64,000 nt of DNA from Thermoleophilaceae bacterium. GTDB taxonomy: Bacteria > Actinomycetota > Thermoleophilia > Solirubrobacterales > Thermoleophilaceae. The position numbers were made by a program, and so were the translations under genes. The notes under the pieces are model-generated. The model was not told the DNA's origin. It did not search any database and was given only the letters and a program-made list of their open reading frames with translations. Below, piece by piece: positions 1 through 64,000 of the stretch (its first letter is position 1; each line of letters starts with the position of its first letter). The DNA lies in assembly GCA_036378175.1 (NCBI GenBank), contig DASUWY010000041.1, positions 1 to 64,000 on the forward strand. Direction: 5' to 3'.

Positions 1-1
1 C

Positions 2-2140
2 ATCGTCCGGCTGCCCGGCGGCGGCCGCGGCGCCCAGCTCGAGGGCCGTGCTCGCGGCCGCATCGTCGGCGCCGCCCAGACCGACGCGCGCGGCCGCCTG
101 CGCGTCGAGGTCGAAGAGCACGACGACGACGTGCCGGCCAACGGTCGCACGCGCGAGCTCGAGACCGACTACCGCGCGGTGGTCGAGGAGATCCTCGAGC
201 TCCGCGGCGACGACGGCCGCGTCGCGCAGTTCCTGCGCTCGATCGTCGACCCCGGCCCGCTGGCCGACACCGGCGGCTACTCCCCCGACCTGACGTTCGA
301 GCAGAAGGTCCAGCTGCTCGAGGAGCTCGACGTCACCGAACGCCTCGCCCTCGGCCTGGAGTTCCAGCGCGAGCGGCTGACGCAGATGCAGGTCCGCCGC
401 AAGATCCGCGACGACGTCGAGTCCGGCGCGCAGAAGCAGCAGCGCGAGTACTTCCTGCGCAAGCAGATGGACTCGATCCGCCGCGAGCTCGGCGAGGACG
501 AGGGCTCGGTCATCGACGAGTACCGCAAGAAGATCGACGAGGCGGGCATGCCGGAGGCCGTCCGCGAGCAGGCCGAGCGCGAGCTCGACCGGCTCGAGCG
601 CGTCGGCGAGGGCGGCGGCGGCGAGGGTCAGATGATCCGCACCTACCTCGACTGGCTCACGGCGGTGCCGTGGTCGAAGCGCTCCGACGAGCGGCTCGAC
701 CCGCAGCACGCCCGCGAGGTGCTCGACGCCGACCACGCCGGCCTCGACGACGTGAAGGACCGGATCACCGAGTACATCGCGGTCGCGCGCCTGCGCTCAG
801 AGCGCGGGATCGAGGAGGAGGGCCGCGGCGCCGGCGCGATCCTGACCCTGATCGGCCCGCCCGGCACCGGCAAGACCTCGATCGGCGAGTCCATCGCCCG
901 CGCGACCGGGCGCGAGTTCGTGCGCATGTCGCTCGGCGGCGTCCGCGACGAGGCCGAGATCCGCGGCCATCGGCGCACGTACATCGGCGCGCTGCCTGGC
1001 CGGCTCGTCCGCGCGCTGCGGGACGCCGGGACGATGAACCCGGTGATCATGCTCGACGAGATCGACAAGGTCGGCGCCGACTGGCGCGGCGACCCGTCGG
1101 CCGCCCTGCTCGAGGTGCTCGACCCGGCGCAGAACCACTCGTTCCGCGACCACTACCTGGACGTGGAGCTCGACCTGTCGCAGGTGCTGTTCATCGCCAC
1201 CGCCAACGTGGCCGACACGATCCCGGCCCCGCTGCTCGACCGCATGGAGGTGATCCGCTTCGACGGCTACACCACCGCGGAGAAGGTGGCGATCGCCCGC
1301 GGCTACCTGTGGCCGCGCCAGCTGGAGCGCAACGGCCTCCGCGAGGACGAGGTGACGGTGGGAGACGACGTGCTCCAGACGATCGTCACCGACTACACGC
1401 GCGAGGCGGGCGTGCGCCAGCTCGAGCGCGAGGTCGGCACGGTGCTGCGCAAGGTGGCCACGCGGATCGCCAGCGCACAGGTGGAGGCGCCGGTGACGGT
1501 GGACCTCGACCTGGTACGTGACGCCCTCGGGCGCCAGAAGGTGTTCCACGAGGCGGCCGAGCGCACGGCGCTCCCGGGCGTGGCCACCGGACTGTCGGTG
1601 ACCAACACCGGCGGCGAGGTGCTGTTCGTGGAGGCGAGCGCGATGCAGGGCCGCGAGTCCGGCGGCCTCACGCTCACCGGACAGCTCGGCGAGGTGATGA
1701 AGGAGTCCGCGCAGATCGCGCTCACGTGGGTGCGGGCGAATGCGGACGAGCTGGGCATCGACCCTGCGGAGCTCGACCACAAGCGCTTCCACGTGCACGT
1801 GCCGGCAGGCGCGATCCCGAAGGACGGCCCAAGCGCGGGGGTGACGATGGTCACCGCTCTTGCATCCCTGCTGAGCGCACGCCCCGTCCGTCACACCGTG
1901 GGCATGACCGGCGAGGTCACACTCCAGGGGCGGGTCCTGCCCATCGGCGGTCTCAAGCAGAAGGTGCTCGCCGCCCACGCGGCGGGGCTCACCGACGTGA
2001 TCCTGCCCGAGCGCAACCGCGCGGACCTCGACGACGTGCCGGACGACGTGCGCAAGCAGCTCAGGTTCCACCCGGTGATGACGGTGCGCGAGGTGCTGGA
2101 CGTGGCGCTCGAGCCAAGTCCGGCACCGAGCCTGTCGTAA
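2..2140 (+). CDS. lon: ATP-dependent protease Lon (5' end outside window)
   Basis: Serine-lysine AAA+ protease that unfolds and degrades damaged or regulatory cytosolic proteins. The frame is open from base 2, so the N-terminus lies before the window; about 712 residues are visible. Order seen: end of the substrate-binding LON domain, coiled-coil rich helical part, AAA+ module with Walker A GPPGTGKT (near visible residue 285) and Walker B VIMLDEIDKVG, then the protease domain with the catalytic serine in PKDGPSAGVTM (near residue 611) and the lysine in GGLKQKVLAAH. All catalytic motifs are intact. A palindrome overlaps the stop codon and a hairpin with a T-run follows, so the gene probably ends its transcription unit before the exporter downstream. 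Identification is secure from the motifs; only the missing start is unknown. Confidence 0.97.
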   Translation: MVRLPGGGRGAQLEGRARGRIVGAAQTDARGRLRVEVEEHDDDVPANGRTRELETDYRAVVEEILELRGDDGRVAQFLRSIVDPGPLADTGGYSPDLTFEQKVQLLEELDVTERLALGLEFQRERLTQMQVRRKIRDDVESGAQKQQREYFLRKQMDSIRRELGEDEGSVIDEYRKKIDEAGMPEAVREQAERELDRLERVGEGGGGEGQMIRTYLDWLTAVPWSKRSDERLDPQHAREVLDADHAGLDDVKDRITEYIAVARLRSERGIEEEGRGAGAILTLIGPPGTGKTSIGESIARATGREFVRMSLGGVRDEAEIRGHRRTYIGALPGRLVRALRDAGTMNPVIMLDEIDKVGADWRGDPSAALLEVLDPAQNHSFRDHYLDVELDLSQVLFIATANVADTIPAPLLDRMEVIRFDGYTTAEKVAIARGYLWPRQLERNGLREDEVTVGDDVLQTIVTDYTREAGVRQLEREVGTVLRKVATRIASAQVEAPVTVDLDLVRDALGRQKVFHEAAERTALPGVATGLSVTNTGGEVLFVEASAMQGRESGGLTLTGQLGEVMKESAQIALTWVRANADELGIDPAELDHKRFHVHVPAGAIPKDGPSAGVTMVTALASLLSARPVRHTVGMTGEVTLQGRVLPIGGLKQKVLAAHAAGLTDVILPERNRADLDDVPDDVRKQLRFHPVMTVREVLDVALEPSPAPSLS

Positions 2141-2153
2141 GGGGTCCCCTTAC
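2137..2153. promoter_or_regulatory. 17-bp palindrome with extra half-site, lon/MFS gap
   Basis: GTAAGGGGTCCCCTTAC is a perfect palindrome around a central T. It overlaps the lon stop codon (TAA at 2138-2140). A further half-site, TAAGGGGTC, lies at 2158-2166, 20 bp after the first TAAGGGG. Position about 80 bp before the exporter start suits an operator for that gene, but it could also be part of a 3' structure. Function is inferred. Confidence 0.4.
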
Positions 2154-2165
2154 CAACTAAGGGGT

Positions 2166-2190
2166 CGGAGCTCGAAAGAGACTCCGTTTT
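2166..2190 (+). terminator. Probable rho-independent terminator after lon
   Basis: Stem CGGAGCTC / GAGACTCCG (one bulged A) closed by a GAAA tetraloop, followed by TTTT at 2187-2190. Strong compact hairpin with a T-run between lon and the next gene. Confidence 0.7.
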
Positions 2191-2229
2191 CCCGATGTCG
2201 CTGCGCCTGCCTTAGCTCAACATCGAGAC

Positions 2230-3747
2230 GTGTCCTCTACCCGGCCCAAAGGACCCGTCGTGATTGGGCTAGCCGCACCAACTTCCCAGAAAGTGACCAA
2301 CCGCTGGATCGCGCTCACGGTGCTGTGCGTCGGGGTCTTGATGATCATCCTCGACGCCACGATCGTGAACGTGGCGCTGCCTTCAATCCAGAGCGACCTC
2401 GGGTTCTCCCAGTCGAGCCTCGCGTGGGTGGTGAACGCCTACCTGATCTCGTTCGGAGGGCTGCTGCTGCTCGCGGGCCGCCTTGGCGACCTCCTGGGCC
2501 GCAGGCGCATTTTCCTGATCGGGCTCACCCTGTTCACCGCCGCCTCCTTCGTGTGCGGGCTCGCGGACACCCAGGGTCTGCTGGTGGGCGCGCGCTTCGT
2601 TCAGGGCATCGGCGGCGCGATGACCGCGGCGGTGATTCTCGGAATGATCGTGACCATGTTCCCTAAGCCACGCGAGCAGGCGCGGGCGATCGGGGTCTAC
2701 AGCTTCGTGGCGGCCGCGGGCGGATCAATCGGCCTGCTCGCGGGCGGAGGGCTCACTCAGGCGATCAACTGGCATTGGATCTTCTTTGTGAACGTCCCGA
2801 TCGGCATCGCCACGGCCGCGCTGGCGCTGAGGCTGATAGTCCGCGACGAGGGCATCGGACTCAAGGAGGGCGCGGACGTCGCGGGCGCCGTGCTCATCAC
2901 CTCCTCCCTGATGCTCCTCGTCTACACGATCGTCAAGGCGAGTGACTACGGCTGGGGCTCCGCGCACACGCTTGGCTTCGGGGCGGGCGCGCTCGCGCTT
3001 CTCGCCGGGTTCGTCTGGCGCGAGCACACGGCACGCCAGCCACTCATGCCACTGCGCATCTTCCGCTCGCGGCTGGTGTCTGCGGCGAATGCCGTGCAGG
3101 CGCTGATGGTTGCCGGAATGTTTGGGATGTTCTTCCTCGGCGCGCTCTACCTGCAGCGTGTGCTGGGTTACGACGCGATCGAGGTCGGGCTCGCGTTCCT
3201 GCCGGTGGCGGTGCTGATCGCGGTGCTCTCGCTGGGTGTCTCCGCCCGCCTGAACATGCGCTTCGGCGCGCAGGCCACGCTGCTGCCCGGGCTGGCGCTC
3301 ATCGTGGGTGGGCTCCTGCTATTCGCCCGCGCGCCCGTCGATGCGCACTATGTGACTCAGGTCCTCCCGGGCATGGTGCTGCTCGGTGTGGGCGCCGGCA
3401 TCTCCTTCCCGTCACTGATGACGCTGGCGATGTCCGGCGCAACGCGTGCTGAGTCTGGTCTGGCGTCCGGCCTTGTGAACACGAGTCAGCAGGTGGGCGG
3501 GGCTCTCGGGCTGGCGGTGCTTGCCACCCTGTCCACCACTCACACGGCGAGCCTCCGCGCGGAAGGCCACTCGTTCGCCTCCTCGCTCACCAGCGGCTTC
3601 CACCTGGCCTTCGTGATCGGCGCGGCGCTGGTGGTGGCGGCGATCGTTCTGGCGAGCACCGTTCTGCGGTCCGCTCCCGAGGCGGTTGATACCGAGAGCG
3701 ACCCGGAGCCCGTGGCTGCCGAGCCGCTCTACGAGCAAGCCGCCTAA
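2230..3747 (+). CDS. MFS drug exporter, DHA2 (EmrB/QacA) family, 14 TM
   Basis: Predicted proton-driven multidrug efflux pump of the inner membrane, 505 residues. The family signature LDATIVNVALPSIQ in TM1 and the motif-A loop GRLGDLLGRRR between TM2 and TM3 are present. Fourteen hydrophobic segments fit the DHA2 subfamily. The GTG start at 2230 is the longest option; a GTG near 2260 would remove ten residues and is also reasonable. The gene stands alone between a terminator-like hairpin on each side. A palindrome upstream (2137-2153) may be the operator of its regulator, but no regulator gene is adjacent. Substrate cannot be predicted. Confidence 0.9.
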   Translation: MSSTRPKGPVVIGLAAPTSQKVTNRWIALTVLCVGVLMIILDATIVNVALPSIQSDLGFSQSSLAWVVNAYLISFGGLLLLAGRLGDLLGRRRIFLIGLTLFTAASFVCGLADTQGLLVGARFVQGIGGAMTAAVILGMIVTMFPKPREQARAIGVYSFVAAAGGSIGLLAGGGLTQAINWHWIFFVNVPIGIATAALALRLIVRDEGIGLKEGADVAGAVLITSSLMLLVYTIVKASDYGWGSAHTLGFGAGALALLAGFVWREHTARQPLMPLRIFRSRLVSAANAVQALMVAGMFGMFFLGALYLQRVLGYDAIEVGLAFLPVAVLIAVLSLGVSARLNMRFGAQATLLPGLALIVGGLLLFARAPVDAHYVTQVLPGMVLLGVGAGISFPSLMTLAMSGATRAESGLASGLVNTSQQVGGALGLAVLATLSTTHTASLRAEGHSFASSLTSGFHLAFVIGAALVVAAIVLASTVLRSAPEAVDTESDPEPVAAEPLYEQAA

Positions 3748-3752
3748 ATCGT

Positions 3753-3782
3753 GGCGCCCCGGCCGGCCGTCGCCGGGGCGCC
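3753..3782 (+). terminator. GC-rich hairpin after the exporter gene
   Basis: Ten-base perfect inverted repeat GGCGCCCCGG (3753-3762) / CCGGGGCGCC (3773-3782) starting six bases after the stop codon. There is no T-run, as is common for high-GC actinobacterial terminators. Confidence 0.6.
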
Positions 3783-3956
3783 CGTCCACGTTGCTACTCG
3801 TGAACCCCGCACCAGACGGGCTTGCCACATGGGGTACGCTGCATGAACGGTTTGGGGGTGAAACGCGAGCGCCCACGACCGTGTCGTCCAGAGGGACGCC
3901 CAGCTCCGGCAAGCCCGAAGCCGCTGTGGACCTACATCTCAAGCCGGAGGGTCCAT

Positions 3957-4585
3957 ATGACGCACGTCCCCAAGCTGGTCCACATCCTCGACGAGGACCC
4001 GGAGCTCGGCGCCGCGCTGCTCGGTCCGCGCCGAAGCGTCGCGCGCCGGCGTGCGCTCGCGCCGGTTGTCGTGCTCGAGCCCGGACACGCCGACTTCCTC
4101 GGCATGTATGGCTCTGCCCGCTCTTGGCTGGGCCTGCTCGTGCTCGACGGCCTGATCCTCCAGCAGTCCACGGTCCTCGGACGCTGATCGGCCGCGTGGA
4201 TCGCCGCGCCCACGCGCGGATCGTCGCGCGCGGCCTCGCCGCCTATCCGCGCGTGGAGATACGGATCGTGGCGTTTCTCTGGGAGCTCGCGGAGAGTTGC
4301 GGCGTGGCAGTGGCCGACGAGCAGGTTGTGGTGCCGGTCCCGCTCACGCACCGCGTGCTCGCCGCGGTCGTCGGCTGCGAGCGCTCCTCCGTTGCCGCTG
4401 CGCTGGGAGCGTTGAGGCGGGAGAACCTGGTTGTCCGCACCCGCGCGGGCTGGATGCTGCGCGGGAGCCTCCCGCAGCAGGTGGAGTTCCTGCTCCGGCA
4501 GGCGCCGCGCCAGCGCTTCGCGCTGGTCGGGTCCGGCGCAGAGCGCGCCGGGCTTCCCGGTTTTCGCACCACGTCCGCTGGGTAG
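3957..4585 (+). pseudogene. Crp/Fnr-family regulator, internally deleted and frameshifted
   Basis: A good ribosome site (GGAGGG at 3946-3951) precedes ATG 3957. This opens a 76-residue frame beginning MTHVPKLVHILDEDPELG and ending VLDGLILQQSTVLGR at a TGA (4187). It resembles the start of the short-cNMP-domain CRP-like regulators I know from Solirubrobacterales. The C-terminal part of the same family, with linker helix AAYPRVEIRIVAFLWELAE and winged helix PLTHRVLAAVVGCERSSVAAALGALRREN, continues in another frame to the TAG at 4583-4585. Relative to intact relatives as I remember them, roughly 50 residues of the sensory domain are missing at the junction. I read it as a decayed regulator; the HTH piece might still be made if an internal start is used. 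Confidence 0.72.
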
Positions 4586-4606
4586 CGCCACGGGCAGGGT
4601 GGCGTC

Positions 4607-4903
4607 CTGCTTCACATAACGCACGCGGCTGCTTCGGCAATCGAGGAGATCACGGGCGCGGTCCCCGGCAGCGCGGGAGTGCGCATAGCCGCGGTGCCGG
4701 AGGCGTCCACCAACGGCGACGGCCCCTCCACGGTGTTCGACTTCTACGCCGTCGATGCGCCGGAGAGCGAGGACGAGGTGGTGGAGGAGCGGGGCGTTCA
4801 GCTGTTCCTCGAGCCGGACGTCGTCCCGTACCTCCAGGACAAGCTGCTCGACGCGGAGGTCACGGGCGACGAGGTGCGCTTCTTGGTGGAGCCGCAGGAG
4901 TAG
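4607..4903 (+). CDS. HesB/IscA-like protein without cysteines
   Basis: Small protein of the Fe-S biogenesis (HesB/IscA) fold. The frame reads LLHITHAAASAIEEIT, then GVRIAAVPEAS, DEVVEERGVQLFLEPDVVPYL and DAEVTGDEVRFLV, matching the family's order of elements. No Cys is present, so the three Fe-S ligand cysteines of true IscA are absent. That is a known actinobacterial variant of unclear function. There is no ATG, GTG or TTG before GTG 4679 in this frame. Family alignment demands a start near CTG 4607, so either CTG is used, or the start was lost and translation begins at 4679, giving 74 residues. It directly follows a decayed regulator, so loss of function is possible. Confidence 0.5.
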   Translation: MLHITHAAASAIEEITGAVPGSAGVRIAAVPEASTNGDGPSTVFDFYAVDAPESEDEVVEERGVQLFLEPDVVPYLQDKLLDAEVTGDEVRFLVEPQE

Positions 4904-4938
4904 GGCATAGGGCATAGGGCACAGGTCATGGGTCATGG
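4901..4938 (+). repeat. Heptamer tandem repeat TAGGGCA starting at a stop codon
   Basis: Three perfect copies of TAGGGCA (4901-4907, 4908-4914, 4915-4921) followed in register by diverged copies CAGGTCA and TGGGTCA and a partial TGGG. The first three bases are the stop codon of the IscA-like gene. A related array is at 14557-14584. Confidence 0.85.
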
Positions 4939-4989
4939 GAAGAACCTCGCCCGGTTAGCTCGCGGCTCGGGCGGGTAGTTGCTCGTCGA

Positions 4990-7900
4990 ATGGAGAAGGG
5001 GAAGCTCTCCGACCATCTCCCGCCGCTGCTACGGCAGCTCCGTGATCCTCTGGGTCTCGGCCGCTCCGCCCAGTCACGCCACTCTGCGCGACTTACCCCG
5101 CGCACCGAGACCGCCGACAAGGTGGTGCAGTCGATCTGCCCGTACTGCGCCGTCGGCTGCGGCCAGAAGGTCTACGTGAAGGACGAGAAGGTCATCCAGA
5201 TCGAGGGCGATCCGGACAGTCCGGTGTCCCGCGGGCGGCTGTGCCCGAAGGGCGCCGCGAGCGAGAGCTACGTGAACGGCCCGATGCGCGAGATGAAGGT
5301 GCGCTACCGCCGGCCGCACTCCACCCACTGGGAGCACCTCGACCTCGACACGGCCACCGACATGATCGCCGACCGCGTGATCGCCGCCCGGCGCGACACG
5401 TGGGAGGCGGAGGACGACAGGGGCCGCCCCCTCAACCGCACGCGCGGCATCGCGTTCCTCGGCGGCGCGACGCTCGACACCGAGGAGAACTACCTCATCA
5501 AGAAGCTCTTCACGGCGGCCGGCGCGATCCAGATCGAGAACCAGGCGCGCATATGACACAGCGCCACGGTCCCCGGTCTGGGGGCCTCGTTCGGTAGAGG
5601 CGGCGCCACCACCTTCCAGCAGGACCTCCAGAACTCGGACTGCATCGTGATCATGGGGTCCAACATGGCCGAGTGCCACCCGGTGGGCTTCCAGTGGGTG
5701 GTGGAGGCCAAGGAGCGCGGCGCGAAGGTCATCCACATAGACCCCCGCTTCACCCGCACGAGCGCGATGGCGGACATGCACGTGCCGCTGCGCGCGGGCA
5801 GCGACATCGTGTTCCTGGGCGCGGTGATCAACTACATCCTTGAGAACGGTCGCGAGTTCCGCGAGTACGTGCGCGAGTACACCAACGCGAGGGCGATCAT
5901 CAAGGAGGAGTTCCGCGACACCGAGGACCTCGATGGCTTCTTCTCGGGCTGGGTGGAGGAGGACGGCGTGTACGACATCCGGTCGTGGGGGTACGCCGGC
6001 ACCGAGGAAGAGGCCGCGGGCGGCAAGGAGGAGCAGGACGCCGCGGTGTCCGGCGAGCAGTCGCACGGCGCGCACGGCATCGAGCTGAAGCGCGGGCGGC
6101 TGCCGGAGGAGGACCCGGAGCTCGAGGACCCGCGCTGCGTGTTCCAGCTCCTCAAGCACCACTTCCGCCGCTACACGCCCGAGGTGGTGGAGCAGCTTTG
6201 CGGCGTCCCGCGGGAGACGTTCCTGAAGGTGGCGGAGACCCTCTGTGAGAACTCAGGCAGGGAACGCACGTCGGCGTTCGTCTACTCGGTGGGGTGGACG
6301 CAGCACACGGTGGGCGTCCAGTACATCCGCAGCGCGGCGATCATCCAGCTCCTGCTCGGAAACATGGGACGCCCGGGCGGCGGCATCCTCGCGCTTCGCG
6401 GCCACGCGAACATCCAGGGCTCCACGGACATCCCCACGCTCTTCAACATCCTGCCGAGCTACATCCCGATGCCGCATCCGCAGCAGGAGCCGACGCTCGA
6501 CACCTTCGTGAAGAACAACGGCCCGAGCACCGGCGCGTGGGGCAGCCTCGGGTCGTACATGGTCAGCCTGCTCAAGGCGTGGTGGGGCAGCGCGGCCAAG
6601 GAGGAGAACGACTACTGCTTCAACTACGTCCCGAAGATCGACGGCGACCACTCGAACTACGCCACCATGCTGCGGATGCTCGACGGCGAGGTGAAGGGCT
6701 TCTTCGTCGTGGGCGAGAACCCGGCGGTGGGCTCGGCCAACGGGAAGCTCCAGCGCCTCGCGATGGCCAAGCTCGACTGGCTCGTGGTGCGGGACACGAA
6801 CATGATCGAGACCGCCACCTTCTGGCGCGACTCGCAGGAGGTGGAGACGGGCGAGCTCGTGCCGGAGGAGATCGGCACCGAGGTCTTCTTCCTGCCGGCG
6901 GCGGCCCACACCGAGAAGGACGGCACCTTCACGAACACGCAGCGCCTGCTGCAGTGGCACCACAAGGCGGTCGAGCCGCCGGAGGAGTGCCGCTCGGAGC
7001 TCCACTTCTTCCACGAGCTGGGCAAGAAGATCCGCGCCAAGCTCGCGGACTCCGACGACCCGCGCGACCGCCCGCTGCTCGACCTCACGTGGGACTACCC
7101 GACGGTCGGCACGCACCAGGAGCCGGACGCCGAGTCGGTGCTCCAGGAGATCAACGGCCGCAAGCTCGCCACCGGCGAGTTCATCAACCAGTACGAGGAG
7201 CTGAAGGACGACGGCTCCACGAGCTGCGGCTCCTGGCTCCACACGGGCATCTACAAGGACGGCGTGAACCAGACCGCGCGCAAGAAGCCGCACACCGAGC
7301 AGACGTGGGTGGCGCCGGAGTGGGCATGGTCGTGGCCGAAGAACCAGCGGATCATGTACAACCGCGCGTCCGCCGACCCGGACGGCAAGCCCTGGTCGGA
7401 GCGCAAGAAGTACGTCTGGTGGGATGAGGAGCAGGGGAAGTGGACGGGATACGACTCGCCTGACTTCACGCCGGACAAGGAGCCCGACTACAAGCCGCCG
7501 CGCGACGCGAGCGGCACCGAGGCCCTCACCGGGCGCGAGCCGTTCATAGTCCATCCGGACGGCCTGGGCTGGCTCTACTCGCCGGCCGGCCTCGTGGACG
7601 GGCCGCTGCCCACCCACTACGAGCCGCAGGAGTCGCCGTTCGAGAACCCGCTCTACGGCCAGCAGCAGAATCCCACGCGCCAGCGCTTCGACCGCGAGGA
7701 GAACATCTACAACCCGTTCCAGAGCGAGGTCTTCCCGTATGTGCTCACGAGCTACAGGCTCACCGAGCACCACACGGCGGGCGGCATGTCGCGCACGGTG
7801 CGCTACCTGTCGGAGCTCCAGCCCGAGCTGTTCTGCGAGGTGAGTCCCGAGCTGGCTGAGGAACGCGGGCTGCGCCATGGGGAGTGGGCCACGGTGGTCA

Positions 7901-8190
7901 CCGCGCGCAGCGCGATCGAGGCGCGCGTGATGGTCACAGACCGGGTGAAGCCCATCGAGGTGCAGGGCCGCACGCTCCACCAGGTGGGACTGCCCTACCA
8001 CTGGGGCAAGCGCGGCGTGGTGACGGGCGACACGGTGAACGACCTCTTCTCGCTGGCGCTCGACCCGAACGTGCACATCCAGGAGGTCAAGGCCGCGACC
8101 TGTGACATCCAGCCGGGCCGGCGCCCGCGCGGCAAGGCGCTGCTCGACTACGTGCAGGAGTACAGGGACAGGGCGGGCGCGCATGTCTAA
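4990..8190 (+). CDS. fdhA: Formate dehydrogenase catalytic subunit, selenocysteine-containing
   Basis: Molybdopterin (bis-MGD) oxidoreductase oxidising formate to CO2. A conventional reading stops at TGA 5554-5556, but the same frame continues without interruption to 8190. The continued protein has 1066 residues, with Sec at position 189 in the context QARI-U-HSATVPG, the Sec site of FdnG/FdhF-type enzymes. A SECIS hairpin follows the TGA. N-terminal 4Fe-4S cysteines are C50, C53, C57 and C85 (CPYCAVGC ... CPKG). MGD-binding segments such as GSNMAECHPVGFQW and HIDPRFTRTSAMAD follow. No twin-arginine signal is visible, so the active site is probably cytoplasmic. The stop overlaps fdhB by 8 bases. 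SelA/B/C/D must be encoded elsewhere. The start codon lacks a strong ribosome site, but the N-terminus resembles actinobacterial homologues. Confidence 0.93.
5554..5586 (+). promoter_or_regulatory. UGA selenocysteine codon with bacterial SECIS hairpin
   Basis: TGA at 5554-5556 is followed 11 bases later by a seven-pair stem, GGUCCCC (5568-5574) with GGGGGCC (5580-5586), closed by the loop GGUCU (5575-5579). The loop starts 18 bases after the UGA. The same GGUCU loop at the same distance is found in the SelB-binding element of E. coli fdhF. One pair is G-U. This supports recoding by SelB rather than termination. Confidence 0.9.
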
Positions 8191-9100
8191 CCACAAGCTG
8201 CTCGAGCTGGAGACCCATTCCTGGCCGGATTCCTACGGCGAGTCGGCGGAGCCGCGGATGGGCTTCTTCACCGACACATCGATCTGCATCGGCTGCAAGG
8301 CGTGCGAGGTGGCGTGCAAGGAGTGGAACCACGTGCCGGAGTCGCCCGAGGCGTTCAGCGGCAAGTCGTACGACAACACGTTGGCCCTCGGCGCGAACGA
8401 CTGGCGCCACGTGGCCTTCATCGAACAGCGGAAGCCGCTCGGCGCCGAGGCTGCGGCGGAGGACCTGGTGCAGGCGGCCGAGCGCGCCAGCGCCGCCGAC
8501 GGCTGGGGGCTGCAGACCTACCAGGACGGCGAGGGTGTGCGCTGGCTGATGGCCTCCGACGTGTGCAAGCACTGCACCTCGGCCGCATGCCTCGACGTGT
8601 GCCCCACCGGGGCGCTCTTCCGCACCGAGTTCGGCACCGTGGTGGTGCAGGAGGACGTGTGCAACGGCTGCGGCTACTGCGTGCCCGCCTGCCCCTTCGG
8701 CGTGATCGACAAGCGCGAGGACGACGGCCGGGTGTGGAAGTGCACCCTCTGCTACGACCGCCTGCGCGAGGACAAGGAGCCCGCCTGCGCGCAGGCCTGC
8801 CCCACGAACTCGATCCAGTTCGGCGAGCTCGGCGAGCTTCGCGAGCGCGCGGAGAAGCGGCTCGAGCAGATGGCGGCCGCGGGGCAGACCGAGGCGCGGC
8901 TCTACGGCGCGGACCCGGACGACGGCGTGGACGGCTTCGGCGCGTTCTTCCTCCTCCTCGACGAGCCCGAGGTTTACGGGCTGCCACCGGACCCGGTGGT
9001 CACCACCCGGCACGTCGGCCAGGTGTGGGCCGGAGTGCTGGCGGGCGCGGCGGCTCTGGGCGCCGGCGTGGCCGCCGCGTTCCTCGGAGGCCGAAAGTGA
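8183..9100 (+). CDS. fdhB: Formate dehydrogenase iron-sulfur subunit
   Basis: Electron-transfer subunit of 305 residues that takes electrons from FdhA. Four ferredoxin-type cysteine groups are visible: CIGCKACEVACKEW, CKHCTSAACLDVCPTG, CNGCGYCVPACPFG and CTLCYDRL...CAQACPTNS. They would bind four 4Fe-4S clusters, as in FdnH/HybA-type proteins. A hydrophobic segment near the C-terminus (VWAGVLAGAAALGAGVAAAF) should anchor it to the membrane. ATG 8183 lies inside the end of fdhA (8-base overlap), so translation is probably coupled. The stop codon overlaps the GTG of the next gene. Confidence 0.94.
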   Translation: MSNHKLLELETHSWPDSYGESAEPRMGFFTDTSICIGCKACEVACKEWNHVPESPEAFSGKSYDNTLALGANDWRHVAFIEQRKPLGAEAAAEDLVQAAERASAADGWGLQTYQDGEGVRWLMASDVCKHCTSAACLDVCPTGALFRTEFGTVVVQEDVCNGCGYCVPACPFGVIDKREDDGRVWKCTLCYDRLREDKEPACAQACPTNSIQFGELGELRERAEKRLEQMAAAGQTEARLYGADPDDGVDGFGAFFLLLDEPEVYGLPPDPVVTTRHVGQVWAGVLAGAAALGAGVAAAFLGGRK

Positions 9101-10071
9101 CGCGCGAGGCGGTGCGGGCCGAACGAATGCGCGAGCGCTCGATGGTGCCGAAGGCGCAGCCGCAGTCGTACTACGGCCAGCCCGTGCTGAAGGAGCCGGT
9201 GTGGACCCCCGAGATCCCCTTCTACTTCTATACCGGCGGCCTCGCGGGCACGTCCGCTACGCTCGCGCTCCTCGCGGAGCTGCGCGGCAACAAGGCGCTG
9301 GCGCGGCGTGCATGGCTCGTGGCGCTCGCCGGCGTGAGCGCGAGCCCCGCGCTGCTGATCTCGGACCTGGGCAAGCCCTCGCGCTTTCTCAACATGCTGC
9401 GGATGTTCAAGGTCACCTCGCCGATGAGCGTGGGGTCGTGGATCTTGAGCGGGAGCGGCACGTTCACCGCGCTCGCCGTTGCCAGCGAGTTCACGGGCCT
9501 GGTCCCCGCGCTCGGCCGCACCGCGAAGGTTGCCTCCGCCATCCTCGGGCTGCCGCTGTCCACCTACACCGCGGGGCTCGTGGCGAACACCTCAGTGCCC
9601 GTGTGGCACGACGCTCGCTTTACGCTGCCGCTCGTGTTCGCCGGCAGCTCCGCGGCGAGCGCGGGCGCCGCGGCCACCGCCTTCACGCCGCTCCGGGACG
9701 CGGGCCCGGCGCGCAGGCTCGCTGTGGGAGGCGCCGTTGCGTCCGTGGGTGCCGCGTTTGCGATGGAGAAGAAGCTCGGCGAGATCGGCGAGCCGTACAG
9801 CAAGGGCGTGTCCGGCAAGATCACGCGCCTCGCCGGCGGGCTGAGCGTGGCCGGGGCGGCGCTGATGGCCACGCGCGGCGGGCGTTCCCGCGGAGTCGCG
9901 ATCGCGGCAAGTGCGGTGCTCACGGCGGGTGTGCTCGCGGAGCGCTGGGCCGTGTTCCGCGCCGGCTTCCAATCCGCGTCAGACCCGAAGTTCACGGTGG
10001 GGCCGCAGCGCGCCCGGATCGATCGCGGGGAGACCCGCGGCGCCTCCAGGCGGGCACAAGCTGGCGCCTGA
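9097..10071 (+). CDS. NrfD/PsrC-type membrane subunit of formate dehydrogenase
   Basis: Polytopic membrane protein of 324 residues, family NrfD (polysulfide reductase PsrC type). The family normally exchanges electrons with the quinone pool without haem. Recognised from GGLAGTSATLALLAELRGN in the first TM, the loop LISDLGKPSRFLNMLRMFK, and MSVGSWIL. About eight hydrophobic stretches are seen. GTG 9097 overlaps the fdhB TGA (GTGA), so it belongs to the same operon. Together the three genes encode a membrane-bound formate:quinone oxidoreductase with FdhA and FdhB likely on the cytoplasmic side. No cytochrome b-type FdhC is present. Confidence 0.88.
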   Translation: MTREAVRAERMRERSMVPKAQPQSYYGQPVLKEPVWTPEIPFYFYTGGLAGTSATLALLAELRGNKALARRAWLVALAGVSASPALLISDLGKPSRFLNMLRMFKVTSPMSVGSWILSGSGTFTALAVASEFTGLVPALGRTAKVASAILGLPLSTYTAGLVANTSVPVWHDARFTLPLVFAGSSAASAGAAATAFTPLRDAGPARRLAVGGAVASVGAAFAMEKKLGEIGEPYSKGVSGKITRLAGGLSVAGAALMATRGGRSRGVAIAASAVLTAGVLAERWAVFRAGFQSASDPKFTVGPQRARIDRGETRGASRRAQAGA

Positions 10072-10154
10072 GCACACGCGCGAGCTCGTTTTCCCCCAAC
10101 AAACTGGCTGTATTTCGCGTTCCAGCGGGTAGAACAGCTTCAGGAGGGCAGGGA

Positions 10155-10592
10155 TTGGCGCAGGGGGCGGGGGCGAAACGCAGCGAGATCGCGAGCGCTG
10201 ACGCGGTCGAACTCGTGCGGCGTGCTTACCGCGCGTTCGCCGCAGATGACGCCACACGGCTGCGCAGCCTCTGCCACGACTCCCTCGAGCTGCGGCCGGT
10301 GGACGCGCTCGGGCTGGTGGGGGAGACGCTCGAGGGCTTCGACGCAGCGTGCAACTGGGTCCTGCTCCGGCGCGAGCTCGGCTACGAGGTGTCGATCTGG
10401 GTCCGCACCCTGGAGGAGGCGGCGCCGGACACCGTGCTCGGCGTGGGCGTGGTGTCCGAGCATGGCCGGACGGGCCACGGCTACGCGGCCACCGTGGCCT
10501 GGATATGGCACCTGAGGGACGGGCTGATCGATTACGTGCGCGGCTACTCGAGCGAGGCGGCCGCCCGCCGCGCGCTCAACGGCCGGACGTAG
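10155..10592 (+). CDS. SnoaL/NTF2-like domain protein
   Basis: Predicted 145-residue cone-shaped alpha+beta protein of the SnoaL-like (NTF2) superfamily. The pattern is an N-terminal helix AVELVRRAYRAFAADDATRLRSLC, then a core with HDSLELRPVDALGLVG, ending WIWHLRDGLIDYVRGYSS. These folds include small-molecule isomerases and binding proteins; no specific substrate can be read. TTG 10155 is chosen because AGGAGGG (10142-10148) sits six bases before it. The 3' end overlaps the convergent nucleotidyltransferase gene by 17 bases. It is 83 bases after the formate dehydrogenase operon and may have its own promoter. Confidence 0.75.
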   Translation: MAQGAGAKRSEIASADAVELVRRAYRAFAADDATRLRSLCHDSLELRPVDALGLVGETLEGFDAACNWVLLRRELGYEVSIWVRTLEEAAPDTVLGVGVVSEHGRTGHGYAATVAWIWHLRDGLIDYVRGYSSEAAARRALNGRT

Positions 10593-11199
10593 CGGCGGGG
10601 GCGCCCAGCACGCGCACGTGAGTCCGCCCGCCCGCCATGGACGGAGGCTCGCACAGTCCCAGCTCCTCGGCGAGCACGAAGAAGGCCTTGGCGTATGGCG
10701 AGGCCGCGGTGCGCTCGCGCAGCGAAGGCCAGTCGATCTGCTCGCGCAGGGCGCGCGCGATCTGGACCAGCGACGTGTAGGAGAGCGAGTGCTCGTCGAG
10801 CGAGAGCAGCTTCGTGGTGAGCATGTCCTCGAGCGCCATCACGGGCATGCGTATGGCGAGCACGTCGATCTCCTCGGCCCGCTCGATCACCTCGTCCGTC
10901 ATCTTCAGGCCCTTGGGGCAGAAGATCACGTCCACCATCACGTCGCCGTCCCACGCCTTGAAGAGCCAGCCCTCCGGCGGGCGTTCGCTGCGCATCCCGG
11001 CCTGCTCGAGGTGCGCGAGGGCGTTCTCCGCATCCTCGGGCTTGACCATGATGTCCAGGTCGTGACGCGGCTCGGGGCCGCCGCGGGCCCAGCTCGCCAG
11101 GCTGCCGCCCACCACGAATGGCACGCCGCCGTCCCGGAGCGCCGCGGTGGCCTTCTTCAGCGCGTTTCCCATGGCCTTGAAAGGCAGGTCCTGGCCCAT
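10576..11199 (-). CDS. Nucleotidyltransferase-fold protein
   Basis: A 207-residue protein of the NTase superfamily (AbiEii / MNT-like group). The signature helix-strand FVVGGSLASW and metal-binding HDLDIMVKPED are present near residues 28-55, followed by MVDVIFCP with a third acidic residue. These motifs fit transfer of a nucleotide to an unknown target. AbiEii-like proteins are toxins with an AbiEi partner, but no antitoxin-like gene is next to it, so a toxin role is not supported. It is convergent with the SnoaL-like gene and 61 bases away from the divergent phosphoesterase. Confidence 0.7.
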   Translation of the reverse strand: MGQDLPFKAMGNALKKATAALRDGGVPFVVGGSLASWARGGPEPRHDLDIMVKPEDAENALAHLEQAGMRSERPPEGWLFKAWDGDVMVDVIFCPKGLKMTDEVIERAEEIDVLAIRMPVMALEDMLTTKLLSLDEHSLSYTSLVQIARALREQIDWPSLRERTAASPYAKAFFVLAEELGLCEPPSMAGGRTHVRVLGAPAATSGR

Positions 11200-11260
11200 G
11201 CCGGGCCTTTACCCCGGGGCAGGCTTTTCGACTCAGGCGTGCTCGGGTAGGGACTGCCCC

Positions 11261-12049
11261 ATGGAGGTCAGAACCAACGGCGCTCCCGCTGAGCAGCCGG
11301 AGCAGGCCACTGTCCGCATCGCCGCGGCGGGGGACATCCACGTGAGCGAGGTGAACGCGGATGCCACAGCGGAGGCGTTCGGCGAGATCGAGGACAAGGT
11401 GGACCTGATCCTGCTGGCCGGAGACCTCACCACGCTCGGCGAGCGCGCCCAGGCGGAGGCGCTGGCCCGCATCTGCGAGGCGATCGAGACGCCGATCTTC
11501 GCCGTTCTCGGAAACCACGACTGGCATTCCGGCTGCCGCGATACGCTCGTGGACGTGGTGGAGGACGCCGGCGTGCGCGTGCTCGATCCCGGGTGCGCCA
11601 CCCGCTGCGTGAACGGCGTGGAGGTCGGAATCGTCGGGGCGAAGGGCTTTGTGGGCGGCTTCCCAGGTTCGCACCTGCCGGACTTCGGCGAGCCGTCGCT
11701 GCGGAATGTGTACGCCGAGACGGGAGACGAGGTGGAGGCCCTTGACGATGGGCTCCGCGCGGTGGCCGCCTGCCCTTTCCGGATCGTGCTGCTCCACTAC
11801 GCGCCCACCATCGACACGCTGCGCGGCGAGCCGGAGGCGATCTGGGCCTTCCTCGGGTCCGACCGCCTGGCGGCCCCGATCATCGAGCACCAGCCGGACC
11901 TCGTGCTCCACGGACACGCGCATGCCGGCTCGTTCGAGGGTGAGCTCGGGGGCGTACCGGTGTTCAACGTGTCGGTGCCCGTGATCGGGCGCGACTTCTG
12001 GGTGTTCGAACTGAGTGGCGCCGCTCGTCACCCCGCCGAGATCCACTGA
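11261..12049 (+). CDS. Calcineurin-like metallophosphoesterase
   Basis: Predicted binuclear-metal phosphoesterase of 262 residues. All family motifs are seen in order: GDIHVS, LAGDLTTLG, LGNHDWH, a later histidine (LLHYAP) and GHAHAG. Substrate could be a cyclic nucleotide, phosphoprotein or other phosphodiester. ATG 11261 begins the protein; GTG 11285-type alternatives are not needed. It stands alone, 36 bases before a small membrane-protein gene that may be co-transcribed. Confidence 0.85.
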   Translation: MEVRTNGAPAEQPEQATVRIAAAGDIHVSEVNADATAEAFGEIEDKVDLILLAGDLTTLGERAQAEALARICEAIETPIFAVLGNHDWHSGCRDTLVDVVEDAGVRVLDPGCATRCVNGVEVGIVGAKGFVGGFPGSHLPDFGEPSLRNVYAETGDEVEALDDGLRAVAACPFRIVLLHYAPTIDTLRGEPEAIWAFLGSDRLAAPIIEHQPDLVLHGHAHAGSFEGELGGVPVFNVSVPVIGRDFWVFELSGAARHPAEIH

Positions 12050-12085
12050 CGTTTCACCTCCGCGTCCAGCGGGCAGCCGGACCGT

Positions 12086-12304
12086 ATGACCTCCGGTACA
12101 CGCCTGCTCATCGGCTTCACTCTGGCGGCGGCCGTGGTGGTCGGGGCGATCATCTCGCTCGCCACCGGCAGCTGGTGGTTCCTGATCCTGGCGATCGCGG
12201 TGCACGGGATCGCCACGTTCGCCGTGATGGCATCGATCGGCAACCGCCTCCGCCAGCAGGACAAGCCAGACCCAGTGACAGAAGCACGGCGGCTAGAGAC
12301 TTAG
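12086..12304 (+). CDS. Small two-TM membrane protein
   Basis: A 72-residue protein with two hydrophobic segments, LLIGFTLAAAVVVGAIISLA and WWFLILAIAVHGIATFAVM. They are separated by a short turn and followed by a charged tail (RLRQQDKPDPVTEARRLET). Function is unknown. The stop codon TAG (12302-12304) touches the target-site duplication of the MITE-like element; the codon would already exist without the insertion. Expected topology is both ends in the cytoplasm. Confidence 0.65.
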   Translation: MTSGTRLLIGFTLAAAVVVGAIISLATGSWWFLILAIAVHGIATFAVMASIGNRLRQQDKPDPVTEARRLET

Positions 12305-12311
12305 CTCGCCC

Positions 12312-12541
12312 GTCGGTGTCGCTTATCCGGTGATTACCTGCGGGGATGGATAGCGCGGTGTGTATACGACAGCAATAAAGGCGTGTGAGGCGGCGGTTTT
12401 TCGATGCGTGGGGCATTCCCCATGACATGCATGGGAAAAGCCCCACGCGTGGCGGCACACCCGTCGGTGCAGCGCTCATTGCTGCCGTAAGCGCTCCGGC
12501 CAAACATCATCGAAATAGTCACCCCGATAAGCGACACCGAG
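12312..12541. mobile_element. 230-bp MITE-like element with 8-bp target duplication
   Basis: Ends carry a 15-bp perfect inverted repeat TCGGTGTCGCTTATC (12313-12327; complement at 12526-12540), extended with mismatches to about 24 bp. The direct repeat GCTCGCCC flanks it exactly (12304-12311 and 12542-12549). The interior has no gene and is itself palindromic: CAGCAAT (12370) / ATTGCTG (12478) and GCGTGGGGC (12406-12414) / GCCCCACGC (12440-12448). It looks like a non-autonomous element moved by a transposase that makes 8-bp duplications; the family is not identified. Confidence 0.8.
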
Positions 12542-12579
12542 GCTCGCCCTAGGCGATACTCCGCGTACACTGCGGCGCC

Positions 12580-13659
12580 GTGCCGAGCCGACTCATCTTC
12601 TTCACCGGCTTCCCAGGCTTCATCGGACGCCGGCTCGTCCGTGAGCTGCTCGCCAAGGATGCGGGCGCGCGGATCGCCGCGCTCGTGGAGCCGCGCTTCG
12701 CAGCGAGCGCGCACGACGCCGCGGCCCAGATAGCGCCGGACCGCATCGAGATCATCGAAGGCGACATCGTCGACCGTCGGCTCGGACTGGCGGACGATCT
12801 TTATGAGCGTCTCGTCGCCGAGACGACGACCGCCTACCACCTGGCCGCGATCTACAACCTGTCCGTGCCGCTCGAGGTGGCGCAGCGGGTGAACGTGGAA
12901 GGCACCGGCAACGTGCTCGAGCTGTGCGTGCGCTGCCAGCAGCTCACCCGTCTCAACTACGTGAGCACGGCCTACGTGGCGGGCGACCGGCGCGGCGTGG
13001 TGTACGAGCACGAGCTGGCGCTCGGCCAGGGCTTCAAGAACCACTACGAGTCCACGAAGTTCCAGGCGGAGCTGTGGGTGCGCGACGAGATGGACAAGGT
13101 GCCGACAACGATCTATCGCCCGGCGATCGTGGTGGGCGACTCGAAGACGGGGGAGACGCAGAAGTTCGACGGGCCGTACTACTTCCTGCGGACCATCGCC
13201 CGTTCCGTGAAGCAGCACATGCCGATCCCGCAGTTCGGCCGCGCGTCGGCGCCGTTCAACTGCGTGCCGCTCGACTTCATCGTCGACGCGATGGTGGCCG
13301 CCGGCGACGATCCAGAGGCGGTGGGCGAGACGCTCCACCTCGTCGATCCCGAGCCGGTCACCGCCGCGGAGGTGGGCGCGATCTTCGCCCGCGAGTACGC
13401 CCACCGGGACCCGGCGTTCCGCCTGCCGCCGCGCGTGGTGGAGAACGCCCTTCGCATCAAGCCGGTGCGCGACCTATACGGCGGCGCCCCCCACGAGGCG
13501 ATCCGCTACCTCAACCACCCGGTGCGCTTCGACACGCGGCGGGCGGGCGACATCCTCGCCCGGCACGGGCTGCGCTGCCCGCGCCTCGAGGAGTACGCCG
13601 GGCCGATCGTGGAGTTCTTCAAAGCGCATGAGGACGATCCCGCGCTGATGCCAGCGTGA
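12580..13659 (+). CDS. SDR oxidoreductase, extended/acyl-reductase-like
   Basis: NAD(P)-dependent extended short-chain dehydrogenase of 359 residues. The Rossmann motif TGFPGFIG (residues 9-16), the catalytic YESTK, and AAIYNLS after the third strand are visible. The domain resembles the NAD_binding_4 / male-sterility group of fatty acyl-CoA or thioester reductases as well as sugar epimerases. Substrate is uncertain. GTG 12580 is the first start after the MITE-like element, which lies only 38 bp upstream, so the insertion may have changed its promoter. The end overlaps the convergent transporter gene by 41 bases. Confidence 0.8.
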   Translation: MPSRLIFFTGFPGFIGRRLVRELLAKDAGARIAALVEPRFAASAHDAAAQIAPDRIEIIEGDIVDRRLGLADDLYERLVAETTTAYHLAAIYNLSVPLEVAQRVNVEGTGNVLELCVRCQQLTRLNYVSTAYVAGDRRGVVYEHELALGQGFKNHYESTKFQAELWVRDEMDKVPTTIYRPAIVVGDSKTGETQKFDGPYYFLRTIARSVKQHMPIPQFGRASAPFNCVPLDFIVDAMVAAGDDPEAVGETLHLVDPEPVTAAEVGAIFAREYAHRDPAFRLPPRVVENALRIKPVRDLYGGAPHEAIRYLNHPVRFDTRRAGDILARHGLRCPRLEEYAGPIVEFFKAHEDDPALMPA

Positions 13660-14545
13660 GGAAGCCCGCAGCAGTCGCCACCCACGCCGCCGCCGCGAGC
13701 GGCACGAACACCGCGAAGACGACATGCTGCGGCCTGCCCCCAGCCGTGAGCCATAGGGCGTGGCTGGCCACGGCGAGCATGCCGAGCGGGAACACGCTGC
13801 TCCAGCGACCGGACGTGTAGAGCGGCGGGCGCCGCAGGCGCCATCCCTCCACGGCCACGAGCGCCGGCAGCCAGCAGAGCGCCACCACCCACACGACCAC
13901 GGTCAGCGTGTCCGCGACGTCGTGTGGGCCCCAGCGAAGGGCCGTGATGCAGGCGAGCACGCGACTCCCGGCGAGGGTGGCGATCGCAAGCGCGCCCATG
14001 GCCACCCAGTGCTCGCCCTGGAAGTCATTGAACTCGAGGCTGCGCCGCCGCGCGATGAGAGCGATCACCATCGCGTAAAGCACCAAGCCGAGGAGCCAGC
14101 AGGCCGCGCAGATCGCGAGCAGCACATCCGAGTGGAGCCGGCGCGCGATCGGCGCCCCCGACACGGCAAGCGAGCTCGTGGCCACCGGCGCCAGCAGCCA
14201 TGAAGGGCGAACCACATCGGCCTGGAGCGGCGCGCGAACCACCACGGCGGCGATCGCCACCCAAGCCGCAACCCCAACGCACCACAGCACCACCGACACC
14301 GTATGCCACGTGCTCAGCGAAGCCAGCACCTCGGTGGCCGCTACGAACGCGAACAGCTGAACCGCATCGCCCCGCGAGGTTGGCACCCACCGCTCCCGGA
14401 CATGCAGGGCGACGAGAACGACATAGGCCACGGCGGCAAGCGCAGCGAGCACCCACGCCACGGCCCAAGAGCCGGCGTCCCGGACCGCGAGCCCGACGAT
14501 CCCGGTGGCCATCACAGCCGCGAAGAACGAAGGCCGATACACCAA
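13619..14545 (-). CDS. TDT (TehA/SLAC1-type) membrane transporter
   Basis: A 308-residue integral membrane protein with about ten hydrophobic segments. It begins YRPSFFAAVMATGIVGLAV, close to the PxxFxxxMGTGI signature of the tellurite-resistance/dicarboxylate transporter family. Members carry dicarboxylates, sulfite or anions as channels or exporters. No neighbour indicates the substrate. It is convergent and overlapping with the SDR gene, and downstream of the GNAT gene on the same strand with a heptamer repeat between them. Confidence 0.75.
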   Translation of the reverse strand: MVYRPSFFAAVMATGIVGLAVRDAGSWAVAWVLAALAAVAYVVLVALHVRERWVPTSRGDAVQLFAFVAATEVLASLSTWHTVSVVLWCVGVAAWVAIAAVVVRAPLQADVVRPSWLLAPVATSSLAVSGAPIARRLHSDVLLAICAACWLLGLVLYAMVIALIARRRSLEFNDFQGEHWVAMGALAIATLAGSRVLACITALRWGPHDVADTLTVVVWVVALCWLPALVAVEGWRLRRPPLYTSGRWSSVFPLGMLAVASHALWLTAGGRPQHVVFAVFVPLAAAAWVATAAGFLTLASARDRPHAL

Positions 14546-14556
14546 CTCTTATTACC

Positions 14557-14584
14557 CGCGCTACGCCCTACGCCCTACGCCCTA
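14557..14584 (-). repeat. Heptamer tandem repeat TAGGGCG starting at a stop codon
   Basis: Read on the minus strand, the array begins with the TAG stop of the GNAT gene (14584-14582). It continues as TAGGGCG three times (14584-14564) followed by a diverged TAGCGCG (14563-14557). Same period and near-identical unit as the array at 4901. Confidence 0.85.
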
Positions 14585-15103
14585 CGCCTCGGCCGTCTTC
14601 TGAAACAGGATGTGGTCGGACCACTCGCCCGCGATCTGCAGGTACCGCGGCGCGATGCCGATCCGCGTGAAGCCGTTCTTCTCGATCACACGCTGCGAGG
14701 CATGGTTGTCGAGCAACGTTCCCGCCTCGATGCGGTGGAGACCAAGCTCGCCGAACGCCCGCTCGCACACGAGGCGTAGCGCCTCGGTGGCGTAGCCCTG
14801 CCCGTTGTGCTCCTGCGCGACCCAGTAGCCGACGTTGCAGCTCTGGAACGCGCCGCGCACGACGTTCGACAGATTGATCGCGCCGGCGAGAGTCCCCCCG
14901 GCCAGGATCACGAACGGATACGCCGTGCCGGACGAGCGGCGGTCGCTGAGCTGGGCGATGTGCCGCCGCTGGCCCTCGAACGTGTAGAAGGCCTCCGGTC
15001 GCAGCGGCTCGAGCGGCGCGAGGAACTCGCGGTTCTCTCTGTAGAGCTGCGCGAGTGTGCGGGCGTCTGTGACCGCGAGCGGGCGGATGTCCACCGTTGC
15101 CAT
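14582..15103 (-). CDS. GNAT N-acetyltransferase, RimJ/RimL type
   Basis: A 173-residue acetyl-CoA-dependent acetyltransferase. The pattern IRPLAVTDARTL at the start, then VGYWVAQEHNGQGYATEALRLV (acetyl-CoA binding loop) and HRIEAGTLLDNHASQRVIEKNGF is typical of RimJ/RimL enzymes. These modify ribosomal protein N-termini or small amines. The target is not predictable. It lies seven bases after the diiron protein gene in the same direction and probably shares its transcript. Confidence 0.88.
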   Translation of the reverse strand: MATVDIRPLAVTDARTLAQLYRENREFLAPLEPLRPEAFYTFEGQRRHIAQLSDRRSSGTAYPFVILAGGTLAGAINLSNVVRGAFQSCNVGYWVAQEHNGQGYATEALRLVCERAFGELGLHRIEAGTLLDNHASQRVIEKNGFTRIGIAPRYLQIAGEWSDHILFQKTAEA

Positions 15104-15110
15104 GGGCGAA

Positions 15111-16376
15111 TCAGCGGCCGAACAGCTTCTGCATCCGCCACAGGGCGATCGGGTTGCCCCGCGGGCGCAGCTTGCCCCTCAGCATCAGGAGGCGCGGATC
15201 GGCACGGCCGCCCATCACGTCGACCCAGTCCTCGTAACGGCAGCGAAGTGTGAGATCTGAGTGGGGAGCCTGGCCGCGCGAAACGCGCGAGTCGCCATTC
15301 TCCACTTGCAGGTACCAAGGCTCGGCGTCGCTGAAGTCCCACTGGATCGTGGTGGGGCGCCCGTGCGAATGGCGGGGATCGACGGACGTGCGCACCGAGT
15401 CGAACAGCAGCTCGAGCACCTCCGGCTCGCGCGACGGCGCGCCGTTCTTCTCGCCGAGCACGCCCGCCTGCAGGAGCACGATCGCGCGGCGCACGCGCTC
15501 CTCCACCGGCAGGTCGAAGCGGATCGGCATGCCGGGCATCTGCTCGAGCGGCATGCCCGCGGTGCGCATCTTCGTCTCCATCGACATCATGCCCTCGGCG
15601 AAGATCTCCTCGATCGTGAAGCCGAACACCTCGCTGTACCGGCGATCCCAGTTCGGCGGCACGAACACGGCGGCGGTGTACGGGAACAGCTCGCGCAGCA
15701 GCTCCGCCACGGCGTCGCGGCATTCCGGGTCCTCCTCAACGAGGTCGGCCAGGAGCTTCACGCCGAAGCCGATGTGGCGCTGCTCGTCGAGCGCCACGTT
15801 CGCCATCCCGGAACGGAACCCGGGCAGGATGTCCCGCTCCTCGAGGTAGCTCTCGATGAAGTGCTGTCCCGGCTGGGCGAGCGAGGCCTCGATCACGATG
15901 TGGTACAGCGCGATGCCCTGCGCGAGCTTCGTGCGCGAGCGGTCGCGGCGCAGCTCGTCGGCCATCTGGTCGAGCCGCGCGAACACCTTCCTGAACCCCC
16001 AGGTGAGCTGCGGACGCGTGGCCTCGAGCGAGCCCGCGTAGCTGTCGGCGTTCTCCACGACCTCCCGCATGAAGCGCCCGAAGAACACGGCGTGGCGTGC
16101 CTCGTCCACCTGCTGGGTGGCGAGGAAGTACTTGTGCTCCTCGCGCGGCGCGGCATCGATGTAGGGCGACAGGTTGTCCGCCACCGAGTCCTCGCCGTGG
16201 AGGAACATCGCGTAGTTCCAGAGCGCCGCCTGGCGTTCGATGTCGCTGAAGTCCTCGTGCCACTGGCGGCGGTCCTCGGCGAAGTCGATGTCGGTCGCGC
16301 TCCAGTTGCCCTTCTCCCAACGCCGGTAGAGGTCGTCGTAGGAGACGCGCTGGAGCATCTGAAGGGGTTGCGCCAT
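15111..16376 (-). CDS. Diiron R2-like oxidase fused to SCP2-like domain
   Basis: A 421-residue protein. Residues 1-290 form a ferritin-like four-helix domain with two metal-ligand pairs: GEDSVADN with DEARH, and IEASLAQPG with DEQRH. These fit the E...ExxH ligand set of ribonucleotide reductase R2 and R2-like ligand-binding oxidases. No R1 subunit is adjacent, so a nucleotide-reduction role is unlikely. Residues 320-421 (TTIQWDFSDAEPWYL ... LRCRYEDWVDVMGGR ... LMLRGKLRPRG) look like an SCP2 sterol-carrier domain, which binds lipids or acyl-CoA. A lipid-modifying oxygenase is the best guess. It is divergent from an SDR gene, with 40 bases between starts. Confidence 0.75.
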   Translation of the reverse strand: MAQPLQMLQRVSYDDLYRRWEKGNWSATDIDFAEDRRQWHEDFSDIERQAALWNYAMFLHGEDSVADNLSPYIDAAPREEHKYFLATQQVDEARHAVFFGRFMREVVENADSYAGSLEATRPQLTWGFRKVFARLDQMADELRRDRSRTKLAQGIALYHIVIEASLAQPGQHFIESYLEERDILPGFRSGMANVALDEQRHIGFGVKLLADLVEEDPECRDAVAELLRELFPYTAAVFVPPNWDRRYSEVFGFTIEEIFAEGMMSMETKMRTAGMPLEQMPGMPIRFDLPVEERVRRAIVLLQAGVLGEKNGAPSREPEVLELLFDSVRTSVDPRHSHGRPTTIQWDFSDAEPWYLQVENGDSRVSRGQAPHSDLTLRCRYEDWVDVMGGRADPRLLMLRGKLRPRGNPIALWRMQKLFGR

Positions 16377-16416
16377 CGACGCCGCAGATTACCGGCGTGC
16401 CCTAGATTGCCCACCT

Positions 16417-17202
16417 ATGCCCACAGGCGATCAACATCTCAGCGGCAGGCGCGCTCTCATCACGGGCTCGGCCACCGGCATCGGGCGCGCGACTGCCGAA
16501 CGGTTGGCGGCGGACGGCGCGGCCGTCGTCATCAACTACGTCGGGCCGCCCGACCAGGCGGGCGAGGTGGTGAAGGAGATCTCGGACGCGGGCGGACGCG
16601 CCGTAGCGATCGCGGCCGACGTGTCGAACGAGGAGCAGGTGGTCTCCATGTTCGAGCGCGCGACCGACGAGCTCGGCGGCCCGGTCGACCTGCTCGTGAA
16701 CAACGCGGGCGTGGAGAAGCCCTTCAAGCTCGTGGACATGCCGCTCGACGAGTGGAACAAGGTGATCGCGGTGAACCTCACCGGCGCCTTCCTCTGCACG
16801 CGCGAGGCGGCACGCGGAATGGAGAAGGCCGGCATCACCGGCGCGATCATCAACGTGTCCAGCGTGCACGAGGTGATCCCGTGGCGGGAGTTCAGCCACT
16901 ACTGCGCCTCGAAGGGCGGGATGAAGCTGTTCACGCAGACCGTGGCGCGCGAGCTGGCACCGCAGGGCATCCGCGTGCTCAACATCGCGCCCGGCGCAAT
17001 TCTCACCCCGATCAACCAGGACCTGATCGACGACCCGAAGAAGCGCGCCGACGTGGAGGCCGAGATCCCGCTGGGCCGCACCGGCAAGCCGGAGGAGATA
17101 GCGGCGGCCATCTCCTGGCTCGCGGGCCCGGAGGCGGAGTACGTGGTGGGCTCGACTCTTTTCGTGGACGGCGGGATGACGCTGTACCCGAAGTTCGTCT
17201 GA
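16417..17202 (+). CDS. Classical SDR, glucose-1-dehydrogenase-like
   Basis: A 261-residue NAD(P)-dependent dehydrogenase. It has TGSATGIG (cofactor), NNAGVEKPF, the catalytic serine in INVSSVHE, YCASK, and PGAILTPIN. The ending VVGSTLFVDGGMTLYP is typical of glucose 1-dehydrogenases and related sugar or polyol dehydrogenases. A RpiR-type sugar-phosphate-sensing regulator follows 39 bases downstream, which fits a carbohydrate role. Substrate assignment remains a guess. Confidence 0.85.
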   Translation: MPTGDQHLSGRRALITGSATGIGRATAERLAADGAAVVINYVGPPDQAGEVVKEISDAGGRAVAIAADVSNEEQVVSMFERATDELGGPVDLLVNNAGVEKPFKLVDMPLDEWNKVIAVNLTGAFLCTREAARGMEKAGITGAIINVSSVHEVIPWREFSHYCASKGGMKLFTQTVARELAPQGIRVLNIAPGAILTPINQDLIDDPKKRADVEAEIPLGRTGKPEEIAAAISWLAGPEAEYVVGSTLFVDGGMTLYPKFV

Positions 17203-17241
17203 GCGGAAGGAACTTTCGCCCAGCGGTGGAATCACTCCGCC

Positions 17242-18096
17242 GTGAGCCGCGCAGGCACATCGGCGCTGACCCTGTCCGAAGAGATCCGTCAGCGCTTCGA
17301 AGAATTTTCGCGTTCGCAGAAGGACGTGGGCCAGTACATCGTCGACCACCTCGACGAGGCCGCCTTCCAGACCGCCGAGGAGCTCGCCCGCCGCGCGTCC
17401 ACGTCGAGCTCGACCGTCGTGCGCTTCGCGCAGGCTCTCGGCTTCGAGGGCTTCCCCGAGCTTCAGGCGGCGGCGCGCGACGAGTACAGGCGCGCGCGTG
17501 AGTCGTCGAACGGGTCGGCACCCGAGCTCACCACGCAGCCGCTCTTCCCGATCGACCAGACCGACTTCGAGGCATCGCTCGCCGCGGACCACACGAACCT
17601 CGAGGACACCGCCCGCAAGATCGACCGCGACGAGGTGTTCGCCTCCATCGAGCTGATCTCGCGCGCGGAGCGCATCGTGCTCTGCGGCACCGACCAGATG
17701 GCGTTCTTCGCCTCCTACCTGCGCCACCTGCTGATGCTGCTCGACCTTCGCTGCGAGGTGGTGGCGAGCCCATCGCAGGAGGGCCTCGCGCGTCTCGGCC
17801 GCATCGACGAGAACACGCTCGTGATCGGCTTCTCGGCCGGCCGCCCGCATCCGCTCGTGGTGCGCGCGATGAAGCTCGCCCGCCATCGCAAGGCGGACAC
17901 GATCGCGATTGCCGACGCCACGCTCTCGGAGGTCGCCAAGCTTGCCGACCAGCGCCTCTACTACTCGTCGAACGGGCCCGCGTACGTCCGCTCGCACACG
18001 GCGCTGCTCAGCCTCATCCAGGCGCTCGCCTACGGCGTGTACGCGCTGGACGAGTCGGCATACGCCGACCGCATCAAGGCTTTCCGGCTGAAGTAG
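17242..18096 (+). CDS. MurR/RpiR-family transcriptional regulator
   Basis: A 284-residue regulator. The N-terminal HTH_6 domain has SQKDVGQYIVDHLDEAAFQTAEELARRASTSSSTVVRFAQALGF, split over residues 28-72. The C-terminal SIS domain (about 125-260) contains IVLCGTDQMAFFASYLRHLL and VIGFSAGRPHPLVVRAMKLA, the sugar-phosphate binding region. Such proteins control sugar use in response to a phosphosugar. GTG 17242 is the start. The preceding SDR gene is the most likely regulated neighbour. Confidence 0.87.
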   Translation: MSRAGTSALTLSEEIRQRFEEFSRSQKDVGQYIVDHLDEAAFQTAEELARRASTSSSTVVRFAQALGFEGFPELQAAARDEYRRARESSNGSAPELTTQPLFPIDQTDFEASLAADHTNLEDTARKIDRDEVFASIELISRAERIVLCGTDQMAFFASYLRHLLMLLDLRCEVVASPSQEGLARLGRIDENTLVIGFSAGRPHPLVVRAMKLARHRKADTIAIADATLSEVAKLADQRLYYSSNGPAYVRSHTALLSLIQALAYGVYALDESAYADRIKAFRLK

Positions 18097-18111
18097 GCCG
18101 ACGGAAGCAAT

Positions 18112-18152
18112 CGGGCCGCGAGGCCGCTTCCCACAAAGCGGCTGCTGGCCCG
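18112..18152 (+). terminator. GC-rich two-part hairpin after RpiR gene
   Basis: CGGGCC (18112-18117) pairs with GGCCCG (18147-18152), and inside it GCCGCTT (18123-18129) pairs with AAGCGGC (18136-18142). It lies between convergent genes with no T-run, so it may serve both strands. Confidence 0.55.
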
Positions 18153-18166
18153 ATCCGGCGCGCCGC

Positions 18167-18346
18167 CTACGCCGCCAGCAGGGTGAGCTCCAGGTCGCGC
18201 CGGCCGTCGGCCGGCTCCGGCCAGCCCACCACCGCCAGGCCGCAGCCGCAGCTGCATGCCAGCGCCTCGATCTCCTCGATCGGTCCGTGGGCCTCGTACA
18301 GCGCCGTGCAGGCGTCGTCGGAGCAGATGAGAAGGGCACGCACCAC
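18167..18346 (-). CDS. 59-residue Cys-rich small protein
   Basis: A short frame that reads as a real protein: VRALLICSDDACTALYEAHGP, then EEIEALACSCGCGLAVVGW, ending RRDLELTLLAA. Four or five cysteines in C-x4-C and C-x-C-x-C arrangements suggest a small metal-binding (zinc-ribbon-like) fold. I recall similar short proteins in Thermoleophilia, without known function. Start is GTG 18346 or the next GTG at 18343; no clear ribosome site is seen. It is convergent with the RpiR gene and divergent from the membrane-protein gene. Confidence 0.6.
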   Translation of the reverse strand: MVRALLICSDDACTALYEAHGPIEEIEALACSCGCGLAVVGWPEPADGRRDLELTLLAA

Positions 18347-18441
18347 TGCGAGAGAGGGTGCGTCCGTGCCCGGACAGAACCACGCGGAGAGGGGTTGGCT
18401 TGCGCTTGGAGAAAGGGAAAAGCGGGCATACCGACGACCTC

Positions 18442-18870
18442 ATGCCGCGACCGCGCTCCAAGACCTTCATCCGCCAGCTGCGGCTCGCCGCGGTGTGCGC
18501 CGTGCTGTACGGGCTCGCGGCCGCTCTCACGATGCCCGGCGTGTGGCCGCTGATGCCGTTTCCGGCAACGGGACCGGTGGAGATTGCGGCGGTGCTCGGC
18601 TTCGTGTTCGGCCTGCTCACCCGGCGCGCCTGGACGCTTGCGTTGCCGCTCACGGCACTCGTGGCGCTCGACCCGCCCCAGAGCGGCGTCGGCGGCGCGA
18701 TCATCGCGACGCTCGTGATCTGGCCGTTCTCGGCAGCCGGCTCGGCGCTCGGCATCGGGCTCGGTCGCGCGCTCCAGCGACAGATGCTCCGGCGCACCCT
18801 CCGCGCGGCGCAGACGCGCGAACGTGTGCAGAAGCAACGCTCCGTGCCGGTGGGCGCCGCCGGTCTGTAG
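18442..18870 (+). CDS. Small membrane protein of unknown function
   Basis: A 142-residue protein from ATG 18442, with about three hydrophobic segments (LAAVCAVLYGLAAALTM, PVEIAAVLGFVFGLLT, GGAIIATLVIWPFSAAGSAL). A basic C-terminal tail rich in Arg and Gln follows. The frame is open further upstream; a TTG near 18400 preceded by GGAGAGG is an equally good start and would add about 15 residues. No family recognised. It precedes pdxS by 59 bases. Confidence 0.6.
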   Translation: MPRPRSKTFIRQLRLAAVCAVLYGLAAALTMPGVWPLMPFPATGPVEIAAVLGFVFGLLTRRAWTLALPLTALVALDPPQSGVGGAIIATLVIWPFSAAGSALGIGLGRALQRQMLRRTLRAAQTRERVQKQRSVPVGAAGL

Positions 18871-18929
18871 CTCATTCCGCCCTTGTATTACGGACCCAGC
18901 CGCGGGCGGCTGGATAACATGATCAGGCG

Positions 18930-19814
18930 ATGAGGGAAAGCGGCACATTCCGCGTGAAGTCCGGCCTCGCCGAGATGCTCAAGGGCGGCGTGATCATGGA
19001 CGTGGTCACCGCCGATCAGGCGCGCATCGCCGAGTCGGCGGGCGCCGCCGCGGTGATGGCTCTCGAGCGTGTGCCGGCCGACATTCGCGCGGCCGGCGGC
19101 GTGGCCCGCATGGCCGACCCGTCGAAGATCGAGGAGATCCAGGCCGCGGTCACCATCCCGGTGATGGCGAAGGCGCGCATCGGCCACCTCGTCGAGGCGC
19201 AGGTGCTCGAGGCGCTCGAGGTCGACTACATCGACGAGTCCGAGGTGCTCACGCCGGCCGACGAGGCCAACCACATCGACAAGTGGAAGTTCAAGGTGCC
19301 GTTCGTCTGCGGCGCCACCAACCTGGGCGAGGCACTCCGGCGCATCGCCGAGGGCGCGGCCATGATCCGCACCAAGGGCGAGGCCGGCACCGGCAACGTC
19401 GTGGAAGCAGTGCGCCACATGCGCACGATCATGGGCGAGATCCGCCGGCTCAGCTCGATGGACGAGGCCGAGCTGCCCACCGCCGCGAAGAACCTGCAGT
19501 CGCCGCTCGAGCTCGTGCGCATGGTCGCCGAGAAGGGTGGCCTGCCGGTGGTGAACTTCTCGGCAGGCGGCATCGCCACACCGGCGGACGCCGCGCTGAT
19601 GATGCAGCTCGGCGCGGAGGGCGTGTTCGTCGGCTCCGGCATCTTCAAGTCGGAGGACCCCGAGCGCACGGCCGCCGCGATCGTGGAGGCCACCACCCAT
19701 TACGACGACCCGGAGCGCGTGGCGGGCGCGTCGCGCAATCTCGGCGCCCCGATGAGCGGCATCGAGATCTCCGAGCTCGGCGAGCAGGGCCTCATCCAGC
19801 ATCGCGGCTGGTAA
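18930..19814 (+). CDS. pdxS: Pyridoxal 5'-phosphate synthase, lyase subunit PdxS
   Basis: Makes PLP from ribose 5-phosphate, glyceraldehyde 3-phosphate and ammonia delivered by PdxT. The 294-residue length is normal. Highly conserved stretches are seen: [20 protein letters not shown], the Schiff-base lysine in VMAKARIGH, the second lysine in [12 protein letters not shown], and the phosphate loop [15 protein letters not shown]. PdxT follows after six bases, forming the usual operon of the deoxyxylulose-independent route. The position ahead of yebC/ruvCAB is the actinobacterial order, although other genes now intervene. Confidence 0.98.
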
Positions 19815-19820
19815 CCACCT

Positions 19821-20378
19821 GTGGTCGTAGGCGTTCTCGCCATCCAGGGCGACTTCGAAGCCCACGCGGGCATGCTCGTGCGCCTGGGCGCCGAGGCACG
19901 CATCGTTCGCACGCCGGCCGACCTCGACGGGCTTGACGCGATCGTGATCCCAGGTGGCGAGTCCACCACGATGACGCTCGGCATCGAGCGCGAGGGGCTG
20001 GCGGAGCCGCTGCGCGAGCTGGTGAGCTCAGGCGTGCCCACCCTCGGCACGTGCGCGGGCCTGATCATGCTCGACCGCGACCACCTCGGTCTGCTCGACG
20101 TGAGCGCCCGCCGCAACGCGTTCGGCAGGCAGGTGCAGAGCTTCGAGGCGGACGTGGAGCTGAATGGCTTGGGCGACACTGGGCCGCTCCGTGCGGTATT
20201 CATCCGTGCACCGTGGGTAGACGAATACGGGGAGGACGTCGAAGTGCTGGCTGAGATCGAAGGACATCCCGTGGCCGTGCGCCAGGGCAACATCCTGGCG
20301 GTGGCATTCCATCCCGAGCTCACGGACGACGAACGCGTCCATGCATGGCTCGTCGAGCAAGTGAGGCAGCACGCATGA
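19821..20378 (+). CDS. pdxT: Pyridoxal 5'-phosphate synthase, glutaminase subunit PdxT
   Basis: Class I glutamine amidotransferase of 185 residues that feeds ammonia to PdxS. It starts VVGVLAIQGDFEAHAGML and has PGGESTTM, the nucleophile cysteine in LGTCAGLIML, and a His/Glu pair in AFHPELTDD. GTG 19821 is the start, six bases after pdxS. Its TGA overlaps the ATG of the aminopeptidase (ATGA), so the three genes are probably co-transcribed. Confidence 0.97.
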   Translation: MVVGVLAIQGDFEAHAGMLVRLGAEARIVRTPADLDGLDAIVIPGGESTTMTLGIEREGLAEPLRELVSSGVPTLGTCAGLIMLDRDHLGLLDVSARRNAFGRQVQSFEADVELNGLGDTGPLRAVFIRAPWVDEYGEDVEVLAEIEGHPVAVRQGNILAVAFHPELTDDERVHAWLVEQVRQHA

Positions 20379-21487
20379 AGGACCAGCGCGCGGAAGCGCT
20401 AGCCCAGATACTCGTTCGTTACTCGACCAAGGTGAAGAAGGGCGAGACCGTGGTCGTGCAGGGATCCACCACCGCGGAGCCGCTCGTGCAGGCGGTATAC
20501 GAGGAGATCCTGCGAGCCGGCGGCTTCCCGGTAGTGCAGATGTCCCCGGAGGGCGCCGCCGCGGCGTTCTACGAGCTGGCGAGCGACGAGCAGCTCGAAT
20601 GGATTCCGCCCACCGCCGCATGGGCCGTGCAGGAGGCCGACGTGCGCATCGCAATCCTCGGCGACGCGAACACGCGCGACCTGTCACAGGTCGATCCCAA
20701 GAAGCAGGCGAAGGCGCAGAAGGCGCGCAAGCACCTGATGGAGACGTCCATGGAGCGCAGCGCGTCCGGCGACTATCGCTGGGCGCTCACGCTGTTCCCC
20801 ACGCACGCCTACGCGAGCGAGGCGGGAATGTCGCTCGCCGCGTACGAGGACTTCTACTACGGCGCGTGTCTCGCCACCGACCCCGAGCCCGTCACCGCGT
20901 GGCAGCGGCAGTCCGATCTCGTCCGGCGTCTCGCGGACTGGATCGCCGGCAAGGAGGAGGTGCACATCCAGGCTCCCGGCACCGACATCAAGCTCGGTGT
21001 TGCCGGCCGCAACTGGATCCCGTGCGTGGGCGATCGCAACATGCCCGACGGCGAGTTCTTCACCGGCCCCGTGGAGGACGCGGTGGACGGGGAGATCAGC
21101 TTCTCGTTCCCAGCGGTGTACGGCGGCCGCGAGGTGTCGGGCGTGATGCTGCGCTTCGAGGGCGGCAAGGTGGTCGACGCGAGCGCCGAGCGCGGCGAGC
21201 CGTTCCTGCACGAGATGCTCGACACCGACGCCGGCGCCCGCCACCTGGGCGAGCTCGGCATCGGCACGAACTACGGAATCACCACCGGCACCCGCGAGAT
21301 CCTGCTCGACGAGAAGATCGGCGGCACCGTGCACATGGCCATTGGGATGTCGTATCCCGAGTCGGGTGGCACGAACTCATCCGCCGTGCACTGGGACATG
21401 GTGTGCGACCTGCGGCAGGGCGGCAGCATCACCGTTGACGGTGAGGAGCTGCAGCGCGACGGCGAATTTCTGGTGACCGGTCACTAG
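20375..21487 (+). CDS. M29 family aminopeptidase
   Basis: Predicted metallo-aminopeptidase (aminopeptidase T / AmpS type) of 370 residues. The N-terminal domain has LVRYSTKVKKGETVVVQGS. The metal-binding C-terminal half has MPDGEFFTGPVEDAVDG, GARHLGELGIGTN and HMAIGMSYPESGG, carrying the expected Glu and His ligands. GAGG at 20363-20366 precedes ATG 20375, which overlaps the pdxT stop. The link to vitamin B6 synthesis is positional only. Confidence 0.9.
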   Translation: MKDQRAEALAQILVRYSTKVKKGETVVVQGSTTAEPLVQAVYEEILRAGGFPVVQMSPEGAAAAFYELASDEQLEWIPPTAAWAVQEADVRIAILGDANTRDLSQVDPKKQAKAQKARKHLMETSMERSASGDYRWALTLFPTHAYASEAGMSLAAYEDFYYGACLATDPEPVTAWQRQSDLVRRLADWIAGKEEVHIQAPGTDIKLGVAGRNWIPCVGDRNMPDGEFFTGPVEDAVDGEISFSFPAVYGGREVSGVMLRFEGGKVVDASAERGEPFLHEMLDTDAGARHLGELGIGTNYGITTGTREILLDEKIGGTVHMAIGMSYPESGGTNSSAVHWDMVCDLRQGGSITVDGEELQRDGEFLVTGH

Positions 21488-22291
21488 TCACCTCGAAGCC
21501 GCCGCGCGGTACTGGGCGAAATCAGGCTGGCGCTTCTCCGCGAAGGCGGTGACGCCCTCCCGCGCCTCGTCGGAATCGAGGAACGCGTTGAGGCCTGAGA
21601 AGGCCACGGCTCCCAGGCCCGCGAGGTGCTCGGTGTCGGCGTTGAAGGATTGCTTCAGGAAGCGCAGGGCGGTGGGGGAGAGCTGCATGATCTCGTCGGC
21701 CCAGCGGCGCACCTCGTCGTGGAGCTCGGCGGCCGGCACGACCCTGTTCACGAGGCCCCAGCGCTCGGCGGTCTCCGCGTCATAGCGCCGGCAGAGGAAC
21801 CAGATCTCGCGGGCGCGCTTCTCGCCGACGGCGCGCGCCAGGTAGCCGGTGCCGAAGCCGGCGTCGAACGAGCCCACGCGCGGGCCGTTCTGCCCGAACA
21901 CCGCGGTGTCGGCGGCGATGGTGAGGTCGCAGAGCACGTGCAGCACGTGACCGCCGCCGATGGCGTAGCCATTCACCGCCGCGATCACGGGCTTCGGGAT
22001 CTCGCGCACGAGCCGGTGGAGGCGCTCGACCTCGAAGAGCCCGGACAGCGACGGCCCGTAGTCGCCCGTCTCGGCGCGCTGCTTCTGGTCGCCGCCCGTG
22101 CAGAAGGCGCGGTCGCCCGCGCCGGTGAGGCACACCACGCCCACGTTCGCGTCCGCCCACGCGCTCGTGAAGCAGTGGATCAGCTCGTCCACGGTGCGCG
22201 CGCGGAACGCGTTCATGCGATCCGTGCGGTCGATCGTTATCCACGCGAGTCCGTTGTCCACCTCGTAACGCACGTCGGTCAGCTCCTGCAT
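21488..22291 (-). CDS. Crotonase-fold hydrolase, BadI/MenB-like
   Basis: A 267-residue crotonase-superfamily protein. Motifs DRAFCTGGDQ, NGYAIGGGHVLHVLCDLTIAA and GSFDAGFGTGYLARAVGEKRA belong to the group containing MenB and BadI. From memory, start and end (MNAFR; SPTALRFLKQSFNADTEHLAG; AREGVTAFAEKRQPDF) are closer to BadI, 2-ketocyclohexanecarboxyl-CoA hydrolase. It is divergent from a BadH-like SDR 50 bases away, which supports the ring-cleavage reading. MenB (menaquinone synthesis) cannot be excluded without alignment, but no other men genes are nearby. Confidence 0.75.
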   Translation of the reverse strand: MQELTDVRYEVDNGLAWITIDRTDRMNAFRARTVDELIHCFTSAWADANVGVVCLTGAGDRAFCTGGDQKQRAETGDYGPSLSGLFEVERLHRLVREIPKPVIAAVNGYAIGGGHVLHVLCDLTIAADTAVFGQNGPRVGSFDAGFGTGYLARAVGEKRAREIWFLCRRYDAETAERWGLVNRVVPAAELHDEVRRWADEIMQLSPTALRFLKQSFNADTEHLAGLGAVAFSGLNAFLDSDEAREGVTAFAEKRQPDFAQYRAAASR

Positions 22292-22341
22292 CTGGCTCCT
22301 CTCGCTGGTCGGGACGATGGGCGGCTACGCTACCCGCGCCC

Positions 22342-23088
22342 GTGGGGGAGCAGAGGTCAGACAGGGTTGCGTTCGTCACCGGGGCCGCGCAGGGCATCGG
22401 CCGGGCGATAGCGCTCGCGCTGGCAGATGACGGACGCCGCGTGGTGGTGGGTGATCTCCAGGCGGACGCGGCGCAGACCACCGCCGCGGACGCCGGCGGG
22501 ATCGCCGTGGCCATCGACGTGACTGACGCCGCCTCGGTCACCGCCGCCGTGGAGCGGGCGGAGGCGGAGCTCGGCCCGGTCGAGATCCTCGTGAACAACG
22601 CCGGCTGGGACGAACTGCGGCCGTTCGTGGACACCGACGAGATGTTCTGGGACCGTGTGATCGACGTGAACTTCAAGGGCTGCCTGCGCATGACCCATGC
22701 GCTCCTGCCGGGAATGATCGAGCGCGGCTTCGGCCGCATCGTGAACATCGGCTCCGACGCGGGGCGGGTGGGTTCGTCCCACGAGTCGGTCTACTCGGGC
22801 GCGAAGGGCGGCGTGATCGCGTTCACCAAGACGATCGCGCGCGAGGCGGCCCGCGCCGGGGTGACCGCCAACGTCGTCTGCCCCGGGCCCACGCGAACGC
22901 CGCTGCTCGAGGGCATGGCGAAGACCGGCGGGGAGAAGTTGGTGACGTCGCTCGAGCGCGCGGTGCCGATGCGGCGCCTCGGCGAGCCGGAGGACGTGGC
23001 CGCGGCGGTGGCGTTCCTGGCGAGCGAGCGCGCCGGCTACATAACGGGCCAGACGCTGTCCGTCAGCGGCGGCCTGACCATGGCGTGA
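22342..23088 (+). CDS. SDR dehydrogenase, BadH-like
   Basis: A 248-residue classical SDR with GAAQGIG, NNAGWDELRPF, RIVNIGSDAGRVGSS, YSGAK and GYITGQTLSVSGGLTMA. The segments NNAGWD, SDAGRVGSS and ITGQ.LSVSGGLTM recall BadH, the 2-hydroxycyclohexanecarboxyl-CoA dehydrogenase of Rhodopseudomonas. Paired with the BadI-like gene it could oxidise a hydroxyacyl-CoA ring, which the hydrolase then opens. The GTG start at 22342 follows a 50-base divergent promoter region. BadE/BadD-like ring dehydrogenases are not in the window. Confidence 0.78.
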   Translation: MGEQRSDRVAFVTGAAQGIGRAIALALADDGRRVVVGDLQADAAQTTAADAGGIAVAIDVTDAASVTAAVERAEAELGPVEILVNNAGWDELRPFVDTDEMFWDRVIDVNFKGCLRMTHALLPGMIERGFGRIVNIGSDAGRVGSSHESVYSGAKGGVIAFTKTIAREAARAGVTANVVCPGPTRTPLLEGMAKTGGEKLVTSLERAVPMRRLGEPEDVAAAVAFLASERAGYITGQTLSVSGGLTMA

Positions 23089-23191
23089 AAACGCGCTAGC
23101 GGCTGCGCGCCCAGTTGCGCGAAGTGCCATGACCTTTCCGGCTGCCGCGCGTTGAGAGGAGTGGAAGCCGACAAAGGGAGGCACTTCACAC

Positions 23192-23593
23192 ATGAAAATC
23201 AATCGCACGATCGCCGCCGCGGCCGCAACACTCACGCTGGCCGCCGTTCCGGCGCTCGCGCTCGCCAACTCAGGCAACGGCAACGGGCCGCCGTCGTGGG
23301 CCAACAACCACCAGGGCACCAGCGGCACCACCGGGCCGACCGGCACAACGGGCCCGCAGGGCCACGCGTATGGCTTCTTCTGCCAGGGCGAGAGCAAGAA
23401 GCACGTGGCCGGCACGCCGGGCACGCCGTTCAGCAAGTGCGTGCATGACATGAAGGCGCTTGCGAACGGCTCGGCCACGAATCCGCACGCGGCGTGCAAG
23501 AACGAGAGCAAGAAGCACGTGAAGGGGCATAAGGGCACGCCCTACAGCGTTTGCGTGTCCGGCGCGAAGAAGCTGCTGAAGAGTCAGAGCTAA
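23192..23593 (+). CDS. Secreted protein with collagen-like stretch and duplicated Cys motif
   Basis: A 133-residue exported protein. Residues 1-25 are a signal peptide (MKINRTIAAAAATLTLAAVP ... ALA). A flexible Gly/Thr/Pro segment (GTSGTTGPTGTTGPQG) follows. Two copies of a roughly 30-residue unit come next: C-x2-ESKKHVAGTPGTPFSKCV and C-x-NESKKHVKGHKGTPYSVCV, each with two cysteines and ending in a Lys-Leu helix. Function unknown; a disulfide-stabilised repeat is likely outside the cell. A GGGAGG ribosome site lies about 11 bases before ATG 23192. Confidence 0.8.
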   Translation: MKINRTIAAAAATLTLAAVPALALANSGNGNGPPSWANNHQGTSGTTGPTGTTGPQGHAYGFFCQGESKKHVAGTPGTPFSKCVHDMKALANGSATNPHAACKNESKKHVKGHKGTPYSVCVSGAKKLLKSQS

Positions 23594-26524
23594 CTAGCGC
23601 AGACGGAAGCTCGTGAGGTTCCGTCCGGAACGGAGCCTCTCCGTCAGGCCAGTGGAGTCGACGGCGCGCGACTGGACGTTCCAGGTGCCCCGGGGGAGCA
23701 GGTGGGGCACCCGGAGCGTCCAGCGCAGGCTGTCCGTCACCCGCGCCTTCAGGTAGAACGGCCGGCGGCAGGAGCGGCGCATGAGATGGGAACCACGCGC
23801 CAGCCACAGGCACCTGCCGCGGCCGATCGAGCGTGACGCCGCCACCCGCACCTGCGCGACCGGCCCGTTGTCCTGGACAGTGCCGGCGATCAGGTGCACC
23901 TTCCGCCTGAGGTTCACGCCGAATGGTTCCCCGATCAGCGAGCTCGGCGGCAGGTTCAGGCCGGTGGTGACCTCGGACACGGCGCCGGTGGACAGGTCGC
24001 GCCGGTAGATACGCGGGTGCGTGCTCGGCGCATCGCCGGGCACCACGTCGCTCGCCTGTGACGAGAAGGCGACGTAGCGGCCGTCGGCGCTGATATCGCC
24101 CTGGCTGCTCGGTCCCGCGAGCGGCGTGCCGTCGGGATGGGTTGACACCATGGTCGTCCCGCCGGTGCTGATGTTGCGGGCGAACACGTCAGCCGTGCCG
24201 TTCGTGTCGCCCAGGACCAGGTTCGACGCGTTCGACGTGAACACGGCCACGTTGCCGTCGGCCGAGATCGAGCCGGCGGTGGAGTCGCCGCTCGCGCCCG
24301 AGCCGTCCTTGCCCTGACTCACGAGCGCGACGGCGCCCGTGACCATGTCCTTGCGGAACACGTCGATGGTGCGGCCGTCGAGGCCGCCGCCGAGGAGGTC
24401 GGTGGCGTCCGAGTCGAATACGACGTAGCGGCCGTCCGCAGAGATCTTCGGGTTCATCCCGCTGCCGTCGGAGCTCAGCGCGCCGGGCGGCACGTCCACG
24501 AGCCTCGTCTCGCCGGTCACCATGTCGCGCCAGTAAACGCCCGCCCGAGTGCCGTCCCCCGGCACGAGACCCCCCGCATCGCTCGTGAACGCGATGTAGC
24601 GCCCATCGGCCGAGATCGATGGCTCGGCGGAGCTGCCCACCGTGTTCACGGTGTCCGCGATGGGCATGGACACACGCGCCACGTTGCCGGTGAGCATGTC
24701 GCACTCGTACACGTCCGGCTGGAGGTCGTTGTCGCCGCCGGCGAGGTCTGTGGCGCGAGAGCTGTACGCGACGAAGCGGCCGTCGGCGCTGATCACCGGA
24801 TCGCCCGAGTCGGCATTGCCCGCCCGGCAGGCGCGCACGTGCGTGCCCGTGAGCAGGTCCTCCCGGAAGATCGCGTACGCCGGCACGTGCCCATTGAGGT
24901 CCGACGTATTGCTGGCGAACACGAGGAACCGGCCGTCGGCGCTGAGCCCGCCCCCCGGCCCGTTCCGCAGCCGCCCGCCGCGCGCAGCCGGGCGGCCCGA
25001 CCGCAGCCCATCGCCGGCACGCGTGGTACCGGCGACCAGATCCCGGACGAACGGATCCGTACGAGCGCCATTGGCATCGCCCCGGATCAGATTCGAAGCA
25101 TCCGAGGAAAAAGCGACCTTCGAGCCATCAGCAGAGATGGAGGGCGCAGTAGATCCACCATCAGCAGCAGCAGGCGACAGAACAACAGCCCTGCGACCTG
25201 CCGCTTGCGACCTGCGACCCGTACGCGCAGCCAGCACCGCTGCAGGCAACGAGGCCGTGACACCCGGAGGCCAGATCTCGGACGAAGGCCGGAAGAAGTG
25301 CCCGAAGTCCGCCTGGTGGAACTGGCTCGTGAACGCCTCGCAGCCGCGATACACCGCCCGCCGCGCCGGGTTGATCGCCACCACGTCGAAGCCGCGGCCG
25401 CAGTCTACGTACGCGCGGCCGTTCGGATCGCTCGTGTCCCCGCCGAGCAGGTTGATGATGTCGTTGCCCGCTCCGGCGCGGATGGTGTCGCCGTCATAGG
25501 CGCCCTCGATCAGGTCGTCGCCCGGGCCACCCACCATCAGGTCGCTGCCGGAGCCGCCCTGCAGCTCGTCGTTCCCCGGCGGACCCGCGTTCGGCGAGCG
25601 GGCGTCTCCGTAGAGGCGGTCGTCCCCAGAGCGGCCCGCGAGGCGGTCGCTGCCCGATCCACCCATCAGAAGGTCGTTGCCGGGCGTCGAGCCGTCGCCC
25701 TCGAGCTCGTCGTTTCCACCTCCGCCGAACAGCCGGTCGTCGCCGCCCTTGCCCTCCAGGAAGTCGTTCCCGCCGCCTCCCGCGAGCGTGTCGCCCGTCG
25801 AGTGACCGAGGATCTGGTGAAGGGGGAAGGCGGCCGTGGGATCGGTGTTGATGATGTGCTCGCAACCGGCGGACGGCGGGATGGACGCGTCGGCGCGGCC
25901 GGTGGAGAGGCGATCGGGGGAGGAGCGGCGGACGCGGTAGACGGTGTCGTTCCCGGGACCGCAGTCGAAGGTGTCGCGGTTCGGCCCGCCGTAGAGCACA
26001 TCGTCGCCGGGGCCGGCGTAGAGGTGGTCGCTGCCGGAGCCGCCGATCAGCACGTCATTGCCCGTGCCGCCGAAGAGGTTGTCGCCGCCGCGGCCGCCCG
26101 CGACGATGTCGTTCCCCGGCCCGCCGTAGAGATGCTCCTTCACGCCGAAGCGCAGCTCGCGCAGCGTGTCGTCGCCGAGGCCGCCGTAGAGGGTGTCGGA
26201 GTCGTCCCCGCCGTCGAGGTAGTCGCCGCCGCGCTCACCCAGCAGCTCGTCGTTCCCGGGGCCGCCCGCGAGGGTGTCGCCGAACTCCGAGCCGACCACG
26301 GTGTCGTGACCGTTCTCGCCGAAGAAGCTGATGGGTCCGGGACTGCCGGAGAAGACCGCGTCGTCGCCCTCGTCGGTGCCGCAGGTCGGGCCGCCGGGCG
26401 TGCTCGGCACGTCGCTCGAGAGCTCGATTCCGCAGGCCGAGTGGTAGCCGCCGGCCGCGCTCGCCGTGGCGGGCGCGATTGCCGCCGCGAGCAGCGAAAT
26501 CAGCACTAGGTGGCGCACCTGCAC
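23594..26524 (-). CDS. Large secreted RTX-repeat plus TolB-like propeller protein
   Basis: About 976 residues from GTG 26524 (GTG 26518 also possible); the frame extends upstream, but homology and the signal peptide ([21 protein letters not shown]) favour this start. Residues about 55-350 carry glycine/aspartate nonapeptides of the RTX type ([40 protein letters not shown]), which bind calcium outside the cell. Residues about 460-840 hold roughly seven propeller units of the form [14 protein letters not shown]...VPGD. The last 100 residues are a beta domain. RTX proteins in Gram-negatives use type I secretion; here an N-terminal signal suggests Sec export. Function unknown, perhaps calcium-dependent adhesion or an enzyme-less surface protein. 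Confidence 0.82.
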
Positions 26525-26573
26525 TCGAACCCACCACGGCCCGCCGAGGATCGGTCCTCCTAAACTCCTGTTC

Positions 26574-27323
26574 GTGGCAGGACATTCGAAATGGGCGCAG
26601 ATCAAGCGCAAGAAGGGCGCAACCGACGCCAAGCGCGGAAACCTCTTCACCAAGCTCGCGCGGGCGATCCAGGTGGCCGCGCGCGAGGGCGGCGGCGATC
26701 CCGCGGGCAATGCGGCGCTGGCCAATGCGATTCAGAAGGCGAAGGACGCGCGCATGCCAAAGGACAACATCGAGCGCGCGATCGCGAAGGGCACGGGCGC
26801 GGACGGAGGCGGCGAAGCCATCGAGGAGGTTCTCTACGAGGGCTACGGCCCGGGCGGCGTGGCGATCCTGGTGGAGGCCCTCACGGACAACCGCAACCGT
26901 ACGGGCTCCGAGGTGCGCCACGCCTTCTCCAAGCACGGCGGCTCGCTCGGCGAGCCCGGATCGGTGGCGTGGAACTTCGAGAAGAAGGGCGTCGCGGTGG
27001 TGGACGCGGACCGCTATGGCGAGGACGACCTCATGCCCGCGATCGACGCCGGCGCCGAAGACGTGGCGATCGACGAGAACGTGTACGAGGTGATCGCCGA
27101 GCCCACCGACTTCACCGCCGTCCGCGAGGCGCTCGAGCAGGCGGGCGTGGAGATCCAGAGCGCGGACCTGACCATGCGCGCCACCAACCGCGTGCCGGTG
27201 GAGGAGGAGCAGGTGGGCACGCTGATGCGCCTGATCGAGGCGCTCGAGGACCACGACGACGTGAACGCCGTCCACGCGAACTTCGACGTGGACGCCGCGG
27301 TGCTGGAGCGGGTGCTGGCCTAG
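26574..27323 (+). CDS. yebC: YebC/PmpR family regulatory protein
   Basis: A 249-residue YebC-family protein, linked to transcription control and to rescue of ribosomes at proline-rich stretches in various bacteria. It starts [22 protein letters not shown], followed by [33 protein letters not shown] and [14 protein letters not shown], all diagnostic. GTG 26574 fits the conserved N-terminus. It is part of the actinobacterial yebC-ruvCAB neighbourhood, though four genes now lie between yebC and ruvC. Confidence 0.96.
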
Positions 27324-27329
27324 CGCCCG

Positions 27330-27977
27330 ATGATCGGACGACTTTTCGGGCGCGGCGGAGCTGAGCCACCCGCTCCCGCGGCGGGCGGGGGGCAGGAGGT
27401 GACCGTCTGGATCCGCGGCCTCGGCCGCACCGGCGGCGAGGTGGTGGTGATTTCCGGCCGCAGCGCCGAGATAGCGCTCGCGGTGGACCCGCGCTTCGGG
27501 GACGACACGATCGATACCGCGGACGCGGTGGTGGAGCACACCGCGCCGCGCGGCCTATACCGGCAGACGGGCAGCGTCTGGTTCGGCGCGCGCAACCACG
27601 TGAGCTTCACGCCGTCGCAGGAGGCCTCGCTCGTGCAGCGCCGCGACTACGTGCGCCTGCCGCTCCACCTCACGGTTGGCGCGACATTGCAGGGCGCGGC
27701 GGCGGAGCGCGAGCTCGTGGCCATCGACGTGAGCGCGAGCGGCCTGTTGCTCGGACGCACGGCCGACGCACCGCTCGAGGAGGGCAACACCGTCTGGCTC
27801 TCGATCCAGCTAGACGACGGCATGCCGCCGATCGCTCCCCGCGGAACAGTGGTGCGCGGCGCGGAGGAGGGCACCCGCGGCGTGCGCTTCGACTACATCA
27901 CCGACGATGACCAGGAACGCCTGGCCCGCTTCGTGTTGCGCGAGCAGCTGCGCTTGAGGCGGGAGGGGAAGCTGTGA
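27330..27977 (+). CDS. PilZ-domain c-di-GMP receptor (YcgR-like)
   Basis: A 215-residue protein with an N-terminal YcgR-like flagellar-brake domain (EVTVWIRGLGRTGGEVVVIS) and a C-terminal PilZ domain. The c-di-GMP binding motif is complete: RRDYVRLP (RxxxR type) near residue 108 and DVSASGLLLG (D/NxSxxG) near residue 134. It probably tunes motility, adhesion or polysaccharide export when c-di-GMP rises. It follows yebC by six bases, so the two are co-transcribed. A long hairpin ends the unit. Confidence 0.85.
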   Translation: MIGRLFGRGGAEPPAPAAGGGQEVTVWIRGLGRTGGEVVVISGRSAEIALAVDPRFGDDTIDTADAVVEHTAPRGLYRQTGSVWFGARNHVSFTPSQEASLVQRRDYVRLPLHLTVGATLQGAAAERELVAIDVSASGLLLGRTADAPLEEGNTVWLSIQLDDGMPPIAPRGTVVRGAEEGTRGVRFDYITDDDQERLARFVLREQLRLRREGKL

Positions 27978-28002
27978 TGAGGTCGCCGGCCAGACGGCAC
28001 TC

Positions 28003-28049
28003 ACGTGGTCGATCTACACGCTGATAGTCAGCGCTTCGATCGACCACGT
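28003..28049. terminator. 47-bp near-perfect palindrome between convergent genes
   Basis: Outer arms ACGTGGTCGAT (28003-28013) / ATCGACCACGT (28039-28049) enclose an inner hairpin CGCTGA-TAG-TCAGCG (28019-28033). The site lies between the convergent PilZ and cupin genes, so a bidirectional terminator is likely. CCCTTT follows on the plus strand. Confidence 0.65.
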
Positions 28050-28080
28050 CCCTTTCGACCCTCAGCCCGCGTCCGGGCCG

Positions 28081-28551
28081 CTACGCGCGACTCGTGCTCA
28101 GTGTGGAGAGCTGCTCCGTGTCGTAGCGCTTGCGCAGCGCGGCGATCGCCTCGCCATCGGGCGGCCCGTCCGCCGCGAGGATGTCGGCGAGCTCGTCGAA
28201 GTAGCGGTCGTGCGTGGGCGGCGAGGTGATCAGCAGGAACTTCGCCGGGGCCTCGCTGCGGTTGGCGAACGCGTGCGGCACACCCGGTGGCACGAACACA
28301 GTGGCGCCGGGGCCCGCTGTGAGGGTCTCGTCACCGGCGCGGAACTCGAGCTCGCCATCGAGGACGTACCACGACTCCTCGAGCCGCTCGTGCACATGGA
28401 GCCCCGTGTCGAACCCGGGCGCCGCAACCCACTCCTGAAAGCTCGCGCCAGCAGCCTGTGAGCTCTCGACCTTGAACCCGACGGTGGTGCCGCGCAGTGA
28501 CACCGACCGACCCTCATTCGCCTGCAGGAAAAGGGCTGCCTGCTCGCTCAT
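28081..28551 (-). CDS. Cupin-domain protein
   Basis: A 156-residue single-domain cupin. Motif 1 (GLHVHERLEESWYVLDGELEF) and motif 2 (VFVPPGVPHAFANR) carry the His and Glu metal ligands. Small cupins of this type can be dioxygenases, isomerases or sensors; the activity is unknown. It is divergent from a CGNR regulator gene, and the 42-base gap contains an operator-like palindrome. The regulator probably controls it. Confidence 0.82.
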   Translation of the reverse strand: MSEQAALFLQANEGRSVSLRGTTVGFKVESSQAAGASFQEWVAAPGFDTGLHVHERLEESWYVLDGELEFRAGDETLTAGPGATVFVPPGVPHAFANRSEAPAKFLLITSPPTHDRYFDELADILAADGPPDGEAIAALRKRYDTEQLSTLSTSRA

Positions 28552-28568
28552 CCAAACCTCCGGGTCGC

Positions 28569-28590
28569 GTTACCGGTTGGTACAGTAACC
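28569..28590. promoter_or_regulatory. Operator-like inverted repeat between divergent genes
   Basis: GTTAC (28569-28573) and GTAAC (28585-28589) are inverted around TTGGTACA, with GTTACCGG and GTAACCGG also forming a direct repeat. It occupies the 42-base gap between the cupin and CGNR starts and is AT-richer than its surroundings. Likely a shared promoter/operator; the binding protein is inferred to be the CGNR regulator. Confidence 0.45.
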
Positions 28591-28593
28591 GGC

Positions 28594-29202
28594 GTGGAGA
28601 ACGCGGTCAACGTCAATGCGGAGACGAACGAGCAGCGGGCGTTCATCGCGATCTCAGGTCACCGTGCGCTCGACCTGCTCGCGACCCTGCGCGACCGTCA
28701 CCGAGATCCGATCGAGTGCCTGCGTGATCCGGCCGACCTCGACCGCTGGCTAAAGGCGGTGGGGCTGCCGCTGGGGGCAAGTGCCCGCGCGTCGGACGTG
28801 CAGGATGCGCGGCGGCTCCGGGAGGCGATCAACGATCTCACCCGTGCTGTGCTTGCCCAGCGCTCGCCGCCGGCAGGCGCCGTTCGCGAGCTGAACGAGT
28901 GGGCGCGGCGGTCCGCGCTCGCTCCCCAAACCGACTCTGCGCTCACGCTCGAGTGGGCGGCGGATGAGCCCGTGCACGGGGCGCTGGCGCTGGTCGCGCG
29001 TGAGGCGGTGGAGCTTCTCACCGGCCCCGAGCGCGCGCTGATCCGCGAATGTGCCGCCGCGCCGGAGTGCTCGCGCGTGTACCTCGACCGTTCGCGCTCC
29101 GGCCGGCGGCGCTGGTGTCACATGGACTGGTGCGGCAGCCGCGCGAAGATGGCGAGCTATCGGCAGCGGCAGCGGCAGCGCGAGGCCCAGCCGGCGACCT
29201 AG
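28594..29202 (+). CDS. CGNR zinc-finger / ABATE-domain regulator
   Basis: A 202-residue putative stress-induced transcription factor. The N-terminal ABATE domain (about residues 18-150) is followed by the zinc-finger segment CAAAPECSRVYLDRSRSGRR and CHMDWCGSRAKMASYR, the CGNR family signature with four cysteines. The usual Asn of CGNR is Ser here. GTG 28594 starts the protein just after the operator-like repeat. The divergent cupin gene is its probable target. The 3' end overlaps the convergent PRC-barrel gene by four bases. Confidence 0.82.
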   Translation: MENAVNVNAETNEQRAFIAISGHRALDLLATLRDRHRDPIECLRDPADLDRWLKAVGLPLGASARASDVQDARRLREAINDLTRAVLAQRSPPAGAVRELNEWARRSALAPQTDSALTLEWAADEPVHGALALVAREAVELLTGPERALIRECAAAPECSRVYLDRSRSGRRRWCHMDWCGSRAKMASYRQRQRQREAQPAT

Positions 29203-29549
29203 CGGTTCCCCCAGCGCCGCTTCCAGTCGCGCCCGGCCCGCTTCGTGCGGCGCACGATCGTGGCCTGGTCCCAGCGCTGCTTCAGCACCGACTGCGGGGC
29301 AGACAGCGCCACAGCCTCCTCGGCGGTGATCGTGAGCGTCACCGCACGCTCGGCAATCCGAGCGACCTCCGGCGCGTCCACGAAGCGCAGCCCCGCCTTC
29401 GTCTCCACCACGATCCCGTCGAAGATGTTCTCGCGCGCGTTGTCGAGCACCCGCCGCACCTTCCCGACCTCCGCGCCGTCCGACCCACGCACCAGGGTGC
29501 CGCGCGGGAGCGCCTTGTACGAGATCGCGTGGCCATCGTCAAAGTCCAC
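29199..29549 (-). CDS. PRC-barrel domain protein
   Basis: A 116-residue protein with a PRC-barrel-like beta domain: ALPRGTLVRGSDGAEVGKVRRVLDN followed by FDGIVVETKAGLRFVDAPEV. A basic C-terminal tail (VRRTKRAGRDWKRRWGNR) could bind nucleic acid or ribosomes. PRC-barrels occur in RimM and photosynthetic reaction centre subunit H. Specific function is unknown. It is divergent from ruvC. Confidence 0.72.
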   Translation of the reverse strand: MDFDDGHAISYKALPRGTLVRGSDGAEVGKVRRVLDNARENIFDGIVVETKAGLRFVDAPEVARIAERAVTLTITAEEAVALSAPQSVLKQRWDQATIVRRTKRAGRDWKRRWGNR

Positions 29550-29618
29550 GGAGCGAAATTAGCCGACAAAGCCGCCGCCGGGGCGAAGGCGTCCGCTCCC
29601 GAACGCAGAATCACCCCA

Positions 29619-30110
29619 GTGGTGATCGTCCTTGGCATCGACCCCGGCACCGCCCACACCGGCTACGGCGTGGTGCTCGCCCGCGGCGGCACGCTCGCGG
29701 CGCTCGACGGCGGAGTGCTGCGCACCGCGCCAACCAGCTCGCTCGAGCAGCGCCTCGCGCATATCCACGAGCAGGTGTGCGGACTGATCGAGGAGCACCA
29801 GCCCGAGGCCATGGCGGTCGAGGATCTCTTCTTCGGCCAGAACGCCCGCAGCGCCTTTGCCGTGGGACAGGCGCGGGGCGTCACGCTTCTCGCGGCCGGC
29901 CAGGCGGGGGTCCCCTGCTTCTCCTACACGCCTCAGGCGGTCAAGCAGGCCGTCTGTGGCAGCGGCCGCGCGGACAAGGGGCAGGTGCAGCGGATGGTGG
30001 GCGCGCTGCTCAAGCTGCCCGCTCCTCCCGAGCCGGACCACGCGGCGGACGCGCTGGCGGTCGCGATCTGCCACGCCAACGGCGCGCGCATGAAGGCGGC
30101 GATCGCGTGA
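29619..30110 (+). CDS. ruvC: Holliday junction resolvase RuvC
   Basis: Endonuclease that cuts Holliday junctions brought by RuvAB. It begins VIVLGIDPGTAHTGYGVVLA with the first catalytic Asp, then the second acidic motif VEDLFFGQNARSAFAVGQARG, and finishes with PDHAADALAVAICH containing the last acidic pair. Start is GTG 29619 or the adjacent GTG 29622; neither has a clear ribosome site. The TGA overlaps the ruvA GTG, so ruvC, ruvA and ruvB form one translationally coupled operon. Confidence 0.95.
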   Translation: MVIVLGIDPGTAHTGYGVVLARGGTLAALDGGVLRTAPTSSLEQRLAHIHEQVCGLIEEHQPEAMAVEDLFFGQNARSAFAVGQARGVTLLAAGQAGVPCFSYTPQAVKQAVCGSGRADKGQVQRMVGALLKLPAPPEPDHAADALAVAICHANGARMKAAIA

Positions 30111-30685
30111 TCGCGTCGGTGCGAGGCACGGTCACCGTCCGGCGCCCGGATCACGTGGTGATCGAATGCGGCGGCGTGGGCTACAGGCTCGCGGTGTCCG
30201 CCGAGACGCTCAAGGCGGTGCCTTCGATCGGCAAGGAGGCGCTGCTTCAGTCCCACCTCGTGATGCGCGATGACGGCATCAACCTCTACGGCTTCGGCAG
30301 CGAGGAGGAGCGCGAGCTGTTCCTGCTGCTGATCGGCGTTCAGGGAGTGGGGCCGAAGGTCGCGCTCGCGGTCCTGTCCGGCGGCACCACCCGGGAGCTG
30401 CTCCGCGCGATCGGCGCGGGGGACAGCGCTCGCTTCCAGGCGGTGCCCGGGATCGGCAAGCGCACGGCGGACCGGATCATCGTCGAGCTGCGCGAGAAGG
30501 TGGCGGGCGAGGCCGGCGCGGTCGACGAGATCGTGATCACGAAGACCGACGATCCGCGAACCCTCGCACGGCAGGGGCTCGTGGGACTCGGGTTCAGCGC
30601 CCAGGAGGCCGACGAGCTGCTCGCCGAGGCGGCGGGCGACACGCCCGAGGAACTGATCGGCGAGGCGCTGAGGGCGTCGCGATGA
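30107..30685 (+). CDS. ruvA: Holliday junction DNA-binding protein RuvA
   Basis: A 192-residue junction-binding subunit that guides RuvB. Domain I has [26 protein letters not shown] (split here over residues 1-26). The two helix-hairpin-helix motifs [16 protein letters not shown] and [20 protein letters not shown] follow, and a C-terminal RuvB-binding UBA-like domain ends with [22 protein letters not shown] 30107 overlaps the ruvC stop; the TGA overlaps the ruvB ATG. Confidence 0.96.
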
Positions 30686-31734
30686 GCCCCGAGCAAGGCG
30701 GCATCCGCACACCGGGCGTGGAGCGCATCCAGGCGGCGCCAGCGTTCGGCGCGGACGAGGAGCTCGACCGGTCGCTGCGGCCACGCAGGCTCGCGGACTT
30801 CGTCGGCCAGCAGGCGGTGAAGGACCAGCTCAGCGTGTTCATCGAGGCGGCCAAGCAGCGAGGCGAGGCGCTCGACCACGTACTGCTCGCCGGGCCGCCA
30901 GGGCTCGGCAAGACGTCGCTCGCGCAGATCGTGGCCGCGGAGCTGGACGTGCCGTTCGTGCAGACCGCCGGGCCGGCTCTCGAGCGGAAGGGCGACGTCG
31001 CCGCCTTCCTCACCGCGCTCGAGCCAGGCTCCGTGTTCTTCGTGGATGAGATCCATCGCCTGCCGCGGGCGCTCGAGGAGACCTTCTATCCCGCGATGGA
31101 GGACCGCCGCCTGCCGATCACCGTGGGCCAGGGCGCGGGGGCGCGGGTGGTCACGCTCGACCTGCCGCCGTTCACCCTCATCGGGGCCACCACGCGCGCG
31201 GGATTGCTCACCACGCCGTTGCGCGATCGCTTCGGCGTCACCCACCGGCTCGACCTGTATGAGCCGGGGGACCTCGCGAGGATCGTCCGTCGCTCCGCCG
31301 GGATCCTCGACGTGGACATCGACGACGCGGGCGCGGTGGTGATCGCCTCGCGCTCGCGCGGCACGCCGCGCGTGGCCAACAGGCTCCTCAAGCGCGTGCG
31401 CGACTACGCGGAGGTGCGCGGCGCCGGCCATATCGACGGGGAGATCGCGGAGGAGGCGCTCGACCTGCTCGAGGTGGATCACGCGGGGCTCGACCGGCTC
31501 GACCGCGACATCCTGCGGACCATCGTCGAGAAGTTCGAGGGTGGCCCGGTCGGCCTCTCCACGCTGGCGGTGGCGGTGGGGGAGGAGGCGGACACGATCG
31601 AGGACGTCTACGAGCCCTACCTGCTGCAGCAGGGCTTCATCAAGCGCACCCCGCGCGGGCGGGTGGCCACGGCGGCTGCGTTCGAGCACCTCGGCGTCAA
31701 GCGCCCCGAGCACCACGCGGCCAGCCTGTTCTAG
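30682..31734 (+). CDS. ruvB: Holliday junction branch-migration ATPase RuvB
   Basis: A 350-residue AAA+ motor. Start region [23 protein letters not shown], Walker [12 protein letters not shown], Walker [12 protein letters not shown], sensor 1 [19 protein letters not shown], and the C-terminal winged helix [15 protein letters not shown] are all typical. ATG 30682 overlaps the ruvA stop. Ten bases separate it from the next gene, which may be in the same transcript. Confidence 0.97.
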
Positions 31735-31744
31735 GCTTGACTCG

Positions 31745-32398
31745 ATGGCCGAGGACTGGCGCGTAAAGGTCGAATTCCCGCACGAGGAGCACGGGCACCG
31801 GCTCTCGGGCTTCCTGCGCGATCACCACGAGGTCGAGGAGGACCTCGCCGAGCGGCTGCGCGGCCGCGTGGTGGTGAGCCAGGACGGCCCAGTGCTGTTC
31901 CTCTACGCCGAGACTCGCGACCAGGCCGAGGCCGCGATCGAGGTGGTGCGCTCCTTCCTCAAGGAGTACGACCAGCAGGCCACGGTCGAGCTCGCGCGCT
32001 GGCACGACGTCGAGGAGCGCTGGGAGGACCCCTCGGTGCCGCTCCCGGATACACCGGGCGAGGTACGCCAGGAGCGGGAGAAGCTCACGGAGGCCGAGCG
32101 TGAGGAGTCCAAGGAGGACCGCATGGACGAGTGGGAGGTGCAGATCGTGCTGCCCGACCACCGCTCCACGAAGAAGCTCGCCGACAAGCTCGAGGCGGAG
32201 GGCATGAATCCGCTGAGGCGCTGGCGCTTCCTGGTGATCCCGGTGCCGAGCGAGGACGACGGGAACACGCTGGCGGATCGGCTCCGTCAGGAGGCGCCCG
32301 CGGACGCGAAGATCGCCGTGGAGGCCTCCTATGGCCAGGTGGTGGCCGACAATCCGAGGCTCAGCGCATTTTCGATCTTCGGCGGACTCGGCGGCTAA
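31745..32398 (+). CDS. Conserved hypothetical with two similar alpha/beta halves
   Basis: A 217-residue acidic protein. The N-terminal half begins WRVKVEFPHEEHGHRLSGFL and the C-terminal half WEVQIVLPDHRSTKKLADKL. Each is a beta strand then a helix with a charged pattern, and each is followed by a second strand (GPVLFLYAETRDQAE; RRWRFLVIPVPSEDD), suggesting duplicated ferredoxin-like folds. A charged linker (REKLTEAEREESKEDR) joins them. No known function. Position right after ruvB suggests co-transcription. Confidence 0.7.
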   Translation: MAEDWRVKVEFPHEEHGHRLSGFLRDHHEVEEDLAERLRGRVVVSQDGPVLFLYAETRDQAEAAIEVVRSFLKEYDQQATVELARWHDVEERWEDPSVPLPDTPGEVRQEREKLTEAEREESKEDRMDEWEVQIVLPDHRSTKKLADKLEAEGMNPLRRWRFLVIPVPSEDDGNTLADRLRQEAPADAKIAVEASYGQVVADNPRLSAFSIFGGLGG

Positions 32399-32466
32399 GG
32401 AACTGCTAAGGCTAAGCTGGGGAGTCCGTTCGGCGCAGGGGAGCGCCTACTCTTCGACAGGAACAC

Positions 32467-32913
32467 ATGCCTCATTTCATCTGTCCCAACTGCGGTAATC
32501 GCACGCTTTCGGGGGAGCGCACCGCAGGCTTCACCACTCGCGCGAAGGGCTGCTCCAAGTGTGGCTTCGGCTTCCTCTTCGAGCTGCTCGACGACTACTA
32601 CCCGGCGCCCAACGCCGCGTTCGTGATCTGCGATCAGGAGGCCCGCGTGATCGGCTTTGGCCGCGGGGTCCGCGAGCTCACCGGCCTGGGCGAGACCGAA
32701 GCGGTCGGCCAGCCGGTGCGCGACGTGCTCGGGCTCACCTTCCAGAACGGCGACGACCACATCGGCACCGCCCTCGAGTGGGGCGTGCGGGTGCTCGACA
32801 AGCCCGTGACCGTGCACGCGGAGGGCGACCGCCCCGAGCCCGCCACCGCGGACATCTTCCCTGCCTACGACGAGGACGGCGGCCTGCTGCTCGTCCTCAC
32901 CCCCAAGTCCTGA
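32467..32913 (+). CDS. Zinc-ribbon plus PAS-domain protein
   Basis: A 148-residue protein. Residues 1-38 form a zinc ribbon with CPNC (6-9) and CSKC (29-32). From about residue 45 a PAS-like fold follows: YYPAPNAAFVICDQEARVIGFGRGVRELTG, then VGQPVRDVLGL and the closing strand GGLLLVLTPKS. There is no output domain, so it may act by protein contact or nucleic-acid binding. It lies five bases before secDF, where actinobacteria normally have yajC; it is not YajC-like. Confidence 0.7.
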   Translation: MPHFICPNCGNRTLSGERTAGFTTRAKGCSKCGFGFLFELLDDYYPAPNAAFVICDQEARVIGFGRGVRELTGLGETEAVGQPVRDVLGLTFQNGDDHIGTALEWGVRVLDKPVTVHAEGDRPEPATADIFPAYDEDGGLLLVLTPKS

Positions 32914-32917
32914 GTCG

Positions 32918-35900
32918 ATGACGAGCGCCCGGCGCAACGCTTTCGTGCTGCTCGTAGTGGTGGCGCTCATCCTCCTGTCCGGGCTCGTGATCCTCAGCAA
33001 GCCCACGCGGCTCGGGCTCGACCTCAAGGGAGGCGTGCAGCTCATCTACCAGGGCGAGCCTACGCCGCAGGTGCCCAAGGTCACGCCCGAGGCGATCGAC
33101 AACGCGATCTCCACGATCCGCAAGCGCACCGACGCTCTCGGTGTGTCCGAGCCAGAGATCCAGCGCTCGGCGGACAACCAGATCTCGATCGGGTTGCCGG
33201 ACGTGAAGAACGTCGCACGCGCGGAGCAGCAGGTGGGAAGCACGGCCCAGCTCCAGTTCTACGACTGGGAGCCCAACATCTACGAGGGGCCCAACAAGCT
33301 GGTGGACCCGAACACCGCGGCCACCAACAACGCGCCGAGCAGCCCGATCTTCAACCTCTACGACGCGGTGCTGCGCGGCTCTCAGTCGAAGCCGCGCGCC
33401 GAGCCCACCGACGTTCCCGCGGGCGGCCCCGACCCGGCGGTGGTGAAGCGCTTCAACGGGAACCAGCAGCAGATCCAGCAGTACTACGACAACAAGAACG
33501 ACACCTCGGGCGACAAGTACTACCTCTTCGGTCCGGCGGCGGGCAAGGGTCAGAAGCCGCGGCCGCTACAGGGCGGGGAGCCGGCGTCGAGCTGCCAGGA
33601 GCTGCTCTCCGACTACACGAACAAGCTGAACAGGGCGGGCCCGAAGCCGGCGCCGCGGCCTGTGATCAAGAACACCCAGTGCCGCGCGGAGCTGCAGGCG
33701 CTCGGCACGGCCGGCCCGCCCCAGGGCAGCCAGGTGCTGAAGGTGCCGAAGGGCGTGGTGATCATCGGCGCGCAGGCCACCCAGGGCGCCAAGCCCGGCA
33801 CCCCGCCGCCCGGCTACTTCGTCCTCGAGGACGACTCGGCGCTCTCAGGCTCGGACATCCGCAATCCCAAGCAGCAGACCGACCAGTCCGGCGCCCCCAA
33901 CGTCACCTTCAACTTCAGCGGCTTCGGCCGCCGCCAGTTCGCGGCAACCACCAAGCGGATCGCGCAGCGCGGCGCGGCTCAGCTACTGCCGCCCGGCACC
34001 CCGCCCGCGAACGCGGATCAGCGCTTCGCGATCACGCTCGACAACCAGATCGTGTCGCTCGCCACGGTGGACTTCCGCGACAACCCGGACGGCATCGACG
34101 GCCGCACCGGAGCGGAGATCGACCACATCGGCTCGATCCAGGAGGCGAACGACCTCGCGCAGAACCTGCGTATCGGCGCCCTGCCGATCAACCTCAAGCT
34201 GATCTCGAAGACGCAGGTGTCCTCCACGCTCGGCAAGCAGGCGCTCCACCAGGGCCTGGTCGCGGGCGCGGTGGGCCTCGCGCTCACGCTGATCTTCCTG
34301 CTCAGCTTCTACCGCGTGCTCGGGGTGGTGGCCGCGCTCGGACTCCTGGTCTACGCGATCCTGCTCTACGCGCTCATCAAGCTCATCCCGATCACGCTCA
34401 CGCTGCCGGGCATCGCGGGCATGATCCTCACGCTCGGCGTGGCGGCGGACGCCAACATCGTCATCTTCGAGCGAATAAAGGAAGAGGTACGTGGCGGCGC
34501 GTCCATCCCGCGCGCCATCTCCCAGGGCTACGGCAAGGCGCTCAAGGCGATCATCGACGCGAACGTCGTCACGATCGGCGTGGCCTTCATCCTCTTCATG
34601 CTCGCCACGAGCTCGGTGAAGGGCTTCGCGTTCACGCTGCTGGTCGGCACGCTCGTCTCGCTCTTCACGGCGGTGCTGTTCACCTCGGCGCTCCTGGGTT
34701 CCCTCTCGCGCACGCGGATTCTGCGCAACAAGCACGCCCTGGCGGCCGGCAAGGAGCGGATCCGCTGGCACTTCGACTTCATGGGCAAGTCCAAGTGGTT
34801 CTTCGCGATGTCGGGCGTGATCATCTGCGCCGGCGCCCTCGCGATCGCCGGCCTCGGCGTGAACTTCGGAATCGACTTCGAGTCGGGCACCCGCATCACC
34901 ACCCCCGTAGAGCGGCCGGCCAACGTCACCGCGGTCCGCAACGCCATCGCGCCGCTTGGCTACGGAGACGCGAAGATCCAGCAGGTCCAGGACAAGCAGC
35001 TCGGGCAACACGTCTTCCAGATCACGGTGAAGAAGCTGCCGCCGAACCAGGTGAACAAGGTCGAGAACGCGCTCGATCAGAAGTTCGGCGTGGTGCGGGC
35101 GAACTTCTCGGCCGACTCCGTGGGACCGACCTTCGGCGCCCAGATCGCGAAGACCGCCCTGATCGCGATCATCGCATCGCTCGTCCTGATCTCGCTCTAT
35201 ATCGGGCTGAGATTCGAGTTCAAGTTCGCGGTGCCCGTGCTGATCTCGCTCGCGCACGACCTCTTCATCACCGCGGGCGTGTACGCGCTCTTCCAGCGCG
35301 AGGTCACGGCGGACACCGTGGCGGCCCTGTTGACGATCCTCGGTTATTCGCTCTACGACACGATCATCGTGTTCGACCGAATACGCGAGAACGTGCCGCG
35401 CATGCCGCGGGCCACGTTCTCCCAGATCGTGAACCGCTCGATGGCCGAGGTGCTTACACGGTCGCTGGCCACAAGCCTCTCGACGCTGCTGCCGATCATC
35501 GCGCTGCTCGCGTTCGGCGGGCAGACGCTGAAGGACTTCGGCTTCGCGCTGCTCGTGGGCGTGATCTCCGGCGCGTACTCGTCGATCTTCATCGCCAGCC
35601 CCGTGCTCACGCACTGGAAGGAGCGCGAGCCGGTGTACGTGCGCAGGCGGCAGCTCGCGCTCGAGGACTTCGGCGGCGTGGTGCCCGCGTACGCGCCGGG
35701 GACCTTCGGCGAGCAGGAGGGCGAGGTCGCGGCCACGCCCGCGCGCCGCGGTCCCGAGCAGCGTCAGCGGCTGGGGCGGGCTGGGCGGCCGTCGGCGCGG
35801 CCGGTGCGCGGTAACGGGCCGAGCGGTGGCGCGGCGCCCGCCGCCGGCACGGCGGTGGAGGAGCCACCCGCTCCGCAGGCGCCGGAGCCCGAGGAGATCG

Positions 35901-36073
35901 AGGAGCCGCCGACGGCCAACGGAACCGATGGCGCGCCCAGCGGCGACGGCGCCGACGGCGCCGACGGTGGGGACGGCCGCTCGTCCTCCACCTCCAGCAC
36001 GGCCGGACCCAACCAGCCACGGCCGAAGAAGCAGCAACAGCAGCGTCGGCGCAAGAGGCACGGTCGCCGATGA
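32918..36073 (+). CDS. secDF: Fused protein-export subunit SecDF
   Basis: A 1051-residue RND-type protein that uses the proton gradient to pull exported proteins from the Sec channel. The SecD half has LGLDLKGGVQL near residue 30, a long extracytoplasmic domain to about 430, and GVAADANIVIFERIKEE near 507. The SecF half begins about residue 608, with NFGIDFESGT near 650 and LGYSLYDTIIVFDRIREN near 810. Actinobacteria usually have separate secD and secF, so the fusion is notable. After about residue 905 comes a roughly 145-residue low-complexity, Gly/Asp/Pro-rich and finally Gln/Arg-rich tail. The extracytoplasmic region contains Gln/Asn-rich insertions. The next ATG overlaps the stop. Confidence 0.95.
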   Translation: MTSARRNAFVLLVVVALILLSGLVILSKPTRLGLDLKGGVQLIYQGEPTPQVPKVTPEAIDNAISTIRKRTDALGVSEPEIQRSADNQISIGLPDVKNVARAEQQVGSTAQLQFYDWEPNIYEGPNKLVDPNTAATNNAPSSPIFNLYDAVLRGSQSKPRAEPTDVPAGGPDPAVVKRFNGNQQQIQQYYDNKNDTSGDKYYLFGPAAGKGQKPRPLQGGEPASSCQELLSDYTNKLNRAGPKPAPRPVIKNTQCRAELQALGTAGPPQGSQVLKVPKGVVIIGAQATQGAKPGTPPPGYFVLEDDSALSGSDIRNPKQQTDQSGAPNVTFNFSGFGRRQFAATTKRIAQRGAAQLLPPGTPPANADQRFAITLDNQIVSLATVDFRDNPDGIDGRTGAEIDHIGSIQEANDLAQNLRIGALPINLKLISKTQVSSTLGKQALHQGLVAGAVGLALTLIFLLSFYRVLGVVAALGLLVYAILLYALIKLIPITLTLPGIAGMILTLGVAADANIVIFERIKEEVRGGASIPRAISQGYGKALKAIIDANVVTIGVAFILFMLATSSVKGFAFTLLVGTLVSLFTAVLFTSALLGSLSRTRILRNKHALAAGKERIRWHFDFMGKSKWFFAMSGVIICAGALAIAGLGVNFGIDFESGTRITTPVERPANVTAVRNAIAPLGYGDAKIQQVQDKQLGQHVFQITVKKLPPNQVNKVENALDQKFGVVRANFSADSVGPTFGAQIAKTALIAIIASLVLISLYIGLRFEFKFAVPVLISLAHDLFITAGVYALFQREVTADTVAALLTILGYSLYDTIIVFDRIRENVPRMPRATFSQIVNRSMAEVLTRSLATSLSTLLPIIALLAFGGQTLKDFGFALLVGVISGAYSSIFIASPVLTHWKEREPVYVRRRQLALEDFGGVVPAYAPGTFGEQEGEVAATPARRGPEQRQRLGRAGRPSARPVRGNGPSGGAAPAAGTAVEEPPAPQAPEPEEIEEPPTANGTDGAPSGDGADGADGGDGRSSSTSSTAGPNQPRPKKQQQQRRRKRHGRR

Positions 36074-36345
36074 GCATGCTCGTCTGGGTGATGATGGGAA
36101 TCGCGATCTGGCACTTCGCGATCTTCCTGCCGGACCGCTTCTGGGGCGGGATCGTGGGCGCGCTCGTGTGCGCGGTCATCGGCGCCGTGCTCGTCGCGTT
36201 GATCATCAACGGCTTCAGCGTGCCGGCCAAGCACGCCACGCACATCGCCCAGGCGCTCGAGGCGATACCGGGAGCGGCGCTGGCTCTGGCCGCCTGCTAC
36301 CTGTACGGGGATCGCGTGGAGCCGCAGCGGCCGGCGCTGGACTAG
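36070..36345 (+). CDS. Small membrane protein downstream of secDF
   Basis: A 91-residue protein with three hydrophobic segments: WVMMGIAIWHFAIFLP, GGIVGALVCAVIGAVLVALIING, and AIPGAALALAACYLYG. Gly-rich TM helices recall GlsB/YeaQ-type stress membrane proteins, but similarity is weak. ATG 36070 overlaps the secDF TGA, so translation is coupled. Its 3' end overlaps the convergent deacetylase gene by four bases. Confidence 0.65.
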   Translation: MSMLVWVMMGIAIWHFAIFLPDRFWGGIVGALVCAVIGAVLVALIINGFSVPAKHATHIAQALEAIPGAALALAACYLYGDRVEPQRPALD

Positions 36346-37172
36346 ACGAGTTCCGTCGCGGGGGCGTCGTTTGGCGCGGCAAGGTCCGCGAATGAGCCGA
36401 GGCGGTGCCCGGCAAGCGCGTCGGCCCATTCGGGCGACATCAGGCGGGCATAGGAGTCGGTCCACCCTGGGTGACTCGACACCTCGAGCACGGAATGGCG
36501 CGCGATCGACAGGTCGACTGAGATGCTGTCCCAGCGCCTCAGCAGGCACTCGAACGCCAGCAGGAGGTCCGGGGTCCGGAAACGCTGCCTGAGGATCATG
36601 CGGCGCACCTGGCGCGCGAGGCTGCCACCGACCGGGCCGCCGCCGCGGAACGCCGTTCCCTTCTCGAGGGCCCTGCTGAAGATCACGTTGAAGGCGAGAT
36701 GCGCGTGCTCGTGCCCGTCGATGTGATCCGGCGGGCGTCCGTAGAGCTCGTGAAAGCGCTCGAGCTGATCGAAGATCACGTGCTCGAAGAGACCTCGCAG
36801 GCGGGGGTCGTAGGTCCAGCGCCGGAGCTGGCGCCGACGGAACCGCGCGCTGAGCTCGTGTTGGCGGCTGCGCACATCGGGCGGCGTGGCGGGATCGCTG
36901 AACGGACGCGTGAGGTTCAGATGCAGGCCGATCGGGATTCCGCAGTAGAGCGCGATGTCCGCCGCTCGCTCCGAGTCCCGCATGTAGACCATCGCGGTGG
37001 CGCTGGTCACCGCGCCGGCCTGGAAGCAGCGATGCGCGGCGTCGGTCATCTCGGGATAGCCGCCCCAATCGTCCGCGTTCACGATGAGCAGCCCGCGTGC
37101 GGCTGGACCCGCGCGGTCGGCGGACGGGACGTACGGCAGGGCGGGGGCGGTGACTGTGACTGAAGGGACCAA
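36342..37172 (-). CDS. YdjC/ChbG-family carbohydrate deacetylase
   Basis: Predicted metal-dependent deacetylase of N-acetylated oligosaccharides, about 276 residues. Family motifs: LLIVNADDWGG (catalytic Asp pair), IGLHLNLT, HIDGHEHAHL with metal-binding histidines, and SHPGWTD. The frame is open far upstream into recJ. The conserved core starts at about residue 30 of the TTG 37172 version, so TTG 37172 is the most sensible start, though unproven. It is divergent from recJ with about 70 bases between. Confidence 0.8.
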   Translation of the reverse strand: MVPSVTVTAPALPYVPSADRAGPAARGLLIVNADDWGGYPEMTDAAHRCFQAGAVTSATAMVYMRDSERAADIALYCGIPIGLHLNLTRPFSDPATPPDVRSRQHELSARFRRRQLRRWTYDPRLRGLFEHVIFDQLERFHELYGRPPDHIDGHEHAHLAFNVIFSRALEKGTAFRGGGPVGGSLARQVRRMILRQRFRTPDLLLAFECLLRRWDSISVDLSIARHSVLEVSSHPGWTDSYARLMSPEWADALAGHRLGSFADLAAPNDAPATELV

Positions 37173-37241
37173 AGCTGGCGCGCTTGCGCTACTACGAATA
37201 CCACGACTCGGATCCCCGGCGCAAACGTTCTGTCCGTATGT

Positions 37242-39698
37242 GTGTCGACAATCACGCGCATGCTCGCCGATGCCGCGCGTTGGTCCGCTGCGCCCTATTC
37301 GTTCGCTTCCGCGGATGCGATCGCTGCTGAGCTGGGCCTGTCGAGGACCGTCGCGTCGGTGCTGGTGCGGCGCGGCCACCACACTCCAGCCGAGGCACGG
37401 CGGTTCCTCGAAGGCAGTGAGCGCCACGATCCGTTCCTGCTCGGTCAGATGCGAAGCGCGTGCGACAAGATCCTCGCGCACGTGGCCCGCGGGTCGCCAA
37501 TCGTGGTGCATGGCGACTACGACGTGGATGGCGTCGCCTCCACAGCGGTGCTGGTGCGTGCCCTGCGGCGGCTCGGCGCTCGCGTGTCGTGGCACCTGCC
37601 AAGCCGCATGGACGATGGCTATGGGCTGTCTCTCCGCACGGTCGAGCGGCTCGCCTCCGAGGGCGCCGGGCTGCTCGTCACGGTTGACTGCGCGATAACC
37701 GCGGCGGCTGAGGTCGACCTCGCGCGGGCACTCGGCCTCGAGGTGGTGGTCACGGACCATCACCGGCCGGGGGAGCGCCTCCCGGACTGCCCGATCGTGC
37801 ATCCCGCGCTCGGCGGCTATCCGTTCCCGGACCTATGTGCGGCGGGCGTCGCGCACAAGCTCGCGGAGGCGCTGTACGTCAGCGCCGGCGAGGATCCGGC
37901 GCCGGCTGCGGAGGACATCGACATCGTCGCCCTCGCCACCGTGGCGGACCTGGTGCCGCTCCGCGGTGAGAACCGGCGCCTCGTGCGTGAGGGGCTCGAG
38001 GCGATGGCCCGCACCCGCAAGGCGGGGCTTCGCGCGTTGATGAAGATCGCGGCGCTCGATCCGGGCGAGGTGGATGCGCGGGCGCTCGCGTTCCGCCTGG
38101 CGCCGCGCATCAACGCGGCCGGACGCCTGCAGCGGGCGGACGCCGGGCTCGAGCTGCTGCTCACGGAAGACGAAGCGCGGGCGGCTCAGGTTGCGGACGA
38201 GCTCGACCTGCTCAACCGCGAGCGCCAGGACACGGAGACGCGCATCATGTTCGCCGCCGAGGCCGAGCGCGCGCGTCATGACGGCCAGCCGGCGTATGTG
38301 CTCGCGGGCGAGGGATGGCACCCCGGCGTGATCGGCATCGTGGCTTCGCGGATCGTGGAGCGCCACCACCGGCCCACCCTGATGATCTCGCTCGACGGCG
38401 AGGCGGGACGTGGTTCCGGCCGCAGCATCGGCGCGTACGACCTGCATGCGGGGCTCGCCGCGTGCTCCGAGCACCTCACCCGCTTCGGCGGACATCGCGC
38501 GGCCGCTGGCTTCGAGGTGCCGACGGATGGGGTGGATGCGCTCCGTCGCGCGTTCGTGCGCCACGCGGCGGCCTCGCTCACGCCCTACGACCTGATTCCC
38601 GAGGAGAGGGTGGATGCGCTCGTGCCGGGAACCGCTCTCGGGCTCGGGCTCGCCGAGGAGCTCCGCCGCCTCGAGCCGTTCGGGATGGGCAATCCGGAGC
38701 CCACTCTGCTCGTGCCCGCCGCCCGTGTGGGCGACGCCCGCTCGATGGGCGACGAGGGTCAGCACTGCCGCTTCACGCTGTCGAGCGGTGGCATCCGCGC
38801 GCGTGGAGTGGCGTTCCGCACGGCGGTGTCCGGGATCGCGGCGTGCGGGGAGGAGCCGCGCGATGTGGCGCTCCGGCTGGAGCTCAATCGCTGGAACGGG
38901 ACGATTGAGCCGCGGGTGGTGCTGCGGGCGCTCTGCCGGATCGATCACGGAGAGTGCGAGGTGCTGGAGGAGCGCGGCGAGTTCTGGGCCGCGCTGGATG
39001 CCGGCGCGGAGCCCTGGAGCGCACTCGAGCCTGGTCCCGCGTCGAGGGAGGTGTGCGACCGCCGCGGGGAGGGGTTCGCGGGCGTGGCGGGCGATCTCGT
39101 GTCGAGCGGCGAGCCGGTGCTCGTGGTGTGCGCGGACGTGGCGCGGAGGCGAGACGTCCTCGCGCAGGTGCTGGGCGCCCGCGTGGCGCCGCTCGTGTCG
39201 TGGGATGGGCTCGCAGCGCGGCCCGAGATCGGCACGAAGTTCGCGCACGTCGTGGCGCTCGATCCGCCGCCGCACGTCGCCGGCGAGGCTCTGCTGGCAG
39301 CGTTGCCGGGCGGCGGGTTCGCGCACCTCGCCTGGGGTGAGCCCGAGGTGGCGTTCGCACTCGCTCTGGCGCAGGCGGAGCTCGACCTGCGCCCACCGCT
39401 CACAGCGATCTACCGCGCGCTTCGCGAGAGCGGCGGTGCCGAGGGCGAGCAGTTGCGCGCCCTCCTCTGTGGCCACGGCCGCTATCCGCGTTCGCCCGTG
39501 CTCTGCCGCCGGCTGCTGGCGGTGCTCGTGGAGCTGGGCCTGGCAACGTACGCGGACCGCAGTTGCACCCTGCTCGAAGGGGTTCGTGCTGACCTCGAGA
39601 CGGCTTCGACCTATCGGCGCTGCCAGCAGCAATTGCGGGAGGCTCGCGCGTACCTGTCGGCCGCGATGCCGGCCCGCCGGAGCATGGTCGCGGCGTAG
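37242..39698 (+). CDS. recJ: Single-stranded-DNA exonuclease RecJ
   Basis: An 818-residue DHH-family 5'-3' exonuclease for recombination and mismatch repair. Motifs: VVHGDYDVDGVAS (near residue 90), the DHH box VVTDHHRPGERLPD (near 170), and DHHA1 motif RIVERHHRPTLMI with GSGRSIGAYDLH and FGGHRAAAGF. An OB-fold region follows. Residues about 570-818 form an extra C-terminal domain like that of long RecJ proteins such as B. subtilis; E. coli RecJ lacks it. GTG 37242 or ATG 37260 starts the protein. Confidence 0.94.
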   Translation: MSTITRMLADAARWSAAPYSFASADAIAAELGLSRTVASVLVRRGHHTPAEARRFLEGSERHDPFLLGQMRSACDKILAHVARGSPIVVHGDYDVDGVASTAVLVRALRRLGARVSWHLPSRMDDGYGLSLRTVERLASEGAGLLVTVDCAITAAAEVDLARALGLEVVVTDHHRPGERLPDCPIVHPALGGYPFPDLCAAGVAHKLAEALYVSAGEDPAPAAEDIDIVALATVADLVPLRGENRRLVREGLEAMARTRKAGLRALMKIAALDPGEVDARALAFRLAPRINAAGRLQRADAGLELLLTEDEARAAQVADELDLLNRERQDTETRIMFAAEAERARHDGQPAYVLAGEGWHPGVIGIVASRIVERHHRPTLMISLDGEAGRGSGRSIGAYDLHAGLAACSEHLTRFGGHRAAAGFEVPTDGVDALRRAFVRHAAASLTPYDLIPEERVDALVPGTALGLGLAEELRRLEPFGMGNPEPTLLVPAARVGDARSMGDEGQHCRFTLSSGGIRARGVAFRTAVSGIAACGEEPRDVALRLELNRWNGTIEPRVVLRALCRIDHGECEVLEERGEFWAALDAGAEPWSALEPGPASREVCDRRGEGFAGVAGDLVSSGEPVLVVCADVARRRDVLAQVLGARVAPLVSWDGLAARPEIGTKFAHVVALDPPPHVAGEALLAALPGGGFAHLAWGEPEVAFALALAQAELDLRPPLTAIYRALRESGGAEGEQLRALLCGHGRYPRSPVLCRRLLAVLVELGLATYADRSCTLLEGVRADLETASTYRRCQQQLREARAYLSAAMPARRSMVAA

Positions 39699-39705
39699 TT
39701 TTCGC

Positions 39706-39756
39706 CCGGGTGTCAGCTGTAGCGCGCGTATTTCATGCTTAGGTGGTGACACCCGG
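39706..39756 (+). terminator. Perfect 10-bp inverted repeat with long loop
   Basis: CCGGGTGTCA (39706-39715) pairs with TGACACCCGG (39747-39756) around a 31-base loop that is AT-richer than its surroundings. It starts eight bases after the recJ stop and lies about 120 bases before the next gene. It may be a terminator or a regulatory leader; the loop is long for a terminator. Confidence 0.45.
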
Positions 39757-39872
39757 CTGCGGCTCGGCGTCGCGCCGCTGATACCTCCGAACGGCGAGCA
39801 ACGGCGGCGCCAAGATGCGCCGGCGGCGCGTATGGCGCACACCTTCTGGGAACATTTGCGCGCAGGGGATCA

Positions 39873-41345
39873 ATGCTGGTGGGGACGCTCAAACCGCGGA
39901 CACGGACGCTCGCGCTCGCGCTCGCAGCGGCGGGTTGCGCGCTGGCGCTCTCGGTCAGCCCGGCGCAAGGGGCCGTACCGATCCCCGAGGGACCCGACGC
40001 CTCCACGCTCCCCGTGTTCATCGGCCACGCCGCCAAGCCGCATCCGGTGAGCGGCACCGCGGTGCCGCAGAACCCCTACATGGCGCCGAACGGCCGGAGC
40101 AACCTGCACGACGACGCATACATGACCGACAGCTACACCGGCTCGGGTCCTCTCGGCCAGAAGATGCAGCGCACCTCCACGTTCCTCGCGCGCGAGTGCG
40201 CATCCACGGCGTTCGACTCGCGCGGCCGGATCGTGACCGTGTGCGTGGGGATCGACGGTCCGCAGCTGCAGCTGATGGACCCGCACACGCTCGACACGCT
40301 TGCCGTGTTCCCGCTGCCGCCGCGCATGCCGAGCGGAGGCAGCCCGTTCACGGACTTCTCGGGCGGCGGCTACTTCTACCTCGACAATCAGGACCGCGCC
40401 GTGATCCCCACCACCACGGGCCAGATCTGGATCGTGCGCGAGACCAGCGGCGGCTTCGCGCTCGACCGCGACTACGACCTCGGAGCGGCCCTGCAGCCCA
40501 CCGACAAGATCGAGTCGGCGCTGCCCGATTGGTCCGGGCGCATCTGGTTCGTCACGGCCAAGGGCGTGGTGGGCTACGTGGACCCCGATTCCGGCGCGGT
40601 GCACTCGCTCGACACTGGCGAGACGATCGGCAACTCCTTCGCCACCGACGAGACGGGCGGCGTGTACGTGGTCACGGACGCCGCGATGTACCGCTTCGAG
40701 GCCACGAGCGGCGGCCCCCAGGTGAGCTGGCGCGAGACCTACGCGAACGACGGCACGAGCAAGCCCGGGCAGACCGAGGTGGGATCGGGAACCACGCCCA
40801 CGGTCACAGGCCCGTACGTCGCGATCACCGACAACGCGGACCCGATCGATGTGGTGGTCTACCGACGCGCCGACGGCTCGCCCGTCTGCACGCAGCCCGT
40901 GTTCCAGAAGGGTGCGAGCGACACCGACCAGTCGCTCGTGGCCGCCGGCAACGCGCTGGTGGCGGAGAACAACTACGGCTACAGCAGCCCTCTCGCCACA
41001 GAGAACGGCGGCAGCACCACCGGCGGGCTCGAGCGGGTGGATATCGCCGCGGACGGCAGCGGCTGCCACACCGTGTGGCACAGCGACGAGCACGCGCCCT
41101 CGGTGGTGCCGAAGGTGTCGCTGGCTGCCGGGCTGGTCTACACCTACACGAAGGAGCCGCGTACGGACGGCAAGGACGCCTGGTACCTCACCACGCTCGA
41201 CTTCCGCAACGGCCACACGGTGTACAAGCGCCTGGCGGGGGAGGGGCTCGGCTTCAACAACAACTACGCGCCCGTCACGCTGGCCCCGGACGGAACTGCG
41301 TACGTCGGCGTGCTCGGCGGCCTCGTGGAGCTACGCGATGGCTGA
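39873..41345 (+). CDS. Secreted propeller-like protein
   Basis: A 490-residue exported protein. The N-terminus has a basic region and hydrophobic core (RTRTLALALAAAGCALALSVSPAQGA) as signal peptide; cleavage is probably after AQGA. The body has repeated four-strand units with phrases such as FDSRGRIVTVCVGIDGPQ, SGGGYFYLDNQDRAVIP, LPDWSGRIWFVTAKGVVGYV and DETGGVYVVTDAAMYRFE, as in SMP-30/quinoprotein-like beta-propellers. No catalytic motif recognised. AGGGGAT before ATG 39873 is a plausible ribosome site. Function unknown. Confidence 0.75.
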   Translation: MLVGTLKPRTRTLALALAAAGCALALSVSPAQGAVPIPEGPDASTLPVFIGHAAKPHPVSGTAVPQNPYMAPNGRSNLHDDAYMTDSYTGSGPLGQKMQRTSTFLARECASTAFDSRGRIVTVCVGIDGPQLQLMDPHTLDTLAVFPLPPRMPSGGSPFTDFSGGGYFYLDNQDRAVIPTTTGQIWIVRETSGGFALDRDYDLGAALQPTDKIESALPDWSGRIWFVTAKGVVGYVDPDSGAVHSLDTGETIGNSFATDETGGVYVVTDAAMYRFEATSGGPQVSWRETYANDGTSKPGQTEVGSGTTPTVTGPYVAITDNADPIDVVVYRRADGSPVCTQPVFQKGASDTDQSLVAAGNALVAENNYGYSSPLATENGGSTTGGLERVDIAADGSGCHTVWHSDEHAPSVVPKVSLAAGLVYTYTKEPRTDGKDAWYLTTLDFRNGHTVYKRLAGEGLGFNNNYAPVTLAPDGTAYVGVLGGLVELRDG

Positions 41346-41480
41346 ACACTGGCGCGCCGAAACGCCTGCAGCGGGCAGGATTTTCACCGAGAGAGCGGGA
41401 AAGGTGTACCCGAGTTCCGTCATGTGCGTACCGCATCATGCACCTAGCTGGTACACCACCAGTCGAAAGGCGGAGCACGC

Positions 41481-41726
41481 ATGACCCTGTGGCTCACTCT
41501 CTTGCTGGTCTGGACCGCCGGCATCCCGGCGGCGCTCTTTCTCACCGCGTTCGTGGCCGTGAGACTCAATCAGCGGCGCGCGCACCGTCTGCCCTCGTTC
41601 GCCTTCCCGGAGAGCCTGCGCGCCAGTCCGGCGCCGAGCTGCGGCCGCAGGATCCACACGTATCGCTCCGTGGCCGGGCACGGCGGCCCTCCACGGCCGC
41701 GGGTCGCCTTCCGGCGACGGGTCTGA
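41481..41726 (+). CDS. Small single-TM membrane protein
   Basis: An 81-residue protein with one strong N-terminal TM segment (LWLTLLLVWTAGIPAALFLTAFVAV) and a basic tail ending RPRVAFRRRV. GGAG about ten bases before ATG 41481 supports the start. No family known. It lies between the secreted propeller gene and rel, with an inverted pair GGTGTACC / GGTACACC about 43 bases apart in its upstream region. Confidence 0.5.
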   Translation: MTLWLTLLLVWTAGIPAALFLTAFVAVRLNQRRAHRLPSFAFPESLRASPAPSCGRRIHTYRSVAGHGGPPRPRVAFRRRV

Positions 41727-41779
41727 CCCTCGCTGGGGCGTCTCCGCGCGTCCCTCACCCGCTCTAAACTCGGTTGCAG

Positions 41780-44239
41780 ATGGCGAAGTCGTCCAACACC
41801 CCTGCACAGCCGAGCGCAGCCCAGCGCCGGAAGACCGCCGCCAAGCCTGCCGCCACCAAGGAGCAGACCAAGGCGCCCGCCAAGCCGGGCGCCCAGCGCA
41901 AGGGCTCCGGCAACGGCAAGAGGCGCGACGGCGCACGCGCGGCGGTCGACTTCGACCACAAGCCGGTGGACAGCGCGGGCCCGCATGCGCCGGCCGCCGT
42001 GTCCGCCGACGTCACGGACTTCGAGCGCGGTCTGCTCGGCGACCTGCTGGCGGTGATAGAGGAGCACTCCGGGGACGCCGCGCTCGAGATCGACCGCGAC
42101 GCCGTGGAGCGCGCCTTCGTGTTTGCCTGCGAGCACCACGCGGACCAGCTGAGGCGCTCCGGCGAGGACTTCATCATCCATCCCGTGGGCGTGGCGAAGA
42201 TCTGCGCCGGCATGCGGCTCGACACCGAGACGCTCTGCGCCGCGCTGCTGCACGACACCGTGGAGGACACGAGCGCCTCCCTCGACGAGGTGCGCGAGGA
42301 GTTCGGCGACGAGATCGCAACGCTGGTGGACGGGGTCACGAAGCTCACCGGCATCACCTTCCAGAGCCGCGACGAGCGCCAGGCGGAGAACTACCGCAAG
42401 ATGATCGTCGCGATGTCCGCGGACGTGCGGGTGATCCTCATCAAGCTCGCGGACCGCCTGCACAACATGCGCACGCTCGGCCCCATGCCGAAGCAGAAGC
42501 AGCAGGAGAAGGCGAAGGAGACGCTCGAGATCTTCGCGCCGCTCGCGCACAGGCTCGGCATCCACGCGATCAAATGGGAGCTCGAGGACCTCGCGTTCGC
42601 AACGCTGCATCCGCGCAAGTACAAGGAGATCAAGGCGCTGGTGAACCAGCAGCGCGAGGAGCGTGAGGGCTACGTCGCGCGCGCGGGCCAGTACCTGCAG
42701 AAGGAGCTCCAGGCGGTGGGGATCCACGCCGAGATCTCAGGCCGCGCGAAGCACTTCTACTCGATCTACTCGAAGATGACGAAGAAGGGGCGCGAGTTCA
42801 ACGAGATCTACGACCTCACGGCCATGCGCGTGCTCGTGGACTCGGTGAAGGACTGCTACGGAGCGATCGGGGTGATCCACTCGCTGTGGAAGCCGCTGCC
42901 GGGGCGCTTCAAGGACTTCGTGGCGATGCCCAAGTTCAACATGTACCAGGCGCTTCACACGACCGTGATCGGGCCGGAGGGGCGCCCGCTCGAGATCCAG
43001 ATCCGCACGCGCGAGATGCACGACACCGCGGAGTACGGGATCGCGGCGCACTGGATCTATAAGGACGGCGGGTATAGGGGCGACGACAAGGCGGCGGGTC
43101 CGAGCGGCGCCACCGACAAGGTGGAATGGCTCAAGCACCTGCTCGACTGGCAGCGCGAGCTGAAGGACCCGCAGGAGTTCGTGGAGGGCCTGAAGGTCGA
43201 CCTCTTCGAGGACGAGGTGTTCGTGTTCACGCCGAAGGGCGAGGTGAAGTCGCTCGCCGCCGGCGCCACGCCGCTCGACTTCGCGTACGCGGTTCACACC
43301 GACGTCGGCCACCGCTGCGTGGGAGCGAAGGTGAACGGCAAGATCGTGCCGCTGCACTACGAGCTGCAGTCGGGCGACATCTGCGAGGTGCTCACCTCCA
43401 AGCAGGAGCGCGGCCCGTCACGCGACTGGCTGTCGCTCGCGAAGACCGCCCGCGCGCAGTCGAAGATCCGCGCCTGGTTCAAGCGCGAGCGGCGCGAGGA
43501 CTCGGAGCGCGCCGGGCGCGACATCCTGCAGGAGAACCTCAAGCGCGCCGGCCTGCCCCCGCAGAAGATGGCGGGCTCGCCGCTGCTCGCGGACGTGATC
43601 CGCGAGATGGGCTTCAAGAAGGGCGACGAGTTCTACATCGCGCTCGGCCAGGCGAAGATCTCCGCGAAGGTCGTCACCAACAAGCTGATGCAGCGGCTCA
43701 AGCAGGGCGAGGCCGCGCTCGAGCAGGAGGGCCCGGCCGACGAGCTGCTCGCCAAGCGCGAGAAGCCGAAGCCCACGGCGGCGTCGTCCAGCTACGGCAT
43801 CAAGGTTGAGGGGATCGACGACGTTCCGCTCCGCCTCGCCAAGTGCTGCCGCCCCGTGCCCGGCGATCCGATCGTGGGCTACATCTCACTCGGCCGCGGC
43901 ATCACGATCCACCACCAGCACTGCCCGAACGCTCGCGCCCTGATGAAGAGCCCGGAGCGCTTCACCAAGGTGTCCTGGGAGGGCACCGGTGCCACGTCGT
44001 TCCGGGTGGAGCTCGAGGTGGACGCGTGGGACCGCCACCGCCTGCTCGAGGATCTCTCACGCACGTTCGCCGAGAGCGGCATCAACATCCTCGAGGCGCG
44101 CTGCACCGTGGTTCACCCGATGGTGAAGAACCGGTTCGTGGTGGAGGTGGGGGACACGCAGGCGCTGAAGACGTGCGTCTCGCGGCTGCGGAACATCGAG
44201 AGCGTCTTCGACGCTTACCGGGTCACGCCCACCGCGTAG
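41780..44239 (+). CDS. rel: Bifunctional (p)ppGpp synthetase/hydrolase Rel
   Basis: An 819-residue RelA/SpoT homologue controlling the stringent response. The first 60 residues are a Lys/Ala/Pro-rich tail. HD hydrolase domain: HPVGVAKICAGM and ALLHDTVEDT (near 130-155), with FGDEIATLVDGVTKL. Synthetase domain: YDLTAMRVLVDSVKDCYGAIG (near 350) and MPKFNMYQALHTTVIG. TGS domain: VFTPKGEVKSLAAGATPLDFAYAVH (near 480). Zinc-finger-type region: LAKCCRPVPGDPIVGY. ACT domain at the end. Both activities look intact. ATG 41780 is preferred to TTG 41774. It overlaps the convergent glycosyltransferase by 25 bases. Confidence 0.96.
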   Translation: MAKSSNTPAQPSAAQRRKTAAKPAATKEQTKAPAKPGAQRKGSGNGKRRDGARAAVDFDHKPVDSAGPHAPAAVSADVTDFERGLLGDLLAVIEEHSGDAALEIDRDAVERAFVFACEHHADQLRRSGEDFIIHPVGVAKICAGMRLDTETLCAALLHDTVEDTSASLDEVREEFGDEIATLVDGVTKLTGITFQSRDERQAENYRKMIVAMSADVRVILIKLADRLHNMRTLGPMPKQKQQEKAKETLEIFAPLAHRLGIHAIKWELEDLAFATLHPRKYKEIKALVNQQREEREGYVARAGQYLQKELQAVGIHAEISGRAKHFYSIYSKMTKKGREFNEIYDLTAMRVLVDSVKDCYGAIGVIHSLWKPLPGRFKDFVAMPKFNMYQALHTTVIGPEGRPLEIQIRTREMHDTAEYGIAAHWIYKDGGYRGDDKAAGPSGATDKVEWLKHLLDWQRELKDPQEFVEGLKVDLFEDEVFVFTPKGEVKSLAAGATPLDFAYAVHTDVGHRCVGAKVNGKIVPLHYELQSGDICEVLTSKQERGPSRDWLSLAKTARAQSKIRAWFKRERREDSERAGRDILQENLKRAGLPPQKMAGSPLLADVIREMGFKKGDEFYIALGQAKISAKVVTNKLMQRLKQGEAALEQEGPADELLAKREKPKPTAASSSYGIKVEGIDDVPLRLAKCCRPVPGDPIVGYISLGRGITIHHQHCPNARALMKSPERFTKVSWEGTGATSFRVELEVDAWDRHRLLEDLSRTFAESGINILEARCTVVHPMVKNRFVVEVGDTQALKTCVSRLRNIESVFDAYRVTPTA

Positions 44240-45360
44240 CCGCCGCTTCCGGTCGGCTCGTTCGGCAGCATCCGCGACTCGAGCCCCGTGAGCTCCTCGA
44301 CGTAGGCCGAGAGCCGCTCCATGAACGATCTCGTGGAGAAGCCCATCGCGTGTGCGCGGATCCGGTCCGGCGAGAATCGCTGAAAGTCGGTTTCCGCAAG
44401 CGCCTCCGCCAGCGCGTCGCCGGCATCGTCCGGCGGCACGAGCACGCCGGTCTCGCCGTCGATCACGGTCTCGCGCGTGCCTCCCGCATCGAGGCCCACC
44501 ACGGGCCGCCCCGCCGCCATGGCCTCGACGGCGGCGATGCCGAACTCCTCGACGTTCGGCACCACGAGAGCATCCGCACGGGAGTAGACGCGCGTGAGCT
44601 CGTCATCGCTCAGGCGCCCGAGGAACTCGGCGTAGCCGCCGTAGAGGCGCTCGAGCCGCTCGCGGTCGGGGCCGCTGCCGACGACCTTCATGCGGCGGCC
44701 GGCCCGCCGGGCGGCGTCGAGGGCGCGCTCCACGCGCTTGTGGCGCACGAGCTCGCATACCACGAGCAGATAGCCCTCGGGCTCGTCTATCGCGAACCGG
44801 CGGACGTCAACAGGCGGGTGGATCACCACGCTGTCGCGTCCCCAGAAGCGCTCGATGCGTTCGCGAGTGATCTCCGAGTTCGCGATGAAGTGGGTCACGC
44901 GGGTTGAGGCCCGGACGTCCCAGTTGCGCAGGCGCCGAAGCAGCGGTGGCAGGAATGGGCGCAGGACGCGCGGCGCCTCATCGAGCGCGCGCTGCTCCTC
45001 GTGCCAGACGTAGCGGAAGGGGGAGTGGCAGTAGCAGACGTGAGTCGCGCCCGGCGCCGGCGTGACACCGTGGGCGAATGCGCTGCTGCTCGAGATGATC
45101 AGGTCGTGCTGCTGCACCGGCAGGCGCTCCGCCGCGGCGGGAAAGAGCGGCAGAAGCCGGCGGAAGCCCCGCTGCCCGGGCCGAAGGTGCTGGAGATAGG
45201 ACGTGTGGACGTCCCGGCCGTCAAAGCTCGCGCCGCACTCCTCGCTGTCGTACAACAGCGTGTACACCGGCGCGTCAGGCCAGCAGTCCGCCATCGCGGC
45301 GAACGTGCGCTCGGCGCCGCGCATTACGAGCAAGTAGTCGTGAACGAGTCCGGCAGACAT
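44215..45360 (-). CDS. Glycosyltransferase family 4
   Basis: A 381-residue GT-B fold retaining glycosyltransferase. N-terminal: MSAGLVHDYLLVMRGAERTF. C-terminal donor-binding region: VVGSGPDRERLERLYGGYAEFLG and the family motif EEFGIAAVEAMAAGRPVVGLDAGG, with the EX7E glutamates. It likely adds a sugar on a lipid-linked polysaccharide precursor at the cytoplasmic face. ATG 45360 is chosen over GTG 45372 because the conserved part begins there and GGAG precedes it. It begins the polysaccharide locus and is divergent from a GT2 gene. Confidence 0.88.
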   Translation of the reverse strand: MSAGLVHDYLLVMRGAERTFAAMADCWPDAPVYTLLYDSEECGASFDGRDVHTSYLQHLRPGQRGFRRLLPLFPAAAERLPVQQHDLIISSSSAFAHGVTPAPGATHVCYCHSPFRYVWHEEQRALDEAPRVLRPFLPPLLRRLRNWDVRASTRVTHFIANSEITRERIERFWGRDSVVIHPPVDVRRFAIDEPEGYLLVVCELVRHKRVERALDAARRAGRRMKVVGSGPDRERLERLYGGYAEFLGRLSDDELTRVYSRADALVVPNVEEFGIAAVEAMAAGRPVVGLDAGGTRETVIDGETGVLVPPDDAGDALAEALAETDFQRFSPDRIRAHAMGFSTRSFMERLSAYVEELTGLESRMLPNEPTGSGGYAVGVTR

Positions 45361-45494
45361 GGCGAGATCCACTCCGGGCTTTTTTACCCGTGGCTGGGAC
45401 AGATATCCCTATTAACCCATTATCGGCAGGATCTGGCCACCCCTGCACACACGAGTTTTTCCGTCCAGCGACGGCGGTCATACTGCAGCCCGCA

Positions 45495-46676
45495 TTGCGA
45501 GAGACCGTCACAGCCTGCCTCATCGTGCGGGACGAGGAGGAGCGACTTCCTGGCGCTCTGGGCTCCGTCGCGTTCTGCGATGAGATCGTCGTCGTGGACA
45601 GCGGCTCCACCGACCGGACCGTGGAGATCGCCCGCGCCGCGGGCGCACGCGTGATCGAGAACCCGTGGCCGGGCTACGGCGCGCAACGCAACGTGGCGCT
45701 GGATCACGCCACCTCCGACTGGGTGCTCGAGCTGGATGCCGACGAGCGCATCCTGCCCGACCTCCAGCGGGAGATCCGGCGCTTTCTCGACGACCCACCG
45801 CGGGGCTATGACATCGGGGCCTTCCCTCAGTTCCATCACTTCCTCGGCGCCGAGCTTCGGCAGTCGATGAAATATCCGAACTACCGCACGCGCCTCTTCC
45901 GCCGGGGCGCCTACCGTCACGACGAGTCCCGGACCGTGCATGAGGGAATCTGGCCCACCGGCCCGGTCTGGCCGTTTGAGGGCGAGATGTCCCACGAGCT
46001 GGCTGGCTCCCCGCGGGAAGCCGTGCGCGACATGTGGAACTACGCGCGGCTCGAGGCGTCCGTGCTGTCGGCTCCGAGCTCCCCTGCGGCGGTGATCGTC
46101 GGAGTGATCGCGAGGCCGGCGGTGAAGTTCACCTACCGCGCGGTGGTCGATGGCGGGTGGCGCGACGGCGCACGCGGCCTTGCTCGAATCGCGCTCGAGT
46201 GCGTGAGCGATGCGTTCGTCTGGATCCGCCGCTCCCTGCGCGCGCCACGGGGTGGGGGCGAGTCCGGCCACTTCGCCACGGGGCGACCAACGGGGTGGGG
46301 GACGCCGGTGGCGATCGGGTTGGCAAGCGGCAGGCGAGCGGCGGAGCGCACGGAGCGCTGGCTCGAGCAGGCGGCCGCAGCTGGGATCGACGTCGCACTG
46401 GTCACCAACGCGCCCCCCGCTCACGGCGCGGTGAGGTCGCGGCGGTTATCGCGCTTCGGCCCGTTTCTCCTCGCTCGAGCACTCGAGGCGGAGCGCCAGC
46501 TGCGCGGGCAGGCAGACGCGTTGCTCGTCGATGGAGTGGCCGCGCGGATTCTCATATCTCTGATGCCGCAGTCGCTGCAGGGCCGCTATGGGCGCGTGCC
46601 GCCTGGCGAGCTCCCTGCCGCAACGAAGAGGAGAGTGACCGCCGCGATAGAAGCGAGTCGCGGAAACGCTTCTTAA
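45495..46676 (+). CDS. Glycosyltransferase family 2 (WaaE/KdtX-like)
   Basis: GT-A fold transferase, 393 residues from TTG 45495. Typical start LRETVTACLIVRDEEERLPGAL, donor-binding VVVDSGSTDRTVEIA and ELDADERILPDL (the DxD motif), then YRTRLFRRGAYRHDE and VHEGI as in the LPS beta-glucosyltransferase WaaE group. The last 120 residues are less conserved. A longer reading from GTG 45390 is possible but would leave only about 30 bases to the divergent gene. Ends 32 bases before the polymerase gene. Confidence 0.83.
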   Translation: MRETVTACLIVRDEEERLPGALGSVAFCDEIVVVDSGSTDRTVEIARAAGARVIENPWPGYGAQRNVALDHATSDWVLELDADERILPDLQREIRRFLDDPPRGYDIGAFPQFHHFLGAELRQSMKYPNYRTRLFRRGAYRHDESRTVHEGIWPTGPVWPFEGEMSHELAGSPREAVRDMWNYARLEASVLSAPSSPAAVIVGVIARPAVKFTYRAVVDGGWRDGARGLARIALECVSDAFVWIRRSLRAPRGGGESGHFATGRPTGWGTPVAIGLASGRRAAERTERWLEQAAAAGIDVALVTNAPPAHGAVRSRRLSRFGPFLLARALEAERQLRGQADALLVDGVAARILISLMPQSLQGRYGRVPPGELPAATKRRVTAAIEASRGNAS

Positions 46677-46708
46677 GCGCCTGTTCCACTTCTATCCTGT
46701 TGCGAGGA

Positions 46709-48079
46709 ATGACCGCGCGTCTCGGCTCTCGCGCCGCGCTGATTGCCGGCGCCGTACTGGTAGGGCCCGTAGCGGGGGCTCTGGCGGCACGCAAGCCCAC
46801 CATCAGCCTGTTGCTGTGCCTCGCAGTGCTCTGCGTGGTTGCGCTCGCGGCCCTGGGGGACGCTGCGTTTCCCTGGGCCATCGCCATTGTCGCGGTGGCG
46901 CCCTGGTATCCGTTCACGGGCTCCTCCGCGGCACCGCCGCTCGTCAGGCAGCTCTACCTCTGCCTCGCGGTGATCGCGGCGCCGCTCGTTCCGTGGCTGT
47001 GGTCGCTGGCCAGCGGGGTCCGGCCCCGCAGGCCAAGCAAGCTCATCCTGCTCCTGATGATCCTGTCGCTCGGCTACATCGTGATCGTGTACTCGACGGT
47101 CGGCGGGATCAAGCCGATGGTGCAGAGCGGCACCGTGGGCTTTCTGATGGGCGGCATCACGTTCGCGTGCGCGCGCCGCTTTGTCGATCCACGCGGCTGG
47201 ATAAACGCGTTCTTCTGGGCGTTCGTGTTGCTCGCCGTGATGGGGGCCGCGGCCTTCGCGATGGATCCGGGTGACCGCGTCGGCGCGTTCGTCGGTCACG
47301 GGATCACCTATGGAGCGCTCGTGGTCGCGGTCCTCCCCGCGGCGCTCGTGTACGCCACGCGCCGATCGCGCCTGCTCACGTTCGTGGTGGGGGCGGCAGG
47401 TGCCGCGCTGCTCATCCTCAGCCAGTCGCGAAGCTCGTGGCTCGCCACGCTGATGATCGTCCTGTACGTGATGCTGCTGCTCGCACGGCGAGGTGACATG
47501 CGGCTGATGTTCTATGTGGGGCTCGGTGTCGTGGTAGCGGTGACGGTGGTGCTCACCACCGGCTCCCTGCGTCACATCGTCGAGACTCGTATCAACTCGC
47601 AGGTGGGGCAATCGCAGGCGGTCACACACCGCCAGTTCAGCCTCAACTTCGCCGGCAGCCAGATTCGCCAGCGGCCGGTGTTCGGCGCCGGGGAACCGGG
47701 TTATGCGGCGGCGCAGATCGGGGCGGAGACGGACCTCCAGGCCGTCGATAACGGCTACCTCTCGATCGCCATCGATCTGGGGCTTCTCGGTCTCGCGATC
47801 GCGCTTGTGCCGCTCGCGATAGCGCTCCGCGTTCTGGGCTCGAGCTTACGCTCGGGGGCCGCACCTCCCGCCGACATCGCGCTCGCACTGGGCATCCTCG
47901 GCGTGTCTGTCGTCACGCTCTTCTACGACAGCTTCTACTGGGCACAGCTCGACCTGATGCTCTTTGCGATGGCGGGAACGCTGTCGGCGCGCGCGCTGCG
48001 CCTCGGCGCGCTCGGGCGGATGCGCGATCGCCGTCCTGCTGTGATGCGGCCGGCCGCAGACCGCGGGTTCTTCGCCTAG
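46709..48079 (+). CDS. O-antigen ligase / polymerase-like membrane protein
   Basis: A 456-residue protein with about 11-12 hydrophobic segments. The Wzy_C/O-antigen ligase pattern is seen in PVFGAGEPGYAAAQIGAE (periplasmic loop) followed by DNGYLSIAIDLGLLGLAIAL. It probably polymerises repeat units or ligates the polymer to a carrier outside the membrane. ATG 46709 is the start, with TTG 46700 in frame as an alternative. Convergent with the Wzz-kinase gene, overlapping by four bases. Confidence 0.85.
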   Translation: MTARLGSRAALIAGAVLVGPVAGALAARKPTISLLLCLAVLCVVALAALGDAAFPWAIAIVAVAPWYPFTGSSAAPPLVRQLYLCLAVIAAPLVPWLWSLASGVRPRRPSKLILLLMILSLGYIVIVYSTVGGIKPMVQSGTVGFLMGGITFACARRFVDPRGWINAFFWAFVLLAVMGAAAFAMDPGDRVGAFVGHGITYGALVVAVLPAALVYATRRSRLLTFVVGAAGAALLILSQSRSSWLATLMIVLYVMLLLARRGDMRLMFYVGLGVVVAVTVVLTTGSLRHIVETRINSQVGQSQAVTHRQFSLNFAGSQIRQRPVFGAGEPGYAAAQIGAETDLQAVDNGYLSIAIDLGLLGLAIALVPLAIALRVLGSSLRSGAAPPADIALALGILGVSVVTLFYDSFYWAQLDLMLFAMAGTLSARALRLGALGRMRDRRPAVMRPAADRGFFA

Positions 48080-49719
48080 CGCCGGGTCTGCCCGAGCCGG
48101 CTGCGCCTGCGGTCCCCGCCGCCGTTCGACTGGTGCTCTGCGGCGTCGGCGGCAGGCGTGCGCGTTGGAATGAGCGTGGGCGTGGGGGTGTCGTAGTAGC
48201 TGCTCCGCGTCTTGATCGGGCTGCCCACGATCACCACACCGAACACTCGGCGCCCGCTCTGATCCAGCACACGCTGGGACTCCTGGGCAAGGTCGCGGCG
48301 AGTGACCCCAACGCGACCGACCACGATCACGCCATCGATCTCGTCGAACTGGAGAATCACCCGTGTGTCTGCCACGGGCAGGAGCGGCGGCGGGTCGATG
48401 ACCACGATGTCAGCCGCCTCGCGCGCCGCGGCCAGCACGTCTGGCATGCGCCTCGAGCGGAGCAGGTCAGCAGGGTTTGGCGGGAGCGTTCCGGCCGGCA
48501 GCACCTGCACGCTCCCGTCGCCGTAGGGGTCGACGAGGTATGAGTCGAGCGAGCCGTGCGTGACCAGAAGGTTCGACAGGCCGACCGTCTCCGGGCTGAT
48601 CCCGAGCATCTCCGCGGCCGTTGGGCGGCGCATGTCCGCTTCGATCAGGATGGTCCGCTGTCCGATCGCGGCGAGCGACTTGCAGAGATTCACCGCGACG
48701 GTGCTCTTGCCCTCGCTCTCCATCGCGCTCGCGATGACGAAGCAGCGAGCAAGTCCATCGGGGTCGAGGAAGCGGAGTCCCTCGCGAAGCATCCGGTATC
48801 CCTCGCCCACCGGGCCGCCCAGCTCCAGAGTTTCCTGCGGCGGTCGAGCGGATCGAGGCACCGTGGCGATCACGGTGTAGCCGCGGTACGCGCGCTCGAA
48901 ATCCTCGACGGACTTCACGCGACGATCCACGAATTCGGCGAGGAGCGCGAGCGCCGAGCCGAGCAGAAGGCCGAGCAGCCCCGCCAGGATCACGTTGCGC
49001 TTCGGTCGCGGCGACACCGCATGGCCGCTCGGCTGAGCACGCGCGATCACCTCGGCGTTGCCGGTCTGGAGCGCCTCGAGCTCCTTCAGCTGACGGAGGC
49101 TGGCGGTGAGCCTGGTCCTCTCCGCCGGATCCGTGGTCGTCTGCAGCGACTGCTGTACGAGGTTCTCGGCGTTCACCACGGCCGCGCGGTCGGTGCTCCG
49201 GCGGTAGGTGATGTAGCTGTCGGCGAACGCGTTCGCCACAGCCGCTGCGCTCGTGGGCGAGGTGCGGGTGGCCTTGATGGTCACAACGTTCGAGTCGGTG
49301 CTCGGCTGGACGCTGATCGAGCTGAGCAATGACGAGACCGACTCGTTTGTACGAAGTTCCTTCTGGGCTTGCAGCGCCACGTTGCGAGACGACACGACGT
49401 TCACGTTCGTCTGCAGATCGCGCTTCGGATCCACCCCCGGCTCGAAGAGATTGCTCCCGCCGAAGAGTGCGGCGGTGAAGCCGGGGTCGCGGAAGAGGAG
49501 CTGCGAGGAGGCGGCGTACTGCTTCTGCTCGCGGACCGACAGCACGACCGCGGCGCCGATGCTGAGGATGAGGACGACCACGACGATCAGCTTGCGCCGC
49601 CAGATGACGGCCAGCAGCTCGAACGGGGAGACGGTTGGAGCTGCGTGAGGAGTAGGCATCTCGTCGTACATCACCGTCGCCTCCCGGCGCTCTGGACCGG
49701 TAGCAGCAAGAGTAGCCAT
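48076..49719 (-). CDS. Wzz-type chain-length protein fused to BY-kinase
   Basis: A 547-residue polysaccharide co-polymerase with cytosolic tyrosine kinase. TM1 is KLIVVVVLILSIGAAVVLSV (about 43-62), an extracytoplasmic coiled-coil region follows, and TM2 is NVILAGLLGLLLGSALALLAEF (split). The kinase has Walker A SAMESEGKSTVAVN, Walker A' ILIEADMRRP and Walker B VVIDPPPLLP. The C-terminal tail has only one Tyr pair (SSYYDT) instead of a Tyr cluster, so cycling phosphorylation may be reduced. The single-chain arrangement is like proteobacterial Wzc; Firmicutes use two proteins. Confidence 0.9.
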   Translation of the reverse strand: MATLAATGPERREATVMYDEMPTPHAAPTVSPFELLAVIWRRKLIVVVVLILSIGAAVVLSVREQKQYAASSQLLFRDPGFTAALFGGSNLFEPGVDPKRDLQTNVNVVSSRNVALQAQKELRTNESVSSLLSSISVQPSTDSNVVTIKATRTSPTSAAAVANAFADSYITYRRSTDRAAVVNAENLVQQSLQTTTDPAERTRLTASLRQLKELEALQTGNAEVIARAQPSGHAVSPRPKRNVILAGLLGLLLGSALALLAEFVDRRVKSVEDFERAYRGYTVIATVPRSARPPQETLELGGPVGEGYRMLREGLRFLDPDGLARCFVIASAMESEGKSTVAVNLCKSLAAIGQRTILIEADMRRPTAAEMLGISPETVGLSNLLVTHGSLDSYLVDPYGDGSVQVLPAGTLPPNPADLLRSRRMPDVLAAAREAADIVVIDPPPLLPVADTRVILQFDEIDGVIVVGRVGVTRRDLAQESQRVLDQSGRRVFGVVIVGSPIKTRSSYYDTPTPTLIPTRTPAADAAEHQSNGGGDRRRSRLGQTRR

Positions 49720-49771
49720 GATAGTGGGGACATCGGCGCGGAACCTAAAGTGCTTGATCCCTGCGTGACCT

Positions 49772-50911
49772 TCATTGCGCCCGCAGCGTGTTCCATGCAG
49801 GTTTGGGCGAGCCGTTGCGACGGATGAGCCCGAACCAGTGCTCCTTGTCGGTCGGGTCCGTCGCCGCCGGGGAGTCGCGGTAGTTGTAGAGGAACAGCGC
49901 CTTTACCCATTGCGAGTACTTCCCGCGGACGGCAGCGAACACCTCCGCGATGTACTTCGCCTGGTCCGCCTCGGATACGCAGGCATCTGGACTGCCCGGG
50001 CAGGTTGACCAGCCAACCTCCGTGATCCAGAACGGCTTGTTCGCCGCCCCGTGGGCGGCGAACATCTGGTGCAGCTGCTGGATGCGGTCGAACTGGAAAC
50101 GGCTCTCACTGCCCGGCGTAAAGATCGTTGGGCTGCGCGCGGCGTAGGGATGAATCGCCACGCCGTCGATGTAGCGGCTGAGGTCGGGCACGGCGGCGTA
50201 CATCGGGTCCACCCACGGGGAGGGCTTCTTGGACACCGTCAGCCCGCTCGTGTCCGCGGCGATGAGATAGCGAGTCCGCGGGTTCGCGTTGCGCCCGCTC
50301 ACCGCGGCGGCCTTGAACAACCTGGCGTACGTGGCCGGCTGGGGTCCGCCCGGTGAGAACTGCTCCAGGTACGGCTCGTTCCAGATCTCAAACCATGTTG
50401 CCGGGTGGTACGGGACGCGCGCCCGTGCCCGTGCCCGCCAGAGGCTGCCACCAGGCCCGTAGCGCCGAGCGGCACGCGCAACGAACTCGGCGAAGCCCGA
50501 CGGTGGTGCGGCGACGGAGTTCGCCGGGCCGGCCCAGGACGGCGAGCCCATCATCAGCGGAAGGATCGTGATGCCGTGGCGCGCCGCCGTCCGGATCTTC
50601 TTGTCGTAGACCGCCCAGCGCCAGTGCCCGGGAGACGGCTCGACCTGCGGCCACGAAAGCTCCAGCCGCTCCATGCGAACTCCCGCGGCTCTGATCGCGT
50701 TGAGGTTGCACGCGTTGTTCCACACGGAATTCAGGCCGATGATCAGGCTGCCGCGCGCCGGGGACGGTGCGTACGAGACACGCGGACAGCCCGGGTTGGC
50801 GATGGCCGTCTCCGCGCTGCCGTGCGAGCAGCCCGCGGCGAGCAGTGCTACCGCGACCCCGCCGGCAACCCACGTCGCGCCGCCACGGCGGAAACGGGCG
50901 CGGACTCGCAT
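49772..50911 (-). CDS. Lipoprotein TIM-barrel glycosidase-like protein
   Basis: A 379-residue protein with a lipoprotein signal (GGVAVALLAAGC, lipobox LAAGC at about residues 24-28), so it should be anchored outside the membrane. The catalytic domain has RMERLELSWPQVEPSPGHW, the acid/base motif WFEIWNEPYLEQ and the nucleophile motif FWITEVGWSTCP. These are the WNEP and TEVGW signatures of clan GH-A enzymes (GH5/GH39-like). It probably trims the polymer made by this locus or a wall glycan; substrate unknown. It lies 67 bases after the larger glycosidase-like gene on the same strand. Confidence 0.83.
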   Translation of the reverse strand: MRVRARFRRGGATWVAGGVAVALLAAGCSHGSAETAIANPGCPRVSYAPSPARGSLIIGLNSVWNNACNLNAIRAAGVRMERLELSWPQVEPSPGHWRWAVYDKKIRTAARHGITILPLMMGSPSWAGPANSVAAPPSGFAEFVARAARRYGPGGSLWRARARARVPYHPATWFEIWNEPYLEQFSPGGPQPATYARLFKAAAVSGRNANPRTRYLIAADTSGLTVSKKPSPWVDPMYAAVPDLSRYIDGVAIHPYAARSPTIFTPGSESRFQFDRIQQLHQMFAAHGAANKPFWITEVGWSTCPGSPDACVSEADQAKYIAEVFAAVRGKYSQWVKALFLYNYRDSPAATDPTDKEHWFGLIRRNGSPKPAWNTLRAQ

Positions 50912-50978
50912 CGCCCGACTGTAGCGGCCGTCATTAAGGGCGCACTACAGCTGACGGACGCGAGTCCGCGCCGGCGAA

Positions 50979-52769
50979 CTACTTCGCAGCCTCCGCCTGG
51001 AGTGCGTAGTACCCCGGCTTCTTCGTGCCGTCGGACCTCACGACCCCATACCAGTCGCACGAGCCGAAGTCGTGGTAGTTGAAGTACATCACCGCGGCCA
51101 CGTACCCCGTGCTGCGTGCCCAGTCGAGGAAGCCCGTGATGTTGGTCGCCTGGTCGGTCTCGGACCACTGGAAGCTGTCGCCAGTGCTCGAGCATTGCGT
51201 GGCGGTCGGCCAGCCGACCTCCGTCACGTAGACCGGCTTGCCGCTGGTGGAATACGCCGTGGCCACCTCGGTCCGGCTGCCGAGCGCGGACTGCGTCCGA
51301 TCGCTTGTGCCGCCGTACGGGTGCACGGTGACTCCGTCCACGTATTGCATCGGGTTTGACACCGCGGTCGAGCCACGCCATTCGTTGCACCAGTAGTTGT
51401 TCCACGACTGGTTCTCGCAGGACGCGAGGATCTTCGGCGCGCTGGTTCCGTAGCGCGTGTGGAAGGCGTTCCAAGTCGCCTGGAGCAGACGTGCATACGC
51501 GTCCGCGTTCGTCTGGGAGCTCGCGTTCGTGCCCCACCACTTGGGCCACCAGGGCTCATTCAGCACCTCAATGAACGGGCACCTGTCCGTGGTGCAGTTC
51601 GAGCCGTACCAGCTCAGCGCGTTGCTCGCCCACGTGGTCGGGTTGAGCGCGCTGATGCCGCTGCTGTTGTACGGGCCGCTGAAGTCGACCTCGACCTTCA
51701 CACCCGCGCTCTCGTAGTTCGCGAAGGTGGTCGTGGACAGGCTGCTGTCGAGACGCGTGTAACCCACCGCGTTCTTCACGTCGCTGACGCCGGTGGTGCC
51801 GTAGCTCGCCCCGTTGAGGCCGACGATCATCGAGGTGGGCGATGGGGTCGGGGTGGGCGTCGGCGTGGTGCCGGTGCCCGTGGAGCCCGTGGTGCCCGTG
51901 GTGCCGGTGGTCCCGGTCGTCCCGGTCGTGCCGGTGGTGCCGGTTGTGCCCGTCGTGCCGGTGGTGGTGCCGGTGGTGGTTGTGCTGCCGCTCGTGGTGG
52001 TCGACTGAAGGGACATCCGGTCCACCCGCAGGTTGCGATCGCACACGCCCTTCACGAGGTAGTCGTTGTTGTAGGCGATCGAGAACTTGTGGGAGCCGGC
52101 GGCGAGCGAGAACGCCGCGGAGTAGCTACTCCAGCTCGTGGTGGAAACGCCCACCGACATCGCCGTCTTGCCATCCACCTGGACAACCATGTTCGGGGCG
52201 CCCTTGCACTGGTCGCCGCGCGCCCGGACCGACAGGGCCGAGGCACTACCGGTCGTGATCGTCTTCGTCACGGTGCCGTTCGCGGGGTAGGAGAGTGCCT
52301 TGCTGGCGCTCGCGAGGCTGTCCGAGAAGACGTGGGTGTCCGAGTTCGTGGGGATCGTCATCGACTCCGCCTCGAAACCCACGACGTCGGTGGAGGGCTG
52401 CGCCGCGGGCGGGTCGCTTTGCTTGCTCACCGGCACCGGCTTCATGCTCTGCTGCGAGAGCACGCTCAGGCGGTGCTGAGCACGAACAAGACGGGTGCGC
52501 GCATGCTTCAGGGCCCGGCGCTGGTGAGCGCAGCGGTTGGCGCGGTGGGTTCGCATGCACCGCCTGAGCGCGTGGCGGGCCTTGAGCACCGCGCGGCGCG
52601 CGGTCGCGCGAGCCTGCTTCGCCCCCTGGAAGGTTTGGACAGAGGTTGCGTGACCGCGCGGCTGGGCGCTAGCCGAGGCGGCCGGGAGGACGAGAGACAA
52701 GAGGCACGCTGCGACGGGGATGGCGAGTCTCCAGCCACGGACGCGCGTTCCTGATCGGGCATACAACAT
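50979..52769 (-). CDS. Secreted glycosidase-like protein with CBM and Thr-Gly linker
   Basis: A 596-residue exported protein. Residues 1-36 are a signal peptide. Residues about 42-105 are a basic, Arg/Ala/His-rich helical region with cysteines. About 125-260 is a beta-sandwich resembling the CBM60-type xylan-binding fold (GFEAESMTIPTNSDTHVFSD ... VQVDGKTAMSVGVSTTSW). About 262-305 is a Thr/Gly tandem linker. The rest is a TIM-barrel domain starting MIVGLNGASYGTTGVSDVKNA, with acid/base FIEVLNEPWWPKWWG and nucleophile VYVTEVGWPTATQC. AAGGAG precedes ATG 52769. Its catalytic domain is a close paralogue of the 54421 gene product. Confidence 0.85.
   Translation of the reverse strand: MLYARSGTRVRGWRLAIPVAACLLSLVLPAASASAQPRGHATSVQTFQGAKQARATARRAVLKARHALRRCMRTHRANRCAHQRRALKHARTRLVRAQHRLSVLSQQSMKPVPVSKQSDPPAAQPSTDVVGFEAESMTIPTNSDTHVFSDSLASASKALSYPANGTVTKTITTGSASALSVRARGDQCKGAPNMVVQVDGKTAMSVGVSTTSWSSYSAAFSLAAGSHKFSIAYNNDYLVKGVCDRNLRVDRMSLQSTTTSGSTTTTGTTTGTTGTTGTTGTTGTTGTTGTTGTTGSTGTGTTPTPTPTPSPTSMIVGLNGASYGTTGVSDVKNAVGYTRLDSSLSTTTFANYESAGVKVEVDFSGPYNSSGISALNPTTWASNALSWYGSNCTTDRCPFIEVLNEPWWPKWWGTNASSQTNADAYARLLQATWNAFHTRYGTSAPKILASCENQSWNNYWCNEWRGSTAVSNPMQYVDGVTVHPYGGTSDRTQSALGSRTEVATAYSTSGKPVYVTEVGWPTATQCSSTGDSFQWSETDQATNITGFLDWARSTGYVAAVMYFNYHDFGSCDWYGVVRSDGTKKPGYYALQAEAAK
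51884..51968 (-). repeat. Nine-base tandem repeat encoding a Thr-Gly-Thr linker
   Basis: On the minus strand, units of about nine bases encode GTT repeated roughly eight times in the glycosidase linker. Third positions vary, so the repeat is old or selected at the protein level. Such repeats are prone to length change. Confidence 0.75.
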
Positions 52770-52960
52770 TTACGACTCCTTCGGTGCGGGACGGTCCCCT
52801 CACCCCTGCCGACGCCCGTCGCCGCTCTTTGCGGCAACGGCCGGAAGCTCAGGCCCGAGGCCGCCCGGAGGGTTGGTGCCCGCCGTCGGTGGCGGGCTTC
52901 ACCCTTGGATCGGACGGCGGAAGGAGCCGTGCAGACCTCCGCGGCATGCCGTCGACGAAT
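52770..52960 (-). promoter_or_regulatory. Structured 190-base leader of the CBM-glycosidase gene
   Basis: Two strong hairpins are seen: GCCCGCC / GGCGGGC (52878-52884 and 52891-52897), extended by GGGT...ACCC; and a ten-pair stem at 52816-52840 with five-base loop. The ribosome site AAGGAG follows near the start codon. A GGGTGAAGCCC stretch on the minus strand recalls part of ydaO leaders, but the conserved second half is missing, so no riboswitch class is assigned. Confidence 0.4.
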
Positions 52961-52964
52961 GTAT

Positions 52965-52992
52965 GAAAACCCGCTCGATGCGGGCGGTTTTC
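52965..52992 (-). terminator. Terminator hairpin at the end of the glycosyltransferase gene
   Basis: GAAAACCCGC (52965-52974) pairs with GCGGGCGGTTTTC (52980-52992) around TCGAT. It begins at the stop codon of the minus-strand glycosyltransferase and has a T-run on either strand. It separates that gene from the CBM-glycosidase gene. Confidence 0.75.
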
Positions 52993-54100
52993 AGGTGAAT
53001 CGCTCGTCTGCGGTACTGCTCAGCGCCCGAACGAGGGACTCGATCGAGAGGTGCTCCTGAGCCAGCGCGCGTGCACGAGTGCCCAGGTCGGCCGCCTGGC
53101 CGCTGAGCGCAGACACGAGCGCCGCAGCAAAGCTGTCGGCGTCGCCGGCCGCGAGGAAGTGCTCTCCCGTCCGACCGGCTTCGATCATGTTCGCGGCGTG
53201 CGTGGTGGTCACCACGGGCATGCCGCGTGCGAGCGCCTCCACGAGCTTGAGCGGCGAGCCCCCGCCGGTCAGGAGCGGGACCACCACGGCATCGGCGGCG
53301 GCGTATGCGGCGTCCAGGTCGTCCACGAAACCGAGGATTCGTATGCGCGTGTCCGCTGGAGCGCGCTCCACGCCGCGGCCCACCACGTTCACGGAGGCTC
53401 CCGGAAGGGTGTGCCAGACGCGAGGCATCACTTCGTCCACGAGGTAGGAGAGGCCCTCGGCGTTGGGCGCGTAGGTGAAGTCGCCGACGAACAGCGCCGT
53501 CTCGCTGCCCGGCCGGGCGGCCGGCACCGGTAGGGACGCCACGTCCACCACATTCGGGGCGTGCCGCAGGCGCAGATCGCTGCCCGCGAGCGCCCGCGCC
53601 GAGTCCATGTCGGCGTGGGTGGCCATCCAGCACTCGGCGAACCCTCCGAGCACGCGGCGCTCGAAGCTGCGCAGACGGGGCGTGCCGCGGAACGACGACT
53701 CGAGGTTGTGAGCCACATAGACGGCACTTCGGCGGCGCGCGAGGGGCAGGAGCGCCGCGGCCGCCGTGGGGCCGTCCGCGATCACGCGGACGTCTGCGGC
53801 GGCATCTCGCGCCACCGCCATGACCTCGGGCGAAACGGCCCTGGCGAAGTCAAACGTCGCGCCTCGGGCCAGCGCCCACCCAGCCGTGAAGAGGCGCCGT
53901 GGCCCCCGTGACGGATCCACTCTGCGGAGCGTGACGTTCTTAGCCGCGGCGAGGTCGGAGGCGGGTGAGCCGCCGCCGAAGGGCACGTATGCCACCTCCA
54001 CGTCGCCGAGCCGAGCCAGCGCCTGGATGATCCCGCAGGTGCGCACGCCGCGGCCCGTGGTCCGCGCGGGCGTGTACGAGGTGATCACGAGATCGGGCAT
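52991..54100 (-). CDS. Glycosyltransferase family 4
   Basis: A 369-residue GT-B transferase starting MPDLVITSYTPARTTGRGVRT at ATG 54100; the longer open frame upstream lacks conserved sequence and overlaps the riboswitch. The C-terminal half has LFVGDFTYAPNAEGLSYLVDEV, VVGRGVERAP, ILGFVDDLDAAYAAADAVVVPL and GGSPLKLVEALARGMPVVTT, typical of GT4 enzymes (hyaluronan/colanate WcaI-like group). Part of the polysaccharide locus, and divergent from the riboswitch-controlled glycosidase. Confidence 0.86.
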   Translation of the reverse strand: MPDLVITSYTPARTTGRGVRTCGIIQALARLGDVEVAYVPFGGGSPASDLAAAKNVTLRRVDPSRGPRRLFTAGWALARGATFDFARAVSPEVMAVARDAAADVRVIADGPTAAAALLPLARRRSAVYVAHNLESSFRGTPRLRSFERRVLGGFAECWMATHADMDSARALAGSDLRLRHAPNVVDVASLPVPAARPGSETALFVGDFTYAPNAEGLSYLVDEVMPRVWHTLPGASVNVVGRGVERAPADTRIRILGFVDDLDAAYAAADAVVVPLLTGGGSPLKLVEALARGMPVVTTTHAANMIEAGRTGEHFLAAGDADSFAAALVSALSGQAADLGTRARALAQEHLSIESLVRALSSTADERFT

Positions 54101-54189
54101 TGAGGCCGTGGAGTATCCCGTGCCCGGCGGGCGGTCGCGGGAGGCGCTGGCGCAGTCGTCTGGCAGGTGTGCTTTATTGCTGTGCACAA

Positions 54190-54333
54190 CCAGCCGAGTC
54201 CCCGTCGCCAGAGGCGGGGAACGGGGGAACCACAGGGCCCGCAAAGGCCCACGGGGCGAATCGCACGCCATAGCGCGGCGTAGCGCGATCTTTCTCGCGC
54301 GAGCCCGACAGCTCACCTCGTAGGCGTTCAGAA
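54190..54333 (+). ncRNA. Cyclic di-AMP riboswitch (ydaO/yuaA class)
   Basis: The leader of the 54421 gene contains the class's conserved blocks in order and spacing. ACGGGGGAACCA is at 54221-54232, followed by a hairpin with GGCCC/GGGCC-type arms. GGGGCGAATC is at 54253-54262 (consensus GGGGUGAAUC, one change). After another hairpin region, GAGCCCGACAGCTCACCTCG is at 54301-54320, continuing TAGGCG. This class turns genes off when c-di-AMP is high and usually controls wall hydrolases and potassium or osmolyte transport. A possible expression platform is the GCAGC / GCTGC hairpin near 54356-54376. Confidence 0.93.
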
Positions 54334-54420
54334 AGAAGGGGCGATCCAAGCGGATGCAGCGGGGCCTTTATGGCTGCGCTCAACTGCTGCGCCGAAAGGC
54401 CGAAGACAAGTAAGGAAGCG

Positions 54421-55575
54421 ATGTCTCTCACCAGAACCCTCCGGCGCCGTGCTGGTCGCGCGGCCATTCTCCTGCTCGTAGCCTGCCTCTCGATCACCCT
54501 CATGGAGGGTGCGTCGGCTAGCGCTGCAACCAAGAAGTCCCACCACTGCAAGCGTCACCATCACTGCAAGAAGCACCGCAAGCACCGCAGGCACTGCAGG
54601 AAGCACCATCGCTGCAAGCACTGCAAGAAGCATCATCACTGCAAGCGCCATCGCGCCAAGAAGAAGCCGCAGGTCACGTCGCCGCAGGGTGCCGGAATCG
54701 CGCCTGCTCCCGCCCCCTCGCCGATGATCGTGGGCCTCAACGCCGGCAACTACGGGTCCGCGGGGCTGGCCGACGTACGGAACGCCGTGAGCACGGTCCG
54801 GCTCGACAGCAGCGTGGGCTCCAGCACCTTCCGCAGCTTCGCGAGCTCCGGAGCCAGGATCCTCGTTGACTTCAGCGGCCCGTACACGCAGTCGGGCGCG
54901 AGCGCGATCGACGCCGCGAGCTGGGTGACCAACGCGCTCAACTTCTACGCCGCGAGCTGCACCACCTCGGCATGCCCGTGGGTGCAGGTGCTCAACGAGC
55001 CCTACTGGCCAAGATGGTGGGGCCCGAACGCGGACTCGCAGGCCAACGCCGACGCCTACGCGCGACTCCTGAGGGCCACGTGGCAGGCCTTCCACACCCG
55101 CTATGGCTCGGCCGCGCCCCAGATCCTCGCCGCGTGCGAGGACCAGGACTGGAACCGCTACTGGTGCGACGAGTGGCGTAACTCGCCGGCCGTGCCGAAC
55201 GCGCTCCAGTATGTGGATGCCGTGACCCTGCACGCCTACGGCGGCATCGCCAACCGCAGCCAATCCGCCCTTGGAACGCGAGCCAACGTTGACACCGCCC
55301 ACGCGGTGAGCGGCAAGCCGGTGTACGTGACGGAGGTGGGCTGGCCGACCGCCACACAGTGCGGCAGCACGGGAGACAGCTTCCAGTGGTCGGAGGCCGA
55401 TCAGGCGGCGAACATCACCGGCTTCATGGACTGGGCGAGGACCACCGGTTACATCGCCGGCGTCTTCTACTTCAACTACCGCGATTTCGGTTCCTGCACC
55501 TGGTACGGCGTCGTGCGCGGAAACGGGACCCACAAGCCGGGCTATTACGCGTTGAAGGCCGAAGCGGCCAAATAA
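54421..55575 (+). CDS. Secreted glycosidase-like protein with His/Lys/Cys-rich segment
   Basis: A 384-residue exported protein under a c-di-AMP riboswitch. The N-terminus (SLTRTLRRRAGRAAILLLVACLS ... ASA) is a signal peptide of about 37 residues. Residues about 39-80 are almost only His, Lys, Arg and Cys, with repeated HHCK, HHHCKKH and HCRKHH units. They occupy the place of the basic region and CBM of its paralogue. The TIM-barrel domain starts MIVGLNAGNYGSAGLADVRNA, with acid/base VQVLNEPYWPRWWG and nucleophile VYVTEVGWPTATQC. ATG 54421 follows AAGGAA. Probably acts on surface polysaccharide or wall glycan; the rich segment may bind metal or anionic polymer. Confidence 0.85.
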   Translation: MSLTRTLRRRAGRAAILLLVACLSITLMEGASASAATKKSHHCKRHHHCKKHRKHRRHCRKHHRCKHCKKHHHCKRHRAKKKPQVTSPQGAGIAPAPAPSPMIVGLNAGNYGSAGLADVRNAVSTVRLDSSVGSSTFRSFASSGARILVDFSGPYTQSGASAIDAASWVTNALNFYAASCTTSACPWVQVLNEPYWPRWWGPNADSQANADAYARLLRATWQAFHTRYGSAAPQILAACEDQDWNRYWCDEWRNSPAVPNALQYVDAVTLHAYGGIANRSQSALGTRANVDTAHAVSGKPVYVTEVGWPTATQCGSTGDSFQWSEADQAANITGFMDWARTTGYIAGVFYFNYRDFGSCTWYGVVRGNGTHKPGYYALKAEAAK

Positions 55576-55576
55576 G

Positions 55577-55639
55577 CCCCATTTCGAAAAATCCGGGGTA
55601 CGATCGAGTCGAGACCTCTCCCCGTCCGTTGGAGAGGTC
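55577..55639 (+). terminator. Two hairpins after the riboswitch-controlled gene
   Basis: CCCC (55577-55580) / GGGG (55595-55598) encloses an AT-rich loop directly after the stop codon. A second, stronger nine-pair stem, GACCTCTCC (55613-55621) / GGAGAGGTC (55631-55639), follows. Together they probably end the transcript. Confidence 0.65.
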
Positions 55640-55740
55640 CGTCTCTATCTCCCTGAGATGACTCGTACGCATCAGAACCCACGCCCTGGGGCGACCCTCC
55701 ACGCCTCGCCGAACGTAGATGTAGACAAGGAGGTGGCCGC

Positions 55741-56718
55741 ATGAGCGGTGTGACCGTGATCACCGGAGGCGCCGGCTATATAGGCGCAGTAGCGACTGAG
55801 GAGCTGCTGGGCTCCGGCCGGGAGGTGCGCGTGCTCGACGTGCTTCTCCATCAGCAGGACCACATTGCTCGCTCGCTCGAGGAGAAGGGCGCCCGGGTGA
55901 TTCGCGCCGACATCCGTGACGGCGAGAGCCGCCGCGCCGCACTCGAGGGCGCGGACGAGCTCGTGCATCTGGCCGCGATCGTCGGCGATCCCGCGTGTGC
56001 GCTCGATCCAAAGGAGTCGCAGGAGGTGAACGTGGGCGGCAGCCAGGCGCTGGTGGAGGATGCCAAGGCCGCCGGCATCAAGCGCCTCGTCTTCGCGTCC
56101 ACCTGCTCGAACTACGGTCGCATGGCGGATCCAACCGTGCCGATCACGGAGGAGGGTGAGCTCCGGCCTGTGTCGCTGTACGCGGAGCAGAAGGTTGGTA
56201 TCGAGAAGGCGATGCTGGACGGGGACTTTGACGGCCTCAAGCCCACGTGTCTGCGTTTCGCGACCGTGTACGGCGTGGCACCGCGGATGCGCTTCGACCT
56301 CACCGTGAACGAGTTCACGCGGGACCTCTGGTCCGACAGGGAGCTCGAGGTCTTCGGGGAGCAGTTCTGGCGTCCCTACGTACACGTGCGCGACGCGGCA
56401 CGCGCGGTGCGCACGGCGCTCGACGCTCCCGAGGAGAAGGTGGCACACGAGGTGTTCAACGTCGGGCGCTCCGGCGAGAATTACCGGAAGCTGGACATCG
56501 TCGAGGAGATCCAGAAGCGGCTCAATACCGGCAAGGTGAGCTTCGTCCGCCGCGACGAGGATCCTCGCGACTACAAGGTCAGCTTCGACAAGGTCCGTGA
56601 GGTACTTGGCTTCGAAACTACGATGACCGTCCCGGACGGCATCCAAGAGGTGGCCGACGCCCTTTCTGCCGGCGCCTTCGAGGATCCCTTTGACCGCAGC
56701 TACCGAAACATTCCCTGA
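55741..56718 (+). CDS. NAD-dependent sugar-nucleotide epimerase/dehydratase
   Basis: A 325-residue extended SDR. Cofactor motif TGGAGYIG (residues 8-15), HLAAIVGDPA, the catalytic Thr/Ser in FASTCSNYG, YAEQK, and FRPY-like WRPYVHVRDAARA typical of nucleotide-sugar epimerases. An excellent ribosome site (AAGGAGGTG, 55727-55735) precedes ATG 55741. It is the first gene of a run of five overlapping or closely spaced genes for precursor synthesis and export. Its end overlaps the first aminotransferase start by 29 bases. Confidence 0.88.
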   Translation: MSGVTVITGGAGYIGAVATEELLGSGREVRVLDVLLHQQDHIARSLEEKGARVIRADIRDGESRRAALEGADELVHLAAIVGDPACALDPKESQEVNVGGSQALVEDAKAAGIKRLVFASTCSNYGRMADPTVPITEEGELRPVSLYAEQKVGIEKAMLDGDFDGLKPTCLRFATVYGVAPRMRFDLTVNEFTRDLWSDRELEVFGEQFWRPYVHVRDAARAVRTALDAPEEKVAHEVFNVGRSGENYRKLDIVEEIQKRLNTGKVSFVRRDEDPRDYKVSFDKVREVLGFETTMTVPDGIQEVADALSAGAFEDPFDRSYRNIP

Positions 56719-57844
56719 GATCCCCTTCTTCGATCTCCGGATCGAGCAAGAGGATCTCGACGCGGTTGCGGAGACGCTCCGGTCCGGCTGGCTCACGATG
56801 GGCCCCCGCACGGAGGCGTTCGAGCACGCATTCGCGGAGTACGTGGGCAGCCGCCACGCCGTGGCGGTGTCCAGCTGCACGGCGGCGCTTCATCTCGCCT
56901 ACCTGGCCGCGGGGGTCGGGCCCGGCGATGAGGTGATCGTCCCGGCCTTCACGTTCGCGGCCACCGCCGCGGCGGTGATCTACTGCGGCGGTACACCCGT
57001 GTTCGCGGACATCCCCGGCAGGCACGATCTGGGAATCGATCCCGATGACGTCGAGCGCAAGCTCACGGACCGGACGAAGGCGATCTGCGCGGTTCACTTC
57101 GCGGGCTATCCCGCGCCGGTGGATCGCCTGCTGCAGCTCTGCGAGGAGCGCGGCATCGCGTTGATCGAGGATGCCGCACACGGTCCGGGCGCGACCCTTG
57201 GCGGAAAGGGGATCGGGACCTTTGGGCTCGCCGGCTGCTTCAGCTTCTTCTCGAACAAGGTTCTGTCGGTGGGGGAGGGCGGGATGCTCGTGACCGACGA
57301 TGACGAGGTGGCTGCACAGGCGCGCACCCTCCGCTCGTACGGGATGACGTCGGGCACGTGGGCGCGGCACAGCCAGGCCACCAACACCTACGACGTCACG
57401 GCGCTCGGATACAACTACAAGCTCGACGAGCCGCGCTCCGCGCTGCTCATGTCACGGATGCGCCGTCTCGACGGCGACATCGCCCGTCGCCGGGAGTTGA
57501 TCATGCAGTACAGGAGCGCGCTGCGCGGACTGGAGGGGATCACGCTGCCGTACCGTGACGAGGATGTGCCCGTGGCGTCCGGATACGTCATGCCGATCCT
57601 GCTCGACGATCCCGACTTCCAGCGGGAGTTCCGCGCGCGGCTGCGTGAGCGTCACGGCGTTCAGACGAGCGTGTTCTATCCCGCGACGCACACGTTCACG
57701 GCATACCGTGAGCGCTACGCGGACGTCTCGCTACCCCACACGGAGCTGGCCGCGCGCACGGAGGTCACGATTCCGCTCTTCGCGCACCTCACCGACGAGG
57801 ACCAGCAGCGCGTGATCGAGGGCATCGAGGACTCGCTCCGATGA
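56690..57844 (+). CDS. DegT/DnrJ/EryC1/StrS aminotransferase, first copy
   Basis: A 384-residue PLP enzyme that aminates keto-sugars on nucleotide carriers. It has SGWLTMGPRTEAFEHAFAEY, SSCTAALHLAYLA, IEDAAHGPGA, and the PLP lysine in FSFFSNKVLSVGEGGM. The TTG start 56690 lies inside the epimerase gene. With the epimerase and a second aminotransferase it suggests amino-sugars in the polymer. The next gene's ATG overlaps its TGA. Confidence 0.9.
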   Translation: MTAATETFPEIPFFDLRIEQEDLDAVAETLRSGWLTMGPRTEAFEHAFAEYVGSRHAVAVSSCTAALHLAYLAAGVGPGDEVIVPAFTFAATAAAVIYCGGTPVFADIPGRHDLGIDPDDVERKLTDRTKAICAVHFAGYPAPVDRLLQLCEERGIALIEDAAHGPGATLGGKGIGTFGLAGCFSFFSNKVLSVGEGGMLVTDDDEVAAQARTLRSYGMTSGTWARHSQATNTYDVTALGYNYKLDEPRSALLMSRMRRLDGDIARRRELIMQYRSALRGLEGITLPYRDEDVPVASGYVMPILLDDPDFQREFRARLRERHGVQTSVFYPATHTFTAYRERYADVSLPHTELAARTEVTIPLFAHLTDEDQQRVIEGIEDSLR

Positions 57845-58998
57845 GCTGGCGCGTTCCCCTCGCGGACCTCAAGATCCCGGAGGATGACGTCCGGGCGGTG
57901 CTCGAGTGCCTCGAGTCAGGCTGGCTCACCATGGGTCCGCGCACCAAGCAATTCGAGGAAGAATTCGCCGCGTTCGCCGGCTCGCCCCACGCGGTGGCCG
58001 TGTCGAGCTGCACCGCGGCGCTCCACCTGTCCTGCCTTGCCGCAGGCCTTGGCGAGGGCGATGAGGCGATCGTGGCCGGCATGAGCTTCGTGTCCACGCC
58101 GAACGCCGTGCGCTACACGGGCGCGACGCCGGTGTTGTGCGACATCGGCGGCCCGCATGACATGAACATCGACCTCGAGGACGTGGAGCGGCGCATCACC
58201 CCGCGCACGAAGGCCGTGCTGGCCGTCCACTTCTGCGGCTACCCGGCTCGCGTGCTCGAACTGCGGCGGCTATGTGACGAGCGCGGGCTCCTCCTGATCG
58301 AGGACGCCGCCCAGGCGGTGGGCGCCGTGGTGGATGAGTCCGGACGCCGCACCGGGACGGTGGGCGACCTTGCCTGCTTCAGCCTCTTCAGCAAGAATCA
58401 GCTTCCCGTCGGCGAGGGCGGCGTGGTGACCTCGGCAAACGAGGAGCTTGCGGCGAAGGTCCGCTCTCTCCGCTCGCACGCGATGACCAGCGTCACCTGG
58501 GACCGCCACCGCGGCTACGCGGACACCTACGACGTGGTGGATGTGGGCTACAACTACCGCCTCGACGAGCCGCGCGCTGCGCTCGCGCTGTCGCGAATCA
58601 AGCGGCTCGACGGAGACATCGAGTCGCGCCGTGAGCTCGCCCGCACCTACCGCCGCGAGCTTGCGGGACTCGATGGGCTCGAGTTCGTGTGGGACGACGC
58701 CGACGTGGAGCGGGCATCTCACTTTGCCTTCCCGGTGCTGCTCGCCGACCGACCGGCTCGCGACCGCTTTCGGGAACGCCTGCAGGCGCTGGGGGTCCAG
58801 ACCACCTGGTACCCGGCGATTCATCGCTTCAGCGACTACCGCAACACCTACGGAGAGCTGTCGCTCGAGCGGGTGGAGGCGGCGGCAGATCGCCACTGCG
58901 CGCTACCGATGTCCTCGGGCTTCTCGCGCAAGGAGATCGCGATCGTGGTGGAGGCCGTGAAGCAGGCGCTCGCCGAGGAGCTCGGGGCGGCAGCCTGA
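57841..58998 (+). CDS. DegT/DnrJ/EryC1/StrS aminotransferase, second copy
   Basis: A 385-residue paralogue of the preceding gene (shared ESGWLTMGPRTKQFEEEFA, SSCTAALHLS, GYNYRLDEPRAAL), with PLP lysine in FSLFSKNQLPVGEGG. Active-site loops differ (FVSTPNAVRYTG against FTFAATAAAVIYCG in the first copy), so it may aminate a different sugar or position. ATG 57841 overlaps the previous stop, so the two are translated together. Tandem duplication followed by divergence is the likely origin. Confidence 0.9.
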   Translation: MSWRVPLADLKIPEDDVRAVLECLESGWLTMGPRTKQFEEEFAAFAGSPHAVAVSSCTAALHLSCLAAGLGEGDEAIVAGMSFVSTPNAVRYTGATPVLCDIGGPHDMNIDLEDVERRITPRTKAVLAVHFCGYPARVLELRRLCDERGLLLIEDAAQAVGAVVDESGRRTGTVGDLACFSLFSKNQLPVGEGGVVTSANEELAAKVRSLRSHAMTSVTWDRHRGYADTYDVVDVGYNYRLDEPRAALALSRIKRLDGDIESRRELARTYRRELAGLDGLEFVWDDADVERASHFAFPVLLADRPARDRFRERLQALGVQTTWYPAIHRFSDYRNTYGELSLERVEAAADRHCALPMSSGFSRKEIAIVVEAVKQALAEELGAAA

Positions 58999-59027
58999 GC
59001 ATTTCGACGGCGAACGAGGAAGCTTCT

Positions 59028-60461
59028 GTGCCTGGCGGGCCCGGCGTTCTCGGCGGGAGACGCGTAACAGCCGACATCGCGGTCCAGCTGGTTGGACGCG
59101 TGCTGAACATGGTGCTCGGCGCCGTGGTCACCGTCGTCATCGTGCGGGGCCTCGGCGAGCATCGCTTCGGCCAGTGGAGCACGATCATCGCGGTGAGCGA
59201 GCTCCTCGGTTACATCGGCGACCTCGGGCTCGACCGCGTGTCGATCCGGCAGGCCGCCGGCGACCCCGAGCACGAGCCGGAATGGCTGGGCGCGCTCGTG
59301 TCCCTTCGCTTCCTACTGTCGATTCCGGTGACGCTCGCGTTCCTCGCGATCATGCTGGTGATCTCGTCGGACGCGGCGATGCGGGTCAGCTCGGCGGTGA
59401 TCGCCACGCTCTCGATCGTCCCGGCACTGAGCTGCCTCGGCATCGTGTTCCAGCTGCGTGTGCGCAACGACCTCAGCATGGTGGTGCTCACCATCAACAG
59501 CGTGCTCTGGACCGCGTCCGGCCTCGTGCTGGCTGCGCTCTCCGGCAGCATCGTGGCCTTCTCGCTGGCATTCGTCGGTTCGTTCATGGTCTCGCTGGCA
59601 GCGCAGACCGTGTTCGTGCGCCGCATGGCAAAGGTGCGCATCCGCGCCTCGCGGCCGCTGTGGGGCGAGCTCGCGCGCCTTTCGGCACCCGTGGGAATCG
59701 CCGCGATGCTCACGTTCGCGTACGGGCGGATCGACCAGGTGCTCGTGTTCAACATCGCGGGTTCGGACTCCGCCGGCGTCTACGGCGCGATGTACCGGAT
59801 CCTCACGACGAGCGCGTTCGTGCCCATCGCCGTGATGACCACGCTGTTCCCAATCCTCTCCCAGGTGGATCGCGCCCGGATGCGCACGCTGGTGCAGAAG
59901 GCGGCCGAGTACCTGGCGATGGCGTCGCTGCCGATCTTCGCCTTCGTGCTGGTGGCCGCCGGACCGTTGGTGCGGCTCCTGTTCGGCCCCGAGTTCGTGC
60001 ACGGCCAGAACGCGCTCAGGGTTCTGATGGGGGCTTTCGTGGCGATCGGCTTCGGCTACGTGGCCGGGACGATGATCCTCGTGCTGCGGCTCCAGCGCAT
60101 GTTCGTGATCTACGCGGTCGCCGCGCTCGTGGTGAACGTGGCGCTGAACCTCATCTTCATCCCGCACTACGGCTTCATGGCCGCGGCGTGGGCCACTCTC
60201 GCCACCGAGCTGCTCGTCCAGATCCTCACCATTCGCCTCGTGCTGAAGCAGCTCCCGCTGAGGCCAAAACTGGGCCGTCTGCTGCGAATCGTCATTGCTG
60301 CCGCCGGGATGGGGCTGGCGGTGTTCGGGTTGCACTCGGCCGGGGCGGGGCTGGCCTGGCTGGTGCTGGCCGCGGCCGTGACCTACCCCGTGCTGCTGCT
60401 CGCGCTTCACGCGCTCGTGCCGTCCGAGGTGAAGGCGCTGGTGCGGCGGGAGGCGGTGTGA
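59028..60461 (+). CDS. MOP-superfamily polysaccharide flippase (Wzx-like)
   Basis: A 477-residue membrane protein with about 14 hydrophobic segments. It begins TADIAVQLVGRVLNMVLGAVVTVVIVRGLGEHRFGQW, split across TM1-2, a classic polysaccharide-transporter pattern. It should flip the lipid-linked repeat unit to the outside for the Wzy-like polymerase. GTG 59028 is preceded by GAGGA at a good distance. Co-transcribed with the aminotransferases and the next glycosyltransferase. Confidence 0.88.
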   Translation: MPGGPGVLGGRRVTADIAVQLVGRVLNMVLGAVVTVVIVRGLGEHRFGQWSTIIAVSELLGYIGDLGLDRVSIRQAAGDPEHEPEWLGALVSLRFLLSIPVTLAFLAIMLVISSDAAMRVSSAVIATLSIVPALSCLGIVFQLRVRNDLSMVVLTINSVLWTASGLVLAALSGSIVAFSLAFVGSFMVSLAAQTVFVRRMAKVRIRASRPLWGELARLSAPVGIAAMLTFAYGRIDQVLVFNIAGSDSAGVYGAMYRILTTSAFVPIAVMTTLFPILSQVDRARMRTLVQKAAEYLAMASLPIFAFVLVAAGPLVRLLFGPEFVHGQNALRVLMGAFVAIGFGYVAGTMILVLRLQRMFVIYAVAALVVNVALNLIFIPHYGFMAAAWATLATELLVQILTIRLVLKQLPLRPKLGRLLRIVIAAAGMGLAVFGLHSAGAGLAWLVLAAAVTYPVLLLALHALVPSEVKALVRREAV

Positions 60462-60462
60462 G

Positions 60463-61704
60463 GTGAGGATCCTCGTGGTGAGCAACCTCTATCCGCCGGT
60501 GCAGGCCGGGGGGTATGAGGCGCGCTGCGCGGCCACGTCAGAAGCGCTGCGGGCGTGGCATGACGTTCACGTGCTCACCTCCACGCGCGGGCGCCCGCAC
60601 GCTCCGGCCGATCCACGGATCCGGCGCGAGCTCCCCATCCTGCGCACGGGCAGGAGCTCGATCGCGATCGCACCGCTGGCATCCGCGCGGGCCATGAAGG
60701 CGATGCGGAAAAACCTCGCCGAGATCAGCCCCGACCTGATCTTCGTCTGGAACGGCTCTGGTGTCCCGCACGCCGCCCTCCAGGTGGCGCACGAGAGCGG
60801 GATACCGGTCGCTTACAGCGTCGGCGAGTACTGGTTCGGCCGCCTCTACGAAGCGGATGCGTTCGCGCGCTTCCTGCTACCCGGGCGCGTGGGCCTGCGA
60901 GGCGCGTGGGCGCGCGTCGCACGCGCCCTGAACCGGCTTCCCGCACTCCGTGTGGATCCGCTGAGCCCGGCGCGCGCGGCGATCTGCTGGAACAGCGAGG
61001 CCACCCGCCGAATCTGCGGTATCCCGCCGATGATCACGCCCACCCACGAGGTCACCATCTACCCGGCTGTGGCGGCACCCGAGCTCTGGTCAGCCGTCGA
61101 CCGGCAACCCGCCGCGAAGCCGACGATTGCCTACGTCGGCAGGGTCGAGCCCGTGAAGGGCCCCGACGTGGCGTACAGGGCGCTCGCGGACCTGCGCGAC
61201 CGCCACGGCGTGGAGGCGAGGCTCGTGCTCGCCGGCTCCTACAGCGGCTCCGCACGGGCCGAGCTCGACCGCCTGGCCGTCGATCTCGGCATAAGCCACC
61301 TTGTGGAGCTGCGCGGCCGCCTCGATCCGGGGGAGGTTGCCCGCCTGCTCGGGGAGGCGCACGCTCTCGTCGTCCCGTCTGTGTGGGAGGAGCCGTTCGG
61401 AATCGTGCTGCTCGAGGCCGCTCTCGCCCGCGTGCCGGTGGTGGCCGCGCGCAGTGGAGGCATGCCCGAGGCGTTGCGCGAGCCTTCGGAGGCTCTGTTC
61501 TTCTCGATAGAGGATGCCGCTGGCTGCTCGGACGCCCTCGCGCAGACGCTGGGCGATCCCGCCGGCACGCAAGCTCGTGTCGCGGCCGCGTACGACCGGG
61601 CCACCTCACTGTCCTTCGATCGCTACGTCGCGGAGATGAACCAGTTCGTGATCGACGCCCGCGAGTCGTTCGACGAGAGCGGCCGGAAGGCCGTGGCTCG
61701 TTAG
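60463..61704 (+). CDS. Glycosyltransferase family 4
   Basis: A 413-residue GT-B enzyme starting VRILVVSNLYPPVQAGGYEAR, with a N-terminal acceptor domain and C-terminal donor domain showing IAYVGRVEPVKGPDVAYRAL, LRGRLDPGEVARLLGEAHALVVPS and EEPFGIVLLEAALARVPVVAA. GTG 60463 follows the flippase stop by one base. The last gene of the plus-strand run; it meets two minus-strand glycosyltransferases, overlapping the first by four bases. Confidence 0.88.
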   Translation: MRILVVSNLYPPVQAGGYEARCAATSEALRAWHDVHVLTSTRGRPHAPADPRIRRELPILRTGRSSIAIAPLASARAMKAMRKNLAEISPDLIFVWNGSGVPHAALQVAHESGIPVAYSVGEYWFGRLYEADAFARFLLPGRVGLRGAWARVARALNRLPALRVDPLSPARAAICWNSEATRRICGIPPMITPTHEVTIYPAVAAPELWSAVDRQPAAKPTIAYVGRVEPVKGPDVAYRALADLRDRHGVEARLVLAGSYSGSARAELDRLAVDLGISHLVELRGRLDPGEVARLLGEAHALVVPSVWEEPFGIVLLEAALARVPVVAARSGGMPEALREPSEALFFSIEDAAGCSDALAQTLGDPAGTQARVAAAYDRATSLSFDRYVAEMNQFVIDARESFDESGRKAVAR

Positions 61705-62825
61705 GCGCCCCCGGCGCCGGCCTCGCGGAAGATCCGCTCTATGCGTTCTGCCACCACGGGCGCGTCATACGTGGCGAGCGCGCGGTCCAGTGCGGCGGCT
61801 CCCTCGCGCTTCAAGCGCTCCGGGTCGTTCATGTAGTCCCTCAGGATCTGCGCCACCGCGGCCGGGTCGTTCTCCGGGGAGGCAATCTCACCGATGCCGT
61901 CGGTGATCATGTCGGCCACGCCCATCGGACCGGTGGAGATCGCGGGCCGGCCGGCGAGCCAGGGCAGGATCACCGCTCGCGGCTGTCCCTCCGCGGGGCT
62001 CGGACAGAACACGCCGAGCTCGAACGCCGAGGTGTAGTCCGCCACGTCATCGCCCGGTGTGCGAACGAAGTGCACGCGCGTGCCCAGGGGCTCTGCCTGC
62101 CCGCGAAGCTCCGCCTCGGTCTCGCCTGCTCCAGCCAGGATCAGATGGGCGCGCTCGTCGAGCGTCTTCACGGCCTCAACCAGCACGTCGTTGCGCTTCT
62201 TCGGGTGGAAGCGCGAGATGCAGCCGATCACGAAGGCGTCGTCGGGAATACCGAGCTCCCGGCGGACCCGTGCCCGGCCCTCGGCCGTGAAGCGGAGGTC
62301 GTGGCCGCGCATCACGTTCGGCACGAACTCGACCTTGTGCGGATCCACGCCCATCGACACGACCGAGTCGACGGTGCCCTGCGAGATGGCCATGACGTAA
62401 TCGGCGTGACGTGCGGCGTCGCGGTAGAGCCAGGCGCCGGGACCGTTCCGCATCTGGACGGGCACCGGGCCCCACTCGGCCCACACGAGCGCGGGCCGAA
62501 GCGAGCGCGGCAGCTGCCGGCCCATGAGCTGCTCCTTCTTGTAGTGCAGGAGGAGGACCTCATAGGGTGCCTCGGCCTGGAGCGCGCGGCGCAGGCGCAG
62601 CAGGTACTGCGGCCATCTCACACCGACCTTCAGCCAGTCGCTTCCGGACAGCTTCGGCCCGATGTCGATGGTGCGCACGCGTACGCCGGTGTCGCGCGCG
62701 ATGGACGGACGGTTCGTGACCATCACGGGATCGTGGCCGCGTTGCTTGAGCGCCCACAGCATCTCCATCGCTGCGAACTCCGCTCCGCCGTCGGCGTCCG
62801 TGGTCAAGACGGAGACGATCTTCAA
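61701..62825 (-). CDS. Glycosyltransferase family 4
   Basis: A 374-residue GT-B enzyme starting LKIVSVLTTDADGGAEFAAME at TTG 62825, which overlaps the stop of the upstream gene (TTGA). Donor-site features are GCISRFHPKKRNDVLVEAVKTL, LILAGAGETEAEL and AEGQPRAVILPWLAGRPAI. A frame running further upstream is only the shadow of the neighbouring gene. It likely works with the next gene on a common glycan. Confidence 0.86.
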   Translation of the reverse strand: MKIVSVLTTDADGGAEFAAMEMLWALKQRGHDPVMVTNRPSIARDTGVRVRTIDIGPKLSGSDWLKVGVRWPQYLLRLRRALQAEAPYEVLLLHYKKEQLMGRQLPRSLRPALVWAEWGPVPVQMRNGPGAWLYRDAARHADYVMAISQGTVDSVVSMGVDPHKVEFVPNVMRGHDLRFTAEGRARVRRELGIPDDAFVIGCISRFHPKKRNDVLVEAVKTLDERAHLILAGAGETEAELRGQAEPLGTRVHFVRTPGDDVADYTSAFELGVFCPSPAEGQPRAVILPWLAGRPAISTGPMGVADMITDGIGEIASPENDPAAVAQILRDYMNDPERLKREGAAALDRALATYDAPVVAERIERIFREAGAGGA

Positions 62826-63991
62826 GCCGAAGCCTGTTCGATCGCCGTGACCATCTCGTCGAGCCGCTCGTCCCAGGAATGACCGCTCGCGAGCCGCGAG
62901 CGCTCCCTGCGGCGCTCCGGGTTGTCCTCGGCCAGGAGCTCGTCGAGCCGCGCGGCCGCGCTGTCCGCATCCGCGGCGGTCACGACGCCGTCGACCCCCG
63001 CGAGCGAGGGGAGAGGGGTGGTGACGACCGGCAGGCCGGCGGCGAGGTATTCGTACACCTTCAGCGGAAAGATGCTCGCGGTGAGGTCGTTGAGCGCGTA
63101 CGGGATGATGCCCGCGTCGGCGCCGCGCAGCACCTCGGGCAGCTTGTCGTGGCGGCGAGCGCCGAGCAGGTGAATGTTCGGCTCGGCCTCCAGTGCGGCG
63201 ACGTCGGTGCCGGGATCGCCCGCGCCCACGGGCCCGACGAGAGCGAAGCTCCACTCGGGCCGCGCACGGGCCAGGGATACCAGGAGGCCTAAGTCCAGCT
63301 TCGTCGCCACCACGGCGCCGATGAAGACGATCCGCGGCCTCGGCAGGGCCGCCATCGCCGCGTCCACGGGCCCGTGGTCGAGCGCCGACGCGAACAGCGG
63401 CGTGTCGGCCACGTTCGGCATCGCCACCACGCGATCCGAGAGCTCGCGCATGCGCGCGGCGAGCGGCTCCGACGTCGCGAAGATCACGTCGGCCGACGCC
63501 GCGTAGCGTCGCTCCGCCTGGCGGAAGCTCTCGGCATCCACCCCCTTCTGTGCCGCGATGTCGTCCACGCAGTGGTAGATCACGCTGGAGGGGCGCAGCG
63601 TGTCAATCAGCGCCTCGGCCTGGGGATTGTAAGCCCACAGCACCGGTGCGGCTATTCCGAGGCGGCGCGCGGCGCGGCGGATCAAGCGGGGAAGCAGGCG
63701 GCGGTTCACGGCGCGGACCAGCCGGTACCGGTGGAAGGGCAGGACGAGTGGCGAGAGCACGTACACGCCGTCGTCGGCAAGCCGGGGTGGGGCGATCCCG
63801 CGTACCAGCCGGTTGAGCGCGCGGCGCAGGTCCCGGGCCGCCAGCTGTGGCTGGCGCAGCCCCAGCGACTCCACGAACAGCACCCGGTGGTCGCGGCCCA
63901 GCCGCGACATCAGGTGGTGCTGGTTGGTGCGAATCTCGGTGTCCCAGTCGGCGCAGCCGACGCACACGATGTCGCGGCCGTTCAGCGTCAC
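62822..63991 (-). CDS. Glycosyltransferase (GT4-like, WcaI/TuaH-type)
   Basis: A 389-residue transferase beginning VTLNGRDIVCVGCADWDTEIRTNQHH at GTG 63991, nine bases from the window edge, so a start slightly further upstream cannot be excluded. The region VIYHCVDDIAAQKG and FATSEPLAARM, the donor-site PRIVFIGAVVATKLDLGLL, and DLTASIFPLKVYEYLAAGLPVVTT match teichuronate/colanate-type glycosyltransferases. The overlap with the next gene shows translational coupling. Confidence 0.82.
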   Translation of the reverse strand: MTLNGRDIVCVGCADWDTEIRTNQHHLMSRLGRDHRVLFVESLGLRQPQLAARDLRRALNRLVRGIAPPRLADDGVYVLSPLVLPFHRYRLVRAVNRRLLPRLIRRAARRLGIAAPVLWAYNPQAEALIDTLRPSSVIYHCVDDIAAQKGVDAESFRQAERRYAASADVIFATSEPLAARMRELSDRVVAMPNVADTPLFASALDHGPVDAAMAALPRPRIVFIGAVVATKLDLGLLVSLARARPEWSFALVGPVGAGDPGTDVAALEAEPNIHLLGARRHDKLPEVLRGADAGIIPYALNDLTASIFPLKVYEYLAAGLPVVTTPLPSLAGVDGVVTAADADSAAARLDELLAEDNPERRRERSRLASGHSWDERLDEMVTAIEQASA

Positions 63992-64000
63992 TCGTTCGGG

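Follow-up and report, generated by a model that had tools for sequence, protein, structure and literature searches.

Actinobacterial c-di-AMP riboswitches have almost exclusively wall-related targets (PMC9960051, PMC10117811, PMC11481543), and those known are peptidoglycan hydrolases. For the Corynebacterium glutamicum nlpC switch, translational control has been proposed, with c-di-AMP lowering expression (PMC9960051), and for Streptomyces coelicolor rpfA, transcription termination has been reported as the mode of switching (PMC10117811). A second point of reference is provided by the PslG/GH39 hydrolases of exopolysaccharide loci (PMC6813494, PMC9075953), GH-A barrel enzymes that are encoded within the polysaccharide locus itself. 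The stretch of DNA analyzed here, 64 kb from a Thermoleophilaceae bacterium (the window), resembles the rpfA/nlpC systems in its aptamer family, its secreted hydrolase target and the single disA of its genome. It differs from them in that the target is a clan GH-A glycosidase within a polysaccharide locus, whose start codon lies at a distance from the aptamer and behind a short ORF. As in the PslG systems, a GH-A barrel is encoded within a polysaccharide locus; by contrast, the window glycosidase is below family-level similarity to PslG, is putatively under an RNA switch, and belongs to an actinobacterial Wzx/Wzy locus.

The aptamer (54182–54340, + strand) is a full-length cmscan match to RF00379 (ydaO/yuaA; model positions 1–134) at 67.9 bits (gathering score 38; E = 1.3e-13 for the full 64-kb window), and this single match is the only one to any Rfam family above threshold in the window. 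Alignments show that the core blocks are conserved and the arms paired, and the element sits in leader position, on the same strand as and 5′ of a coding gene, although at an atypical spacing. The aptamer per se is thus an ordinary member of its family. The folding energy of the leader RNA showed no significant gain over shuffled sequences. The 4.29-Mb genome carries 11 RF00379 aptamers, this one included, and one diadenylate cyclase domain (96.4 bits), found in a 370-aa DisA ORF with DGA and RHR motifs 3′ of a RadA-like ORF. c-di-AMP aptamers were present in all 61 sampled genomes of the order (1 to 12 each) and in 10 of 60 genomes sampled phylum-wide.

The gene downstream of the aptamer (54421–55575, +) encodes a predicted secreted clan GH-A glycosidase of 384 aa, composed of a signal peptide, a segment rich in His, Lys, Arg and Cys, and a (β/α)8 domain from about residue 102. 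The frame is open to 55575, and ATG 54421, which yields the signal peptide, is the most likely start, in preference to the first ATG at 54370 (401 aa). Pfam reports Glyco_hydro_cc (PF11790, GH128) at 33.1 bits (cut-off 21), albeit over only part of the profile (62–209 of 237). A single-sequence structure prediction (pLDDT 40) was replaced by an AlphaFold2 model from a four-sequence alignment, which gave a barrel with pLDDT 80.3 and pTM 0.84; Foldseek matched this model to GH53 (E = 5e-9), followed by GH10, GH157, GH128 and other clan GH-A members, so that GH128 is among the fold matches while the best ones are to other GH-A families. Profile searches gave matches to a GH39 xylosidase (2e-7) and to PslG (2.4e-6) with a profile that includes a GH39-like neighbor, and none with the single sequence; a direct sequence search of the protein against the PDB returned spurious matches only. 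E193 in LNEP (54997–54999) and E305 in TEVGW (55333–55335) are the putative acid/base and nucleophile, the glutamates expected after strands 4 and 7 in clan GH-A, and the NEP and TEVGW motifs are invariant across the paralogs in the window and a homolog from Saccharibacteria. Between the signal peptide and the catalytic domain, a 45-residue stretch (encoded by 54529–54663) contains 15 His, 13 Lys, 8 Arg and 6 Cys and no acidic residue; it may bind metal or an anionic polymer.

Three close relatives of the glycosidase were found, none of which has an aptamer: two are encoded in its own genome, at 67% and 49% identity, and the third (L054:3728-5089 (+), 38%) in a Saccharibacteria metagenome-assembled genome. 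The last is the sole close homolog among GTDB contigs outside the genome, a distribution that suggests horizontal transfer. The same-genus genome G001 contains no homolog, and no ortholog of the aptamer–glycosidase arrangement was found there or among the GTDB contigs. An RNA scan of 30 glycosidase loci likewise detected no further aptamer.

The surrounding genes comprise, by Pfam, the components of a Wzx/Wzy-type system: flippase, polymerase, chain-length protein, glycosyltransferases and nucleotide-sugar enzymes. A Wzy-like O-antigen ligase/polymerase (46679–48079, +) is followed by a Wzz/BY-kinase-like chain-length protein (48076–49719, −), with PF04932, PF02706 and PF13807 matched over 46679–49719. 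Next come a PslG/GH39-like glycosidase (49772–50911, −), in which the resemblance to PslG is stronger than in the aptamer-led enzyme, and a paralog (50979–52769, −) in which a CBM60 module and a Gly/Thr-rich linker are joined to the same glycosidase domain (67% identical); both lack an aptamer. A glycosyltransferase (52991–54106, −; PF13692, start judged from domain content) is divergent from the riboswitch, and an NDP-sugar epimerase, two DegT/DnrJ aminotransferases, a Wzx-like flippase and two more glycosyltransferases occupy 55741–63254. Five clan GH-A genes in all lie in or beside the locus, at about 49.8, 51, 54.4, 77.9 and 79 kb of the contig (C41), and only that at 54.4 kb has an aptamer; those beyond the window fall at about 77870–79857. 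The first-pass annotation had described a ydaO-class c-di-AMP riboswitch ahead of a secreted TIM-barrel glycosidase flanked by polymer-synthesis genes, and had named an RF00379 search and a check for disA as ways to examine it. Each part of that description is borne out: the covariance-model match exceeds the gathering threshold, signal peptide, PF11790 match and predicted GH-A barrel agree with the proposed enzyme, Pfam places polymer-synthesis genes on both sides, and one intact disA is present.

To place this target in context, the first gene after each of 207 distinct aptamers was classed by sequence motifs; most of these aptamers come from 39 genomes of the order. Motifs recognized 65 NlpC-like, 54 M23, 24 transglycosylase/Rpf-like and 19 RlpA-like targets. 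The 45 left over were classed by reading and comprised 16 M23-, NlpC- or transglycosylase-like proteins, 5 CAP proteins, 17 short proteins (mostly with a single membrane span), 2 PD40-like proteins, 1 unclear case and 4 enzymes acting on other polysaccharides. Peptidoglycan or other wall hydrolases account for about 180 of the 207 targets. This agrees, as do published systems (PMC9960051, PMC10117811), with the earlier statement that Rpf- and NlpC-type hydrolases are the usual actinobacterial targets, and the accompanying claim that a glycosidase is unusual also holds, the type being rare among the targets surveyed.

The four enzymes of non-peptidoglycan polysaccharides (4/207) are two GH-A glycosidases and two polysaccharide lyases, of which one is clear and the other weak, which makes this a rare but recurrent type of target. 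The second glycosidase, recovered by matching the coordinates of aptamer and protein searches, is encoded in a genome from another family of the order (G044), constitutes an independent glycosidase–aptamer pair, and is PslG/GH39-like, with 30% identity over 371 aa to the product of the window's 49772–50911 gene; it lies outside any polysaccharide locus. The clear lyase (L074:163-1362 (+), genome G011) combines CBM60, shared with the paralog in the window, with PF14099 (158 bits). As in the window, an aptamer directly precedes a secreted enzyme of non-peptidoglycan polysaccharide, but the catalytic domain is different and the start codon is only 3 nt from the aptamer. The weak case (L100, in G044) matches PF14099 at 25 bits, below the cut-off of 29.9. 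A sulfatase 277 nt 3′ of the aptamer at L225 was set aside as a target because a 40-aa membrane ORF intervenes. A further 20 aptamers, 19 of which came from beyond the surveyed set, had no glycosidase as target; those targets that could be recognized were wall hydrolases or else transporters and stress proteins. In the literature found by searching, titles and abstracts report no glycosidase or polysaccharide-lyase target of a c-di-AMP riboswitch, though earlier target tables may mention one; to judge from the searchable literature, the new points are this class of target, the fact that it recurs independently, and the evidence of leader copying given below.

Several aptamers are followed by genes for short proteins. 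A recurrent small protein with a disordered N terminus containing RRTVxIxG, the motif RPDRxAxWAVxLGxFL and one C-terminal membrane span is found under about 13 of the 207 aptamers (L062, L075, L077, L106, L108, L111, L143, L152, L208, L210, L214, L217 and L235). Single-span membrane peptides of about 40 residues directly follow the aptamers at L091, L170 and L225 and possibly represent another orphan family. In the window's own genome, an ORF for a short soluble protein of 79 aa begins 4 nt after a c-di-AMP aptamer (L004).

The closest aptamers to that of the window precede a PD40-like gene of the same genome (L006, G000:C61) and its same-genus counterpart (L209). A block of about 180 bp (54168–54347, +) shares 83% identity with the L006 leader over 193 aligned columns, and blastn of the 3.1-kb window locus against the 3.1-kb L006 locus gave this single match, with unrelated flanks. 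The common block runs from a probable −10 element through the aptamer and ends just past the Shine–Dalgarno sequence. Within it, the conserved −10 element TTTATT (54173–54178, +) is a TTNNNT rather than a TANNNT variant; order-wide, 52 of 72 loci have TANNNT no more than 22 nt from where the aptamer starts, compared with 0–4 of 72 in control windows, and a scan of the window leader for the sigma-70 promoter consensus found none. At the 3′ end, the purine-rich tail AGAAAGAAGGGG (54330–54341, +) is the presumed Shine–Dalgarno sequence of the cassette, and in 156 of 207 loci an SD-like motif starts within the 3′ tail of the aptamer match. Across the order, promoter, sensor and ribosome site are one compact unit. 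The G044 glycosidase provides a parallel: its aptamer is 92% identical to the RlpA-leader aptamer of the same genome, and the common block spans 236 columns, from near the −10 element into the first codons. At the sequence level, the alignment demonstrates that the window leader and that of an envelope-type gene in its genome share descent; glycosidase genes thus appear, in at least two cases, to carry copies of resident envelope-gene leaders. Because the envelope-gene versions are more widely distributed, copying probably proceeded from envelope gene to glycosidase. The PD40/TolB-like proteins themselves (L006:160-1494 (−) and L209:313-1644 (−)) are secreted, and in each of the two genomes of the genus the gene follows a c-di-AMP aptamer; the L006 protein has no Pfam match.

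The copied aptamer scores nearly as high as its source (67.9 against 72.8 bits), its two variable arms are changed in sequence and length relative to the source copies with pairing kept, and all differences in the core occur as variants in other aptamers of the order: GACAG in 58 of 207, GCTCAC in 35 and both together in 5; GACAGCTCAC is present in 5 of 207. Score, paired arms and core variants argue against decay of the copy, which is in itself no proof of function.

How such an aptamer might act is indicated by the anatomy of its relatives. Of the 207 loci, 181 have their chosen start codon no more than 12 nt from the aptamer, and only one leader shows a terminator-like hairpin ahead of the start, located beyond a misassigned ORF, so that control across the order is probably translational. 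Control could instead be exerted at transcription by attenuation, perhaps with the help of Rho, in the manner reported for S. coelicolor rpfA (PMC10117811), and the long spacer of the window leader could hold a Rho-dependent site; this appears unlikely given that a scan of 54080–54520 found no intrinsic terminator, that the Shine–Dalgarno sequence is embedded in the aptamer tail at most loci of the order, and that the C. glutamicum nlpC switch appears translational (PMC9960051). In the window, the glycosidase start lies 80 nt 3′ of the aptamer, behind a 19-codon ORF (MQRGLYGCAQLLRRKAEDK; 54354–54413, +) in a frame other than that of the glycosidase. This ORF starts 12 nt past the aptamer Shine–Dalgarno sequence, and its TAA overlaps the glycosidase's own, AAGGAAG (54412–54418, +), which has a short spacing to ATG 54421. 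From this arrangement we infer coupling: re-initiation after the 19-codon ORF would extend the effect of the switch to the glycosidase, a reading based on layout rather than on comparative support. The same distance and separate Shine–Dalgarno sequence also mean that translation of the glycosidase could bypass the switch, the copied aptamer being transcribed while the enzyme is made independently and c-di-AMP has little effect. The lack of a conserved orthologous arrangement is in keeping with such independence, which nonetheless seems improbable in view of the undecayed aptamer and the recurrence of glycosidases and lyases under aptamers in other genomes.

A working switch might, on the other hand, serve an enzyme whose substrate is a glycopolymer bound to the wall or another of its carbohydrates, as an extension of the ordinary wall-hydrolase regulon and not as remodeling of the locus product. 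Wall-active proteins make up most targets in the order, the segment rich in His, Lys, Arg and Cys would favor binding to anionic wall polymers, and the homologous aptamer-led glycosidase of G044 stands outside any polysaccharide locus. Yet the window gene lies inside a Wzx/Wzy locus together with other GH-A genes, and its profile similarity is to PslG and GH39 rather than to known peptidoglycan hydrolases; a wall substrate is possible, if somewhat doubtful.

The reading we favor, at a probability of roughly 0.6, is that translation of the secreted clan GH-A glycosidase is under a functional c-di-AMP OFF-switch, via the coupled leader ORF, and that the enzyme trims surface polysaccharide. By analogy with C. 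glutamicum nlpC (PMC9960051), and judging by the leader anatomy seen across the order, bound c-di-AMP would stabilize the aptamer beside the Shine–Dalgarno sequence and block ribosome entry, so that high c-di-AMP would lower expression. The switch would act first on the 19-codon ORF, whose termination beside the glycosidase Shine–Dalgarno sequence would couple the two. The glycosidase would then trim or release a polysaccharide of the cell surface, the likeliest candidate being the polymer made by its own Wzx/Wzy locus, and would do so in concert with the wall hydrolases that respond to the same signal. Judged from sequence, both regulation of the glycosidase and a link to polysaccharide remodeling are plausible. 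A broader proposal, which we hold tentatively and at a little short of even odds, is that the c-di-AMP riboswitch of this order may be a portable promoter–aptamer–ribosome-site unit that is copied within genomes to recruit surface genes, including those for polysaccharide-degrading enzymes, and that here controls a glycosidase through a coupled leader peptide.

If the switch works, c-di-AMP would also determine how much is made of enzymes cutting surface polysaccharides, and turgor or K+ status would be linked not only to the wall but also to the capsule or matrix. Source leaders and their copies, taken as pairs, offer a concrete and directly testable case of regulon growth by leader duplication.
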